From a virus, in the IMG/VR virus record IMGVR_UViG_3300020383_000010, positions 1 through 42,452 of that record: a stretch of DNA of 42,452 nt. The stretch is one strand, 5' to 3'. A program made the translations under genes and the position numbers. A model generated the notes under the pieces. The model did no database searches. It saw only the letters and a list, made by a program, of their open reading frames with translations, and was not told the DNA's origin. Positions 1 through 42,452 of the stretch are shown piece after piece; the stretch's first letter is position 1, and each line of letters opens with the position of its first letter.

Positions 1-90
1 CCCCGCCGGTATCAACACCCATGGCGAGAATCGGCATACGCCGCCCGCTGCCGTCGCCTAGCTTGTAGGTGCGCTTTAGCACGTCGCGGG
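1..90. repeat. Terminal direct repeat, left copy
   Basis: The first 90 bases recur as the last 90 bases of the window. One difference is seen: A at position 14 against C at 42376. It falls in a third codon position of the terminase gene and is silent (Val). The overlap lies inside a coding gene, not at a cos or intergenic site, so it marks assembly closure of a circular or circularly permuted molecule rather than a biological terminus. Confidence 0.95.
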
Positions 91-1483
91 TCAGCAAATC
101 CCAATCCTCGGGTTGGGTCATGGGGTTAATCTGCCGGGGTGGCTGGTCACCGTCGGGGCCGCGATCCTCTTTGATGTTGAAGCGGTCCACTAGCCACGTT
201 TCGCGGTTCGGCCCCCAGCCATGCACCTGCACCACGAACCGGCGGTTTTTGCCGCCCTGCACGTCTACCGCTGCTGTGAGGAAACGCACCCCGTGGGGCA
301 CGGTGCGATGCTGGTAGGCTTCGCCCCGGTCTTTCAGGCGCTGGCCTGAGCGCTTTTCCCCCGGTGTGCGGTTAACGTAGGGGCGGCCCCAGTCAACGTT
401 GGTGACTGACTGCAAATCCTTTTGGTTGCCGGTGGCTTGGAATGTCTCTTCGGCAGCGCGTAGCTTGCTCACCAGCGATTGCCATGTTTGATCCGATGCC
501 GCCGGACCTTCCATCCAGAATGACGCAATGCGCGTTTCACGCGGGGTGCCTATCAGCTCGCCCTCTAACGTCAGCTCGCAGCCCTCGGGCACCCATCGGC
601 CACGCTGGTTAAGCTCTCGCTTAACTCGCTGGTCTACCTCAACGGCACAATGCGGGCAAAATACGCAGCCGCTCGTCATGCTGAAATTCTCTTGGATCGG
701 CTGAAACCAGCGGCGGCAGCCGCTTTCTGGACACTGCCAGTACAAACGGCGGCGGTCGCCTTGGTTGTAGAGATCCAGTATGCCGGTGGTGGGCGGTGCC
801 CGGTGCGGCTCGTCGTCCGGCTGCTGCCAATCGGCATCTAAGACTGGCCTACCGGGGGAACTCTCCACCAGCGTCATGCCGGTGCTACCAAAGGTTTGGG
901 TACGCTTGCTAGCAAGCACCCAGCCGGAACCCTCACCGCCTACGTTTTCCGTCATGCGGTCGTAGTCGGTCAGCAGCACAAATTGATAATCAGACGATGC
1001 AAAGACGTTCTTCGATGGGTGCTTAATCGCCAGCATGTTGCCAGCACGAAAGATGATGTCGTGAACGTTGTTGTCGTGGCCTCGCGGGCTTAACCGCTTG
1101 GTAATTTCGGGCGAGGCGTTGAAGCTACGGCGCAAGCGCTTTTTGCTGTACTCCGCTGCCTTGGCTTCGGTAATTTGTACGACCAGCCCATCACCAGGGT
1201 CGTTGATGATCTTGTAGCAAATGAAGCCATCGACTAAGCCGATGGTTTTACCTGTTCGTGCCGGGCCTACAAAAATCACCGCGTCATATTTGCGGGAGCC
1301 CATGCAGTCCATGGGCTCGATCATGTAGGGGGTTTTGTCGGGCTTCCAAAGCGTTTTGGTGCCGTTGCCGTGTACGACATACATCGACTCGGCCACCGCC
1401 TCGCTCACACGTACCCGGCGCGGCGGGCGTAACAGCGTGGCTATGTCATGGCGAATAGCGGCAGCGTTAGCGGTGTTAGCCAT
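1..1483 (-). CDS. Terminase large subunit (lambda gpA family), N-terminal and central part
   Basis: This is the packaging motor ATPase-nuclease that cuts concatemeric DNA and pumps it into the prohead. Residues 73-80 read GPARTGKT, a Walker A, and further on LLTDYDRM looks like the Walker B region. A cysteine-rich CP-CRRWF...CxxC stretch and an LTAAVDVQGG segment start the nuclease part, as in lambda-type TerL proteins. The ATG at 1483 overlaps the end of the small-subunit gene by 8 bases. The frame is open to the window edge and continues at 42452; closing the circle gives 693 aa, near the family's usual 600-700. The C-terminal 25-30 residues reached here are repeated in the right-hand fragment. 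Confidence 0.95.
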   Translation of the reverse strand, partial: MANTANAAAIRHDIATLLRPPRRVRVSEAVAESMYVVHGNGTKTLWKPDKTPYMIEPMDCMGSRKYDAVIFVGPARTGKTIGLVDGFICYKIINDPGDGLVVQITEAKAAEYSKKRLRRSFNASPEITKRLSPRGHDNNVHDIIFRAGNMLAIKHPSKNVFASSDYQFVLLTDYDRMTENVGGEGSGWVLASKRTQTFGSTGMTLVESSPGRPVLDADWQQPDDEPHRAPPTTGILDLYNQGDRRRLYWQCPESGCRRWFQPIQENFSMTSGCVFCPHCAVEVDQRVKRELNQRGRWVPEGCELTLEGELIGTPRETRIASFWMEGPAASDQTWQSLVSKLRAAEETFQATGNQKDLQSVTNVDWGRPYVNRTPGEKRSGQRLKDRGEAYQHRTVPHGVRFLTAAVDVQGGKNRRFVVQVHGWGPNRETWLVDRFNIKEDRGPDGDQPPRQINPMTQPEDWDLLTRDVLKRTYKLGDGSGRRMPILAMGVDTGG

Positions 1484-1976
1484 TGTCTGGGCTCTCCATA
1501 TCCGCTGTTGCCGCTTGGTACATCTGCTCGCGTAACGCGTCGATCACGTGTTGCACGCGCTCGATGGCGTCAGGGTCTAGCCCGGCGTCACGCTCCAACG
1601 CGTCGGGCAATGAATCCAGGCCCGCCGCCACCGTCTTGGCCAGGGTGCTTAACTCGCGGGCAAACTCATGTGCCGGTATCAGCTGCTTGATGGCCACCTC
1701 AAATTTCAGGCGCTCGTTTTCCGACTGATACCAAGCCTTACGCGCATCGGGGAACTGGTCTAAATCCAGCCCGCCCGCTACCTGCGTCTTTTCCCCGAAC
1801 AGCGCCGGGCCAACGTCAGAAAGCGCATACGTGGGGTTTCCTCGACGCGTCCCGGCGGGCATGACGCCGCTCTCTTGCAACCGTTTAGCCACCGTACGGC
1901 GGTCTAATCCGAACGCTTGGCCAATCCTGCTCACCGACCAGTTATAGGCATCTTTGCTCTCGACCACTTCACCCAT
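1476..1976 (-). CDS. Terminase small subunit (DUF1441/Nu1-like)
   Basis: The 166-aa protein should recognise the packaging site and load the large subunit. Its N-terminal half has a helix-turn-helix-like stretch (SVSRIGQAFGLDRRTVAKRL) followed by a predicted wing. The C-terminal half is helical and would assemble the oligomer and bind TerL. The family match to DUF1441 terminase small subunits is by recall of the N-terminal pattern. The ATG at 1976 follows a GAGGTGGG ribosome site. It ends 8 bases inside the large subunit gene, which implies translational coupling. It is the first gene after the lysis cassette and a 240-base gap that probably holds cos. Confidence 0.85.
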   Translation of the reverse strand: MGEVVESKDAYNWSVSRIGQAFGLDRRTVAKRLQESGVMPAGTRRGNPTYALSDVGPALFGEKTQVAGGLDLDQFPDARKAWYQSENERLKFEVAIKQLIPAHEFARELSTLAKTVAAGLDSLPDALERDAGLDPDAIERVQHVIDALREQMYQAATADMESPDNG

Positions 1977-2219
1977 AGATGCCCACCTCTTGCGGCGCTG
2001 ATAACCCCCGCTCAGCTGTACATGATTCGATTAAAAACAAGCTGCTCGATGTACAACTTGCACAGTTAACGCGCTGAGCAACCACGCGGGATTAACCCCA
2101 CCTGCGGTGGTACATCCTGAAAACCCGAAAATTTCCCGAAATCCGGGACTGCCTGTCCCCGTGGTCTGGTCATCACTTGCCGGGAAGGACCCGCGTTTTT
2201 TTTGCACCGCGTTGGTGCA
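1977..2219. other. Noncoding gap before terminase: candidate cos region
   Basis: No gene is visible in 243 bases. In lambda-type phages the cohesive-end site lies directly before the small terminase gene, so this is the natural place for cos. Seen on the minus strand: a run of A following an imperfect hairpin near 2195-2220, the block GCGGGTCCTTCCCGGC, two TTTCGGG repeats around an AAATTTT core, and two TGTAC-containing boxes nearer the gene that could be small-subunit binding sites. The nicking position cannot be assigned from sequence alone. Confidence 0.4.
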
Positions 2220-2492
2220 TTATTCGGCCTGTCGATTGCGGAATATCAAAGCCACGGCGCGGCGGTCGGCGTTGAAGCGGATGCGCAGAGCTTCGTAGTC
2301 GGCTAGCAGCTGCAGCAGGTCGCGGTTAGTGTGGATCTCTCTAACGGGTGCGGGGCGCGGGTCAGTCAGGAACCACGGCAGCGCTTGGGGTCTCGGCTCC
2401 GCTGGTGTCGGGACGGGTGAGGCGGCGCACCCAATCAGCAACGCCGATAGGCACAGGCTGGCCAGCCCACGCCCTAGAATCTGAATCCGCAT
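2220..2492 (-). CDS. Rz1: Outer-membrane spanin, Rz1-like lipoprotein
   Basis: The 90-aa product has a short hydrophobic signal ending in the lipobox LIGC, so the cysteine would be lipidated and the protein anchored in the outer membrane. A proline-rich stretch follows (PVPTPAEPRPQALPWF), as in Rz1 proteins. With the overlapping inner-membrane spanin it would bridge the envelope and fuse membranes at the last step of lysis. The ATG at 2492 has a GGGGGTGA site. The frame begins inside the Rz gene and runs past its end, the usual partly nested arrangement. The C-terminal 40 residues are longer than in lambda Rz1. Confidence 0.85.
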   Translation of the reverse strand: MRIQILGRGLASLCLSALLIGCAASPVPTPAEPRPQALPWFLTDPRPAPVREIHTNRDLLQLLADYEALRIRFNADRRAVALIFRNRQAE

Positions 2493-2784
2493 CGTTCACC
2501 CCCATGGCTTCGGCCTGGGCGCGCAGTCGGTCGATGCGCTGCGCGCCGTCGTTTAATTCACGTTCGCGCACATCCAACGCTTCAACCAACCGCCGGTTAT
2601 GCTCCACCTGCACCGCTAACGTCGCGGCGGCAATGTCGAGCGCGGCTTGTGTTTTCGCGTGCTGCTGCTGGGCCTGCTCTAACTCAGCCTGTAACCCATT
2701 GAGTCGCCACATCAAACCAATGCCAACGACCAGAGCCGCCACCAGCGCCCACGGAATCAGCTTCGTTAGCAGCCTGCTCAGCAT
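2362..2784 (-). CDS. Rz: Inner-membrane spanin, Rz-like
   Basis: The 140-aa protein has one N-terminal transmembrane helix (about residues 9-26), then a long coiled coil rich in Q, E and A that would cross the periplasm, the typical build of an i-spanin. It overlaps the endolysin gene upstream by 101 bases and the Rz1 gene downstream by 131 bases. Order and overlap (endolysin, Rz, Rz1) match lambdoid lysis cassettes. Sequence identity to known Rz proteins is low, so the call rests on topology and position. Confidence 0.85.
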   Translation of the reverse strand: MLSRLLTKLIPWALVAALVVGIGLMWRLNGLQAELEQAQQQHAKTQAALDIAAATLAVQVEHNRRLVEALDVRERELNDGAQRIDRLRAQAEAMGVNDADSDSRAWAGQPVPIGVADWVRRLTRPDTSGAETPSAAVVPD

Positions 2785-3250
2785 CCCGAACCCCCTCTAA
2801 ACACACCTCATGTTCGACCGCGCGGCGTCTCACCAGCCCACGCAAGCGCTGCCCCCCGGCATGCACCCACCGGGGCAGCTCATTACAGGCGGCCTCTAAC
2901 TGCCCCGCATTCGCCAACCGGGCCAACGTCGAACGCTGCAGGTTGCCCGCGCCCACGTTGTAAGTGAACGACACGAACGCGGCTCGGGTATCATCGGGAA
3001 GGGGCACGGTAATGATGCGATCCACCGCGTTCAGCGCCTCGCGCATGTCCTGCTCTAGCAACGCGTCACACTCTGCCGGGGTGAGCGTTTGGCCTGGGGC
3101 TGCCGTGGCCGTGTGCCCGGTGCATACCGTCCACACGCCTACCGCGTCGCGGTAGCTCTCCAGTTTGGTGCCCTCGAACGGCACGATGATGCCCGCCGCT
3201 ATCGCCATTACTGCGCCCACCCCGGCGCTAATCGCTCGTTTGTTAGCCAT
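2684..3250 (-). CDS. SAR endolysin, phage lysozyme (glycoside hydrolase 24)
   Basis: This muramidase cleaves peptidoglycan glycan strands. The triad E26, D35, T41 has the E-x8-D-x5-T spacing of T4-type lysozymes and lies in PFEGTKLESYRDAVGVWTVC. Residues 5-23 (RAISAGVGAVMAIAAGIIV) are a weakly hydrophobic, glycine- and alanine-rich helix of the signal-arrest-release type, so the enzyme would wait tethered in the inner membrane until a pinholin depolarises it. The ATG at 3250 (188 aa) is preferred over an upstream non-ATG start at 3274. It overlaps the holin-like gene by 8 bases. About 25 residues at the C terminus are glycine-rich and unlike the family. Confidence 0.9.
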   Translation of the reverse strand: MANKRAISAGVGAVMAIAAGIIVPFEGTKLESYRDAVGVWTVCTGHTATAAPGQTLTPAECDALLEQDMREALNAVDRIITVPLPDDTRAAFVSFTYNVGAGNLQRSTLARLANAGQLEAACNELPRWVHAGGQRLRGLVRRRAVEHEVCLEGVRDAEQAANEADSVGAGGGSGRWHWFDVATQWVTG

Positions 3251-3521
3251 TGCGCCGACCCCGACGGTTGTCAAAATGCTTCCAAATATCGAACGCCAAG
3301 CGCAGCCCGACGAACACCAGACCGCCCACGCTCACCACATCAGCCGTCACCACGTGAACGCCTCCCATTTCAAACCATGGCGCATTCAGTAGCGACACCG
3401 CCTCACCGGGCGAGGGTGAAATATCCATGACGGCGGCCGCGCTGGCCTTGGACGTTTGCGATACAGCAGACACGCCACTACCGCCCACGTACGCGATCAC
3501 GCGGCCAGCGTCGAATTTCAT
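3243..3521 (-). CDS. Holin-like small membrane protein
   Basis: This 92-aa protein has one clear hydrophobic segment near the C terminus (VVTADVVSVGGLVFVGLRLA, about residues 58-77) followed by a basic tail (KHFDNRRGRRNG). It is the first gene of the lysis cassette, where holins or pinholins sit, and the endolysin next door is of the SAR type, which needs only small holes. The ATG at 3521 has a GGTGA site. The single transmembrane segment and extended N terminus do not identify a specific holin class, so the role is inferred from position. Confidence 0.6.
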   Translation of the reverse strand: MKFDAGRVIAYVGGSGVSAVSQTSKASAAAVMDISPSPGEAVSLLNAPWFEMGGVHVVTADVVSVGGLVFVGLRLAFDIWKHFDNRRGRRNG

Positions 3522-3545
3522 AAGCAATCACCAAATCGCAGGCAT

Positions 3546-3570
3546 AAAAAAACCGCCCGGTAAGGGGCGG
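3546..3570 (-). terminator. Intrinsic terminator between integrase and lysis genes
   Basis: On the minus strand the stem CCGCCC/GGGCGG with a six-base loop is followed by seven T. It would stop leftward transcripts before the lysis and late genes. It lies downstream of a candidate late promoter, so it could be the tR'-like barrier that a Q-like antiterminator overcomes. Confidence 0.8.
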
Positions 3571-3643
3571 CATGCCTAAGGCAGAGACATTAAAGGGCTT
3601 GCTGTAGGGCTCTTAGGGAACGGAAAAACCCCACATGCCATAA

Positions 3644-3672
3644 ACGATAGATTAAAGTGCCACTGGATGCAA
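3644..3672 (-). promoter_or_regulatory. Candidate late promoter (sigma70-like)
   Basis: On the minus strand TTGCAT (3667-3672) and TATCGT (3644-3649) are separated by exactly 17 bases. Three and four of six positions match consensus. It would fire toward the lysis, packaging and structural genes, with the terminator at 3546-3570 in its leader, as expected for a Q-controlled late promoter. The match is modest and no start site is known. Confidence 0.4.
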
Positions 3673-3686
3673 CACATAATGTGGAC
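3672..3686. promoter_or_regulatory. Operator-like palindrome CACATAATGTG
   Basis: ACACATAATGTGGAC here differs by one base from the sequence at the start of the Cro-like gene (9497-9511). The inner part is CACA-N3-TGTG. It abuts the -35 element of the candidate late promoter. Shared use by CI or the Cro-like protein is inferred. Confidence 0.5.
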
Positions 3687-3770
3687 TTATCGCCTTTCGA
3701 TTGTCACATGAATGCAAGAGCAACGATGCTAAACCAACCAATGGATACTCTTAACAGATAGGTTTGGCGA

Positions 3771-5039
3771 TCAGGTCACCGCGCCTTGCCACCATTGGGC
3801 GTGTGGGCTGTTGTGATAAAACGACAATCTTGGTTCTGTCTCGGTCAGAAACACGTTAAAACCGCGCTCACGTAGCCACTTATGCCAACGCTCCAAGGCA
3901 TCGAGAATCTGCCGCTCGGCGTAAGTGTGAATGTAGGTACGGTCGAGCTTCGATAGCGCATGGTTTAACAGCAGCTCACCGGCTAGATACTCCACCCCCA
4001 AATCGGCCCACGTTGTACGGGCGAGCTTTCGCAGGTCATGTGAATGCCACCGCGCACCGCTGGCACTCACCACCAGATCAAACACGGCTGAACGGGATAG
4101 CGGCTTACCCTTCGATGCACCAGGGAACAGATACACTCCCCGGTAACCGTTCGCCTGCTGATACGCCCGGTAGCGGGTTAGCAGCGTGACGGCCATGGGC
4201 GTTAATGGCATGCGATGCTGTCGTTTTGATTTAGTGTTCTCGGTGGGAATGGTCCACGTGCGCGCCTCAAGGTCGAACTGCCCCCACTTAGCCAACCGGG
4301 TTTCACTAATGCGGGTGCCAAACAGCAGCATTAACAACAGCAGGAAACACCCCGGCGGCTCGCACTTGCGCAGGTCGCTTATCAGATCGGGCACATCGGC
4401 AGCGGTCAGCGCCCCCGCTTTAGCCGGGGTTTTCGCGTCGATGAAGTCCCCCACGTTCACCCCAGCGAAGGGGTCAGCATCCAACAGGTTCAGCTTGCGG
4501 GCTTGCTTAAACGCGGCTTTGATCACGCCAAATATCAAGCGAACGTAAGCAACGGAATAATGCTCTTGCAGCGGCCACACCAAACCACTGTCGATACATG
4601 CCGGGGTAATGCCCGCCAACGGCTGGGCACCGAAAAGGGGCAGCAAGTGCCGATTAACGGCGGTTTTGATCGATGATTTTCGAGTAGCGGATAAACGGCC
4701 ATGGGAAGCCGAGCGGTCACGATACCAACACAGCAGGTCAGCCACGGTTTCCCACGCATCGACGCCCACCGGCCCCGCCGGGTCAAGCGCCAGCTTAGCC
4801 TCCAGCTCAGGCAAGCGCGCCAGCAAAGCGCGGGTCGTCAACTCCGGGTAATTGCCCACCCGGTGCCAATGGTCACGCCCACCCGCATAGCGCACCACGT
4901 ACCAGCTTGCCCGCTCACGGCACGCGTGAAAGCGCACCCGCACCGGGTAGCGCGGGTCGCGTAACTGAGTAATTGAGGGGTCTTGTATGTGACGCTTGAT
5001 AGCCGCGTCAGAGAGGGTAACAGCGAGGGTTTTGGGCAT
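3771..5039 (-). CDS. int: Tyrosine recombinase / phage integrase
   Basis: The 422-aa protein has the full catalytic set of tyrosine recombinases: R243 in GTRISE, a lysine in the KSK beta-hairpin (270-272), H334-x-x-R337 in HSHDLRK, H360 in LNH, and nucleophile Y369 in RTYIH. The N-terminal arm and core-binding regions (about 1-205) carry a DUF4102-like start, as in P4/CP4-57-type integrases. It would integrate and excise the prophage, or could resolve plasmid multimers. It is the last early leftward gene, with a bipartite repeat about 65 bases upstream and a terminator downstream. At 422 aa it is far shorter than protelomerases, so a linear N15-like prophage is not supported. Confidence 0.93.
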   Translation of the reverse strand: MPKTLAVTLSDAAIKRHIQDPSITQLRDPRYPVRVRFHACRERASWYVVRYAGGRDHWHRVGNYPELTTRALLARLPELEAKLALDPAGPVGVDAWETVADLLCWYRDRSASHGRLSATRKSSIKTAVNRHLLPLFGAQPLAGITPACIDSGLVWPLQEHYSVAYVRLIFGVIKAAFKQARKLNLLDADPFAGVNVGDFIDAKTPAKAGALTAADVPDLISDLRKCEPPGCFLLLLMLLFGTRISETRLAKWGQFDLEARTWTIPTENTKSKRQHRMPLTPMAVTLLTRYRAYQQANGYRGVYLFPGASKGKPLSRSAVFDLVVSASGARWHSHDLRKLARTTWADLGVEYLAGELLLNHALSKLDRTYIHTYAERQILDALERWHKWLRERGFNVFLTETEPRLSFYHNSPHAQWWQGAVT

Positions 5040-5101
5040 GGGCTCAAACTCCGAGACAGCAACGCCCCCGCTCGGGGGTCAATGCGCCGGGCTGAGCCGT
5101 T

Positions 5102-5136
5102 GCGTTATTGCGTTATATGACGCTAGCGTTATAGCG
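5102..5136. repeat. Bipartite repeat, site A (upstream of int)
   Basis: The stretch carries GCGTTATTGCG (5102-5112), then a 28-base copy (5109-5136) that matches site F at 25 of 28 positions, including the block ACGCTAGCGTTATAGCG. It sits between the int start and the preceding small gene. See the dispersed-repeat finding. Confidence 0.8.
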
Positions 5137-5138
5137 TT

Positions 5139-5351
5139 CTAATTAGTGATAGGGGTTACTCGATGCGCCGGAACGTAGCGAATGCGTGACTTATGCTCCA
5201 TATCCCTCCAATTCCGGTCACCAAACACCTTTAGCTTTAAGCGACCATCCGGCATTTCCTTCAAGACGTGACAACGCATGTGATAACGTTTCACCCATCG
5301 GCAGCAGTGATAACACTCTAGTAAGTGAGTAGCGTTTTCAGATGTCAGCAT
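5139..5351 (-). CDS. Small cysteine-containing protein, unknown
   Basis: This 70-aa protein has a Cys/His cluster near the N terminus (CYHCC, then HMRCH), consistent with a metal-binding or zinc-ribbon fold, followed by a basic beta-rich part (RLKLKVFGDRNWRDM). The ATG at 5351 is preceded by a good AGGAG site 6-7 bases away. It lies between repeat sites A and B, directly before int, the position where excisionases or other recombination directionality factors often lie, but no such homology is visible. The function is unknown. Confidence 0.6.
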   Translation of the reverse strand: MLTSENATHLLECYHCCRWVKRYHMRCHVLKEMPDGRLKLKVFGDRNWRDMEHKSRIRYVPAHRVTPITN

Positions 5352-5388
5352 TCTAGGCTCCTGACCGGAAAATCAAGGTATAAGGATT

Positions 5389-5409
5389 GCGTTATTTAAC
5401 GTCAGCGTT
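5389..5409. repeat. Half-site of the dispersed repeat, site B
   Basis: GCGTTATTTAACG is the box-1 palindrome of the family (GCGTTA-NN-TAACG), followed by CAGCGTTA in place of the usual second box. It lies 38 bases upstream of the cysteine-rich small gene. Confidence 0.6.
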
Positions 5410-5415
5410 ACACCC

Positions 5416-5613
5416 TCAAGGCGGGCCGATAGCCTGCCCAATTAACCAGACAAGCAACGCCATACACGCAGCGACAACCCCGGAAAGAAAACCAGCAGCC
5501 AAAAAGCTTTCAGCACTCCAAAGCCAACCCGGCGGCGGATCTTTACTGACAAAGGCATAAAACAGCGCATACCACAGCGCCGCAAGCGCAGTGCGGGCAA
5601 AGTGCTTTTTCAT
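5416..5613 (-). CDS. Small inner-membrane protein, unknown
   Basis: This 65-aa protein has a basic N terminus (MKKHF), a first hydrophobic helix (about 8-22), a short polar turn with KDPPPG, and a second long hydrophobic helix (about 36-62). That gives a helical hairpin in the inner membrane. It overlaps the Acb2/Tad1-like gene by 4 bases, so the two are probably translated together. Small two-helix proteins in early prophage operons can be superinfection-exclusion factors, but no family is recognised. Confidence 0.6.
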   Translation of the reverse strand: MKKHFARTALAALWYALFYAFVSKDPPPGWLWSAESFLAAGFLSGVVAACMALLVWLIGQAIGPP

Positions 5614-5996
5614 AAGCCGTTACGCTCCCGCGTGCGATCTTTCAGCGCCTCTAACGCCCGCTCAATTCCTAGCAGCGCCTCAGCGTTGTAGCGGTTCGCA
5701 TGCGGCCCATCTTGAAACCGTTCAAGGCGATCAGCACACACCGCCAGCACCGCCTCCAACGTCACGCCATTGGGGCCAACCTCTTGCGGGTTGCCGTCCT
5801 GAAAGCTGATACACCCCAAAACCTGGGCACCGCCAGTCATCAATTCGCACTCAGCGCCCACACCAATGATGTAATGGTTCTGGGCGCCTCCTGGGGAGTA
5901 CGGCCCGTGAGCGATCACCGCTTGGCCCATGTCACCGCGACCGTTGCGGCTCACGGCATGCCCGGTCACTAACCGGGGCTGATTGAGACTAGGCAT
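5610..5996 (-). CDS. Acb2/Tad1 hairpin-domain protein, probable anti-defence sponge
   Basis: This 128-aa protein ends in a segment (about residues 66-128) with the pattern of the Acb2/Tad1 hairpin domain. The anchors are QDG-PQEVGPNGVT, LxxxxADRLERFQDGP, NxxALxxIERALEAL and a final RTRER. Acb2 and Tad1 bind and sequester the cyclic nucleotides that CBASS and Thoeris use to activate their effectors. The N-terminal half (SPGGAQNHYIIGVG) is not recognised and may be a second fold. The ATG at 5996 has a GGAGGTG site and overlaps the upstream gene by 8 bases. The domain call is from memory of the family pattern; ligand specificity is unknown. Confidence 0.65.
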   Translation of the reverse strand: MPSLNQPRLVTGHAVSRNGRGDMGQAVIAHGPYSPGGAQNHYIIGVGAECELMTGGAQVLGCISFQDGNPQEVGPNGVTLEAVLAVCADRLERFQDGPHANRYNAEALLGIERALEALKDRTRERNGL

Positions 5997-6645
5997 TAGC
6001 TGACACCTCCCGCTTATGCTCAATCGCCTTATTAGGGTCAGACGTTCGCCAGTCGGGCCAATCGCGCTGCTCATTCTTTGCCAGCTTACCGGCTAAAGCG
6101 CCAGCAATAGCGGCTGAACTATGGCCAGCGCGCCAAGCGCCATCGAAACCCAGCAGAACAATATCAATCCACTCGGAAATATCTTCCGGGGCAGCTGCCA
6201 CCTCGTCTAACTCTTTCTTGATATGGTCACTGATACCCTCGACGCGGGCGCCGGGTCCAAAGGCTTTAATCGAGAAAGCCCGCTGCCTATCAAGATGCGC
6301 CACCAAGTCATAAGCAAATGAACTGGCAGGCACCGCCCATAGCTGAAACGGCCCATCTTCCGTATCGTGAATAGAAAGCAGCACAGCATTATCACTAGGC
6401 GGTGCTAGCTCCCAGCTTGCAAAAGTGTTTTTAAGATTCACGTACTCTTCAAAAGCGGGCGTCCCTTCATCAACAGTATTTTCAAACGAAACATGCTCCA
6501 ACTTACAGCGGTGCGCCTTCTCGAAAAGGTCAATAAAGTATTTCGGGATGACCTCGCCATCACCAAGCGAGATACAAAACTGCTCCCACTCAGGGTGCGT
6601 AAAGCTACCATCCTTCTCTCTCACTACTTCAACGGCTTCTATCAT
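5989..6645 (-). CDS. dATP/dGTP pyrophosphohydrolase-like protein (DUF550, MazG-type fold)
   Basis: The 218-aa product carries a C-terminal module (about 133-212) typical of the DUF550/dATP-dGTP diphosphohydrolase family. Visible anchors are HIKKELDEV, a DISEWIDIVLLGFDGAWRAG core whose E and D residues would hold metal, and the basic RDWPDWRTSDPNKAIEH ending. These enzymes hydrolyse purine dNTPs to monophosphates. The first 130 residues are unrecognised. The ATG at 6645 follows AGGAGTTACGGCC; an upstream in-frame start at 6684 lacks a ribosome site. The gene opens a translationally coupled group (this gene, Acb2/Tad1-like, membrane protein) preceded by repeat site C, about 58 bases upstream. 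Confidence 0.75.
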   Translation of the reverse strand: MIEAVEVVREKDGSFTHPEWEQFCISLGDGEVIPKYFIDLFEKAHRCKLEHVSFENTVDEGTPAFEEYVNLKNTFASWELAPPSDNAVLLSIHDTEDGPFQLWAVPASSFAYDLVAHLDRQRAFSIKAFGPGARVEGISDHIKKELDEVAAAPEDISEWIDIVLLGFDGAWRAGHSSAAIAGALAGKLAKNEQRDWPDWRTSDPNKAIEHKREVSANA

Positions 6646-6702
6646 GGCCGTAACTCCTACTGTCGGTTTTGAATAGCGCGCCAACGCTCATTGCCATTTG
6701 CT

Positions 6703-6733
6703 GCGTTATAGCGTGCTAGCGTTATTTAACGCT
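6703..6733. repeat. Bipartite repeat, site C
   Basis: This 31-base copy is the exact reverse complement of site D at 11922-11952. It has GCGTTATAGCG, a TGCTA linker, and GCGTTATTTAACGC. It overlaps the last codons and the TAA of the 53-codon gene and precedes the pyrophosphohydrolase-like gene. Confidence 0.95.
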
Positions 6734-6883
6734 TACCACTCGATGCGCCCCAAAGCGGGCGATAACGCTTAGCTTTGCTGCCTTCCTAGTGGTGCTGGCA
6801 GGCACCACCATAGAAAACGTCTTAGGCTCTTTGCCTTCCAAAACGGTCACGCGAAATACCCGGTTAACCGCTTTGGAAGTCAC
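6722..6883 (-). CDS. Small basic protein (53 aa), unknown
   Basis: This GTG-started frame overlaps the stop of the Q-like gene in a GTGA junction and ends in the TAA supplied by repeat site C. The 53-aa translation begins MTSKAVNRVFRVTVLEGKEP and ends GAHRVVSVK. It is basic and beta-rich with no cysteines. Coupled start, coding-like composition and position within the operon support it as real. No function is recognised. Confidence 0.6.
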   Translation of the reverse strand: MTSKAVNRVFRVTVLEGKEPKTFSMVVPASTTRKAAKLSVIARFGAHRVVSVK

Positions 6884-7305
6884 AGCCCTAGTGCCTGCTC
6901 AACGTGCAAACGGGCCTTAGCTAAACGCCGCTTGTACGTCCTCACTCCCATTTCCAGCGCGTGCGCCTTTTGAAGCTGTCCAATGTTGCGATGATCGTAA
7001 CCGCGCAGCTTGCGGCGGCTGACCACTGGTGCCACGCCCGCGTTGTACTCCAAGCGCAGCACATCGGCGGTCAACAGATCCTCACGCGCCAGCGCCACCA
7101 CGGCATACTCTACGCGCTCCTCTAACGGGCAAGACTGCGCACCCATCGGCGGGGCACCGCCAGCGGTGGAACGGCTCAGCACGCCGCCGTTATCCATCAA
7201 CAGCCCCAAAAGTGAGGTGCCCATCGCAGCGCCGCCGCCCTGCAGGCACCAGCGCGCCCAGCGCTCTAACAGATCATCCAGATCATTGGCCGCCCGACGC
7301 CCCAC
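6880..7305 (-). CDS. Antiterminator Q-like late regulator
   Basis: This 141-aa protein resembles the small Q-type antiterminators of lambdoid prophages in size, position (end of the early operon) and ending. The ending is a helical HTH-like segment, QLQKAHALEMGVRTYKRRLA, then KARLHVEQALGL. A conserved-looking LxREDLLTADVLRLEYNAG precedes it. It would let RNA polymerase pass the terminator before the lysis genes. The GTG start at 7305 has a GGAGG site 8 bases upstream. The match is by pattern only; a sigma-like or RinA-type activator is the alternative. Confidence 0.55.
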   Translation of the reverse strand: MGRRAANDLDDLLERWARWCLQGGGAAMGTSLLGLLMDNGGVLSRSTAGGAPPMGAQSCPLEERVEYAVVALAREDLLTADVLRLEYNAGVAPVVSRRKLRGYDHRNIGQLQKAHALEMGVRTYKRRLAKARLHVEQALGL

Positions 7306-7307
7306 CG

Positions 7308-7640
7308 CTACGCCTCCACAATCGTCAGCGGGTAAAGCTCTTCGACCTGCCGCTTTTTGAGCTTGTACATATCGGTACGAACGCCTTTAACGTCGATCCA
7401 TTCCACCGTGCCGTCAGCGCGGAACACGACAAAATCAATGATGTATTTCACCCCACCCGGCAGGGCGATAGGCACTTGCATCAGGAACATGGTCACGCGG
7501 TCGGCCTGCTGCTCGCTCAGCAGGTAAAGGTAGTAATTCGCCTCTTTTTTCGAGTCGAACGTATGGCCGTGAATGGTCACCTTTTTATTGTTGTACTTAG
7601 CCGCATCGGGCGGGCGGCGGCGCATGTTATGCCGTTGCAT
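7308..7640 (-). CDS. DUF1064 protein, putative nuclease
   Basis: This 110-aa protein has the DUF1064 signature: YNNKKVTIHGHTFDSKKEANYY near the start, then the restriction-endonuclease-like core YIIDFVVFRADGTVEWIDVKG and a KLKKRQVEELY tail. The pattern E...D...(E)xK (E in SKKEA, D in IDF, D/K in IDVKG) is the metal site of PD-(D/E)XK enzymes, so a Holliday-junction or structure-specific nuclease role in phage recombination is likely. The ATG at 7640 overlaps the preceding gene by 14 bases; an ATG at 7625 is the alternative. Confidence 0.75.
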   Translation of the reverse strand: MQRHNMRRRPPDAAKYNNKKVTIHGHTFDSKKEANYYLYLLSEQQADRVTMFLMQVPIALPGGVKYIIDFVVFRADGTVEWIDVKGVRTDMYKLKKRQVEELYPLTIVEA

Positions 7641-7863
7641 TGCGCGCCCCCAGCCAATCGTTAAACCGCTCCACCAGCGCCAGGTATTCGCGCCCGGCCT
7701 GCTCGTTTCCGTCTAACTCACGGCGGCTAAGCACCCCACACGCCAGCCGCACCTCTGCCGCTGCCGTGGCGGCATCGGGCACAATGCGCCCGGTGGTAGC
7801 CGTGAGATAGTCACGAAATAGCGGGTTATTGCACAGCATCGCCGCGCCCTTGGCGTATCGCAT
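7627..7863 (-). CDS. Small conserved-looking phage protein, unknown
   Basis: This 78-aa acidic-to-neutral helical protein has the pattern CNNPLFRDYL, ACGVLSRREL, AGREYLALVERFNDW. Similar short proteins with a CGI-S-REL motif are common beside DUF1064 genes in early prophage operons. The ATG at 7863 overlaps the preceding stop (TGATG) and has a GGGGTGG site. No enzymatic motif is seen. A role in replication or recombination is suggested only by position. Confidence 0.6.
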   Translation of the reverse strand: MRYAKGAAMLCNNPLFRDYLTATTGRIVPDAATAAAEVRLACGVLSRRELDGNEQAGREYLALVERFNDWLGARNATA

Positions 7864-8294
7864 CAAGCCACCCCATACAGGTTTAAAGCCTTCACAGCCT
7901 GCTCTATCGACTCGCCAAAACGCTTGGTTCTAACGTACGTGTGGACGTTGTTATAGAGGCGGCGGTTTTCCTCGCTATGCCAGAAATTCGCCGGAACCTC
8001 TCGGCCCAAATCGCTCAGCTCGAAATCATAAAAGCGCTCTAACGCCTGCCCTTTACCAAACACGCCGTTATCAACGTCAACCGGGTATCCGGTGCCATCC
8101 CAAGGGTGAACAGCCCTAACCGCCTTAGCGCCAGTGAAGCGAACGCCGCTATCGCCCTGCGCCCCGACGTAGCTAACGATGTCGCCTAACTGAACGTACG
8201 GCTCACGCCCCATTGAAAGAGCGGGTACGCTAACGCCAGACGCAAACGCCGCGCCTAGCAGCTGCAGGAAACGGCGGCGGGTCAGCTCAAACAT
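7863..8294 (-). CDS. Protein with twin-arginine (Tat) signal, unknown
   Basis: The N terminus TRRRFLQLLGAAFASGVSVP has the S/T-R-R-x-F-L-K-like twin-arginine motif, a hydrophobic core and an ALS cleavage-like region near residue 27. The 143-aa product would be exported folded through Tat. The mature part has an N-terminal beta-rich YVQLGDIVSYVGAQGD segment and no clear catalytic motif. The gene sits inside the early replication operon, coupled on both sides, an odd place for an exported protein. It could alter the envelope of the lysogen. No family is recognised. Confidence 0.6.
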   Translation of the reverse strand: MFELTRRRFLQLLGAAFASGVSVPALSMGREPYVQLGDIVSYVGAQGDSGVRFTGAKAVRAVHPWDGTGYPVDVDNGVFGKGQALERFYDFELSDLGREVPANFWHSEENRRLYNNVHTYVRTKRFGESIEQAVKALNLYGVA

Positions 8295-8704
8295 TACGCA
8301 ACACCCCGCTTAGCCCACAGCTCAGACAGCGCCGCCTCACCATCAATAAAATGGCGGTGGCCATCCTTGGTGGCGGTGGCCAGCAGATCCCCGCGCACAA
8401 TGGGCACCTCGTCGCTCGGCACGCCCTCCACATGCACCACGTGCCCGCCCAGCTTACGGATGCGGTCGGCCTCTACCCGATGCACCACGTGGGCCACCAC
8501 CAAGCACTCCGCACCCTTGGCCGGGGTCGCGCTAATCATCCCCTCAAGGCGCTGCATGCGGCGGGCCACTTCCGTATGGGCACCAAACCGCTGCGCAGGC
8601 GCATCAACGTAAAGCGACACGCTGCAAATCTCCGCATCCCGCATTGCCCGCGCCACGCGCTCACGTGCCACGGCGTTAGCGCCAGCAATTCCTATTAGTA
8701 GCAT
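8294..8704 (-). CDS. Deoxynucleotide monophosphate kinase-like protein with degenerate P-loop
   Basis: The 136-aa product opens MLLIGIAGANAVARERVARA, where a phage dNMP kinase would have GxxGxGKDT. The glycines remain but the Lys and Ser/Thr of the Walker A are gone. Downstream CLVVAHVVHRVEADRIRKLG and HVVHVEG fit the kinase core, in which an altered strand is followed by an R-x-E-x-E-like helix. It probably no longer hydrolyses ATP normally and may be a structural relic or a regulator. The ATG at 8704 is chosen; a frame extension to 8842 has poor coding character. It overlaps the upstream gene by 10 bases. Confidence 0.55.
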   Translation of the reverse strand: MLLIGIAGANAVARERVARAMRDAEICSVSLYVDAPAQRFGAHTEVARRMQRLEGMISATPAKGAECLVVAHVVHRVEADRIRKLGGHVVHVEGVPSDEVPIVRGDLLATATKDGHRHFIDGEAALSELWAKRGVA

Positions 8705-9261
8705 TCCACTGCCTCTCTGATTTTTTGGGCGCGGTGCGCCTGCAACATGTCGTGCAAAACGATCACCGTGGCGGCATCGCCCTGCCCTATAGCCGCATCC
8801 ACCGCCGCGCTCATTTCGCCCACGGTTACGCGGGAAACGCACCAGCGGGCGAAATAGCGCAGGTTATCGGGGTGGTTCGCCACGTGGGGCGGGTAGGCCA
8901 GATCATTGATAAACCACGCCGCCCACTGCTCGGCGCGGTGATAAAGGGTGTCGTCGGTGGGTGCCTGGGCAGGGTCTACACGTTCGAGCGTGGGGCAATG
9001 CACCGTGAGCGCTTCGCCATCGTCTTCAACGATCAACAAGCCCTGCTCCTGATAGAACGCCATAAACTCACTGGCGCTATCGTCGTCGGCTTCCATCAGG
9101 TCGCCCCACGCCACATAGGTTTTTTGTACCGGCCCGGTGGCGGCGGCCAGGGTTTCCAGCACCAGCAAATAGCGGGCATAGCCAATCAACCCATACTCAG
9201 CCGCCACGGTGGCCACGCCCTCGGCCTGCGCCAGCCCAGCAGGATGAACGAACCCGCTCAC
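8695..9261 (-). CDS. Replisome-organiser-like early protein
   Basis: This 188-aa acidic protein starts at a GTG overlapping the Cro-like stop (GTGA). Its first half (AAEYGLIGYARYLLVLETLA, then AWGDLMEADDDSASEFMAFY and GLLIVEDDGEALTVHCP) has the order of the winged-helix N terminus found in phage replication initiators of the DnaD/O-like kind. The second half is helical (RYFARWCVSRVTVGEMSAAV). Position right after cro agrees with a replication role for lytic growth. No helicase-loader ATPase motif is seen, so the assignment stays tentative. Confidence 0.5.
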   Translation of the reverse strand: MSGFVHPAGLAQAEGVATVAAEYGLIGYARYLLVLETLAAATGPVQKTYVAWGDLMEADDDSASEFMAFYQEQGLLIVEDDGEALTVHCPTLERVDPAQAPTDDTLYHRAEQWAAWFINDLAYPPHVANHPDNLRYFARWCVSRVTVGEMSAAVDAAIGQGDAATVIVLHDMLQAHRAQKIREAVECY

Positions 9262-9500
9262 GCCACCACCTCACGCGCACTCATAGCGGCCACGTAAGGG
9301 GCATAGATGCCGTTGTAATCGACCTTTCCCGCCGCCACCTTCACAATGCGGCCAGCGGCTTTCGCGGTAGGGGCGCGGTCGAGGTAGTACCAGCTACGCA
9401 CCGTGCGGTATTTCTCGCCCAGCAGCGCAGCGGCTACGTCCATGCCCCCCACGTCATCAATCCAACGGCTTAAATCCACGGCTAATAAACTCAATGACAC
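9258..9500 (-). CDS. Cro-like DNA-binding protein
   Basis: This 80-aa protein has a helix-turn-helix of Cro/YdaS type (MDVAAALLGEKYRTVRSWYY, with LDRAPTAKAAGRIVKVAAG following) and the IYAPY ending common in such proteins. It is transcribed divergently from the CI repressor, the standard genetic-switch layout. The start is uncertain: the GTG at 9500 lies inside an operator-like palindrome and has no good ribosome site, while a TTG at 9494 is another option. It would repress cI and its own operon during lytic growth. Confidence 0.75.
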   Translation of the reverse strand: MSLSLLAVDLSRWIDDVGGMDVAAALLGEKYRTVRSWYYLDRAPTAKAAGRIVKVAAGKVDYNGIYAPYVAAMSAREVVA

Positions 9501-9511
9501 ATATTGTGGAC
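9497..9511. promoter_or_regulatory. Operator-like palindrome CACATATTGTG at the cro start
   Basis: ACACATATTGTGGAC covers the GTG start of the Cro-like gene and is 14/15 identical to the site at 3672-3686. The symmetric part is CACA-N3-TGTG. It is a candidate CI or Cro operator. Confidence 0.55.
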
Positions 9512-9657
9512 AAACCTAGCGCAATTTAACCAACCTAACAACGGTTTTTCATCGTATCGGCCACAAAAAGTGTATTATTATTGAGATAACCGCTATCAAA
9601 CTGTGGCGCAACCGCATACCCACGGACGGCAACCGCCGGGCAAAAAAGGGTTACACC
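9501..9657. promoter_or_regulatory. Divergent switch region between cro-like and cI genes
   Basis: This 157-base gap separates the divergent genes. On the minus strand TTGATA (9594-9599, five of six to consensus) lies 16 bases from TAATAC (9572-9577), a plausible early leftward promoter. A second operator-like sequence CCACAAAAAGTG (9561-9572) overlaps its -10 and start region. A TATTAT box near 9573 may serve cI on the plus strand, but no convincing -35 is seen. Confidence 0.5.
9561..9572. promoter_or_regulatory. Second operator-like site in the switch
   Basis: CCACAAAAAGTG matches the reverse complement of the cro-start site at 10 of 12 positions. It sits on the -10 region of the candidate leftward promoter, where a repressor would block initiation. 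Confidence 0.4.
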
Positions 9658-10290
9658 ATGCAAGAGAACATCACAGGCCAACGCTTACGCGAACTCAGGG
9701 CGCGGCGTGACATGAAAGCCATCGACGTCGCCAAAGCGCTAGGCATCCAGCGCACCCGCGTCAGCAACTGGGAAACCGGCATCCGCAACCCCCAGCGTGA
9801 AGAGCTGGTCAAGCTCGCCGCCCTACTCGATGTGAGCCCGGCTTACCTGATCGGCTGGATCAATGAAGAAATCTATTCCACACACCAGCCCATCGAGCAA
9901 AACACCCTGACGCTCAACAACGGCGAAAACGTCACGCTCGAAAGCGCCACGAGCGCTCACGCCTATAGCGAACAGTTTTTAGCCGCCCGCGACCTCAAAG
10001 CGCGCCAGCTCATGGCCCTAACGGTAGACGACGACGCCATGCACGACGTCGTATGCAAAGGCGACACTGTGCTGGTAGACATGCAGCGCAAGCGCAGCGG
10101 CGGGCGCGACCTCTTCGCCATGTTCGTCAACGGCAGCGTATGGGTACGCTGGATACGCCCCGAGCTGGATAACACTTTCACGGTCAGCGCCGAAGACAAC
10201 ACCCAATACCCGGACCAAACGTTGACCAAAGAACAGCTAGAAGCGCTTGATATTATTGGCAGAATCGCTCGGATCGAGCGCGACCGATAG
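9658..10290 (+). CDS. CI-like phage repressor lacking the S24 autocleavage residues
   Basis: The 210-aa protein has an N-terminal HTH_3 domain (about 7-65: RLRELRARRDMKAIDVAKAL, then RTRVSNWETGIRNPQ) and a C-terminal LexA/CI-type S24 fold (about 115-205). In active members the catalytic serine lies in a G-D-S-M motif; here it reads DDAMHDVV, so Ser is replaced by Ala. The catalytic lysine position reads VWVRWIRPE with Arg, and no Ala-Gly cleavage pair is seen in the linker. It should therefore not self-cleave in an SOS response. It would keep the lysogenic state by blocking the leftward promoter, and release would have to come from the antirepressor encoded at 15552. Confidence 0.9.
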   Translation: MQENITGQRLRELRARRDMKAIDVAKALGIQRTRVSNWETGIRNPQREELVKLAALLDVSPAYLIGWINEEIYSTHQPIEQNTLTLNNGENVTLESATSAHAYSEQFLAARDLKARQLMALTVDDDAMHDVVCKGDTVLVDMQRKRSGGRDLFAMFVNGSVWVRWIRPELDNTFTVSAEDNTQYPDQTLTKEQLEALDIIGRIARIERDR

Positions 10291-10371
10291 CCCGCTAGGC
10301 GTAGCCAGCACCGCAACGGGTAACAAAAAAACAATCATTTTGTGACTTTTTAAATTGCTAGATGCCACTTT

Positions 10372-10383
10372 AAGTGTACACTT
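10372..10383. promoter_or_regulatory. Perfect 12-bp palindrome AAGTGTACACTT
   Basis: The palindrome sits 35 bases upstream of the next rightward gene, in the 127-base gap after cI. Partial copies (CCACTTTAAGTG just before it, AAGTGAAC just after) suggest an operator for the rightward operon. The regulator is unknown. Confidence 0.4.
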
Positions 10384-10417
10384 TACCCAACAAGTGAACA
10401 TTTGAAGGTGTCGCATC

Positions 10418-10681
10418 ATGGCCAACCATCTCCAAGCGCCCGCCCTTAGCGGCCTACCCTCGCTCTCCCATCAAGACCAAATCATTTTGCTGCTACGCCT
10501 GCCCCGCGCCCAAGCGGCAGGCATAGATGCCCTCGTTCAGCGCGGCGTAGACGAAGGCGAGCTAGCCCCCGACCAGCTCGAACACCTGGGCGTACTCACC
10601 GCCAACCTAGCCGCCGACCTCGAACAGCTCGCCGCTTTTTTAGATGAAATCGGCGTCACCAACGGTGGCCACCGTGGCTAA
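10418..10681 (+). CDS. Small early protein, unknown
   Basis: This 87-aa protein is predicted to be helical with a leucine-rich centre (LSHQDQIILLLRLPRAQAAG, ELAPDQLEHLGVLTANLAAD). It is the first gene of the rightward operon after cI and overlaps the next gene by 8 bases. The ATG follows GAAGGTG. No motif is recognised. Confidence 0.6.
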   Translation: MANHLQAPALSGLPSLSHQDQIILLLRLPRAQAAGIDALVQRGVDEGELAPDQLEHLGVLTANLAADLEQLAAFLDEIGVTNGGHRG

Positions 10682-11120
10682 CGGACAGCGCCAACCATGG
10701 CGCGACGACGACGCCCTAGCCCAACCCGGCCAAGCCCTCAGCGAGCAAGAGCTAGTCCACCTGCTCGCCCTCGCCAACGGCAACGCCCCCAGCGCCATCA
10801 CCGCCATCAACGGCACCAGCCGCGCCCAACAGCAGCAGCTAGAAAGCAGCCTGCGCGCCAAGCTCGGCGCGTTCAGCAAAGCGCACATCATCACCCGCGC
10901 GTTCGTGCTGGGCGTCCTCATGCCCCGCGCCCTTTGCCTGCTGCTCGCCGCGCTTAGCATCAACGCCAGCCCCGGCGATCTTATGGCCACCCGCGCCCCG
11001 CGCCCCTCGCGTAGCCCCGTTAGCTCGATGCGCAACGTGCGCAGCCACCGCGCCATGTCAGACGCCACCGGGCTAACCGGCATCACCCTGCACGCCCACC
11101 ACCCCAACGAGGCCGCGTAA
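10674..11120 (+). CDS. Helical early protein, unknown
   Basis: This 148-aa protein opens at GTG 10674, overlapping the upstream stop (GTGGCTAA); an ATG at 10644 would add 10 residues. The middle has the features of a short DNA-binding or dimerising helical protein (LSEQELVHLLALANGNAPSA, IITRAFVLGVLMPRALCLLL). The last third is basic (RAPRPSRSPVSSMRNVRSHR). It precedes a zinc-ribbon protein with which it shares an ATG/TAA overlap. A FlhD-like regulator with a zinc partner is one idea, with little support. On the opposite strand a long frame is a shadow. Confidence 0.6.
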   Translation: MANGQRQPWRDDDALAQPGQALSEQELVHLLALANGNAPSAITAINGTSRAQQQQLESSLRAKLGAFSKAHIITRAFVLGVLMPRALCLLLAALSINASPGDLMATRAPRPSRSPVSSMRNVRSHRAMSDATGLTGITLHAHHPNEAA

Positions 11121-11422
11121 TGAAACCGCACACCCTCACAGGTCCACGGCGTCGGCACTGCCGCTGTCGCGTCTGTCACGGGCGGCAGGTCAAGGCCAAG
11201 CACCCGAACGACTACACCCGCCGCATTCGCTGCAAACACTGCGGGCGGTTCGACACCCTGGCGGTCGACAAATGGGCCGATAACCGGGGCTGGCGAAAGT
11301 ACACGTGCTACTGCGATGGCTACCACTTCCCGCACCGCATCCGCTCGGAATTTTGTTTTGAAAACCCACACTACGGCGACCACGAAGCCCGCCGGTTAAC
11401 CGCTTACGGGGTGATGGCATGA
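11120..11422 (+). CDS. Zinc-ribbon phage protein
   Basis: The 100-aa protein has clustered cysteines: CRCRVC near residue 14, CKHC near 40, then CYCDGYHFPHR and SEFCF. This fits two zinc-binding knuckles and matches a common small prophage protein with the GYHFPHR motif. It is strongly basic and probably binds nucleic acid. It is coupled to both neighbours by 1- and 4-base overlaps. The biochemical role is unknown. Confidence 0.7.
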   Translation: MKPHTLTGPRRRHCRCRVCHGRQVKAKHPNDYTRRIRCKHCGRFDTLAVDKWADNRGWRKYTCYCDGYHFPHRIRSEFCFENPHYGDHEARRLTAYGVMA

Positions 11423-11949
11423 AAATCATGGATACCGACATCAACCGCGACTACTGGCGTAAGCTCGCCGCCCGCAACGGCATCAGCCGCGAACTATTTA
11501 GCGCCCGCGTCAAGCGCGGCCACAGCCTACGCCACGCCGCTACCGCGCCGCCTGCGCCCAAACACCGGCACGCGCTCGGCAAAACCAACCCGCTCAGCAA
11601 GCGACAAAAAAGCCTCGCCTACGGGCTGGATGAAGGCGCGCTCAGCCGCTACCGCCGCGACAACCCCGCCAGCACGCTCAGCGACCACGCCGCGCTGATC
11701 CTGCTACAAGCCCGCAAACATACCGTTCAAAAAACGCTGCGAGAACAGGCGATAGACGCCGGGCTAAGCCCCCAGCTGCTCTATAGCCGCCTCAGCAAAC
11801 AATGGCCGCTCGAAAAAGCGCTCAGCACCCCGCCCATGCCCACCAGCCACGCGGCCCGCATCGGCGGAAAAGCCCGCGCCCAGCAAAAGCGCGAACGCTA
11901 CCAGCAACGGCTCCAGCAGGCAGCGTTAAATAACGCTAGCACGCTATAA
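11419..11949 (+). CDS. Protein with repeated HTH-like (NUMOD-type) motifs
   Basis: This 176-aa, very basic protein contains three related helix-turn-helix-like units of the pattern (G)-I/L-S-x-x-L/T-x-x-R-x-x-x-G/W-x-L-x-x-A. They are ARNGISRELFSARVKRGHSL, GLDEGALSRYRRDNPAS and AGLSPQLLYSRLSKQWPLEKA. Such motifs occur as DNA-contacting NUMODs in homing endonucleases, but no nuclease domain is present here. The last residues (LNNASTL) and the stop are encoded by repeat site D. Probably a DNA-binding protein of unknown target. Confidence 0.6.
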   Translation: MKIMDTDINRDYWRKLAARNGISRELFSARVKRGHSLRHAATAPPAPKHRHALGKTNPLSKRQKSLAYGLDEGALSRYRRDNPASTLSDHAALILLQARKHTVQKTLREQAIDAGLSPQLLYSRLSKQWPLEKALSTPPMPTSHAARIGGKARAQQKRERYQQRLQQAALNNASTL

Positions 11950-11952
11950 CGC
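11922..11952. repeat. Bipartite repeat, site D
   Basis: The 31-base reference copy has box 1 GCGTTAAATAACGC, linker TAGCA, and box 2 CGCTATAACGC. It is the exact inverse of site C, 5.2 kb away. It supplies the stop codon of the upstream gene and ends 26 bases before the rdgC-like start. Confidence 0.95.
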
Positions 11953-11978
11953 CACCAACTCAAACAGGAAGCCCCGCT

Positions 11979-13136
11979 ATGTGGTTTACCAACATCACCG
12001 TTTACCAGCTCCACAACGCCCAAGCGATCGACGCCCTCACCCTGCACGACATGCTGCAGGCCGAGGCCGCCAAACCCCTGGGCGACGCCGACGCCCGCCG
12101 CCACGGCTGGACACCCCCAGCAGGCCGCGCCAGCAACGCCTATTTGCACGAAAGCCAAGGCCACCGCCTGCTCAGCATGCTCAAACAGCAACGCATGCTG
12201 CCACCCAAAGTGGTGAAAGCAGCGGTAGAGGAAAAGGTCGCGGAAGTAGAAGCCAACGAAGGCCGCAAGGTCACGCGCAAAGAGAAAACCGCGTTCAAAG
12301 AACAGATCACCGAAGAGCTACTGCCCCGCGCCTTCATCGATAGCGTGAAAGTAGACGCATGGTGGGATGTCGAAAAAAACCGCATCACCATCAACAGCGG
12401 CAGCCGCGCCCGCTGCGAAGAGCTGTTAGACCTGCTACGGGAAACCCTGGGCAGCCTAAAAGCCACCCCGCTCAGCACCCAAACGTTACCCATCCGCGCC
12501 ATGACCGACTGGGTAGGCGACGCCAGCCAACGCCCCGCCAACCTGCAACTAGGCGACAAAGCCACGCTAAAAGCCAAAGGCGACGACGGCAAAATAGCCG
12601 CCACGCAAGTGGATCTCGACAGCGACGAAATACAGCAGCTACTCGAAAGCGGGCGGCAAGCCACCAACCTCGCCATCACCATCGATGACCGCGTGAGCGG
12701 CGTACTCACCGACACCCTACAGCTCAAAAGCCTGCGCTTTAGCGACCAGCTCATCGAGCAAGCCGACATGACCGAAACAAAGAGCGACGACGGCGACGAC
12801 GCCATCGCCCGACTGGAAAGCGACTTTTTCCTCATGGCCCACGCCCTAAGCGACACGCTGGATAGCCTCGTTCACATGCTGGGCGGTGAAACCATGCGTG
12901 AAGTAGCTGCCGAAACCAGCACCCGCCCCGACGACAGCCACCCCAGCGAACAGATCGGCGGCTTTGAAAAAGAAGAGCCGTTATTGAAAGAGGCCATCGA
13001 ACTAGCCAAAACGAACAACTGTGACACGTTCACGGTTACGAAATTGCAGCGGCATTTCAAAATTGCCTACGACCGTGCCCAGCAGCTGCAAGCGCTACTA
13101 GAAAACGCCAACCCTCGCGGGCTACCCAGCCCATGA
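11979..13136 (+). CDS. RdgC-like recombination protein fused to an FtsK-gamma-like domain
   Basis: This 385-aa protein begins with the RdgC fold (MWFTNITVYQL, then DWxxPAG-like HGWTPPAGRA, LLPRAFIDSV, AWWDVEKNRITINSGSRARC and LRFSDQLIEQA), covering about residues 1-300. RdgC is a ring-shaped dsDNA binder that limits RecA loading. The final 58 residues (about 328-385) match the FtsK gamma winged helix: EPLLKEAIELAKTNN, FTVTKLQRHFKI, AYDRAQQLQALLE. FtsK gamma reads KOPS sequences and activates XerD. A linker rich in S, D and P joins them. The fusion may tether RdgC to specific sites. The ATG at 11979 follows an AGGAAG site and repeat D. Confidence 0.85.
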   Translation: MWFTNITVYQLHNAQAIDALTLHDMLQAEAAKPLGDADARRHGWTPPAGRASNAYLHESQGHRLLSMLKQQRMLPPKVVKAAVEEKVAEVEANEGRKVTRKEKTAFKEQITEELLPRAFIDSVKVDAWWDVEKNRITINSGSRARCEELLDLLRETLGSLKATPLSTQTLPIRAMTDWVGDASQRPANLQLGDKATLKAKGDDGKIAATQVDLDSDEIQQLLESGRQATNLAITIDDRVSGVLTDTLQLKSLRFSDQLIEQADMTETKSDDGDDAIARLESDFFLMAHALSDTLDSLVHMLGGETMREVAAETSTRPDDSHPSEQIGGFEKEEPLLKEAIELAKTNNCDTFTVTKLQRHFKIAYDRAQQLQALLENANPRGLPSP

Positions 13137-13285
13137 ACACCGCCATCAACTACCGCTGCTACAACCCCAAATGCGACCAGGGCAACGCCCCCGGCTGGAT
13201 GCTAGGCGCTAACGCCATTTGCCCCAAGTGCGGCCACTGGCTCACGCGCCAGCCCAACGATAACGCCAGCGTTAAAAAACGCTAG
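13133..13285 (+). CDS. Small zinc-ribbon protein (50 aa)
   Basis: The start overlaps the rdgC-like stop (ATGA). The 50-aa product reads MNTAINYRCYNPKCDQ, then ICPKCGHWL, giving two C-x4-C/C-x2-C knuckles of a rubredoxin-like zinc ribbon, and ends in NASVKKR. Its TAG stop is supplied by repeat site E. Coupling to the rdgC-like gene suggests a shared job, but function is unknown. Confidence 0.65.
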   Translation: MNTAINYRCYNPKCDQGNAPGWMLGANAICPKCGHWLTRQPNDNASVKKR

Positions 13286-13298
13286 CACGCTATAACGC
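13268..13298. repeat. Bipartite repeat, site E
   Basis: This 31-base copy matches site D at 30 of 31 positions (AAATAAC becomes AAAAAAC in box 1). It overlaps the end of the small zinc-ribbon gene and lies 20 bases before the next start codon. Confidence 0.95.
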
Positions 13299-13318
13299 AA
13301 CCAACAGGAACCGACACC

Positions 13319-14023
13319 ATGCACACCGCGATTATCAAAACCCTAGAAGAGCGCCAGCGCCAGATCCACGAAGAGGGGTTCACTGCCGAGCATGACGATA
13401 AGCACACAGGCGGCGAGCTTAGCGAAGCGGCAGGGGCTTATGCGCTTGTTACCTCCGACATGCTCAATGGCATTTTTCGCCGCACAAAACACGCATTAAG
13501 AGACTGGCCAAAAAGCTGGGACATTTCATGGTGCAAGCCAACCACCGACCCCCAGCGCAACATCATCAAAGCCATGGCCCTGCTTTCGGCAGAATACGAC
13601 CGCATCGAGCGCGCCAAGACAGCCGCCGCGCCAGCGCCAGCGGAAGAACTGCGCTACTCCACAGACGACGAATGGCAAAGCCACATCTATGACGACCTAA
13701 ACGAATTAATTGAGGACCGTGAGCGAGAAGAGGGAGACGTTGTTTATCGAGGCGTAAAGCGCTGGGACACCGCGACAGACTACACCGTTAACCTGCATGA
13801 ATCGGTGATTGAAGGGATGCAGCTGCAAGCCGAAGACGAAGCAGGCGAAGCGGGCGAAGACTACCCCGATGCCACCAAGCCTCAAAAGCAAATTCTACAA
13901 GCCCTCATTGACGCTTGGGCAATGACCTATTGCCCGCCAGATTTTTACACCATCGCCAACATTGACGAAATCACCCTCACCCGCGACGACATCGCCAAGG
14001 CCCGCCAGGAGAGCCAGGTATGA
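13319..14023 (+). CDS. Phage protein with MazG-like helical N-terminal part
   Basis: This 234-aa acidic protein has a first half resembling a widespread phage family with a MazG-like helical core: RQRQIHEEGFTAEHDDKHTG, GELSEAAGAYAL, then PQRNIIKAMALLSAEYDRIE. Acidic residues in these helices could hold a metal. The second half (about 105-234) is different and not recognised. It overlaps the following gene by 4 bases. Nucleotide hydrolysis is possible but not shown. Confidence 0.6.
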   Translation: MHTAIIKTLEERQRQIHEEGFTAEHDDKHTGGELSEAAGAYALVTSDMLNGIFRRTKHALRDWPKSWDISWCKPTTDPQRNIIKAMALLSAEYDRIERAKTAAAPAPAEELRYSTDDEWQSHIYDDLNELIEDREREEGDVVYRGVKRWDTATDYTVNLHESVIEGMQLQAEDEAGEAGEDYPDATKPQKQILQALIDAWAMTYCPPDFYTIANIDEITLTRDDIAKARQESQV

Positions 14024-14361
14024 GCTACGAAGCATGGCGTATCAGCTACCAATCCAGCGAACAGGCCGCGCAAGCGGCCTATGCCCAGCTGCAAGCCGTT
14101 TGTGCTGCCGCCAAAGCGCTCAGTGAGGCAACTTGCGAACGCGAAGCCGACGACGCACAGGAAGCGCTTGAAGCCGCAGCCGGGGGCGATCTAAACGGCA
14201 TTACGGAAAACATCATTCAGAGCTTTCTAATCAGCTACAACACCCTGCCACACGCCACGCATAACGAATTTGCCAATATCAACGCGTATTTCGACTGGTG
14301 GAAAGCAAAGCGGCGGGAAGAGAAAAAGCAGCAAGAGGCCACCCCATGCCCACCCCGCTAA
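14020..14361 (+). CDS. Alanine-rich helical protein, unknown
   Basis: This 113-aa protein is mostly helical (QAAQAAYAQLQAVCAAAKAL, DDAQEALEAAAGG) with a basic, glutamine-rich end (KAKRREEKKQQE). It is coupled to its upstream neighbour by an ATGA overlap and overlaps the next small gene by 16 bases. No family is recognised. Confidence 0.5.
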   Translation: MSYEAWRISYQSSEQAAQAAYAQLQAVCAAAKALSEATCEREADDAQEALEAAAGGDLNGITENIIQSFLISYNTLPHATHNEFANINAYFDWWKAKRREEKKQQEATPCPPR

Positions 14362-14477
14362 TGCTACTGATCGGGCTAGCAGCTGCCGCCATCGCCTACG
14401 CCGGATGGCAGTGCAAGCGCGAAATGGATCAACTCGACCACAACGGCGACCCCATCGACCAGGACGAACAGCCATGA
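14346..14477 (+). CDS. Small single-pass membrane protein (43 aa)
   Basis: The 43-aa product begins MPTPLMLLIGLAAAAIAYAG, one N-terminal hydrophobic helix, then a polar acidic tail (HNGDPIDQDEQP). It starts inside the previous gene and ends in an ATGA overlap with the next, the same chain coupling as its neighbours, which supports it as real. The function is unknown. Confidence 0.5.
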   Translation: MPTPLMLLIGLAAAAIAYAGWQCKREMDQLDHNGDPIDQDEQP

Positions 14478-14722
14478 CCAAAGGCCCAACCCACGACCAA
14501 CGGCAAAAAATACCCGAGCAAATAGAGGCCCGGCCCTACACCGTAAAGCACGAAACGTTGGAGCCACCTTCTTCAATCGTGCTTTGGATTGAATGCCCGT
14601 TTTGCCGGGCAGACGTGAAAGCCTATAAGTGGTCAATCAGCGGCGGCGGCAAGCGCTGCCAGTGCGGGGCTTTGTTAACGCGCCTAGGCAACGCCTATCA
14701 CTGGAAAGAGGCCCATCCATGA
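14474..14722 (+). CDS. Small zinc-ribbon protein (82 aa)
   Basis: This 82-aa product has CPFC in its middle and CQCG about 22 residues later, a four-cysteine zinc ribbon, preceded by a basic N terminus (DQRQKIPEQIEARPYTVKHE). The ATG at 14474 overlaps the previous stop. An in-frame extension upstream to 14270 would run through the previous two genes and is rejected. It is the third small zinc-ribbon protein in this operon. The role is unknown. Confidence 0.6.
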   Translation: MTKGPTHDQRQKIPEQIEARPYTVKHETLEPPSSIVLWIECPFCRADVKAYKWSISGGGKRCQCGALLTRLGNAYHWKEAHP

Positions 14723-14949
14723 CCACCTACCACATTCACATGACCATCAGGCAGCTACTGCGCTATGGCGATAAACGGCTAGCGGAAATGGTCGAACACC
14801 CCGAAGGGGTGGAAGGTGCCCGCAAAGAGCTACGCCAAATGCTCAGCAACGGCACGGAATACCTCGTTTGCGACAGCACCTGCGACAACCGCAAGCCCGA
14901 TGGCAGCTGCGCAGGCCACACCAAGCCCGGCGAAAAGGCGTTTCCATGA
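14719..14949 (+). CDS. Small protein, unknown (76 aa)
   Basis: The product begins MTTYHIHMTIRQLLRYGDKR and has an acidic helical middle and two cysteines (CDSTCDNRK). It overlaps both neighbours by 4 bases in ATGA junctions, so it belongs to the same polycistron. No recognised domain. Confidence 0.5.
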   Translation: MTTYHIHMTIRQLLRYGDKRLAEMVEHPEGVEGARKELRQMLSNGTEYLVCDSTCDNRKPDGSCAGHTKPGEKAFP

Positions 14950-15395
14950 GGAAGGGACAAATCGTCACTACCTCACTGCCCATGCGCGGGCATGTTTGCC
15001 TGTCCGAAAATCGGACGCGCAAAAGCGACGACGAAAAACGTCGCCGCCCAAGCACCCGCATTAGCGCGTACGTTAAACGTACGCGCTACGCGACACCAAC
15101 CCAATCCATTGATTTTAAAAGCTTACACGAAATTCGTGCTACCGAAAAACAGACGCATCTTATTGATATCAATAGATTGTCCGAAATTCGGACAATCAAG
15201 ACACCAACGCAACCCATTGATAATAAAAGCGAGTACGAAATTCGTACTTGCTTAAACACACCCTTACGCCAACGTAATGCACCATTGACGCCTGCACACC
15301 CTAGCGCTACTCTCCCCGTGTCGCTGCAAAATCAGCGACCGGGTTTGGAAGCCCGAACTATATCCAGGCGCACAGCGCCCCGTTTCATCGTGTAG
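14946..15395 (+). CDS. Leader protein with EIRT peptide repeats upstream of the antirepressor
   Basis: This 149-aa, very basic protein contains three tandem 18-residue units (about residues 50-103) ending in HEIRA, SEIRT and YEIRT, plus an earlier SENRT. Each unit resembles the antirepressor's own LIDSNSLCEIRT. The last 30 residues (VSLQNQRPGLEARTISRR) are read from hairpins of the downstream leader. Protein function is doubtful: the DNA here is dominated by palindromes whose arms vary together. It sits where P1, P7 and N15 carry icd/ash-type frames before ant, and could be a translated leader or an Icd-like toxin. It is coupled upstream by ATGA. Confidence 0.5.
   Translation: MRKGQIVTTSLPMRGHVCLSENRTRKSDDEKRRRPSTRISAYVKRTRYATPTQSIDFKSLHEIRATEKQTHLIDINRLSEIRTIKTPTQPIDNKSEYEIRTCLNTPLRQRNAPLTPAHPSATLPVSLQNQRPGLEARTISRRTAPRFIV
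15002..15016. repeat. Inverted repeat GTCCGA-AAA-TCGGAC
   Basis: This 6-bp-arm hairpin lies in the leader frame (codons for S-E-N-R-T). It is the first and most divergent member of the CGAAATTCG-centred palindrome series. Confidence 0.6.
15063..15087. repeat. Perfect 11-bp-arm inverted repeat
   Basis: AGCGCGTACGT, loop TAA, ACGTACGCGCT. It lies just before the tandem 54-bp units. As RNA it would be a very stable hairpin; as DNA it is an odd-centred palindrome. Its core differs from the others. Confidence 0.8.
15093..15254 (+). repeat. Three tandem 54-bp repeats with covarying palindromes
   Basis: The units start at 15093, 15147 and 15201. ATTGAT recurs at 15108, 15162 and 15216, exactly 54 apart. 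Each unit ends in a palindrome centred on CGAAATTCG: CACGAAATTCGTG (15126-15138), GTCCGAAATTCGGAC inside 15175-15197, and GTACGAAATTCGTAC inside 15228-15252. The arm bases differ among units but stay complementary. A related stretch lies in the antirepressor gene at 15733-15765. Confidence 0.9.
15344..15368 (+). promoter_or_regulatory. Upstream copy of the C4 target sequence
   Basis: TTTGGAAG (15344-15351) and TATATCCAGG (15359-15368) repeat, in the same order, elements that lie over the antirepressor ribosome site. Both are complementary to the C4-like RNA at 15463-15482. Adjacent hairpins GTCGCTG/CAGCGAC and GGCG/CGCC flank it. Confidence 0.7.
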
Positions 15396-15415
15396 GCGTT
15401 TTTTTACGCCCGCAG

Positions 15416-15515
15416 GATGCACTATGGCGGGCCGTGCGTGGGGCGCTTCGGCGCGCCGGTTTCCTGGATACCGGTCTTCCAACCCGCGTACGGTTCGCCA
15501 CCATCATTTGGAAGT
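15416..15515 (+). ncRNA. C4-type antisense RNA (P1 immI / N15 immA-like)
   Basis: The region has the look of C4 RNAs: GATGCACTATGGCGGGCC, GC-rich hairpin GGCGCTTCGGCGCGCC, then CGGTTTCCTGGATACCGG and CTTCCAACCCGCG. CCTGGATA (15463-15470) and CTTCCAA (15476-15482) are complementary to TATCCAGG and TTGGAAG copies lying over the antirepressor Shine-Dalgarno site. By analogy with P1 it would be processed from the operon transcript and block antirepressor translation. The exact ends are not determinable. Confidence 0.7.
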
Positions 15516-15543
15516 GATGCGGCGGACTCCATATATCCAGGAG
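15507..15543 (+). promoter_or_regulatory. C4 target and ribosome-binding site of the antirepressor
   Basis: TTTGGAAG (15507-15514) and TATATCCAGG (15532-15541) run into the AGGAG ribosome site (15539-15543), 8 bases from the ATG. Pairing with the C4-like RNA would cover this site. Confidence 0.7.
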
Positions 15544-15551
15544 TCACTATC

Positions 15552-16334
15552 ATGTCGATACCCACCATTTCAGTTTCAGGCGTCACACTTCCCTATATCG
15601 AGTACCAGGGCACTCCAGTTGTCACCTTTGCGATGGTGAACGAAGCCCACAAGCGCGAATCTTCAACAGCGCGGCGTAACTTCCGAAACAACCGAAAGCA
15701 CTTTATAGAAGGTGAAGACTTCTATCTTATTGATTCTAATAGTTTGTGCGAAATTCGCACAAACTACCCCGGCCTGTTTCCCGATGCCATGAAGCGCGTA
15801 ACGCTCTTCACCGAAACCGGCTACCTCATGTTGGTCAAATCGTTTACCGACGACCTCGCATGGCAGGTACAGCGCCAGCTCGTCAAAAGCTATTTCCGCG
15901 TCAAAGGCGCGATGCAGCCCACCGCCGCCGAGCCCATCCCCGCGCCCATCGACCACCGCCAGCGCGAACAGCTCACCAACGCCGCTAACGCCGTGTTTCG
16001 CAATTTCGGCGGCATGCGCCAAAGCGCTACGGGCTGGTTTTATAACGGCGTACGCACCGACTACTGCCTAAAGCGCATCGAAGATCTAAGCCAAGACGAC
16101 TTCCCGGCAGTGATGAACCGCCTCCAAGCCCTACGCCCCAAGGTGCGCCAATACGAAGATTTTAGGTATGACTTTCAACAGTCGTTTTTAAAAGAGGTGG
16201 TAGGCGAAGGCCAGCCCTACACCGCATGGATCAGCAAGCTCGCCGGTGGCCAACACCACATCGGCCAGCGCCCCAACTGGAAAGCCATCGCCAAGCAAGT
16301 GCTAATCCATAACGGCCTACTCACCAAACAGTAA
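15552..16334 (+). CDS. ORF6N-domain antirepressor
   Basis: This 260-aa protein starts at an ATG with AGGAG 8 bases upstream. Residues 9-125 form an ORF6N DNA-binding domain: LPYIEYQGTPVVTFAMVNEA, ARRNFRNNRKHFIEGEDFYL, RVTLFTETGYLMLVKSFTDD, LAWQVQRQLVKSYFR. The C-terminal part (130-260) carries a KilA-C/Ant-like helical region. Such proteins bind phage repressors and relieve immunity. With CI non-cleavable, this is the likely induction route. Its translation would be blocked by the C4-like RNA upstream. An in-frame upstream extension to 15417 runs through the C4 RNA and is rejected. It ends before a terminator. Confidence 0.85.
   Translation: MSIPTISVSGVTLPYIEYQGTPVVTFAMVNEAHKRESSTARRNFRNNRKHFIEGEDFYLIDSNSLCEIRTNYPGLFPDAMKRVTLFTETGYLMLVKSFTDDLAWQVQRQLVKSYFRVKGAMQPTAAEPIPAPIDHRQREQLTNAANAVFRNFGGMRQSATGWFYNGVRTDYCLKRIEDLSQDDFPAVMNRLQALRPKVRQYEDFRYDFQQSFLKEVVGEGQPYTAWISKLAGGQHHIGQRPNWKAIAKQVLIHNGLLTKQ
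15741..15765. repeat. 12-bp-arm palindrome inside the antirepressor gene
   Basis: AGTTTGTGCGAA, centre A, TTCGCACAAACT: a perfect inverted repeat across codons S-L-C-E-I-R-T-N. It is the fourth relative of the CGAAATTCG palindromes in the upstream tandem repeats, with its own complementary arms. Confidence 0.9.
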
Positions 16335-16356
16335 GCCCACCCGCGCCAGCACGCCC

Positions 16357-16382
16357 AAGCCCGCCACCGTGCGGGCTTTTTA
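16357..16382 (+). terminator. Intrinsic terminator after the antirepressor
   Basis: AAGCCCGC, loop CACCGT, GCGGGCTT followed by TTT. It closes the antirepressor operon before the partition operon. Confidence 0.85.
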
Positions 16383-16396
16383 CTGCCTGAACGGTC

Positions 16397-16424
16397 AGCG
16401 TTAAATAACGCTAGCGTTATAGCG
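16397..16424. repeat. Bipartite repeat, site F (upstream side of parA promoter)
   Basis: Box 1 GCGTTAAATAACGC is followed by TA and box 2 in the flipped orientation (GCGTTATAGCG). It ends 7 bases before the -35 hexamer of the parA promoter. Confidence 0.95.
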
Positions 16425-16431
16425 TTTTATC

Positions 16432-16460
16432 TTGCACCCCTAGCGGCGCTTTTCTATACT
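16432..16460 (+). promoter_or_regulatory. Candidate promoter of the partition operon
   Basis: TTGCAC (16432-16437) and TATACT (16455-16460, five of six) are 17 bases apart. Repeat F ends just upstream and repeat G starts one base downstream of the -10, so the transcript would begin inside G. This is the layout of an autoregulated promoter. Confidence 0.7.
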
Positions 16461-16461
16461 A

Positions 16462-16515
16462 GCGTTATTGCGTGCTAGCGTTATTTAACGCTTTGACGCC
16501 AGAACGCAATAACGC
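16462..16515. repeat. Bipartite repeat, site G (operator side of parA promoter)
   Basis: At 16462-16492 is a 31-base copy that matches site C at 30 of 31 positions. A further inverted half CGCAATAACGC follows at 16505-16515, mirroring GCGTTATTGCG at 16462-16472. It covers the expected start and leader of the parA transcript. Confidence 0.95.
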
Positions 16516-16540
16516 AACGAACATATAAGGGGAAACACCA

Positions 16541-17191
16541 ATGGGATACAAAATTGCCTTCGTGAGCCAAAAGGGCGGCGTCAGCAAAAGCACCCTAAGC
16601 CGGGCGCTGGGCACCACCTACGCCGCCGCTGGCTGGAATGTGAAAATAGCCGACCTCGACATTAACCAGTCCACCTCGTTTACGTGGCTGCAGCGCCGCC
16701 TCAAAAGTGGCGCATCGCCGGAAGTCGCGGTGGAAACCTTCGGCACGGTGGCCAGCGCCCTGAAAGTCGCCGACACCTACGACCTGATGATTTTCGACGG
16801 CGCACCTCACGCCACCAAAGCCACCGCCGAAGTCGCCCGGCTTGCGGATCTCGTCGTTCTGCCCACCGCGCTAAGCGTTGACGACCTTGAACCCACCGTA
16901 AGGCTGGCCAACACGCTGACCAGCAAAGAGGGCGTGCCCATCGACCGTATCGCTATTGCGCTGAGCAAAGTGGGCAAGAGTAAAACGCAGCTGCAGGATG
17001 CCCGCGCCTACCTCGCCCATACGCCCTATTTTGTACTCGATGGCCAAGTACCCGAGCGCGACGCGTTTGTTTTAGCCCAAGACAAGGGGCTGTCGATTGT
17101 TGAAACACCGTTCAAAGGCCCAAAGGCCCAAGCGGACGAACTGATCCAAAACATCATCAACCGCTTTGAATCACTCGTTCAGTCAGCGTGA
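16541..17191 (+). CDS. parA: ParA/ParF-type partition ATPase
   Basis: This 216-aa Walker ATPase opens MGYKIAFVSQKGGVSKST, with the deviant Walker A KGGVSKST at residues 11-18. ADLDINQSTSFTW (Walker A' Asp) and DLMIFDGAPHA (Walker B) follow. It lacks the N-terminal DNA-binding domain of the long ParA/SopA type, so it belongs to the short ParF-like type Ib class. It would position plasmid copies on the nucleoid. It is the first gene of the operon, flanked by repeats F, G and H, and followed by a ribbon-helix-helix partner. The ATG follows AAGGGG. The stop falls inside repeat H. Confidence 0.93.
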   Translation: MGYKIAFVSQKGGVSKSTLSRALGTTYAAAGWNVKIADLDINQSTSFTWLQRRLKSGASPEVAVETFGTVASALKVADTYDLMIFDGAPHATKATAEVARLADLVVLPTALSVDDLEPTVRLANTLTSKEGVPIDRIAIALSKVGKSKTQLQDARAYLAHTPYFVLDGQVPERDAFVLAQDKGLSIVETPFKGPKAQADELIQNIINRFESLVQSA

Positions 17192-17215
17192 AATAACGCT
17201 AGAACGCTAACACGC
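17185..17215. repeat. Bipartite repeat, site H (between parA and parG-like)
   Basis: This 31-base copy matches site D at 27 of 31 positions (AGCGTGAAATAACGC, linker TAGAA, then CGCTAACACGC). It supplies the TGA of parA and ends 13 bases before the next start. Confidence 0.85.
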
Positions 17216-17228
17216 AGGAGTAAGCCCC

Positions 17229-17471
17229 ATGGCAAAACCCAGCATGAAACCCAGTAGCAAAGGCGCACCACCCACGGCAGCCACCCCCGGCACGGTAGTC
17301 GGCAACAACACCGCCAAGCCGGAAAGCGGCGAAAAAGTGCCGTTAAATTTCCGGGTCGACCCTGAAATGCGCCGGGAATTTAAAGCGTTCGCGGTCGAGC
17401 ATGACATGCAGATGGTGGACGTACTCAAGGAAGCCTGGGCGGCGTACAAGCGGGAAAAAGGGAAGGGCTGA
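17229..17471 (+). CDS. ParG-like ribbon-helix-helix centromere-binding protein
   Basis: This 80-aa protein has a disordered basic N-terminal tail (about 1-35, rich in K, P, S, T) and a C-terminal ribbon-helix-helix domain: strand KVPLNFRVDPE, helix EMRREFKAFAVEHD, turn, helix QMVDVLKEAWAAYK. Size, tail and order after a short ParA match the TP228 ParF-ParG type Ib systems, where ParG binds the centromere and represses the par promoter. The dispersed 28-31 bp repeats are the obvious candidate binding sites. The ATG has a GGAG site next to repeat H. Confidence 0.8.
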   Translation: MAKPSMKPSSKGAPPTAATPGTVVGNNTAKPESGEKVPLNFRVDPEMRREFKAFAVEHDMQMVDVLKEAWAAYKREKGKG

Positions 17472-17474
17472 GCA

Positions 17475-17726
17475 ATGGCCGACGACAACACCGACGCGCT
17501 CCACGCCGAGTGGATCGAGAACGTTCAAACGTGGTTCTACAAAGGCAACCTATGGGGCGGGGTGGTGTTCGCACGGGAAGGCGACGATGTAAAAGTGACC
17601 GTCACCAACTACATGAAGCTCACGCGCACCGTCAGCGTCACGTTTGAGAACTACGAAGACGCGCTGGGCACCATCGGCTTTTATATCGATGAATACCTAG
17701 CCGACCAGCAGGCGGCGCTGGGCTAG
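17475..17726 (+). CDS. Small acidic protein in the par operon, unknown
   Basis: This 83-aa acidic protein starts 3 bases after the parG-like stop. Its middle is beta-rich (GGVVFAREGDDVKVTVTNYM, RTVSVTFENY) and its end is helical and acidic (EDALGTIGFYIDEYLADQQA). It is probably co-transcribed with parA and parG. No domain is recognised. Confidence 0.6.
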   Translation: MADDNTDALHAEWIENVQTWFYKGNLWGGVVFAREGDDVKVTVTNYMKLTRTVSVTFENYEDALGTIGFYIDEYLADQQAALG

Positions 17727-17742
17727 CAGCACCGCACACTAA

Positions 17743-17776
17743 AACGCCCACCCGGTGGCTAGACCGGGCGGGCGTT
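17743..17776 (+). other. 14-bp stem hairpin without T tract
   Basis: AACGCCCACCCGGT, loop GGCTAG, ACCGGGCGGGCGTT: one mismatch in 14 pairs. No T run follows on either strand, so it may be an RNA processing or stabilising element, or a degenerate terminator, between the par operon and the next two small genes. Confidence 0.5.
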
Positions 17777-17810
17777 ACGCAACGACATAATACCAATGGG
17801 GATTACTATC

Positions 17811-17966
17811 ATGTCAGCAACAGACTATACCACGATTGCGCGCACACCGTTAAACCAGCTGCATACCCTGCCGCTGCATCTGCTGTGCGCTTACCTCTAC
17901 CAATGCCCGACCACCAGCCGCCGGGCACTTGAACGGCTGGTGAAGATCGACCAGGGGGCGCTATGA
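17811..17966 (+). CDS. Small protein (51 aa), unknown
   Basis: The product begins MSATDYTTIARTPLNQLHTL and ends RRALERLVKIDQGAL. The ATG has GGGGAT about 8 bases upstream, and the stop overlaps the next start (ATGA). It may form a short HTH-like helical pair. No function recognised. Confidence 0.5.
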   Translation: MSATDYTTIARTPLNQLHTLPLHLLCAYLYQCPTTSRRALERLVKIDQGAL

Positions 17967-18112
17967 AAGAGCTTTTGAAACGCTTCAACCTATGGCCACC
18001 TAAAAAGCACATCGCCACACGCAAACACTGGCAAAATAGTAGTGATGCCGAAGCGCTGGCCAGCGACTGGCAAGCCATAGGCACCGACATAAAGCGCAGC
18101 ATCAAGCGCTAA
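17963..18112 (+). CDS. Small basic protein (49 aa), unknown
   Basis: The 49-aa product (MKELLKRFNLWPPKKHIATR, ending TDIKRSIKR) is strongly basic. It is coupled to the previous small gene and followed directly by a strong terminator, so it is the last gene of the rightward operon. Confidence 0.5.
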   Translation: MKELLKRFNLWPPKKHIATRKHWQNSSDAEALASDWQAIGTDIKRSIKR

Positions 18113-18120
18113 CCACATCG

Positions 18121-18143
18121 CCCGGCACCCGCCGGGCTTTTTT
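18121..18143 (+). terminator. Intrinsic terminator at the end of the rightward genes
   Basis: CCCGGC, loop ACCC, GCCGGG, then CTTTTTTT-like tract. It ends the plus-strand operon ahead of the convergent minus-strand genes. Confidence 0.9.
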
Positions 18144-18170
18144 GTGCCTGGGGTTTCGCTTCGCATGTAA

Positions 18171-18309
18171 TCAGGTTAATGACCTGACTAAGCAGCGGGC
18201 GCAATTGATAACGGTATATTTAAAACCTGCACGCTCGAATGTATAAAACTCAAGATAATGACAATAATCTTGAATTTTATACAATAAGCGGGAATTTATC
18301 ACGCTTATT
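18171..18309. repeat. AT-rich convergent gap with three inverted repeats
   Basis: There is no gene at 18113-18330. Inverted repeats: TCAGGT/ACCTGA (18171-18187); a 17-bp-arm repeat GTATAAAACTCAAGAT / ATCTTGAATTTTATAC (18240-18283, one mismatch, 10-base loop); and AATAAGCG/CGCTTATT (18283-18309). The AT content is well above that of the neighbours. It could be an origin-associated or recombination site, or a bidirectional transcription end. Confidence 0.6.
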
Positions 18310-18330
18310 AGCCTTCGCAGCTAACCATTA

Positions 18331-18612
18331 TTAGCCAAGCGATGACGCACGTGAACGCCGCTTTCTTACCCGGCCTTGCAGCCGTTCCCACCATTCACCG
18401 GGTAGCCAGATCGACACCCACCGCAATAGCAATTCAGCCCGGCGTGTGTCGGGGTAGTCGTCGGGGTAGTGGGTGAAGTCGCTGGCCAGCGCCAGCAGTT
18501 GGGCTTTGCCTTGCTGTTGTACGGCATCGTGGGCGGGGTCAAACGCGGCATCCAGCAGCACGGCCAACCACGTGGCCACTTCATCGGCGTTCATTTTGCG
18601 GGGGCGGGGCAT
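18331..18612 (-). CDS. Small protein, unknown (93 aa)
   Basis: The ATG at 18612 follows AGGTG. The product is helical and tryptophan-rich near its end (LLLRWVSIWLPGEWWERLQG) with a basic tail (RVRKRRSRASS). An ATG is preferred to the GTG at 18621. It is not recognised. It lies downstream of the origin region on the same strand as repA. Confidence 0.55.
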   Translation of the reverse strand: MPRPRKMNADEVATWLAVLLDAAFDPAHDAVQQQGKAQLLALASDFTHYPDDYPDTRRAELLLRWVSIWLPGEWWERLQGRVRKRRSRASSLG

Positions 18613-18656
18613 GGCGGGCACCTATTAGCGTGACATATTCCCCACTATAGCAGCCG

Positions 18657-18941
18657 CTAATCGCCCCGAAAATTGTTTTTGAGTATCCAGTTATCCGGCG
18701 TGCCGGTGTTTTCACGCCGGGCGTGGGCCGCTGCCTGCTGTGCTCGAGCACGGGCGATCACGCGAATGGCCAAGCGATCTAACCGGCGGTTACCTGGGTG
18801 CTGCACATACCCCACCTCGCCACACGTAGCACAGGGGAAGCGGTGAAACAGGCCGTGCGTAAAGCCGTGGCCTTTGCAGTGCTTGCAAGTGGTGGCCTGC
18901 AACTGGGCAAGGGTGCGGGGAAGGGAAGGCGTTAGCGTCAT
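18657..18941 (-). CDS. Protein with DnaJ-like CxxCxGxG zinc motif
   Basis: This 94-aa protein has CKHCKGHGFT and CATCGEVGYV, two CxxC-x-G knuckles like half of a DnaJ zinc finger. A basic helical segment follows (RRLDRLAIRVIARARAQQAA). Similar mini zinc-finger proteins occur in plasmids and prophages. It may bind DNA or assist folding of a replication protein, but only its position near the origin suggests this. Confidence 0.6.
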   Translation of the reverse strand: MTLTPSLPRTLAQLQATTCKHCKGHGFTHGLFHRFPCATCGEVGYVQHPGNRRLDRLAIRVIARARAQQAAAHARRENTGTPDNWILKNNFRGD

Positions 18942-18969
18942 GCGGTCATTTTACCGGGGGTTGGGGGTT

Positions 18970-18987
18970 ATGTCGCGCTAGCGACAT
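18970..18987. repeat. Stem-loop ATGTCGC-GCTA-GCGACAT
   Basis: Perfect 7-bp stem with a GCTA loop in the origin region. It is one of three stem-loops with the same loop and different stems. Confidence 0.7.
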
Positions 18988-19035
18988 GCAAGCCGCCCAC
19001 TGAACTATAAGCAGGCATTATAGGTGCGCGGCGAA

Positions 19036-19049
19036 CGGGCGCTAGCCCG
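19036..19049. repeat. Stem-loop CGGGC-GCTA-GCCCG
   Basis: Perfect 5-bp stem with a GCTA loop; second of three. Confidence 0.6.
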
Positions 19050-19242
19050 CCCAACTATGCGGCACCCCTTGCCACTGCTAAACGGGGGTTGGGGTGGTTT
19101 TTAGCGGGGTCCAGGGGTGCAACCCCTGGGACAACCAGCCCGGCAGGGCTGGGCGTCAGTGTAGAGCGTTTCCGCGCTTGCGCGGGCATTTAAAGCCCTT
19201 GACCTTGCGCCCTTAAAAGAGCTTCCGCGCTTGCGCGGTCAT

Positions 19243-19251
19243 TGTGGATAA
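19243..19251 (-). promoter_or_regulatory. DnaA box TTATCCACA (minus strand)
   Basis: The plus strand reads TGTGGATAA, the exact complement of the consensus DnaA box. It lies between the direct-repeat hairpins and the AT-rich stretch, the expected context at a RepA/DnaA-dependent origin. Confidence 0.7.
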
Positions 19252-19271
19252 ACCCCACGCTAGTGGGGGTT
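19251..19271. repeat. Stem-loop CCCCAC-GCTA-GTGGGG
   Basis: Six-bp stem extended by AA/TT across a bulged G, with a GCTA loop; third of three. It abuts the DnaA box and precedes the AT-rich stretch. Confidence 0.7.
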
Positions 19272-19562
19272 AGCTGAACCTATTTAATTACATAAGAAAA
19301 GCATATTAACGGTGTACAGCTAATTTATTGCCATATCACCTAACTTTTATTTCAAATCACTTAATTTTATATCTTCACAGGGGAATCGAACCAGCGGCGG
19401 GGATCGAGCTTTTCGGGGGCGGTTTCGGGCGTAGATCGGGGGGATTTTGCGCCAGCGCGGCGCTAAAACGGGCGAGGAAATGAGGCGGGGCTAACGATCA
19501 GCCACGGGCTAAGCGCCCGGCGTGGGGCGCTGTGTGGCGTTTTGGGGCGGGGTGGCGGCTGG

Positions 19563-20528
19563 CTAGTGTCGTCGCTGCCGGTCTAAATGCTCTTCCCATG
19601 GCGGGAACTTGATACGCGCTAGCTGGCGTATCTCGGCATAGCTCGCACCGGGGTTGTTGTCGGAAACCTCTTTAATGTACGCGATCATAGCAAGGTTATA
19701 ACGGCGCTGAGCCTCTGCGCTCTCGTCAACGTCGGGCAGATCGGCCTTGCCACGGCGCTGCTTCTGCATCCGCTTAGGGCCGCTGCCTGCCATGGCCAAG
19801 CGGCTACGGGCCTGGGCGGCGTCGTGCGCCGTGGGGAAGCGCTCGCGGTACTTGGCGCGGTCTTTCTTGAGCTTGTTAGAACACCAGCGCTGAAACTCTT
19901 GGAACTTCTGAAAGCCCACGCGCCCCAGCGCTATCAGAAAATCCCGGTTAAGCAGCTTCACAGCAGGCCGGGCGCGCTTCGTGCCGTCGGCTTTAACTTC
20001 ATGCTGCAAATGCACCGTAAACGCGCCAGCGAGCTTTAAGCGCCGGAAGGCGCGCCAAAAACGTTGGCTAGGCTCGGGGGCTTCTGGGGTGCTGCCGGGT
20101 GCCAGCAGGCCCGCCACGCGGGCAATTTCAGCGCAGCTACGGTGCTTAAAACCGCCATCCGCTAGCGGGGTGCCCACGCGCAAGCTGGCGAACTCGGTAA
20201 ACTGGATAATGGCAGAGAGCACCAGCGACTCGGCGGCGCGGGCCTCGGATCGGTTACAACGGGGGTTGCCGTCCGCGTTGGACTTGCCGTTCAAGTTGGC
20301 CAGGGTAGGCAGCAAGCCGGGGCTGTTATAGTAGGCTTTGGCACCGTCGACCAGGGCTTGCAGGGTGGCGGGTAGCCGCCCCTTTTTCAGCGGTTGGCAA
20401 TAGCGGTCAAACTCGCCCTTGGCAGGGTCGTGCCCGCATCGGTTGCCCGTGCCCCAGTATTTGCCGGGGTGTTCGTACGGCACGCGCCCCCACCTGCGGG
20501 GCTGCGCGTTCTCTGCTGCAGCATCCAT
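19563..20528 (-). CDS. repA: IncFII-like plasmid replication initiator RepA
   Basis: This protein of about 321 aa has an order consistent with IncFII-type RepA. There is an N-terminal FDRYCQPLKKGRLPATLQAL region, a helical Arg-rich segment (PRCNRSEARAAESLVLSAII), a winged-helix core (HRSCAEIARVAGLL, QRFWRAFRRLKLAGAFTVHL) and a very basic second half (FQKFQEFQRWCSNKLKKDRA, PKRMQKQRRGK). It would load at the adjacent downstream origin, favouring its own template. The start is uncertain: ATG 20528 (chosen) or ATG 20627, neither with a strong ribosome site, which itself is common for copy-controlled repA genes. The family assignment is from pattern memory. Confidence 0.7.
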   Translation of the reverse strand: MDAAAENAQPRRWGRVPYEHPGKYWGTGNRCGHDPAKGEFDRYCQPLKKGRLPATLQALVDGAKAYYNSPGLLPTLANLNGKSNADGNPRCNRSEARAAESLVLSAIIQFTEFASLRVGTPLADGGFKHRSCAEIARVAGLLAPGSTPEAPEPSQRFWRAFRRLKLAGAFTVHLQHEVKADGTKRARPAVKLLNRDFLIALGRVGFQKFQEFQRWCSNKLKKDRAKYRERFPTAHDAAQARSRLAMAGSGPKRMQKQRRGKADLPDVDESAEAQRRYNLAMIAYIKEVSDNNPGASYAEIRQLARIKFPPWEEHLDRQRRH

Positions 20529-20632
20529 TCGCAAAATCTCGCTTGAGACTTGCCCGCGCCTTGTGCAGCAGTTAAACTCTGGGGAGTCGGTTTTGGTTCC
20601 CAGTCGTTTGTTCTGCTGCCAAAACATCCGAG

Positions 20633-20663
20633 AAGCCCCAGCGCCAACTGGGGCTTTTCTTTT
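20633..20663 (+). terminator. Plus-strand terminator opposite the repA leader
   Basis: AAGCCCCAG, loop CGCCAA, CTGGGGCTT, then TTCTTTT. It points against repA, so it would end a transcript complementary to the repA 5' region, as expected of a CopA/RNAI-like regulator. The minus strand lacks a T tract here. Confidence 0.65.
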
Positions 20664-20705
20664 GGGTGTCTATCTAGTTAATTTGTAAGCGTTTTTTCTT
20701 TCCGG

Positions 20706-20727
20706 CTTAGCGCCGCACGGCGCCAAG
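20706..20727. repeat. Hairpin in the repA leader
   Basis: CTTAGCGCC, loop GCAC, GGCGCCAAG: nine pairs with one mismatch or G-U pair. It lies upstream of repA in the stretch where leader control structures would form. Confidence 0.6.
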
Positions 20728-20787
20728 CGCTGTATACCTGAGTGCTAATCCTAACACCCGCACTGCTTTTTGCCACTATTTGTGAAC

Positions 20788-20820
20788 AAAAAAATTACCC
20801 GCTGGGTGCCCATCCAGCGG
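20788..20820 (-). terminator. Intrinsic terminator upstream of repA
   Basis: On the minus strand CCGCTGG, loop, CCAGCGG is followed by GTAATTTTTTT. It ends the small gene at 20822 and isolates repA transcription. Confidence 0.85.
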
Positions 20821-20821
20821 T

Positions 20822-21055
20822 TTAATGCGCTGAGCCCGCGCCTTCGCCCCCTTCTTTTTTCGCCGCCTCGGCCAGCTCGTGCCCCAGCGCCCCACGAATA
20901 AAGGCGATGTTGGTACTAAAACCTTGGTGCATCCCTTCGCACGTCAACGCTAAATACTCCAGATGCTCCAGGCAGTTGGTCAACGTTTCCTCTGCGCTAA
21001 CACCTACTAGCGGGTTTGCCTGATAGCCCTGCGTCGTTCCCTGCTGCTCGCTCAT
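20822..21055 (-). CDS. Small protein upstream of repA, unknown
   Basis: This 77-aa protein starts at an ATG with GGAGG 9 bases upstream (21055); an in-frame start at 21088 lacks one. It is helical (SAEETLTNCLEHLEYLALTC, NIAFIRGALGHELAEAAKKE), resembling small DUF3077-like proteins of plasmids and prophages in general pattern. It has its own terminator. Possibly a replication or maintenance accessory, unproven. Confidence 0.55.
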   Translation of the reverse strand: MSEQQGTTQGYQANPLVGVSAEETLTNCLEHLEYLALTCEGMHQGFSTNIAFIRGALGHELAEAAKKEGGEGAGSAH

Positions 21056-21371
21056 TGTGTCGCCTCCCCGGCGCGCGTTTGCGCACACCTAAAAACTGTG
21101 TATACATACAGCATCATACTACACCGCATGACGCTAATGGAAAAATTGCGAAGCGGGTTTAAGCACCTACTCGCTATGCTCATGGGCTAGTTTACAGAGT
21201 TGCGCCATTTGCCAAAATTAAAGGCAAGAGCGCACTTTTCCTCTCTATAAAACCACGTTTTGAGCTGAGCGCAAGCACAAATAACCCATTGATATTTATG
21301 CAAAAGGGTTAAAAAGCATTGTTATTTTATGGGAAATGATTAGTACGCAAGCTAACGCCTTGTTTCAGCCC
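21056..21371. other. Gene-poor gap between repA module and late operon end
   Basis: No protein-coding gene of confidence is seen in 316 bases. It is AT-richer than the surroundings. A GTATACATAC-containing stretch near 21096-21106 may be part of a minus-strand promoter for the small gene at 21055. The rest shows nothing clear. Confidence 0.4.
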
Positions 21372-21400
21372 AAAAAAAAGCCCCGGCGTTGGCCGGGGCT
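21372..21400 (-). terminator. Strong late-operon terminator
   Basis: On the minus strand AGCCCCGGC, loop CAAC, GCCGGGGCT is followed by eight T. This is the final stop of the structural operon. Confidence 0.93.
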
Positions 21401-21412
21401 ATCTTCGGGCAC

Positions 21413-21433
21413 AAAAAAACCGCCCTACGGCGG
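21413..21433 (-). terminator. First of two tandem late terminators
   Basis: CCGCC, loop GTAG, GGCGG, then seven T on the minus strand. The stem includes the last codons and TAG stop of the 63-aa gene. Confidence 0.85.
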
Positions 21434-21616
21434 CGCGATGCCTTCCCAAAACTGGTCGCTTTCCCACTCCAGCTCCTGCAGTGCCCACGTGCGGGCGTCG
21501 CGCACTAGCACCCATTGGCCGCTGATCCGTTCCCAGCGGGAGGCGGCGCGCCACTGACCATCGACGCGCACGCACTCTTCGGTATAGCGCCATTCATCGT
21601 CGATGCGTACCTGCAT
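21425..21616 (-). CDS. Small late protein, unknown (63 aa)
   Basis: This is the last gene of the structural operon. The 63-aa product is rich in Trp and Arg (MQVRIDDEWRYTEECVRVDG, RWERISGQWVLVRD) and contains LEWESDQFW, close to LEWEYDNFW in the tail protein at 24016. The ATG has a GGAG site. It may be a tail-fibre accessory or structural decoration. The function is unknown. Confidence 0.6.
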   Translation of the reverse strand: MQVRIDDEWRYTEECVRVDGQWRAASRWERISGQWVLVRDARTWALQELEWESDQFWEGIAPP

Positions 21617-21617
21617 G

Positions 21618-21986
21618 CTAGCTCCAGTGCTGTAGCCATATATCGCCGTCTTGGCCTATCGCGTCGTCGGGGGGCTGCGCTGAGATATAGACGTTGCGGT
21701 TGGCCATGCTGCCCACGTTGGCGAGCTTGGTTTTTTCCTGCTGGGTGTAGCTTCGCTCTGACAAGCCCATGCCTTCCACGGCATCGACCTTACCGTTTAG
21801 GGCTTGGTCGATTTCTTCCTGCGTGTAGTGGTCGGTAATGTCCTTGATGACCTCGCCAAAGCGGGCGAAGATGCGCCGGTCAGCCAGGTTAAACGCTAGC
21901 TGCCCTTCATCTATCTGGGCAGCGGTGGGCACCGCGCCGGGCTGGCGGCTTATGCGCAGCCCGACGCTTTCTTGATAGGCGCTCAT
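21618..21986 (-). CDS. Tail-fibre-like protein
   Basis: This 122-aa protein starts with a common fibre N-terminal pattern (LRISRQPGAVPTAAQIDEGQ, LAFNLADRRIFARFGEVIKD), in which each repeat says the particle has so many inputs and a label. It continues with a helical fibre-like stretch (YTQEEIDQALNGKVDAVEG, YTQQEKTKLANVG). It is probably a short distal fibre or a fibre adaptor. It overlaps its upstream neighbour by 4 bases. Confidence 0.7.
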   Translation of the reverse strand: MSAYQESVGLRISRQPGAVPTAAQIDEGQLAFNLADRRIFARFGEVIKDITDHYTQEEIDQALNGKVDAVEGMGLSERSYTQQEKTKLANVGSMANRNVYISAQPPDDAIGQDGDIWLQHWS

Positions 21987-22597
21987 AGCGTGGCCGCTTC
22001 GATAAACAGGCTATCCACGTCCGCTTTATCAAGGCCAAGCCCAGCGTATAGCGCTGTTACCCACGGCGCGCTTCGCTCAATGCGGGTCGCGTATTCCCAT
22101 TCAATCTCAGCCACTTGCCGCTGCTGCTCGTCCTCAATCGCAGCAATGGCGTCACTCACGCTAGTCAGCAAACCATGCTTGGCCAGCACTAGCCGGGCTT
22201 GCCGTGGGGTAATGTCGCTCGGCACCGGCAGCGCGCTTTCTGCTAGCATGCCAAACTTAAACGGCGGCGTGACGGTCACGGTGCCGCCTTCGCCGTCGTC
22301 GATCTCGTGGGGCGTGGTGTCGTACACCGATGTATACAGGGCGAGTGCGTCGGGGTCGTCTTGTAGCTGCTGATAGACGCGCTCAGCGGTGCCAGTGCCT
22401 GTGTAGGGGGCTTCGGCCAGCACAGTGGCGTAGGGTCGCCACTCGGCTAGCTGCTCGGCAGTGAGGCGCACGTAGTGCAACCGATCACCTGCGGCGTTGC
22501 GGGCTTGGGGGTCGCTGAGGGCGGGGCTGCCGTTGTCGTCGGCTAAATGGGCGGGCAGTTCATTGCTAACGGGTAGGTGTAAAATGGCGTCCATCAT
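21983..22597 (-). CDS. Tail-fibre-associated protein
   Basis: This 204-aa protein has a C-terminal part typical of a widespread tail-tip/fibre accessory family: ITPRQARLVLAKHGLLTSVS, IEDEQQRQVAEIEWEYATRI, then TALYAGLGLDKADVDSLFIE. The N-terminal half is acidic and beta-rich and would contact the fibre. It is coupled upstream (overlap of 4) and downstream. Both a chaperone and a structural role are possible. Confidence 0.65.
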   Translation of the reverse strand: MMDAILHLPVSNELPAHLADDNGSPALSDPQARNAAGDRLHYVRLTAEQLAEWRPYATVLAEAPYTGTGTAERVYQQLQDDPDALALYTSVYDTTPHEIDDGEGGTVTVTPPFKFGMLAESALPVPSDITPRQARLVLAKHGLLTSVSDAIAAIEDEQQRQVAEIEWEYATRIERSAPWVTALYAGLGLDKADVDSLFIEAATL

Positions 22598-24015
22598 AGC
22601 GTTATCTCCTTACCTTCATCTTCCCCGACAACAAAGGGCAATAGCAGCACTTGATCAATCCAGCCGTTATGGGGGCCAAACCCGTGAAAGCCTGTCGTTA
22701 AATTTCTATGACCAATTTTTAGCGACATTCCGTCGGGCAATAGCGGCAGTGTTGGCTCTCTAATCAATTCACCAGAGACATAAACTTTCATGCCGCCATC
22801 AGAAGAAGCGCAGTATTTAAAAACACCACTTTCACCATAATCCCGTCCTGCGCTATTGGTGTAATCGGCATACTCACTATCACCAAACTGATAAAAGAAC
22901 TGGTTGTTGATATAACCATACACCGCGCCAAAGAAGATGATGCTCGACTGATTAGGATCAACATAACGACCAACATCGTTAATCACAATGACATCTTCCG
23001 CCCGAGTCGATGCCGTGCCATTCGTTGGGATATACGATGTGGCGAATGGGAATAACCCCGCTTCATATTGAGCGCCCCATACAGCAATGCCTTGATGACT
23101 TAGCTCTACTGCACGCGCATCTAAATTGATAGGAATGACTCGCAGCGTATTGGCAGGCACCTTGATACCCACGCGCCACCATCCATCACCAAAATAGTTA
23201 ATGGATGCAGGTAAATCAGATGAAACAATTGACCCATTTTCAAGATTAAATGTAGCCTGATAAGAGCTTAGCTCGTCAACAGAACGCATGCCAAACAGAT
23301 TATAGCCATCGATCAATTTAACAAATACAGACATCCATCCCGAACTAAAACCCTCTAGGCGACGAATGTTACTAAAGCCAGAGGACGACGTTGATCGCGC
23401 CACCCACACGCCTAAAGCACCGTCAGGAGCCTTGATGGACTCGTCAAAGTTAATTTGTATGTTTTGCTTATCCCAATAAACGTTATCAAACGCCGAAGAA
23501 TAGAGAAAAGCATTGGTACTGGCTATTTCTCTTGAAATACCGCGACACTTACCATCCGCTCCCCACTCCCTTGCCGGTTCGTTGACCGGAACTTGTTGGA
23601 GATAGCCATTAATTCCTTTTACCCACTTCGGGCTAGCTCTCGAAAAGGACACTATATCTTTTAAGTCATTCGTTATTATCTTAGTGCCATCATCTGCACT
23701 GTAAGTACCAGCCGCAAAGTCTAAGCACACGCTAGATAGCCGTTTGTAGTAATCGAGTATGCCGTTTTTTAATGTGCCCGCCACCGCCTCAACATACCCT
23801 TTAGCATCCTCCGCTTTATCCGCATTCGCCGCCGCGCCATCAATAGCCTGGGCGTACTGACTGACATAACCAGCAGCGGCCACCGTATCCGCCAGCATGG
23901 GGAAAAAGTTGATACGGTGGCCGCCATTAAACACTCCCGTTTGTGGGTTGGCATCGCTAGTGAACGTCTTACCTGAACCACCGATTGATGGTGGAAAGCG
24001 GACTGAATCAACCAT
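22594..24015 (-). CDS. Tail fibre / receptor-binding protein with lectin-like module
   Basis: The 473-aa protein has a helical N-terminal attachment part (FPMLADTVAAAGYVSQYAQA) and, from about residue 140, beta-rich carbohydrate-binding-like modules. Typical elements are SSAFDNVYWDKQNIQI, GDGWWRVGIKV, AVWGAQYEAGLFPFATSYIP and a concanavalin-like end (IIFFGAVYGYINNQFFYQFG, GPHNGWIDQVLLLP). It probably binds the host surface. The gene is visibly more AT-rich than its neighbours, as is common for recombined receptor-binding genes. Confidence 0.75.
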   Translation of the reverse strand: MVDSVRFPPSIGGSGKTFTSDANPQTGVFNGGHRINFFPMLADTVAAAGYVSQYAQAIDGAAANADKAEDAKGYVEAVAGTLKNGILDYYKRLSSVCLDFAAGTYSADDGTKIITNDLKDIVSFSRASPKWVKGINGYLQQVPVNEPAREWGADGKCRGISREIASTNAFLYSSAFDNVYWDKQNIQINFDESIKAPDGALGVWVARSTSSSGFSNIRRLEGFSSGWMSVFVKLIDGYNLFGMRSVDELSSYQATFNLENGSIVSSDLPASINYFGDGWWRVGIKVPANTLRVIPINLDARAVELSHQGIAVWGAQYEAGLFPFATSYIPTNGTASTRAEDVIVINDVGRYVDPNQSSIIFFGAVYGYINNQFFYQFGDSEYADYTNSAGRDYGESGVFKYCASSDGGMKVYVSGELIREPTLPLLPDGMSLKIGHRNLTTGFHGFGPHNGWIDQVLLLPFVVGEDEGKEITL

Positions 24016-24885
24016 TTATAGAATCTCCCGTAGGGCGTAGGAATTGGCGTAGGTGCCAAAATAGGGGTGGCTCAGTGGGTTTACCTGCACTTGCCGCGCT
24101 AGGATCGTGGTTGCAAAGCTCTCTGCCGTGGCCTGAGTGCTTTCGGCGTAAAGAATTTCACCGTGTAGGCCAATCTTGCGTTGGGCGGCCAAGGCCCGCC
24201 GGAACCCTTCTTCTCGGTCTAAATGCTCCAGCGCAAAAGACACCGTGCGCTTGGGGGTGGCGGGGTCGGCGTACTCGGTGCGGTTGGCATCGCCTGCGGT
24301 TTCAAACTGCGTATCAATGTCGTAGCCCCACTGGCAGCCGTAGCTCATGTTGTAGGTGGGTTGCCACACATCCGAGATAAACACCCGGCCTAAGCTGATA
24401 AAGCCTGCCGGGTTGCTGCTGTCGTCAAACTCCAGGCGCACGGCACGGGCTATCTGCACTGCGGGTAAAAACAGCGTGGCCAGGGGCGTGAATGAAGCGC
24501 GGTCGTCGTCGTCAAATTCGCCGCCCCAAAAATTGTCGTATTCCCATTCCAGCTCGCTGGTGGAATACACCGGGGGCCATACCCGTAGCCAGTCGCTTTG
24601 CCACGCTACTTGCGTGGCGGCATCGTCGAAGTAGACGGTAATGCGCCACGTGGCCACGGCGCTGAGATTGTGCGCGGCCACCGCCACCACGCCCACCGGC
24701 AGGAAACGCGCCAGGGTAATCAGCACCTGGGTATTCGCGGGACTGAGCCCATTAGAACGGGCCTGCTCGGCTAGCGTGGGGTCTAACAACTTGCTAGCGG
24801 GTAGTGCCGGTTCCCAGCCGCCACCGCTCACCGCCGCGCCGTTGGCGTGGTTGGGCCAACACAGGATGATTTTTCCCTCTTCCAT
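24016..24885 (-). CDS. Tail-tip / hub-associated protein
   Basis: This 289-aa beta-rich protein (MEEGKIILCWPNHANGAAVS, SLGRVFISDVWQPTYNMSYG, QWGYDIDTQFETAGD) sits between the hub-like protein and the fibre, the place of central tail-tip proteins. LEWEYDNFWGGEF recurs in short form in the 63-aa late gene. No enzymatic motif is visible. It is coupled tightly to both neighbours. Confidence 0.7.
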   Translation of the reverse strand: MEEGKIILCWPNHANGAAVSGGGWEPALPASKLLDPTLAEQARSNGLSPANTQVLITLARFLPVGVVAVAAHNLSAVATWRITVYFDDAATQVAWQSDWLRVWPPVYSTSELEWEYDNFWGGEFDDDDRASFTPLATLFLPAVQIARAVRLEFDDSSNPAGFISLGRVFISDVWQPTYNMSYGCQWGYDIDTQFETAGDANRTEYADPATPKRTVSFALEHLDREEGFRRALAAQRKIGLHGEILYAESTQATAESFATTILARQVQVNPLSHPYFGTYANSYALREIL

Positions 24886-24888
24886 TGA

Positions 24889-26364
24889 TTAACCCCATAG
24901 TGTGAGTGATACCCGGTTGCGCGACGCGTCCACTTCGCGCCCCACCACCAGCAGGTTGCGCCCGGCGGTGTACCCTAGCCGGGGTGTAACCACGCGAACC
25001 GTTTGTTGAATCTGCAAACCGCCTGCATCCACCACGCGGGCGACCACCGTTAGCCGGTCGCGCCGGGGGGATAGCAGCGCCAGCACATCGTTGGCCGTGG
25101 TTTGGGCGTGGCTGCGGCTAGCAAGGTCGCTGGCCACCGTTACGGCATCTGCCAGCGGGTGGCGTGCAAGCGTGGCGGCTGAGACGGCCACCGCATCCCG
25201 GTAGGGGTTGGCCAACCGGGCGCGGCGGGATTCCGTCACCGCCCCGGCAAGATCCGCTTGCACGGTTTCGATACGGTCGGCTTGCCATGTCACGCGACCC
25301 ACCGGCAAGCCGTTACTGCCTGCCCCTACTGAGTCGCGGTCGATGGTGATTATCTGGTGGTCGTTGAGCGTGAGAACAGGCGCACCGGGCGGCGTTAATA
25401 GCCCGGCTACCAGCGCTTGACCGCCGGTAATGCGGTAGAACCCCGCACACGACGCAATCAAACGATCTAACAGCTCGGCGGTGGTGGTTTCTTCCGTCAG
25501 CCATAGCCGCACCGCGCCCCGGCTATTGAGCGCCCCGGCACTCTCCAGCGTTACCCCGGCCTCACTGGCAATGTGCGCCACCACATCACCCGCGTTTACC
25601 GCCGGGGCGTTGGCGTCACACGTGAGCTGGCCAGTGGGGGCCACCCCTACGCGGATATACCCCTGATAGCGCCGCCACTTGCCGCGTGGTGGCTCCCAAT
25701 CGCTCCATTCACCCGCGTCGGGGGCCACGCTTTGCAGCTCGGCTAGCGAGGCGTAATCACCGTCAAATGTCAGCGGTATGCCGTTGTCGTATACCGCCGT
25801 AACGGTGCAGGGCTGATCGCTCGCTTGGTAAATCAGCGTTGACGTATTCACCGCCACGGGCTGGGCATTGCGCACCTGCCCGTAAACGCGGGGTTTGATG
25901 TTGCCGCCTATATCGTCGTCGGTGCCCTCTACACCGTTGGGGGCTACGTTGGTGCCCGCATAGCGGGCTTGGGGGTGGGGCTGCTGCAGGATCTCCACCG
26001 GGTCGCGCAACTTGATCGACACCAGCGCATTACTAAACGACACGCGGCCCACGGTGCCCTCCAGCACCGTGGTTATGCCGCTTTCATCGGCATATTGCAG
26101 CGTGGCTTGGCGGCCATCGGTGGCGTAGTCCACCAGCCAATCTAGCCCGCCGTCGATGTTGATAAGCGTGGTTTCGCCGTAGCCGCTGCGGTCGACGTTT
26201 ATTAGCTCCCCCGCAAACAAACCAGCCCGGTATAAACCGGGCTGTTTAATGCGTGGCATCCATGCCACGGGGGCCGGGTCCATGTACCCCGGCGTGCTAA
26301 ATCGCAGTGTTTTGGGGTTCCCCTCGCTATCGAGCGCTTCGACCGTTAACAACCAATAGCTCAT
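24889..26364 (-). CDS. Tail hub-like minor tail protein
   Basis: This 491-aa protein follows the tape measure by a 4-base overlap, where siphophages keep their tail-tip hub. Visible features are an N-terminal SYWLLTVEALDSEGNPKTLR, a barrel-like INIDGGLDWLVDYATDGRQA, and a later VTWQADRIETVQADLAGAV. It would attach to the tape measure's end, open the tip and hold the fibre complex. The exact family (gp27-like or gpL/gpJ-like) was not determined. Confidence 0.75.
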   Translation of the reverse strand: MSYWLLTVEALDSEGNPKTLRFSTPGYMDPAPVAWMPRIKQPGLYRAGLFAGELINVDRSGYGETTLINIDGGLDWLVDYATDGRQATLQYADESGITTVLEGTVGRVSFSNALVSIKLRDPVEILQQPHPQARYAGTNVAPNGVEGTDDDIGGNIKPRVYGQVRNAQPVAVNTSTLIYQASDQPCTVTAVYDNGIPLTFDGDYASLAELQSVAPDAGEWSDWEPPRGKWRRYQGYIRVGVAPTGQLTCDANAPAVNAGDVVAHIASEAGVTLESAGALNSRGAVRLWLTEETTTAELLDRLIASCAGFYRITGGQALVAGLLTPPGAPVLTLNDHQIITIDRDSVGAGSNGLPVGRVTWQADRIETVQADLAGAVTESRRARLANPYRDAVAVSAATLARHPLADAVTVASDLASRSHAQTTANDVLALLSPRRDRLTVVARVVDAGGLQIQQTVRVVTPRLGYTAGRNLLVVGREVDASRNRVSLTLWG

Positions 26365-29300
26365 CGTGACGCCTCCAGGCGGGCCGCTGCGCTCATATCA
26401 TCGAGTGCCAAGTTGCTCTTTTTCAGCTCGCTAATTTGCTGCTTGGCCGCCTCCTGCTGAACGGCCACACCCGCCGCGCCGTGCTGCTCAATCCTCTTGA
26501 GTAGCGCGGTTAGCTCTTTACGTAGGGTTTTGTTTTCGTTCAGCAGGTCGCGCACCAGGTCTTGCTGATCGTTGCGGTTGAGGAGCGGGAAGTTGGGCAG
26601 TGCAGGCATGGGCAGCTCACGGCTCGGCAACTCGCGCAACCGGCCTGCCGTTTGCGCGGGCACGACCATTTCATCCCGGTGAAGCTCTGCGATGTAGTTA
26701 TCAAACGGCACGTTCCAAAGCCCTGTCGCGTGGCTGCCGTTCACAAAAAACGAATTAGGCGAGTATTGGTGGCCAGCCACCTCTTTCTCCCAATCCCCAA
26801 TTTGGGACTCTCGAAGCATCGTCGCCGCCCGGTGCAAGATGTAGTCCCGCGCATCACTCGACAGGTTTTGATTATTTAGAACGTTGTCTCTAATGCGCTG
26901 CCAGTCCTCTTGATCCATAGCCCCCGTAGAGCCCTGGGCCGCATTGTTTGTGACAAACCGGTCATACACCGCTTGCTGCTGAGCGCTGAGTTGATCACTT
27001 GCACGGGCGATAATGCCTGCGCTTTTTTCGATCTCGCTCATCAACCATTGGGCACTCGACTGCCGAGCGCTGAAGTATTGCAGCTGGGCAATTTCGTCCT
27101 GTGTTTCCTCCATCCTTCTCAGCGTGCCGTCGAGAGACACAATGCTTTGATTTAATGCCACAAACTGGCCGGTCGAACGGGTCATTTCCGAGACTAACCC
27201 GCCCAGCTCCTGCAACTGGTCGCGGGCGCGTTCTTCCAGGTTTTGCGTGTTGCCTTCGGTGCCCTCGCTGCTGCGGTTGAGCGCCTCAAGGCGGCTAATG
27301 GTGCCACTGCCGTCCTTGTCCAGCTGCCGGAAGATCCGGCGTAACTCGGCATCACTGGCCAGCCCTTGAAACGCGCCATAGAACTCGTCCCAATCAATCA
27401 GACCACTGGCGTCTAAGTCGATGCTGTCGAACATCGGTTTCAGCGTGCTGCCGATGCCGCTGGCCAGCCCCGCTAAGCGCTGGTTGGCCAGCTCTTGCTT
27501 GGTGATAATGCCGTCACCGTTTACGTCCACCTCACGAATGAGGCGGCTAATTTCGGCATCGGTGGCGATGGGGGATAACGCACCACGCACCTGAGCCACG
27601 GTCAGCTGGCGAGCATCCAACTCGCTCAGTTTGTTACGCAGAACCGTACCCAATACCGCATCGGTCGGCATGCCCGCGATGATGACGCTCTCTAAGCCGT
27701 CCATCACGCCGTCACCGTTAAGGTCTACCGCCCGCATAATCGCTTGCAGCTCGGCATCGGTGGCCTTGCCGCTCATCACGATAGCGAGCTGATCACGGGT
27801 TAGCACGCCGTCGATACCGCCCGCCAGGGTGGTGAAGAAGCCCGCCAAATTGCCCGCTATGTTGCTGGGGTTATCGCCGCGCAACACATCACTAAGTTGG
27901 CCGCTAATACCTTGGGTTTGCTCGCGTAGTGCCTGTTTCACCTCCTCAGCTATGTACTCTTCGGCGCTTATCTGATCGGGCAGATCCTTCAACGCATCCA
28001 ACACATCGCCCTGAATGCGCTGGAACGCGCCACCGCTGGCGTACATCGCTTCACCCGCTGCCAAGTATTGCTCGGCGTATTGGGTAATGCTCTGTAGCGC
28101 GTTGCGGTCGCCTGATTGAGCAAGCACCAGCTGTCGGGCGAACTGGTCGCCCGCTTCGGCTAGGTTCATGCCGGGGGTGCCAGCAGTTGCGGTTTGCTGG
28201 TCTACCCACTGGCTAATGCCGTTAAACGTGCTGCTCAGCTGGTCATTTACCTGGGCGAGCGAACGGGCGTACTCCTGCCCCGCCTGCGTGGCCGCTTGCT
28301 GGGCGGCGGCTTCATCCTCCATGGCCCAAATGCGCCGCTGGGTTTCCTGTAGCAGCGGGTCGATGCCCTGCAGCTCTCGCTCACGCTGCAGCGCTAACGC
28401 GGCTTGCTCGTCGCCCAGCAGGCCCAAGAGCTGCAGCTGCTGGTCAAACGACTGCTTTTCAAACGCGGCGTAGGCGTTGCGCACCTCGTTTTCTAGCGTG
28501 CTGATCTCGCCGTTTAGCTGACTGAGGCGGTCGGCAAATACGTCTACGCCGTTGCCGGTTTGCTCTAGCAGGGTTTGCAGCTGGTCGAACGGGCCTGCCA
28601 GCTGCAGCAGCTGCACATAGTTACGCTGGCCAGATTCGGTTAAGCGGTTTTGCTGCTCGACTAGCTGCCGGAAACCCTCATGGGTAGACGGCAGCGCTAG
28701 GCCCATTTCACGCAGGCTGGCGGCAACGTCCTGCTGCAGATCGGCGGCGCGCTCGGCATCGCTGAAAAACGCCGTGTAATAGCTATCCTGCAGGCTGGCG
28801 AGCTGACCCACGCCGCCGGCCATTTGCGCGATGCTGTCAGCGGCGCGCAATGCGCCAGCGGCTGAGGCGTCAAACTGCAGGTTGAGGCGATCACTTGCCC
28901 CGCTCAGCAGATCCAACGCGGCCACCGCGCCTTGGGTGCGGGCGATAATGGTATCTACATCGGTTCCAAGGCTGGCGACGAACTCGCCAAACTCGCCATC
29001 CATGGCACTGACAGCGGCCACGGTGCGGCGGCTAAGCTGCGATACCACGCCCTCCACATTCGACGCACTCAGACGCACGCCCTGCACCGCCTCGGCCATG
29101 GCTTGCAGCTCTTGCGGGCTACGCGCCAGCGAGGCTAGCAGGTCGTCACTGGCGGCAATCGCGGCCAGGAACTCGCGCTCTTCGGGGATGCCTCCAAACA
29201 GGTCGTTACTGCGGCGGGTGCCTTGAGCAAAGCCCACCGCACCAAACGCCCCTTCTCGCACGGACCCATGCCCGTAGGAGTTATTAGCGCGGGTATCGAT

Positions 29301-32027
29301 ATTGAGATGGGGGTTAGTCTTACCGCCCCCAAACAGGCCGCTAATGGCTTTGGTAATGCCGTCGGTAATGCCCAGCCCTAGCACGTTATCGACCAACAGG
29401 CCGCCCGCCAGCCACGGCATGGCCGCGCTGGCAGCGCTCATAAAGCCACCGCCTGCTTGGGCCGCGCCTGACACCGCGCTGCCCAGCGCACCGCCGTAGC
29501 CGGTAGAGGTGGCCGCACCTAACGCACCGCTGTAGCCAACGGCAGTAGAAGAACCAAGGCCCAACGCGCTACCAACACCACTAATGGCATCGCCCACGTA
29601 GGGCAGCTTTTTAGCGCCGTTGTATAGCGAACTAATACCGTTAAGGTTGAAGCCGCCACCGCCGGGCGCTGACATGCCGGTTACCTGCTGGCCTAACAGC
29701 CCCTGCAGTTGGCCGGTAATGTATACCGTCAGCGGGCGCAAAAGCAGCGCGTTACCGATTTCGGCAATGCTGCTAATCAGCAAGTCTTCTAGCTGATCCA
29801 TCGCGTTTCCCGCGCTGGTCAGCAGACCCTTGAACATTTCCACGCCCGCGTCATCTAGGCGTTGGCCGGTGTTCTCCACCATGTCGTCAAGAATTTGGGC
29901 AAGGTCGTTTGTTTCAAGCGCCAGCTCGTACTGCGCTTCACGCACGCCCTCAACCATGCGCGCATACTGAGCGCCGCCAATTTCGCCCGCTGCGTAGCGT
30001 TCGTTAATCTGCTGCAGCTCGGTGGCCAGCGCTTCGATTTTCTGCCGGTGGCTGTCGTACTTGCCCACCAGGGCGGCGGTCTGCTTTTCGTACTCTTCGG
30101 CACCCGTGGCGGCGCGCTGGTACTGCTCAGCGCTCCAACGCACCGCTTCGCCATAGGCTTCTTCGCTAATCGTGCCTTCGGCCAGGGCGCGATCCAGCAC
30201 CGCTAGCCGTTCGACGTATTCCGCGTGGTCAGCCAGTAACGGGTCCATCTCCTGCTGTAAGCCTACTAAGGCTTTGGCTTGGGCTTCGGCGGCTTGCTGG
30301 GCCTTGCGGGCGGCAGCTTCGGCGGCGTCGCCCACGCTGGTGATGGTGGGAGTTACCTCTCGGTTACGCTCGCCTAGCTTGCCTAAACGAGTTTCTACCA
30401 GCGCAATAGCAGCTTCTAGGTTCGCTGCTTCCTGCTGGGTTTCATTACTGGTTGCCCCTAGCTCACGAACGGCATCGGTTTGTGCGGTAACGTCTACGCC
30501 TAAGAAACCACCGCCACCATCACCCTCTATCTGCCCTACCTTGGTGATCTCTTGGGCGGTAGCCTCTGCCTGAGCGCGCACCTCGGCTAATCGGCCCACT
30601 AGGCTTGTGAGCGTTAGCTGTGCGGCGGCCTCATTCATGTTATCTAGGCCAGCGGTCAGCTTATCCACCGCCGTGGTATTGGCATCAATTTGCGGGATGG
30701 TTAAGCCAAGCTCTTCACGGAAGGCATAAATGCCCGCGCCAGCCAGCACCGCCGCACCCAACGGCCCACCCACCAAAGCCAGCGCACCACTTAGGGCGCG
30801 ACTCGCTCCTGCCATGCCTTGTGCGACCACTGAGGCTCGCCCCATAGCAGCGCTATTCGCATTCACAGCAGCAGTATGTGCAGCCTCAGCAGCGATAGCA
30901 CGCTGGTTAGCTGCGGCCATTTGGGTGATGGCTTTCGTGCGTAGCGTTGTGTTGCCTGTGGCGATAGCAATAGCTCTAGCGCTTTCAAATGCTCTTTGAG
31001 CCGCTAACTGCTCTGACTGAGCAATACGCAACGTTTCAGCTGTGCGCTTGGCATTGGCCGCTGAGGCTGCAGCATCGGCCAATCTGGCACTACGGTCAGC
31101 ACTCACTTTTGCCAAGGTAGCAGCGGTAGCCGTTGCCATTGAGCTAGCAAGCCGACCACCCAACAGGCCAGAAACTAACAGCGTGCCCGTAGCTACCTTA
31201 TCAACCACCTCGCTCATGCCACCAAGATCAGCTACTAGCTCTTGGGTGCCTTGCGACATAGCCACAATGGATGGAGCGAAGTTAGCCGCAACAGTTGACG
31301 CAAAGCCATTGGCTAACTCATTTAGCTCATTTAGGGCTTGATTGGCGTTTTCAATACTGTCTACATCGGATTGAGGGATTGAAACGCCTATCCGATCAGC
31401 AATATCGAGCTGTTCACGCAGCAGCTCGGCATTGTTTTCTAGCAGTGGCAATAGCAGAGTGGCATCGTTGCCCAACGACTCTAAAAACGCGATTTTAGCG
31501 CCACGGTTGCCCACTTCATCAAACGCGTTCGCTACCGCTAGCAGCTGCTTGTCGGGGCTTAAATCCATCAGGTCGCGGATATTGAGGTTAAGCACCTCGA
31601 ACAGATCGGCAGCCTCACCGCCCCCGGTGTTCACAAAATCACCGATTTTCTCGGCAGTGTCTTTGAAAATATCGCCAATAGCGCCCGACTGCATGCCCGC
31701 CGCTTTCGCGGCAAATTCCCATTGCTGCAGGGTTTGCACGCTTACGCCCACGGCACGGGCAAACGCGGCCTGCTCAGCAATGTTACGGGTTTGACTAACC
31801 ACCATGGCACCCGTGGCAGCGGTGGCGGCAGCGGTGACCGTGGCTAAGCGCTGGGCGTGCATGCTCACGCTTTCAAAGCTAGCGGCCATCTCTTCGCTTT
31901 GGCGCTCAGTATTTTCTATCTCACGCGCTAAATCTGAGTTAGCGCGTTGCAGATCACGCGACGCCTGCACCGCGCTAGTGCTGTCGCCTTTAATAACAAA
32001 CTCAGTGGTATAGCGACGTGATGACAT
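26361..32027 (-). CDS. Tape measure protein with four EF-hand-like motifs
   Basis: This 1888-aa protein fixes tail length and lies inside the tube. The N-terminal coiled coil and alanine-rich helices, the hydrophobic central segment (AAMPWLAGGLLVDNVLGLG) and the C-terminal HRDEMVVPAQTAGRL are typical of lambda-type tape measures. At about 1.4 to 1.5 angstroms per residue it implies a tail near 270 nm. Odd: four canonical EF-hand loops at residues 1435 (DLNGDGVMDGLE), 1501 (DVNGDGIITKQE), 1537 (DLDASGLIDWDE) and 1570 (DKDGSGTISRLE), all with D/N at 1, 3, 5 and E at 12. Calcium may tune folding, ejection or channel entry. Confidence 0.93.
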   Translation of the reverse strand: MSSRRYTTEFVIKGDSTSAVQASRDLQRANSDLAREIENTERQSEEMAASFESVSMHAQRLATVTAAATAATGAMVVSQTRNIAEQAAFARAVGVSVQTLQQWEFAAKAAGMQSGAIGDIFKDTAEKIGDFVNTGGGEAADLFEVLNLNIRDLMDLSPDKQLLAVANAFDEVGNRGAKIAFLESLGNDATLLLPLLENNAELLREQLDIADRIGVSIPQSDVDSIENANQALNELNELANGFASTVAANFAPSIVAMSQGTQELVADLGGMSEVVDKVATGTLLVSGLLGGRLASSMATATAATLAKVSADRSARLADAAASAANAKRTAETLRIAQSEQLAAQRAFESARAIAIATGNTTLRTKAITQMAAANQRAIAAEAAHTAAVNANSAAMGRASVVAQGMAGASRALSGALALVGGPLGAAVLAGAGIYAFREELGLTIPQIDANTTAVDKLTAGLDNMNEAAAQLTLTSLVGRLAEVRAQAEATAQEITKVGQIEGDGGGGFLGVDVTAQTDAVRELGATSNETQQEAANLEAAIALVETRLGKLGERNREVTPTITSVGDAAEAAARKAQQAAEAQAKALVGLQQEMDPLLADHAEYVERLAVLDRALAEGTISEEAYGEAVRWSAEQYQRAATGAEEYEKQTAALVGKYDSHRQKIEALATELQQINERYAAGEIGGAQYARMVEGVREAQYELALETNDLAQILDDMVENTGQRLDDAGVEMFKGLLTSAGNAMDQLEDLLISSIAEIGNALLLRPLTVYITGQLQGLLGQQVTGMSAPGGGGFNLNGISSLYNGAKKLPYVGDAISGVGSALGLGSSTAVGYSGALGAATSTGYGGALGSAVSGAAQAGGGFMSAASAAMPWLAGGLLVDNVLGLGITDGITKAISGLFGGGKTNPHLNIDTRANNSYGHGSVREGAFGAVGFAQGTRRSNDLFGGIPEEREFLAAIAASDDLLASLARSPQELQAMAEAVQGVRLSASNVEGVVSQLSRRTVAAVSAMDGEFGEFVASLGTDVDTIIARTQGAVAALDLLSGASDRLNLQFDASAAGALRAADSIAQMAGGVGQLASLQDSYYTAFFSDAERAADLQQDVAASLREMGLALPSTHEGFRQLVEQQNRLTESGQRNYVQLLQLAGPFDQLQTLLEQTGNGVDVFADRLSQLNGEISTLENEVRNAYAAFEKQSFDQQLQLLGLLGDEQAALALQRERELQGIDPLLQETQRRIWAMEDEAAAQQAATQAGQEYARSLAQVNDQLSSTFNGISQWVDQQTATAGTPGMNLAEAGDQFARQLVLAQSGDRNALQSITQYAEQYLAAGEAMYASGGAFQRIQGDVLDALKDLPDQISAEEYIAEEVKQALREQTQGISGQLSDVLRGDNPSNIAGNLAGFFTTLAGGIDGVLTRDQLAIVMSGKATDAELQAIMRAVDLNGDGVMDGLESVIIAGMPTDAVLGTVLRNKLSELDARQLTVAQVRGALSPIATDAEISRLIREVDVNGDGIITKQELANQRLAGLASGIGSTLKPMFDSIDLDASGLIDWDEFYGAFQGLASDAELRRIFRQLDKDGSGTISRLEALNRSSEGTEGNTQNLEERARDQLQELGGLVSEMTRSTGQFVALNQSIVSLDGTLRRMEETQDEIAQLQYFSARQSSAQWLMSEIEKSAGIIARASDQLSAQQQAVYDRFVTNNAAQGSTGAMDQEDWQRIRDNVLNNQNLSSDARDYILHRAATMLRESQIGDWEKEVAGHQYSPNSFFVNGSHATGLWNVPFDNYIAELHRDEMVVPAQTAGRLRELPSRELPMPALPNFPLLNRNDQQDLVRDLLNENKTLRKELTALLKRIEQHGAAGVAVQQEAAKQQISELKKSNLALDDMSAAARLEASR

Positions 32028-32053
32028 AGCGGCTTACCTCAAATTACGGGCAC

Positions 32054-32076
32054 AAAAAAGCCCGCACATGGCGGGC
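32054..32076 (-). terminator. Terminator before the tape measure gene
   Basis: GCCCGC, loop CATGT, GCGGGC then six T on the minus strand. It closes the two inserted moron genes and would need read-through or antitermination for tape measure expression. Confidence 0.8.
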
Positions 32077-32100
32077 CTTTTCGATTATGGAAATTAAAAA

Positions 32101-32469
32101 TTAATCTTTACCGATACTCTCGGTTCTGCTTACTTGCTCTTCTATACGCCTTTGTTTCTCTAACGCTTTTTCCTCTCTTCTTCTCTTTTGATCAGCATTC
32201 GCCTTTTCTATCTGGCGGTGTATATCATTGTCACTACAACTTGCACGCCTACTGTGGCTTGAATTAAAAACGGACAACCAAACACCAAATGCAGCAATGG
32301 CGATTGCTGCTGCAAATCCTCCCATGACCGTTGGCCAGCCATAGATGCCCGCCGCCACAAACAACAGAATACAGGCAAAAAAACCTGAAATGACTTTCAT
32401 CACTCCAGGCAGTAGCCCGGTGGCATACAGCAGCACCACCAAGATTAGAAACAGCAGCAACACCACCAT
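32101..32469 (-). CDS. Membrane moron protein with charged coiled-coil tail
   Basis: This 122-aa protein has three hydrophobic helices packed in the first 72 residues (VVLLLFLILVVLLYATGLLP, ISGFFACILLFVAAGIYGWP, GGFAAAIAIAAFGVWLSVF) and a highly charged helical tail (QKRRREEKALEKQRRIEEQV). It is AT-richer than the structural genes and not part of any lambda tail set. It is probably expressed in the lysogen and alters the host envelope or blocks superinfection. The function is unproven. Confidence 0.65.
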   Translation of the reverse strand: MVVLLLFLILVVLLYATGLLPGVMKVISGFFACILLFVAAGIYGWPTVMGGFAAAIAIAAFGVWLSVFNSSHSRRASCSDNDIHRQIEKANADQKRRREEKALEKQRRIEEQVSRTESIGKD

Positions 32470-32587
32470 GACAGCCCCCTAGCGTTATTTATTGGCAGGT
32501 ATCCAATATCAAATTAACGCAGTTAATTGGGCTTGGGTAAAGGGCACTACCGACGCATTACCTCCAAAGCCCACCTTTTAAAAACGC

Positions 32588-33970
32588 TCAACCACCTAGC
32601 TTGGCAAGCAAACGACTAATAAAACCGGGCTTTTTAACGGTTTCTGGCTTTGAAGGCTCTTCGGTGATTGCCTTAGCAGTGTCATGTTGAGCATGCTCAA
32701 ATGGTGGCGGGCTAACGGCTTTGTTGGCTGGCTTTGCGTTCAATTGCACAAGCGCTTGCCGCAAATCATCTACCCTAGTGAACTCGCGAGGGTCTACCAG
32801 CTCGCCCGTCGCAGGGCTTACCATGCCACCCTTGATACGATCCACCATAAACATCTTCATGCCTTGGCTCTTCAAGCACATGCCTTTTAGGAATACGCGC
32901 CCGCCTTTAGTAGACACTCGCTCTATTTGCACATGCCTTTCTTTAGGGGCTGAATCCCGCTCGCCCTGGTATTTGAAAAGCACCTCTATCGGCTCGTCAA
33001 AGTCATTTGCCGCCCAAGTGCTTTCACTCTTTGAAGCTGCTGGCTTGGGTGGCTGAGGTGTAGGCGTGACGCGTGGCTGCTCGGCAGCTTGCTTTGGCAC
33101 TGATATTTCTAGGCGAGCCGTAGGCACAGACGTTTCTTTCCAATCATCGGGCTCGAAAGAATCGCTAGACAAAACCTTCTTCCTAACCCCACGATCACGC
33201 ACGGCAGCCGCCGCAGGCGCTCCACCATGCGAACTTATGATGTCAGGGAACCAAGTCCACTCGTAGCTAGGCCACTCCCTCATAAGCTCAGCCCAAACGT
33301 TGTATTGGTAGTAATAAGGGTGGTTTTCAATTTCGCCACTCAAAACGAACACCATGTTAGTGACCGTTTCTTTTAATGCGGCTTCAAGCCCATCGCCCGG
33401 CAAAAACTCATGAGTGGGCGGCATTTTCTCAGGATTGGCCAACGCAAAGGCGGCTAAATCACTGGCTAAATCTGCCTTCTTACCCTTTGGCTCCAGGCCG
33501 CATCCTATCATCAACGCCTTTAGCTCTGGCACCGTGTGGCCACGCATCAGCAGTGACAACCAATCCTCTTTTGCTGAGGGCGTCCATCGACGGATAAGAT
33601 TTAGCTTTAGGGCTTGGTGCGTCTGCTGTTCAGAAAGGCTAAGAGGCATAGATTCGTCATCATCCCCCATTAACAACAGCTCTTCGAGATCCGAGTAATG
33701 CCCCTTGAAACAGTAGAGATCACCAAGCGTTTCTTTAGTTGCGCGGTTAAAAGCGGAATCCACCTCCTCAACTTCTAGCTCATGAGCATATTCATCGTTA
33801 AAAAACTGCTTGAATATTGGCTCAGCCTCTTCCATCAACAAGCCTTTTAAATCCTGTCGCATACTGGTGAGGTCAGTTACATCTTTAATTTTTATCGGGC
33901 TTTTCGTGATCGACAGCTTTTTAGGCTTGAAGCGGCCTGTCTGAGGATCTTCATACAGTGACAAATCCAT
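32588..33970 (-). CDS. Inserted moron protein with SAP-like and WYL-like segments
   Basis: This 460-aa protein starts at an ATG with a strong GGAAGGAG site (33970); a start at 34006 is less likely. It has an acidic, helical N-terminal third. About residues 145-175 resemble a SAP-type DNA-binding motif (TVPELKALMIGCGLEPKGKK). A Pro-rich linker is followed, at about 335-400, by a WYL-like beta domain (IEVLFKYQGERDSA, VQIERVSTKGGRVFLKGMCL, KMFMVDRIKGG). WYL domains often sense ligands in defence systems. The C terminus is basic (FISRLLAKLGG). It lies between the tail chaperone and tape measure, where only moron genes are expected. Confidence 0.6.
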   Translation of the reverse strand: MDLSLYEDPQTGRFKPKKLSITKSPIKIKDVTDLTSMRQDLKGLLMEEAEPIFKQFFNDEYAHELEVEEVDSAFNRATKETLGDLYCFKGHYSDLEELLLMGDDDESMPLSLSEQQTHQALKLNLIRRWTPSAKEDWLSLLMRGHTVPELKALMIGCGLEPKGKKADLASDLAAFALANPEKMPPTHEFLPGDGLEAALKETVTNMVFVLSGEIENHPYYYQYNVWAELMREWPSYEWTWFPDIISSHGGAPAAAAVRDRGVRKKVLSSDSFEPDDWKETSVPTARLEISVPKQAAEQPRVTPTPQPPKPAASKSESTWAANDFDEPIEVLFKYQGERDSAPKERHVQIERVSTKGGRVFLKGMCLKSQGMKMFMVDRIKGGMVSPATGELVDPREFTRVDDLRQALVQLNAKPANKAVSPPPFEHAQHDTAKAITEEPSKPETVKKPGFISRLLAKLGG

Positions 33971-34041
33971 GCTCCTTCCCTTTGTTATGGTTCCCGTGAA
34001 AACCATAAAGGAGCACTACCCGCTTTGCTAATTTTCTTTTA

Positions 34042-34386
34042 TCACCGCCGCATCACCTCCAGCGCCCCCGCCTCGATATGCTGAATTTTGCGTAGCGTGC
34101 CCCGCATATCCTCCACACCCAGCATGCGCAGGGTGCTTTCTAGCTGGGTGCGCTCGATCCCCATGGGCACCGGCTTACCCATGGGCGGAGTCAGGTAACG
34201 CCACTGGCTGGCACACTCGCGGAACACTTCAAACGCGGTGGCGTTACCGGGCCATATCACGATGCTTTCAGGCGTTTTATAACGCTCAGGGATAGTGAGG
34301 CCCCAAGCGTCTACGTCGCTCTTTAGCTCGTTTTTCGTACCACCTTGAGCGCCCGCCCAAGCGCGCCCAAGGTCGTTTAGTTTTTT
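34042..34386 (-). CDS. gpT-like extension of the tail assembly chaperone (frameshift product)
   Basis: This frame has no own start. Reading one base back at the slippery heptamer joins it to gpG-like residues 1-114 and runs LNDLGRAWAGAQGGTKNELK and on to WPGNATAFEVF and ...RKIQHIEAGALEVMRR, giving a fusion of about 226 aa. It has a helical, coupling-type composition. In lambda the gpGT product is needed with gpG in a set ratio for tail assembly around the tape measure. The second half is in a -1 frame, so only the frameshift makes sense of it. Confidence 0.8.
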   Translation of the reverse strand, partial: KKLNDLGRAWAGAQGGTKNELKSDVDAWGLTIPERYKTPESIVIWPGNATAFEVFRECASQWRYLTPPMGKPVPMGIERTQLESTLRMLGVEDMRGTLRKIQHIEAGALEVMRR

Positions 34387-34721
34387 GCGGTTAACTCCGG
34401 CATGCCCTGCTGCACTTGGTTCCAGGCGCGCACGCAGCCCATCAGTACATAGGGGTCTTTCAGCAGCTTCTCTTTCAGCTCGTCGGTGACTTCCATCGGC
34501 TTGCCGTTTTTATCGGCAAAGCCGCTAAGGCTTACTACGTCCTCTTTCACGTGGTCGAAGCCTTTAGCTTCGCCGCTCTGCTGCTTTTGATGCAGGGCGT
34601 CTTGCTCGTCCAGATCCCGCACGCGAATTTCTGCGGTGAACTCTTCCTCTTCGCGGCCTGGGCGCTTAATGGCAACGGTTTTAAATACGGTGGCAAGGCC
34701 AATCACAAATGCTGCAGCCAT
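34377..34721 (-). CDS. Tail assembly chaperone, gpG-like
   Basis: This 114-aa protein (MAAAFVIGLATVFKTVAIKR, EFTAEIRVRDLDEQDALHQK) has the beta-start and helical C terminus of phage tail assembly chaperones. It sits between the tail tube and tape measure genes as usual. It ends in TAA (34377-34379) directly after an A-AAA-AAC heptamer, so a minority of ribosomes would shift to the gpT-like frame. Confidence 0.85.
   Translation of the reverse strand: MAAAFVIGLATVFKTVAIKRPGREEEEFTAEIRVRDLDEQDALHQKQQSGEAKGFDHVKEDVVSLSGFADKNGKPMEVTDELKEKLLKDPYVLMGCVRAWNQVQQGMPELTAKN
34380..34386 (-). other. Programmed -1 frameshift site A-AAA-AAC
   Basis: On the minus strand the codons GCA-AAA-AAC-TAA contain the heptamer A-AAA-AAC in the X-XXY-YYZ phase, immediately followed by the stop codon. 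The -1 frame from here stays open to 34042, which supports a gpG/gpGT pair. Confidence 0.85.
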
Positions 34722-34760
34722 GGGGTAACTCTCCTGGGGTTTGGTTTTCAGAACGCTAGA

Positions 34761-34804
34761 AACGACGACGCCCGCATTTAGCGGGCGTGGCGTCGTTATT
34801 TTTT
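34761..34804 (+). terminator. Hairpin with T tract between tail tube and chaperone genes
   Basis: AACGAC...CGCCCGC, loop ATTTA, GCGGGCG...GTCGTT, followed by ATTTTTT on the plus strand. On the minus strand (the late direction) the tail after the stem is only CGTTTC. It is more likely a terminator for antisense transcription, or a mRNA stabiliser, than an operon stop. Confidence 0.6.
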
Positions 34805-34830
34805 AACGTGAACTTGTCACGGCTTAAGTA

Positions 34831-35793
34831 TTACGCGGCGAACAATACCAGCTCGTCGTCACCTTCTACTGGCAGCCAACGCAGGTCGCTTTGTACGTGG
34901 GTGATGCCGTCGCTGTCTTGCGTGGTCATGCTGGCCATTTGCGCCTTTGGCCCACGCGCCCCGACGATATTTCCGGGCACCGTGCCATGCGTGAACGCCA
35001 CCGCGCCGGTAGTAACGACTTGGTGCGATTCGACCTTTTGGAACACATCAAAGTCAGCGATTCGCGGCGCTTGAAACGCTGCTTGCCCGGTGGGCTGGCT
35101 GTCGGTGATATGCACCCCTTCGTAATTCACAAGGTTGCGATAGGTCACCGTGTTAGCCAGGTCAAAGCTAAAGCTCTGGCCAATGGCCTCATGTCCCAAC
35201 AGCGTGAACTCGGTCGTATTCTGAAAGTTGACCGGAATTTCATCGGCTTGGTTTTCGACCGTCATAGAGATAGGCGTTACCGTGGTTGGCCGCTCATATA
35301 GCCCGGTCATAGTGAACGACAGCGTAGGCAATGCCCCGGTGGCGGCGGTGCCGGTTAGCGTGCCGCGTACGCCTTTTACGCACTGCTGCTGGCCGTCGTG
35401 AAGGTAATAGATCGTGACGGAATCGCCTTCCTCACTGGTGCGCGTGTACGTCACCTCACCAGCGTCAAGGTCTTCAACCTCCTGCATCTGACAGGCACGC
35501 GCCAGCAAACCCCACGCGGGGGCAGTGACAGACGTTGCGACCACAGGAGCAACACCGCTGCCACTCCAGGGTACGGTAATCTGAACCTGCGTATTGGGGC
35601 CGGTATTGATCGACGCATAGCCGCCAAATTCTGGGCGAATACGCGTTCGCTCTACCGTATTCCCTTGGTAGGGGGTAATGCTGAGCTCAGTGGCTAGCAT
35701 TAGCTTCCCGGTTTCAATCGCAGGCGCTACGCCGTACTCAGTTTCAAGGCAGACCACAACGGCTTTTTTTCGCTCAAGTAGTGGCGTTGGCAT
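34831..35793 (-). CDS. Major tail protein (tail tube)
   Basis: This 320-aa protein starts at an ATG with AGGTG 8 bases upstream. It is beta-rich and matches the tail-tube profile of lambda-like phages: LSITPYQGNTVERTRIRPE, QITVPWSGSGVAPVVATSVT, LPTLSFTMTGLYERPTTVTP and FSFDLANTVTYRNLVNYEGV. Hexameric rings would stack on the tape measure. It overlaps the small upstream gene by 20 bases. Confidence 0.85.
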   Translation of the reverse strand: MPTPLLERKKAVVVCLETEYGVAPAIETGKLMLATELSITPYQGNTVERTRIRPEFGGYASINTGPNTQVQITVPWSGSGVAPVVATSVTAPAWGLLARACQMQEVEDLDAGEVTYTRTSEEGDSVTIYYLHDGQQQCVKGVRGTLTGTAATGALPTLSFTMTGLYERPTTVTPISMTVENQADEIPVNFQNTTEFTLLGHEAIGQSFSFDLANTVTYRNLVNYEGVHITDSQPTGQAAFQAPRIADFDVFQKVESHQVVTTGAVAFTHGTVPGNIVGARGPKAQMASMTTQDSDGITHVQSDLRWLPVEGDDELVLFAA

Positions 35794-35998
35794 CGCTATC
35801 ACCTTTCACGGGGGCTTTGGTTTTCGCGCTGCTGGGTGCTACGGCAGGCGCGGCGGTGGGGGCTACGGCGGCGCTTCGGGTGTCCACCGTACTGGGGTGT
35901 ACATCGTGCGCGCCGTAGCGCTGCGGCTTGGCTGGCTCGCTCACGCGCTCCAGCTTGCCGTTTTGGCGGCGAAACTTGCCGCCTTGCTTTGTGGCCAT
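35774..35998 (-). CDS. Small basic late protein, unknown (74 aa)
   Basis: The ATG at 35998 has a GGAGG site; an in-frame start at 36013 does not. The 74-aa product is basic at the front (MATKQGGKFRRQNGKLERVS) and Ala/Pro-rich behind (AAVAPTAAPAVAPSSAKTKA), so it is largely disordered. It is placed before the tail tube gene and overlaps it. Possibly a minor tail component. Not recognised. Confidence 0.55.
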   Translation of the reverse strand: MATKQGGKFRRQNGKLERVSEPAKPQRYGAHDVHPSTVDTRSAAVAPTAAPAVAPSSAKTKAPVKGDSDANATT

Positions 35999-36013
35999 AT
36001 TTCCTCCGGGCAT

Positions 36014-36036
36014 AAAAAAACCCGCACGGTGGCGGG
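36014..36036 (-). terminator. Intrinsic terminator within the tail operon
   Basis: CCCGC, loop CACCGT, GCGGG, then seven T on the minus strand, directly after the tail-terminator-like gene. Late expression past it would need antitermination or partial read-through, fitting Q-type control. Confidence 0.7.
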
Positions 36037-36048
36037 GGCTGGGTGGGG

Positions 36049-36471
36049 TTAGATGGTGATGGTGCGGGATGCGGTCAGGGCGTTAGGGGTGGTGATTTTC
36101 CAGTAGTCGCGCCACCACATATAACGCCCGCGTATCTCCACCGTTTGCCCCGTGTGAAACGACATCACCCCGCTACTGCCGGGGGGCTGCCAGCCAAACA
36201 GCGCGTTACGCACCTCTTGGCGCTGGGCGCGGAATACGTCGCCCGCTTCGCAAATGATGAACACGCCGTACACCTGGGTAACGGCTTGCCGCTGGCTTAG
36301 CTCGTTAACGGCCTCGCCCGCATCCTCCGCTAGATAGGGGTAGGCGGCGGGGGTTTCGGCGCTGTAGTCGTCGATGGGCTCGCTAAACCACGCTTCCTCT
36401 ACCGTGGCAAAACCGGGGCACTGTTCGCTAATGCGCGCTATCAGCGCGTTGGTAATGTCGTAGTCCTGCAT
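36049..36471 (-). CDS. Tail terminator-like protein (gpU-type position)
   Basis: This 140-aa protein lies between the gpZ-like and tail-tube genes, the gpU slot. Its order of helix (NALIARISEQCPGFATVEEA) and strands (YPYLAEDAGEAVNE, VYGVFIICEAGDVFRAQRQE, MSFHTGQTVEIRGRYMWWRD) fits the small ring protein that ends tail growth and joins the head. The call is by position and pattern. Confidence 0.65.
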   Translation of the reverse strand: MQDYDITNALIARISEQCPGFATVEEAWFSEPIDDYSAETPAAYPYLAEDAGEAVNELSQRQAVTQVYGVFIICEAGDVFRAQRQEVRNALFGWQPPGSSGVMSFHTGQTVEIRGRYMWWRDYWKITTPNALTASRTITI

Positions 36472-36478
36472 GGGTGCC

Positions 36479-37060
36479 TCACTTTTTCTGGCCTAGCAGG
36501 TAGTCCATGCGCCCGCTGAACTGCCGGGGCAGATCCTCGCGCACCATGTCTTGCGCGCTGTTGATCACGCTTTCATGGGCCACCATGCCGGGGATTGAGG
36601 GGCCGAACTGAATGCGCGGGTCGCTGGCGTTATCCGCTTTATCGGCCCGGCGCAAAATGCGCCCCTTGGCGAACCAACCGCCCTTCACCAGCTGCCGCCC
36701 GGTATCTTTACGCACCATGACGCTGGCACCACGTCGCCGGGTTTTGTACTGGTTACCCCGGCGGCTGGTGGCCACCACCACGCGGGCGCGGGTGGTTTTG
36801 GGCTTGAACTGATCCAACGGCAAGCGCCGCCCCACGTATAACAGCGAGCGCGACGCATCCCGCCGCGCTCGGTCGATCTTGAGGCGCTTTTTAATCTCCC
36901 CCGCTGTAATGTGGTAGTCGTCGCGCACTTCGCGTGAAATGAACGTCGCGGCTTTAGCCTGGGTGCGGTCTAACGCTTGGCTAAACGCTTTTTCCACTAA
37001 CTTGGGGTCATGGCGATTCTTGAGCGCCTGCAGCCGGTTAATGTCGTACTCATACCGCAT
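36479..37060 (-). CDS. Tail completion protein (gpZ-like / HK97 gp10-like)
   Basis: This 193-aa, strongly basic protein (MRYEYDINRLQALKNRHDPK, QAKAATFISREVRDDYHITA, then many RxR clusters) resembles lambda gpZ-type minor tail or HK97 gp10-type proteins that complete tails before joining. The ATG at 37060 has GAGGTGG and its G is the last base of the preceding stop region. It is the second of the head-tail joining genes. Confidence 0.7.
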   Translation of the reverse strand: MRYEYDINRLQALKNRHDPKLVEKAFSQALDRTQAKAATFISREVRDDYHITAGEIKKRLKIDRARRDASRSLLYVGRRLPLDQFKPKTTRARVVVATSRRGNQYKTRRRGASVMVRKDTGRQLVKGGWFAKGRILRRADKADNASDPRIQFGPSIPGMVAHESVINSAQDMVREDLPRQFSGRMDYLLGQKK

Positions 37061-37365
37061 CACACCACCTCGATACGCACAAACGCGCCGTCGTCCTCCA
37101 CCGGCCCGTTATAGCGCCAGCGTTTGCCCGCCACGGTGAACTCAGCGCGCCGGTCTACATCGCCCACCATGGCCACCGGCAGCAGCAGGGTTTTCACCCC
37201 GCGGCCTATGCCGTTCTCGTCGATCACTTCAAACTCGTTATCGAACTGATAGGGAACGTCGAGCACGTCCGGCCCAGTGCCGGGGTGGTAGGTGCAAAGG
37301 CCGTCGCTGAGGTGCTTCACAACCGCCTCATTGAGACGGTTGGCGTACTGGTCAAAGAAGGCCAT
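37060..37365 (-). CDS. Head-tail joining protein (gpFII-like)
   Basis: This 101-aa protein has the small beta-barrel pattern of gpFII-type joiners: CTYHPGTGPDVLDVPYQFDN, VKTLLLPVAMVGDVDRRAEF, TVAGKRWRYNGPVEDDGAFV, RIEVV. It should sit at the head vertex and receive the tail. Position after the capsid gene and before the gpZ-like gene agrees. Confidence 0.8.
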   Translation of the reverse strand: MAFFDQYANRLNEAVVKHLSDGLCTYHPGTGPDVLDVPYQFDNEFEVIDENGIGRGVKTLLLPVAMVGDVDRRAEFTVAGKRWRYNGPVEDDGAFVRIEVV

Positions 37366-37375
37366 GGGGCACCTG

Positions 37376-38380
37376 TTAGACGGACGCGCCAGACACTAGC
37401 TTGATGCTGGCTTTCGGGCGGGTGTTGAGGTGCGCCGGGTTGGACTGCGCTTCCAGCTCTACGCCTTTGCCGTGCGGCAAGCGCTCGGATGAACTGTAAA
37501 ACGGAAGACCCAGCGTGTTGACCGTATCGCCATAGTCACCCGGCGCGAAGCGGCTCAAGAACAGCTCTTCGCTACCCATGGGGAACGCGTAGGCTTCTTC
37601 ATCAGCGATAAACTTTGTCGTCCCTACGGTGCCCCGGTATCGCTCCCACATCAGACCGCCAAACGGGAACGCTTCGCGACCATCGGCGCGCAAACGAGAG
37701 CCGTTTTCCCAGCGTTCATAAGCCGTTTTGACCGCTTTGTGAGTGATGAACTTACGCCAGAAATTCTTGCCACACAGCACCGTCGCACCGTCAAAGAACA
37801 AGTCGCCCAGCCCCAGCTCCATGGCTTCGAGAATATCCAGGCACTTGCCTTGCAGCTCAGTGGTGGCGGTGCCTAAATCCATGGGTACCACGGTTTGAGT
37901 CATTCCAAAGGCTTGGAACAGGTCATACAGCACCGCGCCGTTGGCATCGATCACTTGCCCTTTCACAGCACCCACCCGATGGAACTCATGGGTCACGTCA
38001 ATGCGGCGGGCCATCTTGGTCAAGCGGTTATTGATCACTACCTGCAGCTGTTCGGCGCTGTCTTGTGAGCCAAAGGCACGCACGCCCTGCACTTCATCGG
38101 CCAGGATGGTAGCTCGCGTTGGCAGGTGCGCCGTCATAAAGGGCACGCCGGTACGCTTGGAGCCTGCCACGACTTGGCCAACGCCGCCGCGTGGCTTGTT
38201 TTCCACCAGCGCCAGCTTATCGCCATCTTTCTCGATGACGACTTGTGTGGTGGTAATGCCTTGGGCATCAAATACGCCCATTTCGCCAAGGCGACGGGGG
38301 GCGTATTCCACTTCGTTAATGGATGCGGTTAGGGATTTAAGGCTAAACGCATCGCTTTCAAAAATGCTATCTCCAGGCAT
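37376..38380 (-). CDS. Major capsid protein (gpE family)
   Basis: This 334-aa protein has features of the lambda gpE family with the HK97 fold: SLTASINEVEYAPRRLGEMG, HLPTRATILADEVQGVRAFG, VDVTHEFHRVGAVKGQVIDA-like RRIDVTHEFHRVG, FFDGATVLCGKNFWRKFITH and EEAYAFPMGSEELFLSRFAP. The ATG at 38380 has GAGAGG upstream. It is followed by joining proteins and preceded by the decoration protein, exactly as in lambda order. Confidence 0.9.
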   Translation of the reverse strand: MPGDSIFESDAFSLKSLTASINEVEYAPRRLGEMGVFDAQGITTTQVVIEKDGDKLALVENKPRGGVGQVVAGSKRTGVPFMTAHLPTRATILADEVQGVRAFGSQDSAEQLQVVINNRLTKMARRIDVTHEFHRVGAVKGQVIDANGAVLYDLFQAFGMTQTVVPMDLGTATTELQGKCLDILEAMELGLGDLFFDGATVLCGKNFWRKFITHKAVKTAYERWENGSRLRADGREAFPFGGLMWERYRGTVGTTKFIADEEAYAFPMGSEELFLSRFAPGDYGDTVNTLGLPFYSSSERLPHGKGVELEAQSNPAHLNTRPKASIKLVSGASV

Positions 38381-38433
38381 GGGGTGCCTCTCTCTCAATA
38401 AGGGGTATACGGGTGGTTCAGCAGTGCGTGGCG

Positions 38434-38799
38434 TTAATCGCGGACGATCACGCCACGGCTTACCAGATCGTTAGTGCCAGCGGTAATGGCGGCCTCGTCG
38501 GCACCCTCCGGCCAGCCCAGCAGCGCGCCATGAACCTCGCAGGCGCGGACATGCACGGTAATCGGCTGCGGGGCTTCGGTGGCATCGGCTGCACCGTAAA
38601 GCACGGCTTTGGCTACCTCTGTGCCATCGGTGGCGGTAGGCGCTAGCGGGACGTAGTCACCCGCGCCGTTAAGCGCCAGTACGGCACCCGCTGGCAGGTT
38701 GCCACTGGCCAGGGTGCCCACTTCACGGGAACGGGCTCCGCTGGCTTCTGATAAAACGTGTTCACCCGTGCGGGTGCCTTCGGTGTAGGTCGTTGGCAT
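38434..38799 (-). CDS. Head decoration protein (gpD-like)
   Basis: This 121-aa protein is of the lambda gpD family: a disordered N-terminal arm (YTEGTRTGEHVLSEASGARS), then a beta-tulip core (GTLASGNLPAGAVLALN, AKAVLYGAADATEAPQPITV, ACEVHGALLGWPEGADEAAI). Trimers would cap capsid three-fold sites and hold packaged DNA pressure. Confidence 0.88.
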   Translation of the reverse strand: MPTTYTEGTRTGEHVLSEASGARSREVGTLASGNLPAGAVLALNGAGDYVPLAPTATDGTEVAKAVLYGAADATEAPQPITVHVRACEVHGALLGWPEGADEAAITAGTNDLVSRGVIVRD

Positions 38800-38836
38800 G
38801 GGAATGCTCCAAGGTTGGGGTTACACCATCACAGGC

Positions 38837-40024
38837 TTACGCCTTGGCTGGCTTGCGGTTAAAACGGGCGTAGGCGTTGGCATAGTTAACGTTCGCCTGT
38901 TTCGCTTGCCCGCCTTCGGGGGAGTGGCTGTTATGAATGTGCTGGCCTTCGCCGTGGGCGGCGGCAACGTCGAACACGTAGCCGGTGGCCTGCTCGGTAT
39001 CCATGCCGTTACCAATCAGCTTTTCCATTAGCTGGGGTTGGCCGGTGGTCTGGCAGGCCTTGATGATGCTGGTCACGCGGGTACGCTCGGTGGCCAGCAC
39101 CTGCTCCGGCTGTGCCGCCTGCAGCCGCTGGATAGCCTGAACGGCACGTTCTGGCGTTTGCTGAATATCAGCGGGGTCTAAGCTGAGCGCCTTAGCAATC
39201 ACTGCCAGCGGCCTCCCTTCGGCGTTAGCCGTGGGGGCTTGCTGCCGTAGGGCAATAATCTGATCTCCCAAATCAGCGGCTTGGGCTTCGGCCTCTTCGG
39301 GGGTTAAATCAAACGCCAGGGCGAGGGCATCGGCGGCGCTCATGGTGGTTTGCTGTCCGGCTAGCTGGGCACGCAGGTTCACCAGCTCGCCGTAATCCTT
39401 GAGCTGCCGCATAAACATGGTCGGGTCGGAACAGGCCACCGCTTGCAGCTTGGCGTCCTTGTCGGTGATAAAACCCCATTCAAGGGCTTCATCGGCGCTC
39501 ATCACGGTGTCGCCCTGATCCAACAGGCCGTTGACCTCTTCGGCGCTCTTGCCCGTCACCATCACGAACAGATCGACAATGGCGTCATCGAACTTGCTGA
39601 GGTTGTCGGCGGTGTCGCGCATCTCCTTAGCGTTGTAGAAGCCCATCATTAGCGAGCTGGCCCGGTGGGTCATCATGGTGGTGCCTATCCCCATCACACG
39701 GGTATCACCTGCCATTACGATCACCACCGCGATACTGGCGGCTTGACCGGTGACCTTCACATGCACTTGGGCGGGATGGTCTTTCAGGTAGTGGAAGATC
39801 CGCACACCACTAGCCACATCGCCGCCGGGGCAATTCATTTCGAGGTGGATCTCGTCTAGCTCGCCAAGCGCATCAACGGCGGCGATAAACTCACGGGCGG
39901 GCTTTTCGCCGGTAAAATCTTTGATCCAATCCGGTGCGTAATCTGAACCAATCGGGCGGTCGATTACTACATGGGCGCGGCGCGGGTTATCCGCAAGCGC
40001 ACGGGCTTTAAACCAAGGCTTCAT
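38837..40024 (-). CDS. Head maturation protease (ClpP/S49-type)
   Basis: This 395-aa protein has a serine-protease domain (about 15-205) of ClpP/S14-type: EIHLEMNCPGGDVASGVRIF, GQAASIAVVIVMAG with the nucleophile Ser, and MMTHRASS with the catalytic His. The C-terminal part is coiled coil and then HNSHSPEGGQAKQANVNYAN, which may be the scaffold portion, as in lambda gpC/Nu3. It processes portal and capsid assembly. Confidence 0.88.
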   Translation of the reverse strand: MKPWFKARALADNPRRAHVVIDRPIGSDYAPDWIKDFTGEKPAREFIAAVDALGELDEIHLEMNCPGGDVASGVRIFHYLKDHPAQVHVKVTGQAASIAVVIVMAGDTRVMGIGTTMMTHRASSLMMGFYNAKEMRDTADNLSKFDDAIVDLFVMVTGKSAEEVNGLLDQGDTVMSADEALEWGFITDKDAKLQAVACSDPTMFMRQLKDYGELVNLRAQLAGQQTTMSAADALALAFDLTPEEAEAQAADLGDQIIALRQQAPTANAEGRPLAVIAKALSLDPADIQQTPERAVQAIQRLQAAQPEQVLATERTRVTSIIKACQTTGQPQLMEKLIGNGMDTEQATGYVFDVAAAHGEGQHIHNSHSPEGGQAKQANVNYANAYARFNRKPAKA

Positions 40025-40026
40025 GG

Positions 40027-41523
40027 TTAGTCGTCCTCGTTGTCTTCGTCGGTGGTGGCCAGGGCTTCAAGGGCTTTTTGCAGCGCCCCGTTTTTGGCGG
40101 TGATGCGCGGGTCTGAATCCAGCGCCAGCCCGTGTTGGTCGGCGCTTTTGTTGCCATGGGCAATCTCGGCATCCAGCAGGTCAAGCGACCAGCCGCGCTC
40201 TCCTGCTTTCTCGCTGCGCGGGGCAAACCCGGCGCGCACTTCCAGTAGGTCGGCGGTGACTTCTTTCAGCGGGTCCACCCAGCTCCACTTCGGCGCAATC
40301 CAGTCGATGGCCAGCAGCTCTTTACGCCGTTGCCAGTAGCCGGGGATAAGCAGCGCCCCGCTGGTCACGGCCACATCGAGCCACTTGGCCGCCACCCGTC
40401 GGCACCACTGGTGAACCATCAGCGAGGCTTGCAGCATTTCAGCACGACGGCGGAACTCTAAGAGCCCGGCGCGTATCGAGCTGTAATTGACGCCCTTTAG
40501 GTCGCCGGTCATCTGTTCGTAGGTCAGCCCCGCGCCAGCGCCCACCGCCAGAAGCTCGGTACGTAGCCACTCGGTGTACTGGCCCTGAATATCCGGCGGC
40601 GTTGAGAACGTGACCTCTTCGTCATCCTCCATGTAGTGGATGCCGCCGGGGGTGAACTCTTCTAACGGCTCTACTTCGCCGGGCGTTTTTACCAGCGCGC
40701 CAAACGATGGGCCTTCCTCTTCGGGGTCTTGGTTCGTCTTGCGTTTGACGAATGCGCCGAACAGTTGCGCCAGCTTTTGCCGGGCTAGCGTGGCGTCCTG
40801 CATTTCGTCAATTTCGTACAGTCGCACGATAACGCTGGTTAGCTCGGGCACCCCGCGTAGCTGACCGGGCCGGGTGCGCCGGTACATATGAATAACGTTA
40901 TCCGCTGGCACCGGCACCCGTTCGTTGTAGGCGGCGGTGAGCTGCTCGTTGGGGTGATAGCGCCATAGGTGGAAGGCGGTTCGCTGGCCGATGCCATTAA
41001 ACTCGATTCCCATTTTGATCGTTCGACCGCCAAAGGCTTGCGAGTAGGCGGGGTCGAGGTGTTCGGACTCCACCACCTGCAGCTGCAGGGGCACGCTTAG
41101 GCCGTCGCTTGTGCGCCGGTAGCGAAAGCGCCCTAGCACCTCCCCGGCTTCAAACTGGGCGCCAGCGGCCAACGCCTGTTGGCCATAGAAATTGTCTACG
41201 CCGTCCGCGTCGCTTTCCTCTACCCACTGATCCCAAAGCGCTTGGATGACCGGGTTGCCCCATTGGGGCTTAATGCCGGTGCCCACTAGGTTGGAAACGT
41301 ATTTCTCTTTCGCACTGGCGGCGTAGGCGTTGTTTCTAATGGCGTAGTGGCTGCGGGCCTGCAGGATGGGCAGCGAGTTTTCAATAGGCCCGTTGGGGCC
41401 GGTAACCATCGTTCCCTTACCGGCCATACGGCGGCGTGTGCTGCCGCCCTCGTAGTAGGCGCGCACCGGAACTTGCTGCCCATCCCGCACGGTCATGCGG
41501 ATTCGAGGCTTATTGGCGATCAT
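40027..41523 (-). CDS. Portal protein (lambda gpB family)
   Basis: This 498-aa protein forms the DNA entry ring. Family features are MTVRDGQQVPVRAYYEGGST, HYAIRNNAYAASAKEKYVSN, LVGTGIKPQWGNPVIQALWD, VIHMYRRTRPGQLRGVPELT, DDEEVTFSTPPDIQGQYTEW, TYEQMTGDLKGVNYSSIRAG. It follows the gpW-like gene and precedes the protease by two bases, as in lambda. Confidence 0.9.
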   Translation of the reverse strand: MIANKPRIRMTVRDGQQVPVRAYYEGGSTRRRMAGKGTMVTGPNGPIENSLPILQARSHYAIRNNAYAASAKEKYVSNLVGTGIKPQWGNPVIQALWDQWVEESDADGVDNFYGQQALAAGAQFEAGEVLGRFRYRRTSDGLSVPLQLQVVESEHLDPAYSQAFGGRTIKMGIEFNGIGQRTAFHLWRYHPNEQLTAAYNERVPVPADNVIHMYRRTRPGQLRGVPELTSVIVRLYEIDEMQDATLARQKLAQLFGAFVKRKTNQDPEEEGPSFGALVKTPGEVEPLEEFTPGGIHYMEDDEEVTFSTPPDIQGQYTEWLRTELLAVGAGAGLTYEQMTGDLKGVNYSSIRAGLLEFRRRAEMLQASLMVHQWCRRVAAKWLDVAVTSGALLIPGYWQRRKELLAIDWIAPKWSWVDPLKEVTADLLEVRAGFAPRSEKAGERGWSLDLLDAEIAHGNKSADQHGLALDSDPRITAKNGALQKALEALATTDEDNEDD

Positions 41524-41524
41524 G

Positions 41525-41752
41525 TCAAAGCCCCTTATTGGTCATCACTAGGCGGGTACGGCTACGGCGCTTGCCCGTTTGCGCTCTCAATTCCGACTTA
41601 AGCCGGTATTCGAGCGCTTCCAGCTCGGGAAGCCCGGCGCGGTCAAACTGCACTGTTCGCCCGTTTTGGGTAATGGATACGACGCGTTTACCCGTTGCCA
41701 GGTCTACGAGGGCTTGGCGAACCTCGGCCAGCTGTTCGGAAGTGTTGGCCAT
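41525..41752 (-). CDS. gpW-like head-tail joining / head completion protein
   Basis: This 75-aa protein (MANTSEQLAEVRQALVDLAT, GKRVVSITQNGRTVQFDRAG, LPELEALEYRLKSELRA) matches gpW in length and in the order helix, beta hairpin, helix. It stabilises packaged heads before tail joining. It lies between the large terminase and the portal, as gpW does. Confidence 0.88.
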   Translation of the reverse strand: MANTSEQLAEVRQALVDLATGKRVVSITQNGRTVQFDRAGLPELEALEYRLKSELRAQTGKRRSRTRLVMTNKGL

Positions 41753-41763
41753 GGGTGGGCCTC

Positions 41764-42452
41764 CTAAATTCGGGGCTTAACAACGCGACGGCGGCGGCGC
41801 GCTTGGGGCGCGGGTTGTGCCTGGGGTGTTGGTTGGCTTGCTTCGGTGCCCGTAGTGGGCGCGCTTAGCAGCAAATTGGCGTCCCAGTGGTCGGCCCACG
41901 TGGGCGGGGCTTGCCAGTTGATCTTCTCGCCCCCCAGCAGAATGAAAATGGCGAGGTTGTAAACGAACAGGTCGAAGGCTTCGTTTGGCTTGCTGCCAGG
42001 GCGCGCCCATTTGCCGGTGGCGGGGTCGCGCACTTCGTAGGTCAGCTCGTCAAACCACCACATGCCCAACCAATCAGGGGTGTGCATGTAGCCCGCGCCG
42101 GGCTGTTCGCGGTCGATCATCGCCGCTACGGTGTCTTTCAACAGATCGGTGCCCAACAGGTACAACGGCACATCGCCCCGCGCCCCACTGCTGCGGCTTT
42201 TGCGCTTGGTGTTGTCGGGCTCGGTTTTACGGATGCGGCTATTGGTTTTGCTGCTACCGCCTTTCAGCAGGTAGACGCGGCCTTGCAGACCATCGCCCCC
42301 GGCTCTTAACCGGCGGTGGTATTCGTACGCCTGCGAGGTGACGCTTTCGGTGCCTTTGCCCTCCCCGCCGGTATCCACACCCATGGCGAGAATCGGCATA
42401 CGCCGCCCGCTGCCGTCGCCTAGCTTGTAGGTGCGCTTTAGCACGTCGCGGG
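41764..42452 (-). CDS. Terminase large subunit, C-terminal part
   Basis: This is the right-hand part of the gene that starts at 1483. The frame is open to the window edge. In it VDTGGE carries nuclease-type acidic residues; VYLLKGGSSKTN, LYLLGTDLLKDTVAAMIDRE, GYMHTPDWLGMWWFDELTYE and NEAFDLFVYNLAIFILLGG follow. The basic Pro/Gln-rich tail (ARRRRRVVKPRI) probably contacts the portal. Joined over the repeat, the protein has 693 aa. Confidence 0.93.
   Translation of the reverse strand, partial: RDVLKRTYKLGDGSGRRMPILAMGVDTGGEGKGTESVTSQAYEYHRRLRAGGDGLQGRVYLLKGGSSKTNSRIRKTEPDNTKRKSRSSGARGDVPLYLLGTDLLKDTVAAMIDREQPGAGYMHTPDWLGMWWFDELTYEVRDPATGKWARPGSKPNEAFDLFVYNLAIFILLGGEKINWQAPPTWADHWDANLLLSAPTTGTEASQPTPQAQPAPQARRRRRVVKPRI
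42363..42452. repeat. Terminal direct repeat, right copy
   Basis: This is the second copy of the 90-base overlap at the left edge. Joining the two removes 90 bases and makes the terminase large subunit one uninterrupted frame, giving a circle of about 42,362 bp. The single mismatch could be an assembly error or a real variant within the population. Confidence 0.95.

Follow-up and report, generated by a model that had tools for sequence, protein, structure and literature searches.

The 42,452-nucleotide stretch of viral DNA analysed here (an IMG/VR virus record, hereafter the window) carries a gene in which an RdgC protein continues, in a single open reading frame, into a C-terminal domain homologous to the gamma domain of FtsK. 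We read the product as an RdgC clamp on DNA whose docking domain is exchangeable and descends from host FtsK; in the window this domain would have been retargeted or be decaying, and we place the probability of this reading at about one half. Such tails are widespread on phage RdgC, and phages trade them as cassettes.

The genes of the window include a lambda-type portal, a ClpP-like protease, an E-type capsid and tail genes, along with an S24 repressor, a tyrosine integrase and a ParA/RHH pair. A complete circular plasmid of Halomonas qaidamensis (NZ_CP080628.1, 45.9 kb) runs collinear with the window, which therefore most probably belongs to the phage-plasmids of Halomonas or of one of its relatives; since the terminase gene at the end of the window is represented by the C-terminal part only, some of the element's sequence is missing from it. 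The Halomonas plasmid encodes an RdgC-gamma protein 70% identical to that of the window, but the plasmid's tail keeps the N, R and E discussed below and a GHIPNPYG end. A consensus search for sigma-70 promoters between 9300 and 17800 gave none, and no PADLOC defence model was found in the window. The parts of the fusion gene and its downstream neighbor are as follows.

11979..13136 (+): rdgC-gamma fusion gene, a single ORF of 385 amino acids
11979..12890 (+): RdgC domain, residues 1-304 (Pfam PF04381, E=1.2e-84; model TM 0.94 to 2owl)
12891..12968 (+): linker, residues 305-330, of low model confidence, carrying HPxEQIGGF, common to the Halomonas group
12969..13106 (+): FtsK-gamma-type tri-helical domain, residues 331-376, with a truncated wing
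12969..13136 (+): exchanged cassette, 97-98% nucleotide identity to the relatives L004 and L005
13071..13094 (+): D365, Q369 and A372, which align with N1296, R1300 and E1303 of E. coli FtsK (roles from PMC2680272 and PMC5052618)
13133..13285 (+): ORF for a 50-aa zinc-ribbon-like protein, overlapping the rdgC stop by 4 nt (ATGA) and conserved in the group

The initial annotation had matched the N-terminal 300 or so residues to RdgC and the C terminus to FtsK gamma, and both assignments hold. The RdgC profile is matched over its full length (1-298 of 298), the NCBIfam model NF001464 scores 303 bits against a cutoff of 227, and the RdgC part of an AlphaFold monomer model, with pLDDT mostly above 90, superimposes on E. 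coli RdgC (2owl_A) with an rmsd of 1.8. RdgC of E. coli (2OWL) and P. aeruginosa (2OWY) and HrdC of P1 share fold and full-length sequence family with the window protein, but 2OWL and 2OWY end near residue 303-306, whereas the window protein has about 80 residues more, and these include the gamma-type domain. Between the two domains pLDDT falls below 50 at residues 309-330. No AAA+ motor domain was found in the ORF by Pfam; the weak Pfam names SLT_beta, TIP49_C and GcnA_N were all below cutoff, and we put them down to chance.

The identity of the tail is weak when the window copy is taken alone and is secure through its relatives. The isolated last 80 residues match Pfam FtsK_gamma weakly (26 bits, E=7.5e-6, with a Pfam cutoff of 30.6), and the single sequence reaches only E=0.3 against the FtsK-gamma entries of the PDB. 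Close and distant relatives lie well over the Pfam cutoff (for example at 86 bits), and a profile of 74 aligned fusions matches FtsK gamma in the PDB at E=4e-31 and RdgC at E=4e-132. FtsK_gamma is detected in 74 of these 74 fusions, a count that is partly so by construction because they were retrieved mostly by a motif inside gamma; scans with the RdgC part only found the gamma tail again. When the window tail was modelled alone (AlphaFold, pLDDT 68), the best 13 Foldseek matches were all FtsK gamma, with probabilities of 0.85-1.0, and included chains of 2ve9, 2ve8, 2j5p and 5dcf. Its predicted helices span residues 336-345, 353-360 and 364-377. The wing sequence is truncated and the model has no wing strands after helix 3, so the term "winged helix" that was first applied to this tail does not suit the window copy. 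It shares with FtsK gamma (2VE8, 2VE9, 2J5P, 5DCF) the tri-helical core, a QR-x-F-K-I-x-Y motif and, as seen through its relatives, the sequence profile, and differs in that the protein is without a motor, the counterparts of N1296, R1300 and E1303 are replaced and the wing is truncated.

These replacements bear on what the tail might recognise. The E. coli FtsK substitutions R1300A and E1303A impair KOPS recognition, and FtsK[R1300A,E1303A,E1306A] is KOPS-blind but still supports XerCD recombination (PMC2680272). The window has Q and A at the first two of these positions and E at that of E1306; since the wing is lost as well, the window tail is predicted to be KOPS-blind. N, R and E are all kept in most relatives (38 of 55 gamma-selected and 27 of 49 RdgC-selected), the others having W or H at 1300. 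In the RdgC-selected set, all 49 matched sequences retain N1296 and nearly all retain E1303, and 46 of the 49 have QR at 1288-1289. Neither the number nor the strand bias of KOPS in the window departs from chance (6 sites against 6.36 expected, strands 4:2), one-mismatch variants show no convincing polarity, and no 7-8-mer that could be an alternative target of the tail is over-represented above about z=3. KOPS loading, which had been suggested for this protein, is thus unsupported for the window copy.

XerD contacts in FtsK gamma are Q1288, R1289, R1292, I1293, G1294 and N1296, and the nine residues RQFRIGYNR suffice (PMC5052618). At the six positions the window has Q, R, K, I, A and D, so that three are kept, one is conservatively replaced and two are changed, and its counterpart of the nine residues reads RHFKIAYDR. 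Q1288 and R1289 lie outside the retrieval motif and are invariant in all 55 aligned tails, that of the window included. The XerD surface of the window tail thus appears only partly kept. A search of the window for a dif-like site with no more than three mismatches found none, and matches to the XerD arm were at chance. With N1296 replaced by D365 and no dif-like site, the XerD activation or multimer resolution originally proposed finds no support in the window protein, even though it retains three of the contacts (Q1288, R1289 and I1293) and has a conservative K for R1292.

Such a fusion is not unique to the window, and it is not chiefly a plasmid trait. Among GenBank records with an RdgC match, 69 of 291 from phages and 83 of 1213 from plasmids align over at least 80% of it; about 200 IMG/VR contigs carry a confirmed fusion, and two scans with the RdgC part gave 27 of 80 and 30 of 80 fused loci. 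Fusions are located in blocks of recombination genes that encode SSB, Bet, ERF or exonucleases. Host chromosomal RdgC was without gamma in all four genomes examined; the Serratia and Janthinobacterium genomes have a fused copy beside unfused RdgC and FtsK, and the two others have the unfused copy only. The initial annotation knew of no description of the fusion. In our literature search, too, no paper described an RdgC and FtsK-gamma fusion, and none mentioned RdgC and FtsK gamma together. Such fusions are common all the same, and of the objection that they might prove both common and already characterised only the first half holds. To our knowledge, no phage RdgC-gamma has been studied experimentally. 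Closest among published cases are the Bacillus phages Sam46 and Sam112, whose small terminase is fused to FtsK_gamma (PMC8190038); there too a phage DNA-handling protein has captured the domain, but the partner is another protein, gamma is N-terminal and its DNA-binding residues are conserved.

On two Pseudomonas plasmids (L010, NZ_MK569690.1, 8949-9179; L016, NZ_CP096947.1, 5904-6155) we came upon short genes named "DNA translocase FtsK". They cover no more than the C-terminal tail, the RdgC-gamma ORF itself being intact, and we flag the names as misannotations of RdgC C-termini.

Comparison of the window with its close relatives shows that the tail is exchanged as a unit. Compared with L004 and L005, most 60-nt blocks of the window's RdgC part show 57-83% identity, while its tail reaches 97-98%. 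With L002 and L003, identity is mostly 88-100% over the RdgC part, save for a few blocks of L003 that score lower, and drops to 48-72% in the tail. Identity switches at two points, the linker with its common HPxEQIGGF and the stop codon, beyond which lies the conserved 50-aa zinc-ribbon ORF. On a wider scale, a quick tree of 129 RdgC domains shows 23 changes of fusion state, with gain and loss not told apart, and at least 15 of these changes are forced by starred branches. Near-identical RdgC bodies differ in fusion state, and such pairs (L008, fused, and L115, unfused; L076 and L158) are natural tail-plus and tail-minus comparisons.

The tail also occurs on a second protein. NA37/YejK, a nucleoid protein, is encoded next to rdgC in Pseudomonas-type phages, and in four of them (L116, L121, L128/L059 and L152) RdgC is untailed and the downstream NA37/YejK bears the FtsK gamma. 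These fusions resemble that of the window in operon position and in having a gamma tail, but their tail is on NA37, not RdgC. No gamma domain was found elsewhere in 47 unfused records. Within the Pseudomonas-type group RdgC-gamma was in no case found together with NA37 (0 of 26 against 20 of 50; Fisher p=6e-5, relatedness ignored). At the end of some gamma-less NA37 genes are sequences such as MNADGSREVLS and REVIRHG that look like remnants of the domain, and this suggests that deletion within an rdgC-NA37-gamma arrangement gave rise to some of the fusions. The gamma of the L116 NA37 is about 87% identical, as counted by eye, to that of P. aeruginosa FtsK, pointing to capture from host FtsK. 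To us the more surprising facts of this analysis are that the tail is mobile and that it can switch to NA37; a recurrent, exchangeable gamma tail on both RdgC and NA37 points to a link of phage recombination and nucleoid proteins with the host segregation machinery.

These findings are consistent with the following mechanism. E. coli RdgC is established as a DNA-encircling dimeric ring that restrains RecA (literature summarised in PMC11077077). The phage RdgC would likewise be a DNA-encircling dimer, bearing a C-terminal helix-turn-helix ultimately from host FtsK gamma, and the RdgC part would do the main job, clamping the phage-plasmid DNA and restraining recombination, presumably through RecA. 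The tail would be a docking module that a phage attaches to a single nucleoid-type DNA binder, in most cases RdgC and in some the neighboring NA37/YejK, and from the modularity of the domains we infer that it tethers its bearer to whatever target it recognises. No binding target of the tail was found, which counts against this reading. The tails of most relatives could have retained recognition of the targets of FtsK gamma, namely KOPS DNA and the XerD surface; the cassette of the window would be blind to KOPS and have either acquired a new target or begun to lose its function.

The alternative that survives best, possible though on the unlikely side, is that the tail is a decaying, functionless remnant and the protein an ordinary phage RdgC. 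Having lost triad residues, several contact residues and the wing, the window tail may indeed be vestigial; many phages thrive with unfused RdgC, and the NA37 ends quoted above resemble what is left of a lost gamma. However, the cassette is intact, in frame and nearly identical in three phages with differing RdgC bodies, which argues against simple decay and mildly favours function, and the tail helices are predicted to be intact.

The docking reading can be taken further, to a proposal that we offer tentatively and consider unlikely as a whole: temperate phages and phage-plasmids may use the host-FtsK-derived domain as a mobile address tag on one binder at a time (RdgC or NA37/YejK), which would direct that binder to KOPS DNA or to XerD, thereby interfering with the host's chromosome segregation or dimer resolution; cassettes like that of the window would have evolved a new target.

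TLC-phi encodes XafT, a phage Xer activator, and this precedent speaks for another explanation, that the tail is a KOPS-blind dock for host XerD, which it either recruits or blocks. The XerCD activity of the KOPS-blind FtsK triple mutant (PMC2680272) fits it too, as do the invariant Q1288 and R1289 and the likeness of RHFKIAYDR to the sufficient peptide (PMC5052618). We nevertheless doubt it strongly, since N1296D sets an acid opposite E119 of XerD, G1294A alters another contact, the window is without a dif-like site, the element encodes its own tyrosine integrase and the same residues contact DNA too.

Very unlikely, in our judgement, is the original suggestion that gamma reads KOPS and loads the RdgC ring at polar sites, activates XerD for multimer resolution, or both. 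Homology to FtsK gamma and the retention of N1296, E1303 and QR in relatives are in its favor, and many other fusion phages have strongly polar KOPS (e.g. 15:0, 1:17 and 13:0). The window, in contrast, has D/Q/A at the triad and a truncated wing, with no KOPS enrichment, KOPS polarity or dif-like site. Nor is the polarity of the other fusion phages specific: the reversed control pattern differs as well (p=0.0017 vs 0.006) with a comparable excess, the difference between fused and unfused Pseudomonas-type phages is not significant (p=0.17), the groups share descent and unfused relatives are polar, so that we draw nothing from it about loading.

As an observation in its own right, KOPS (GGGNAGGG) lies nearly all on one strand in fusion phages such as G008, G014, W02 and W04. 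Because it is frequent in unfused relatives too, this probably reflects general host adaptation or gene orientation.

A 31-bp repeat, AGCGTTAAATAACGCTAGCACGCTATAACGC, is scattered through the window, usually just upstream of a gene, and its copies are the following.

11922..11952 (+): just upstream of rdgC
13268..13298 (+): end of the zinc-ribbon ORF and just beyond
6703-6733 (-), 16397-16515 and 17185-17215 (+): further copies
5094-5140 (-): partial copy

It is conserved in all Halomonas-group relatives (L002-L005, L007 and L024). That the tail binds these repeats as a loading site is highly improbable: copies do flank rdgC and its partner ORF, and the repeat is conserved throughout that group, but the copies are grouped around parA and the RHH protein gene, a better fit to a partition centromere, and they are present in relatives with other gamma cassettes and absent from more distant fusions. 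The repeats are likely a partition centromere or operator, akin to the dispersed sites of N15.

Three further observations concern other parts of these elements. On the Halomonas plasmid L007, reverse transcriptase and four-helix-bundle genes adjoin the tail genes (25638-27319), a region that looks like a diversity-generating retroelement; such genes, sought by name, were not found in the window. The window has a second repeat family at 15001-15249 and 15724-15762, made up of short palindromes around CGAAATTCG, with three copies at 54-bp spacing. Finally, a dATP/dGTP pyrophosphohydrolase domain (PF04447, E=1.9e-23) is encoded at 5989-6684 (-), suggesting that nucleotide pools are altered or that a base is modified.
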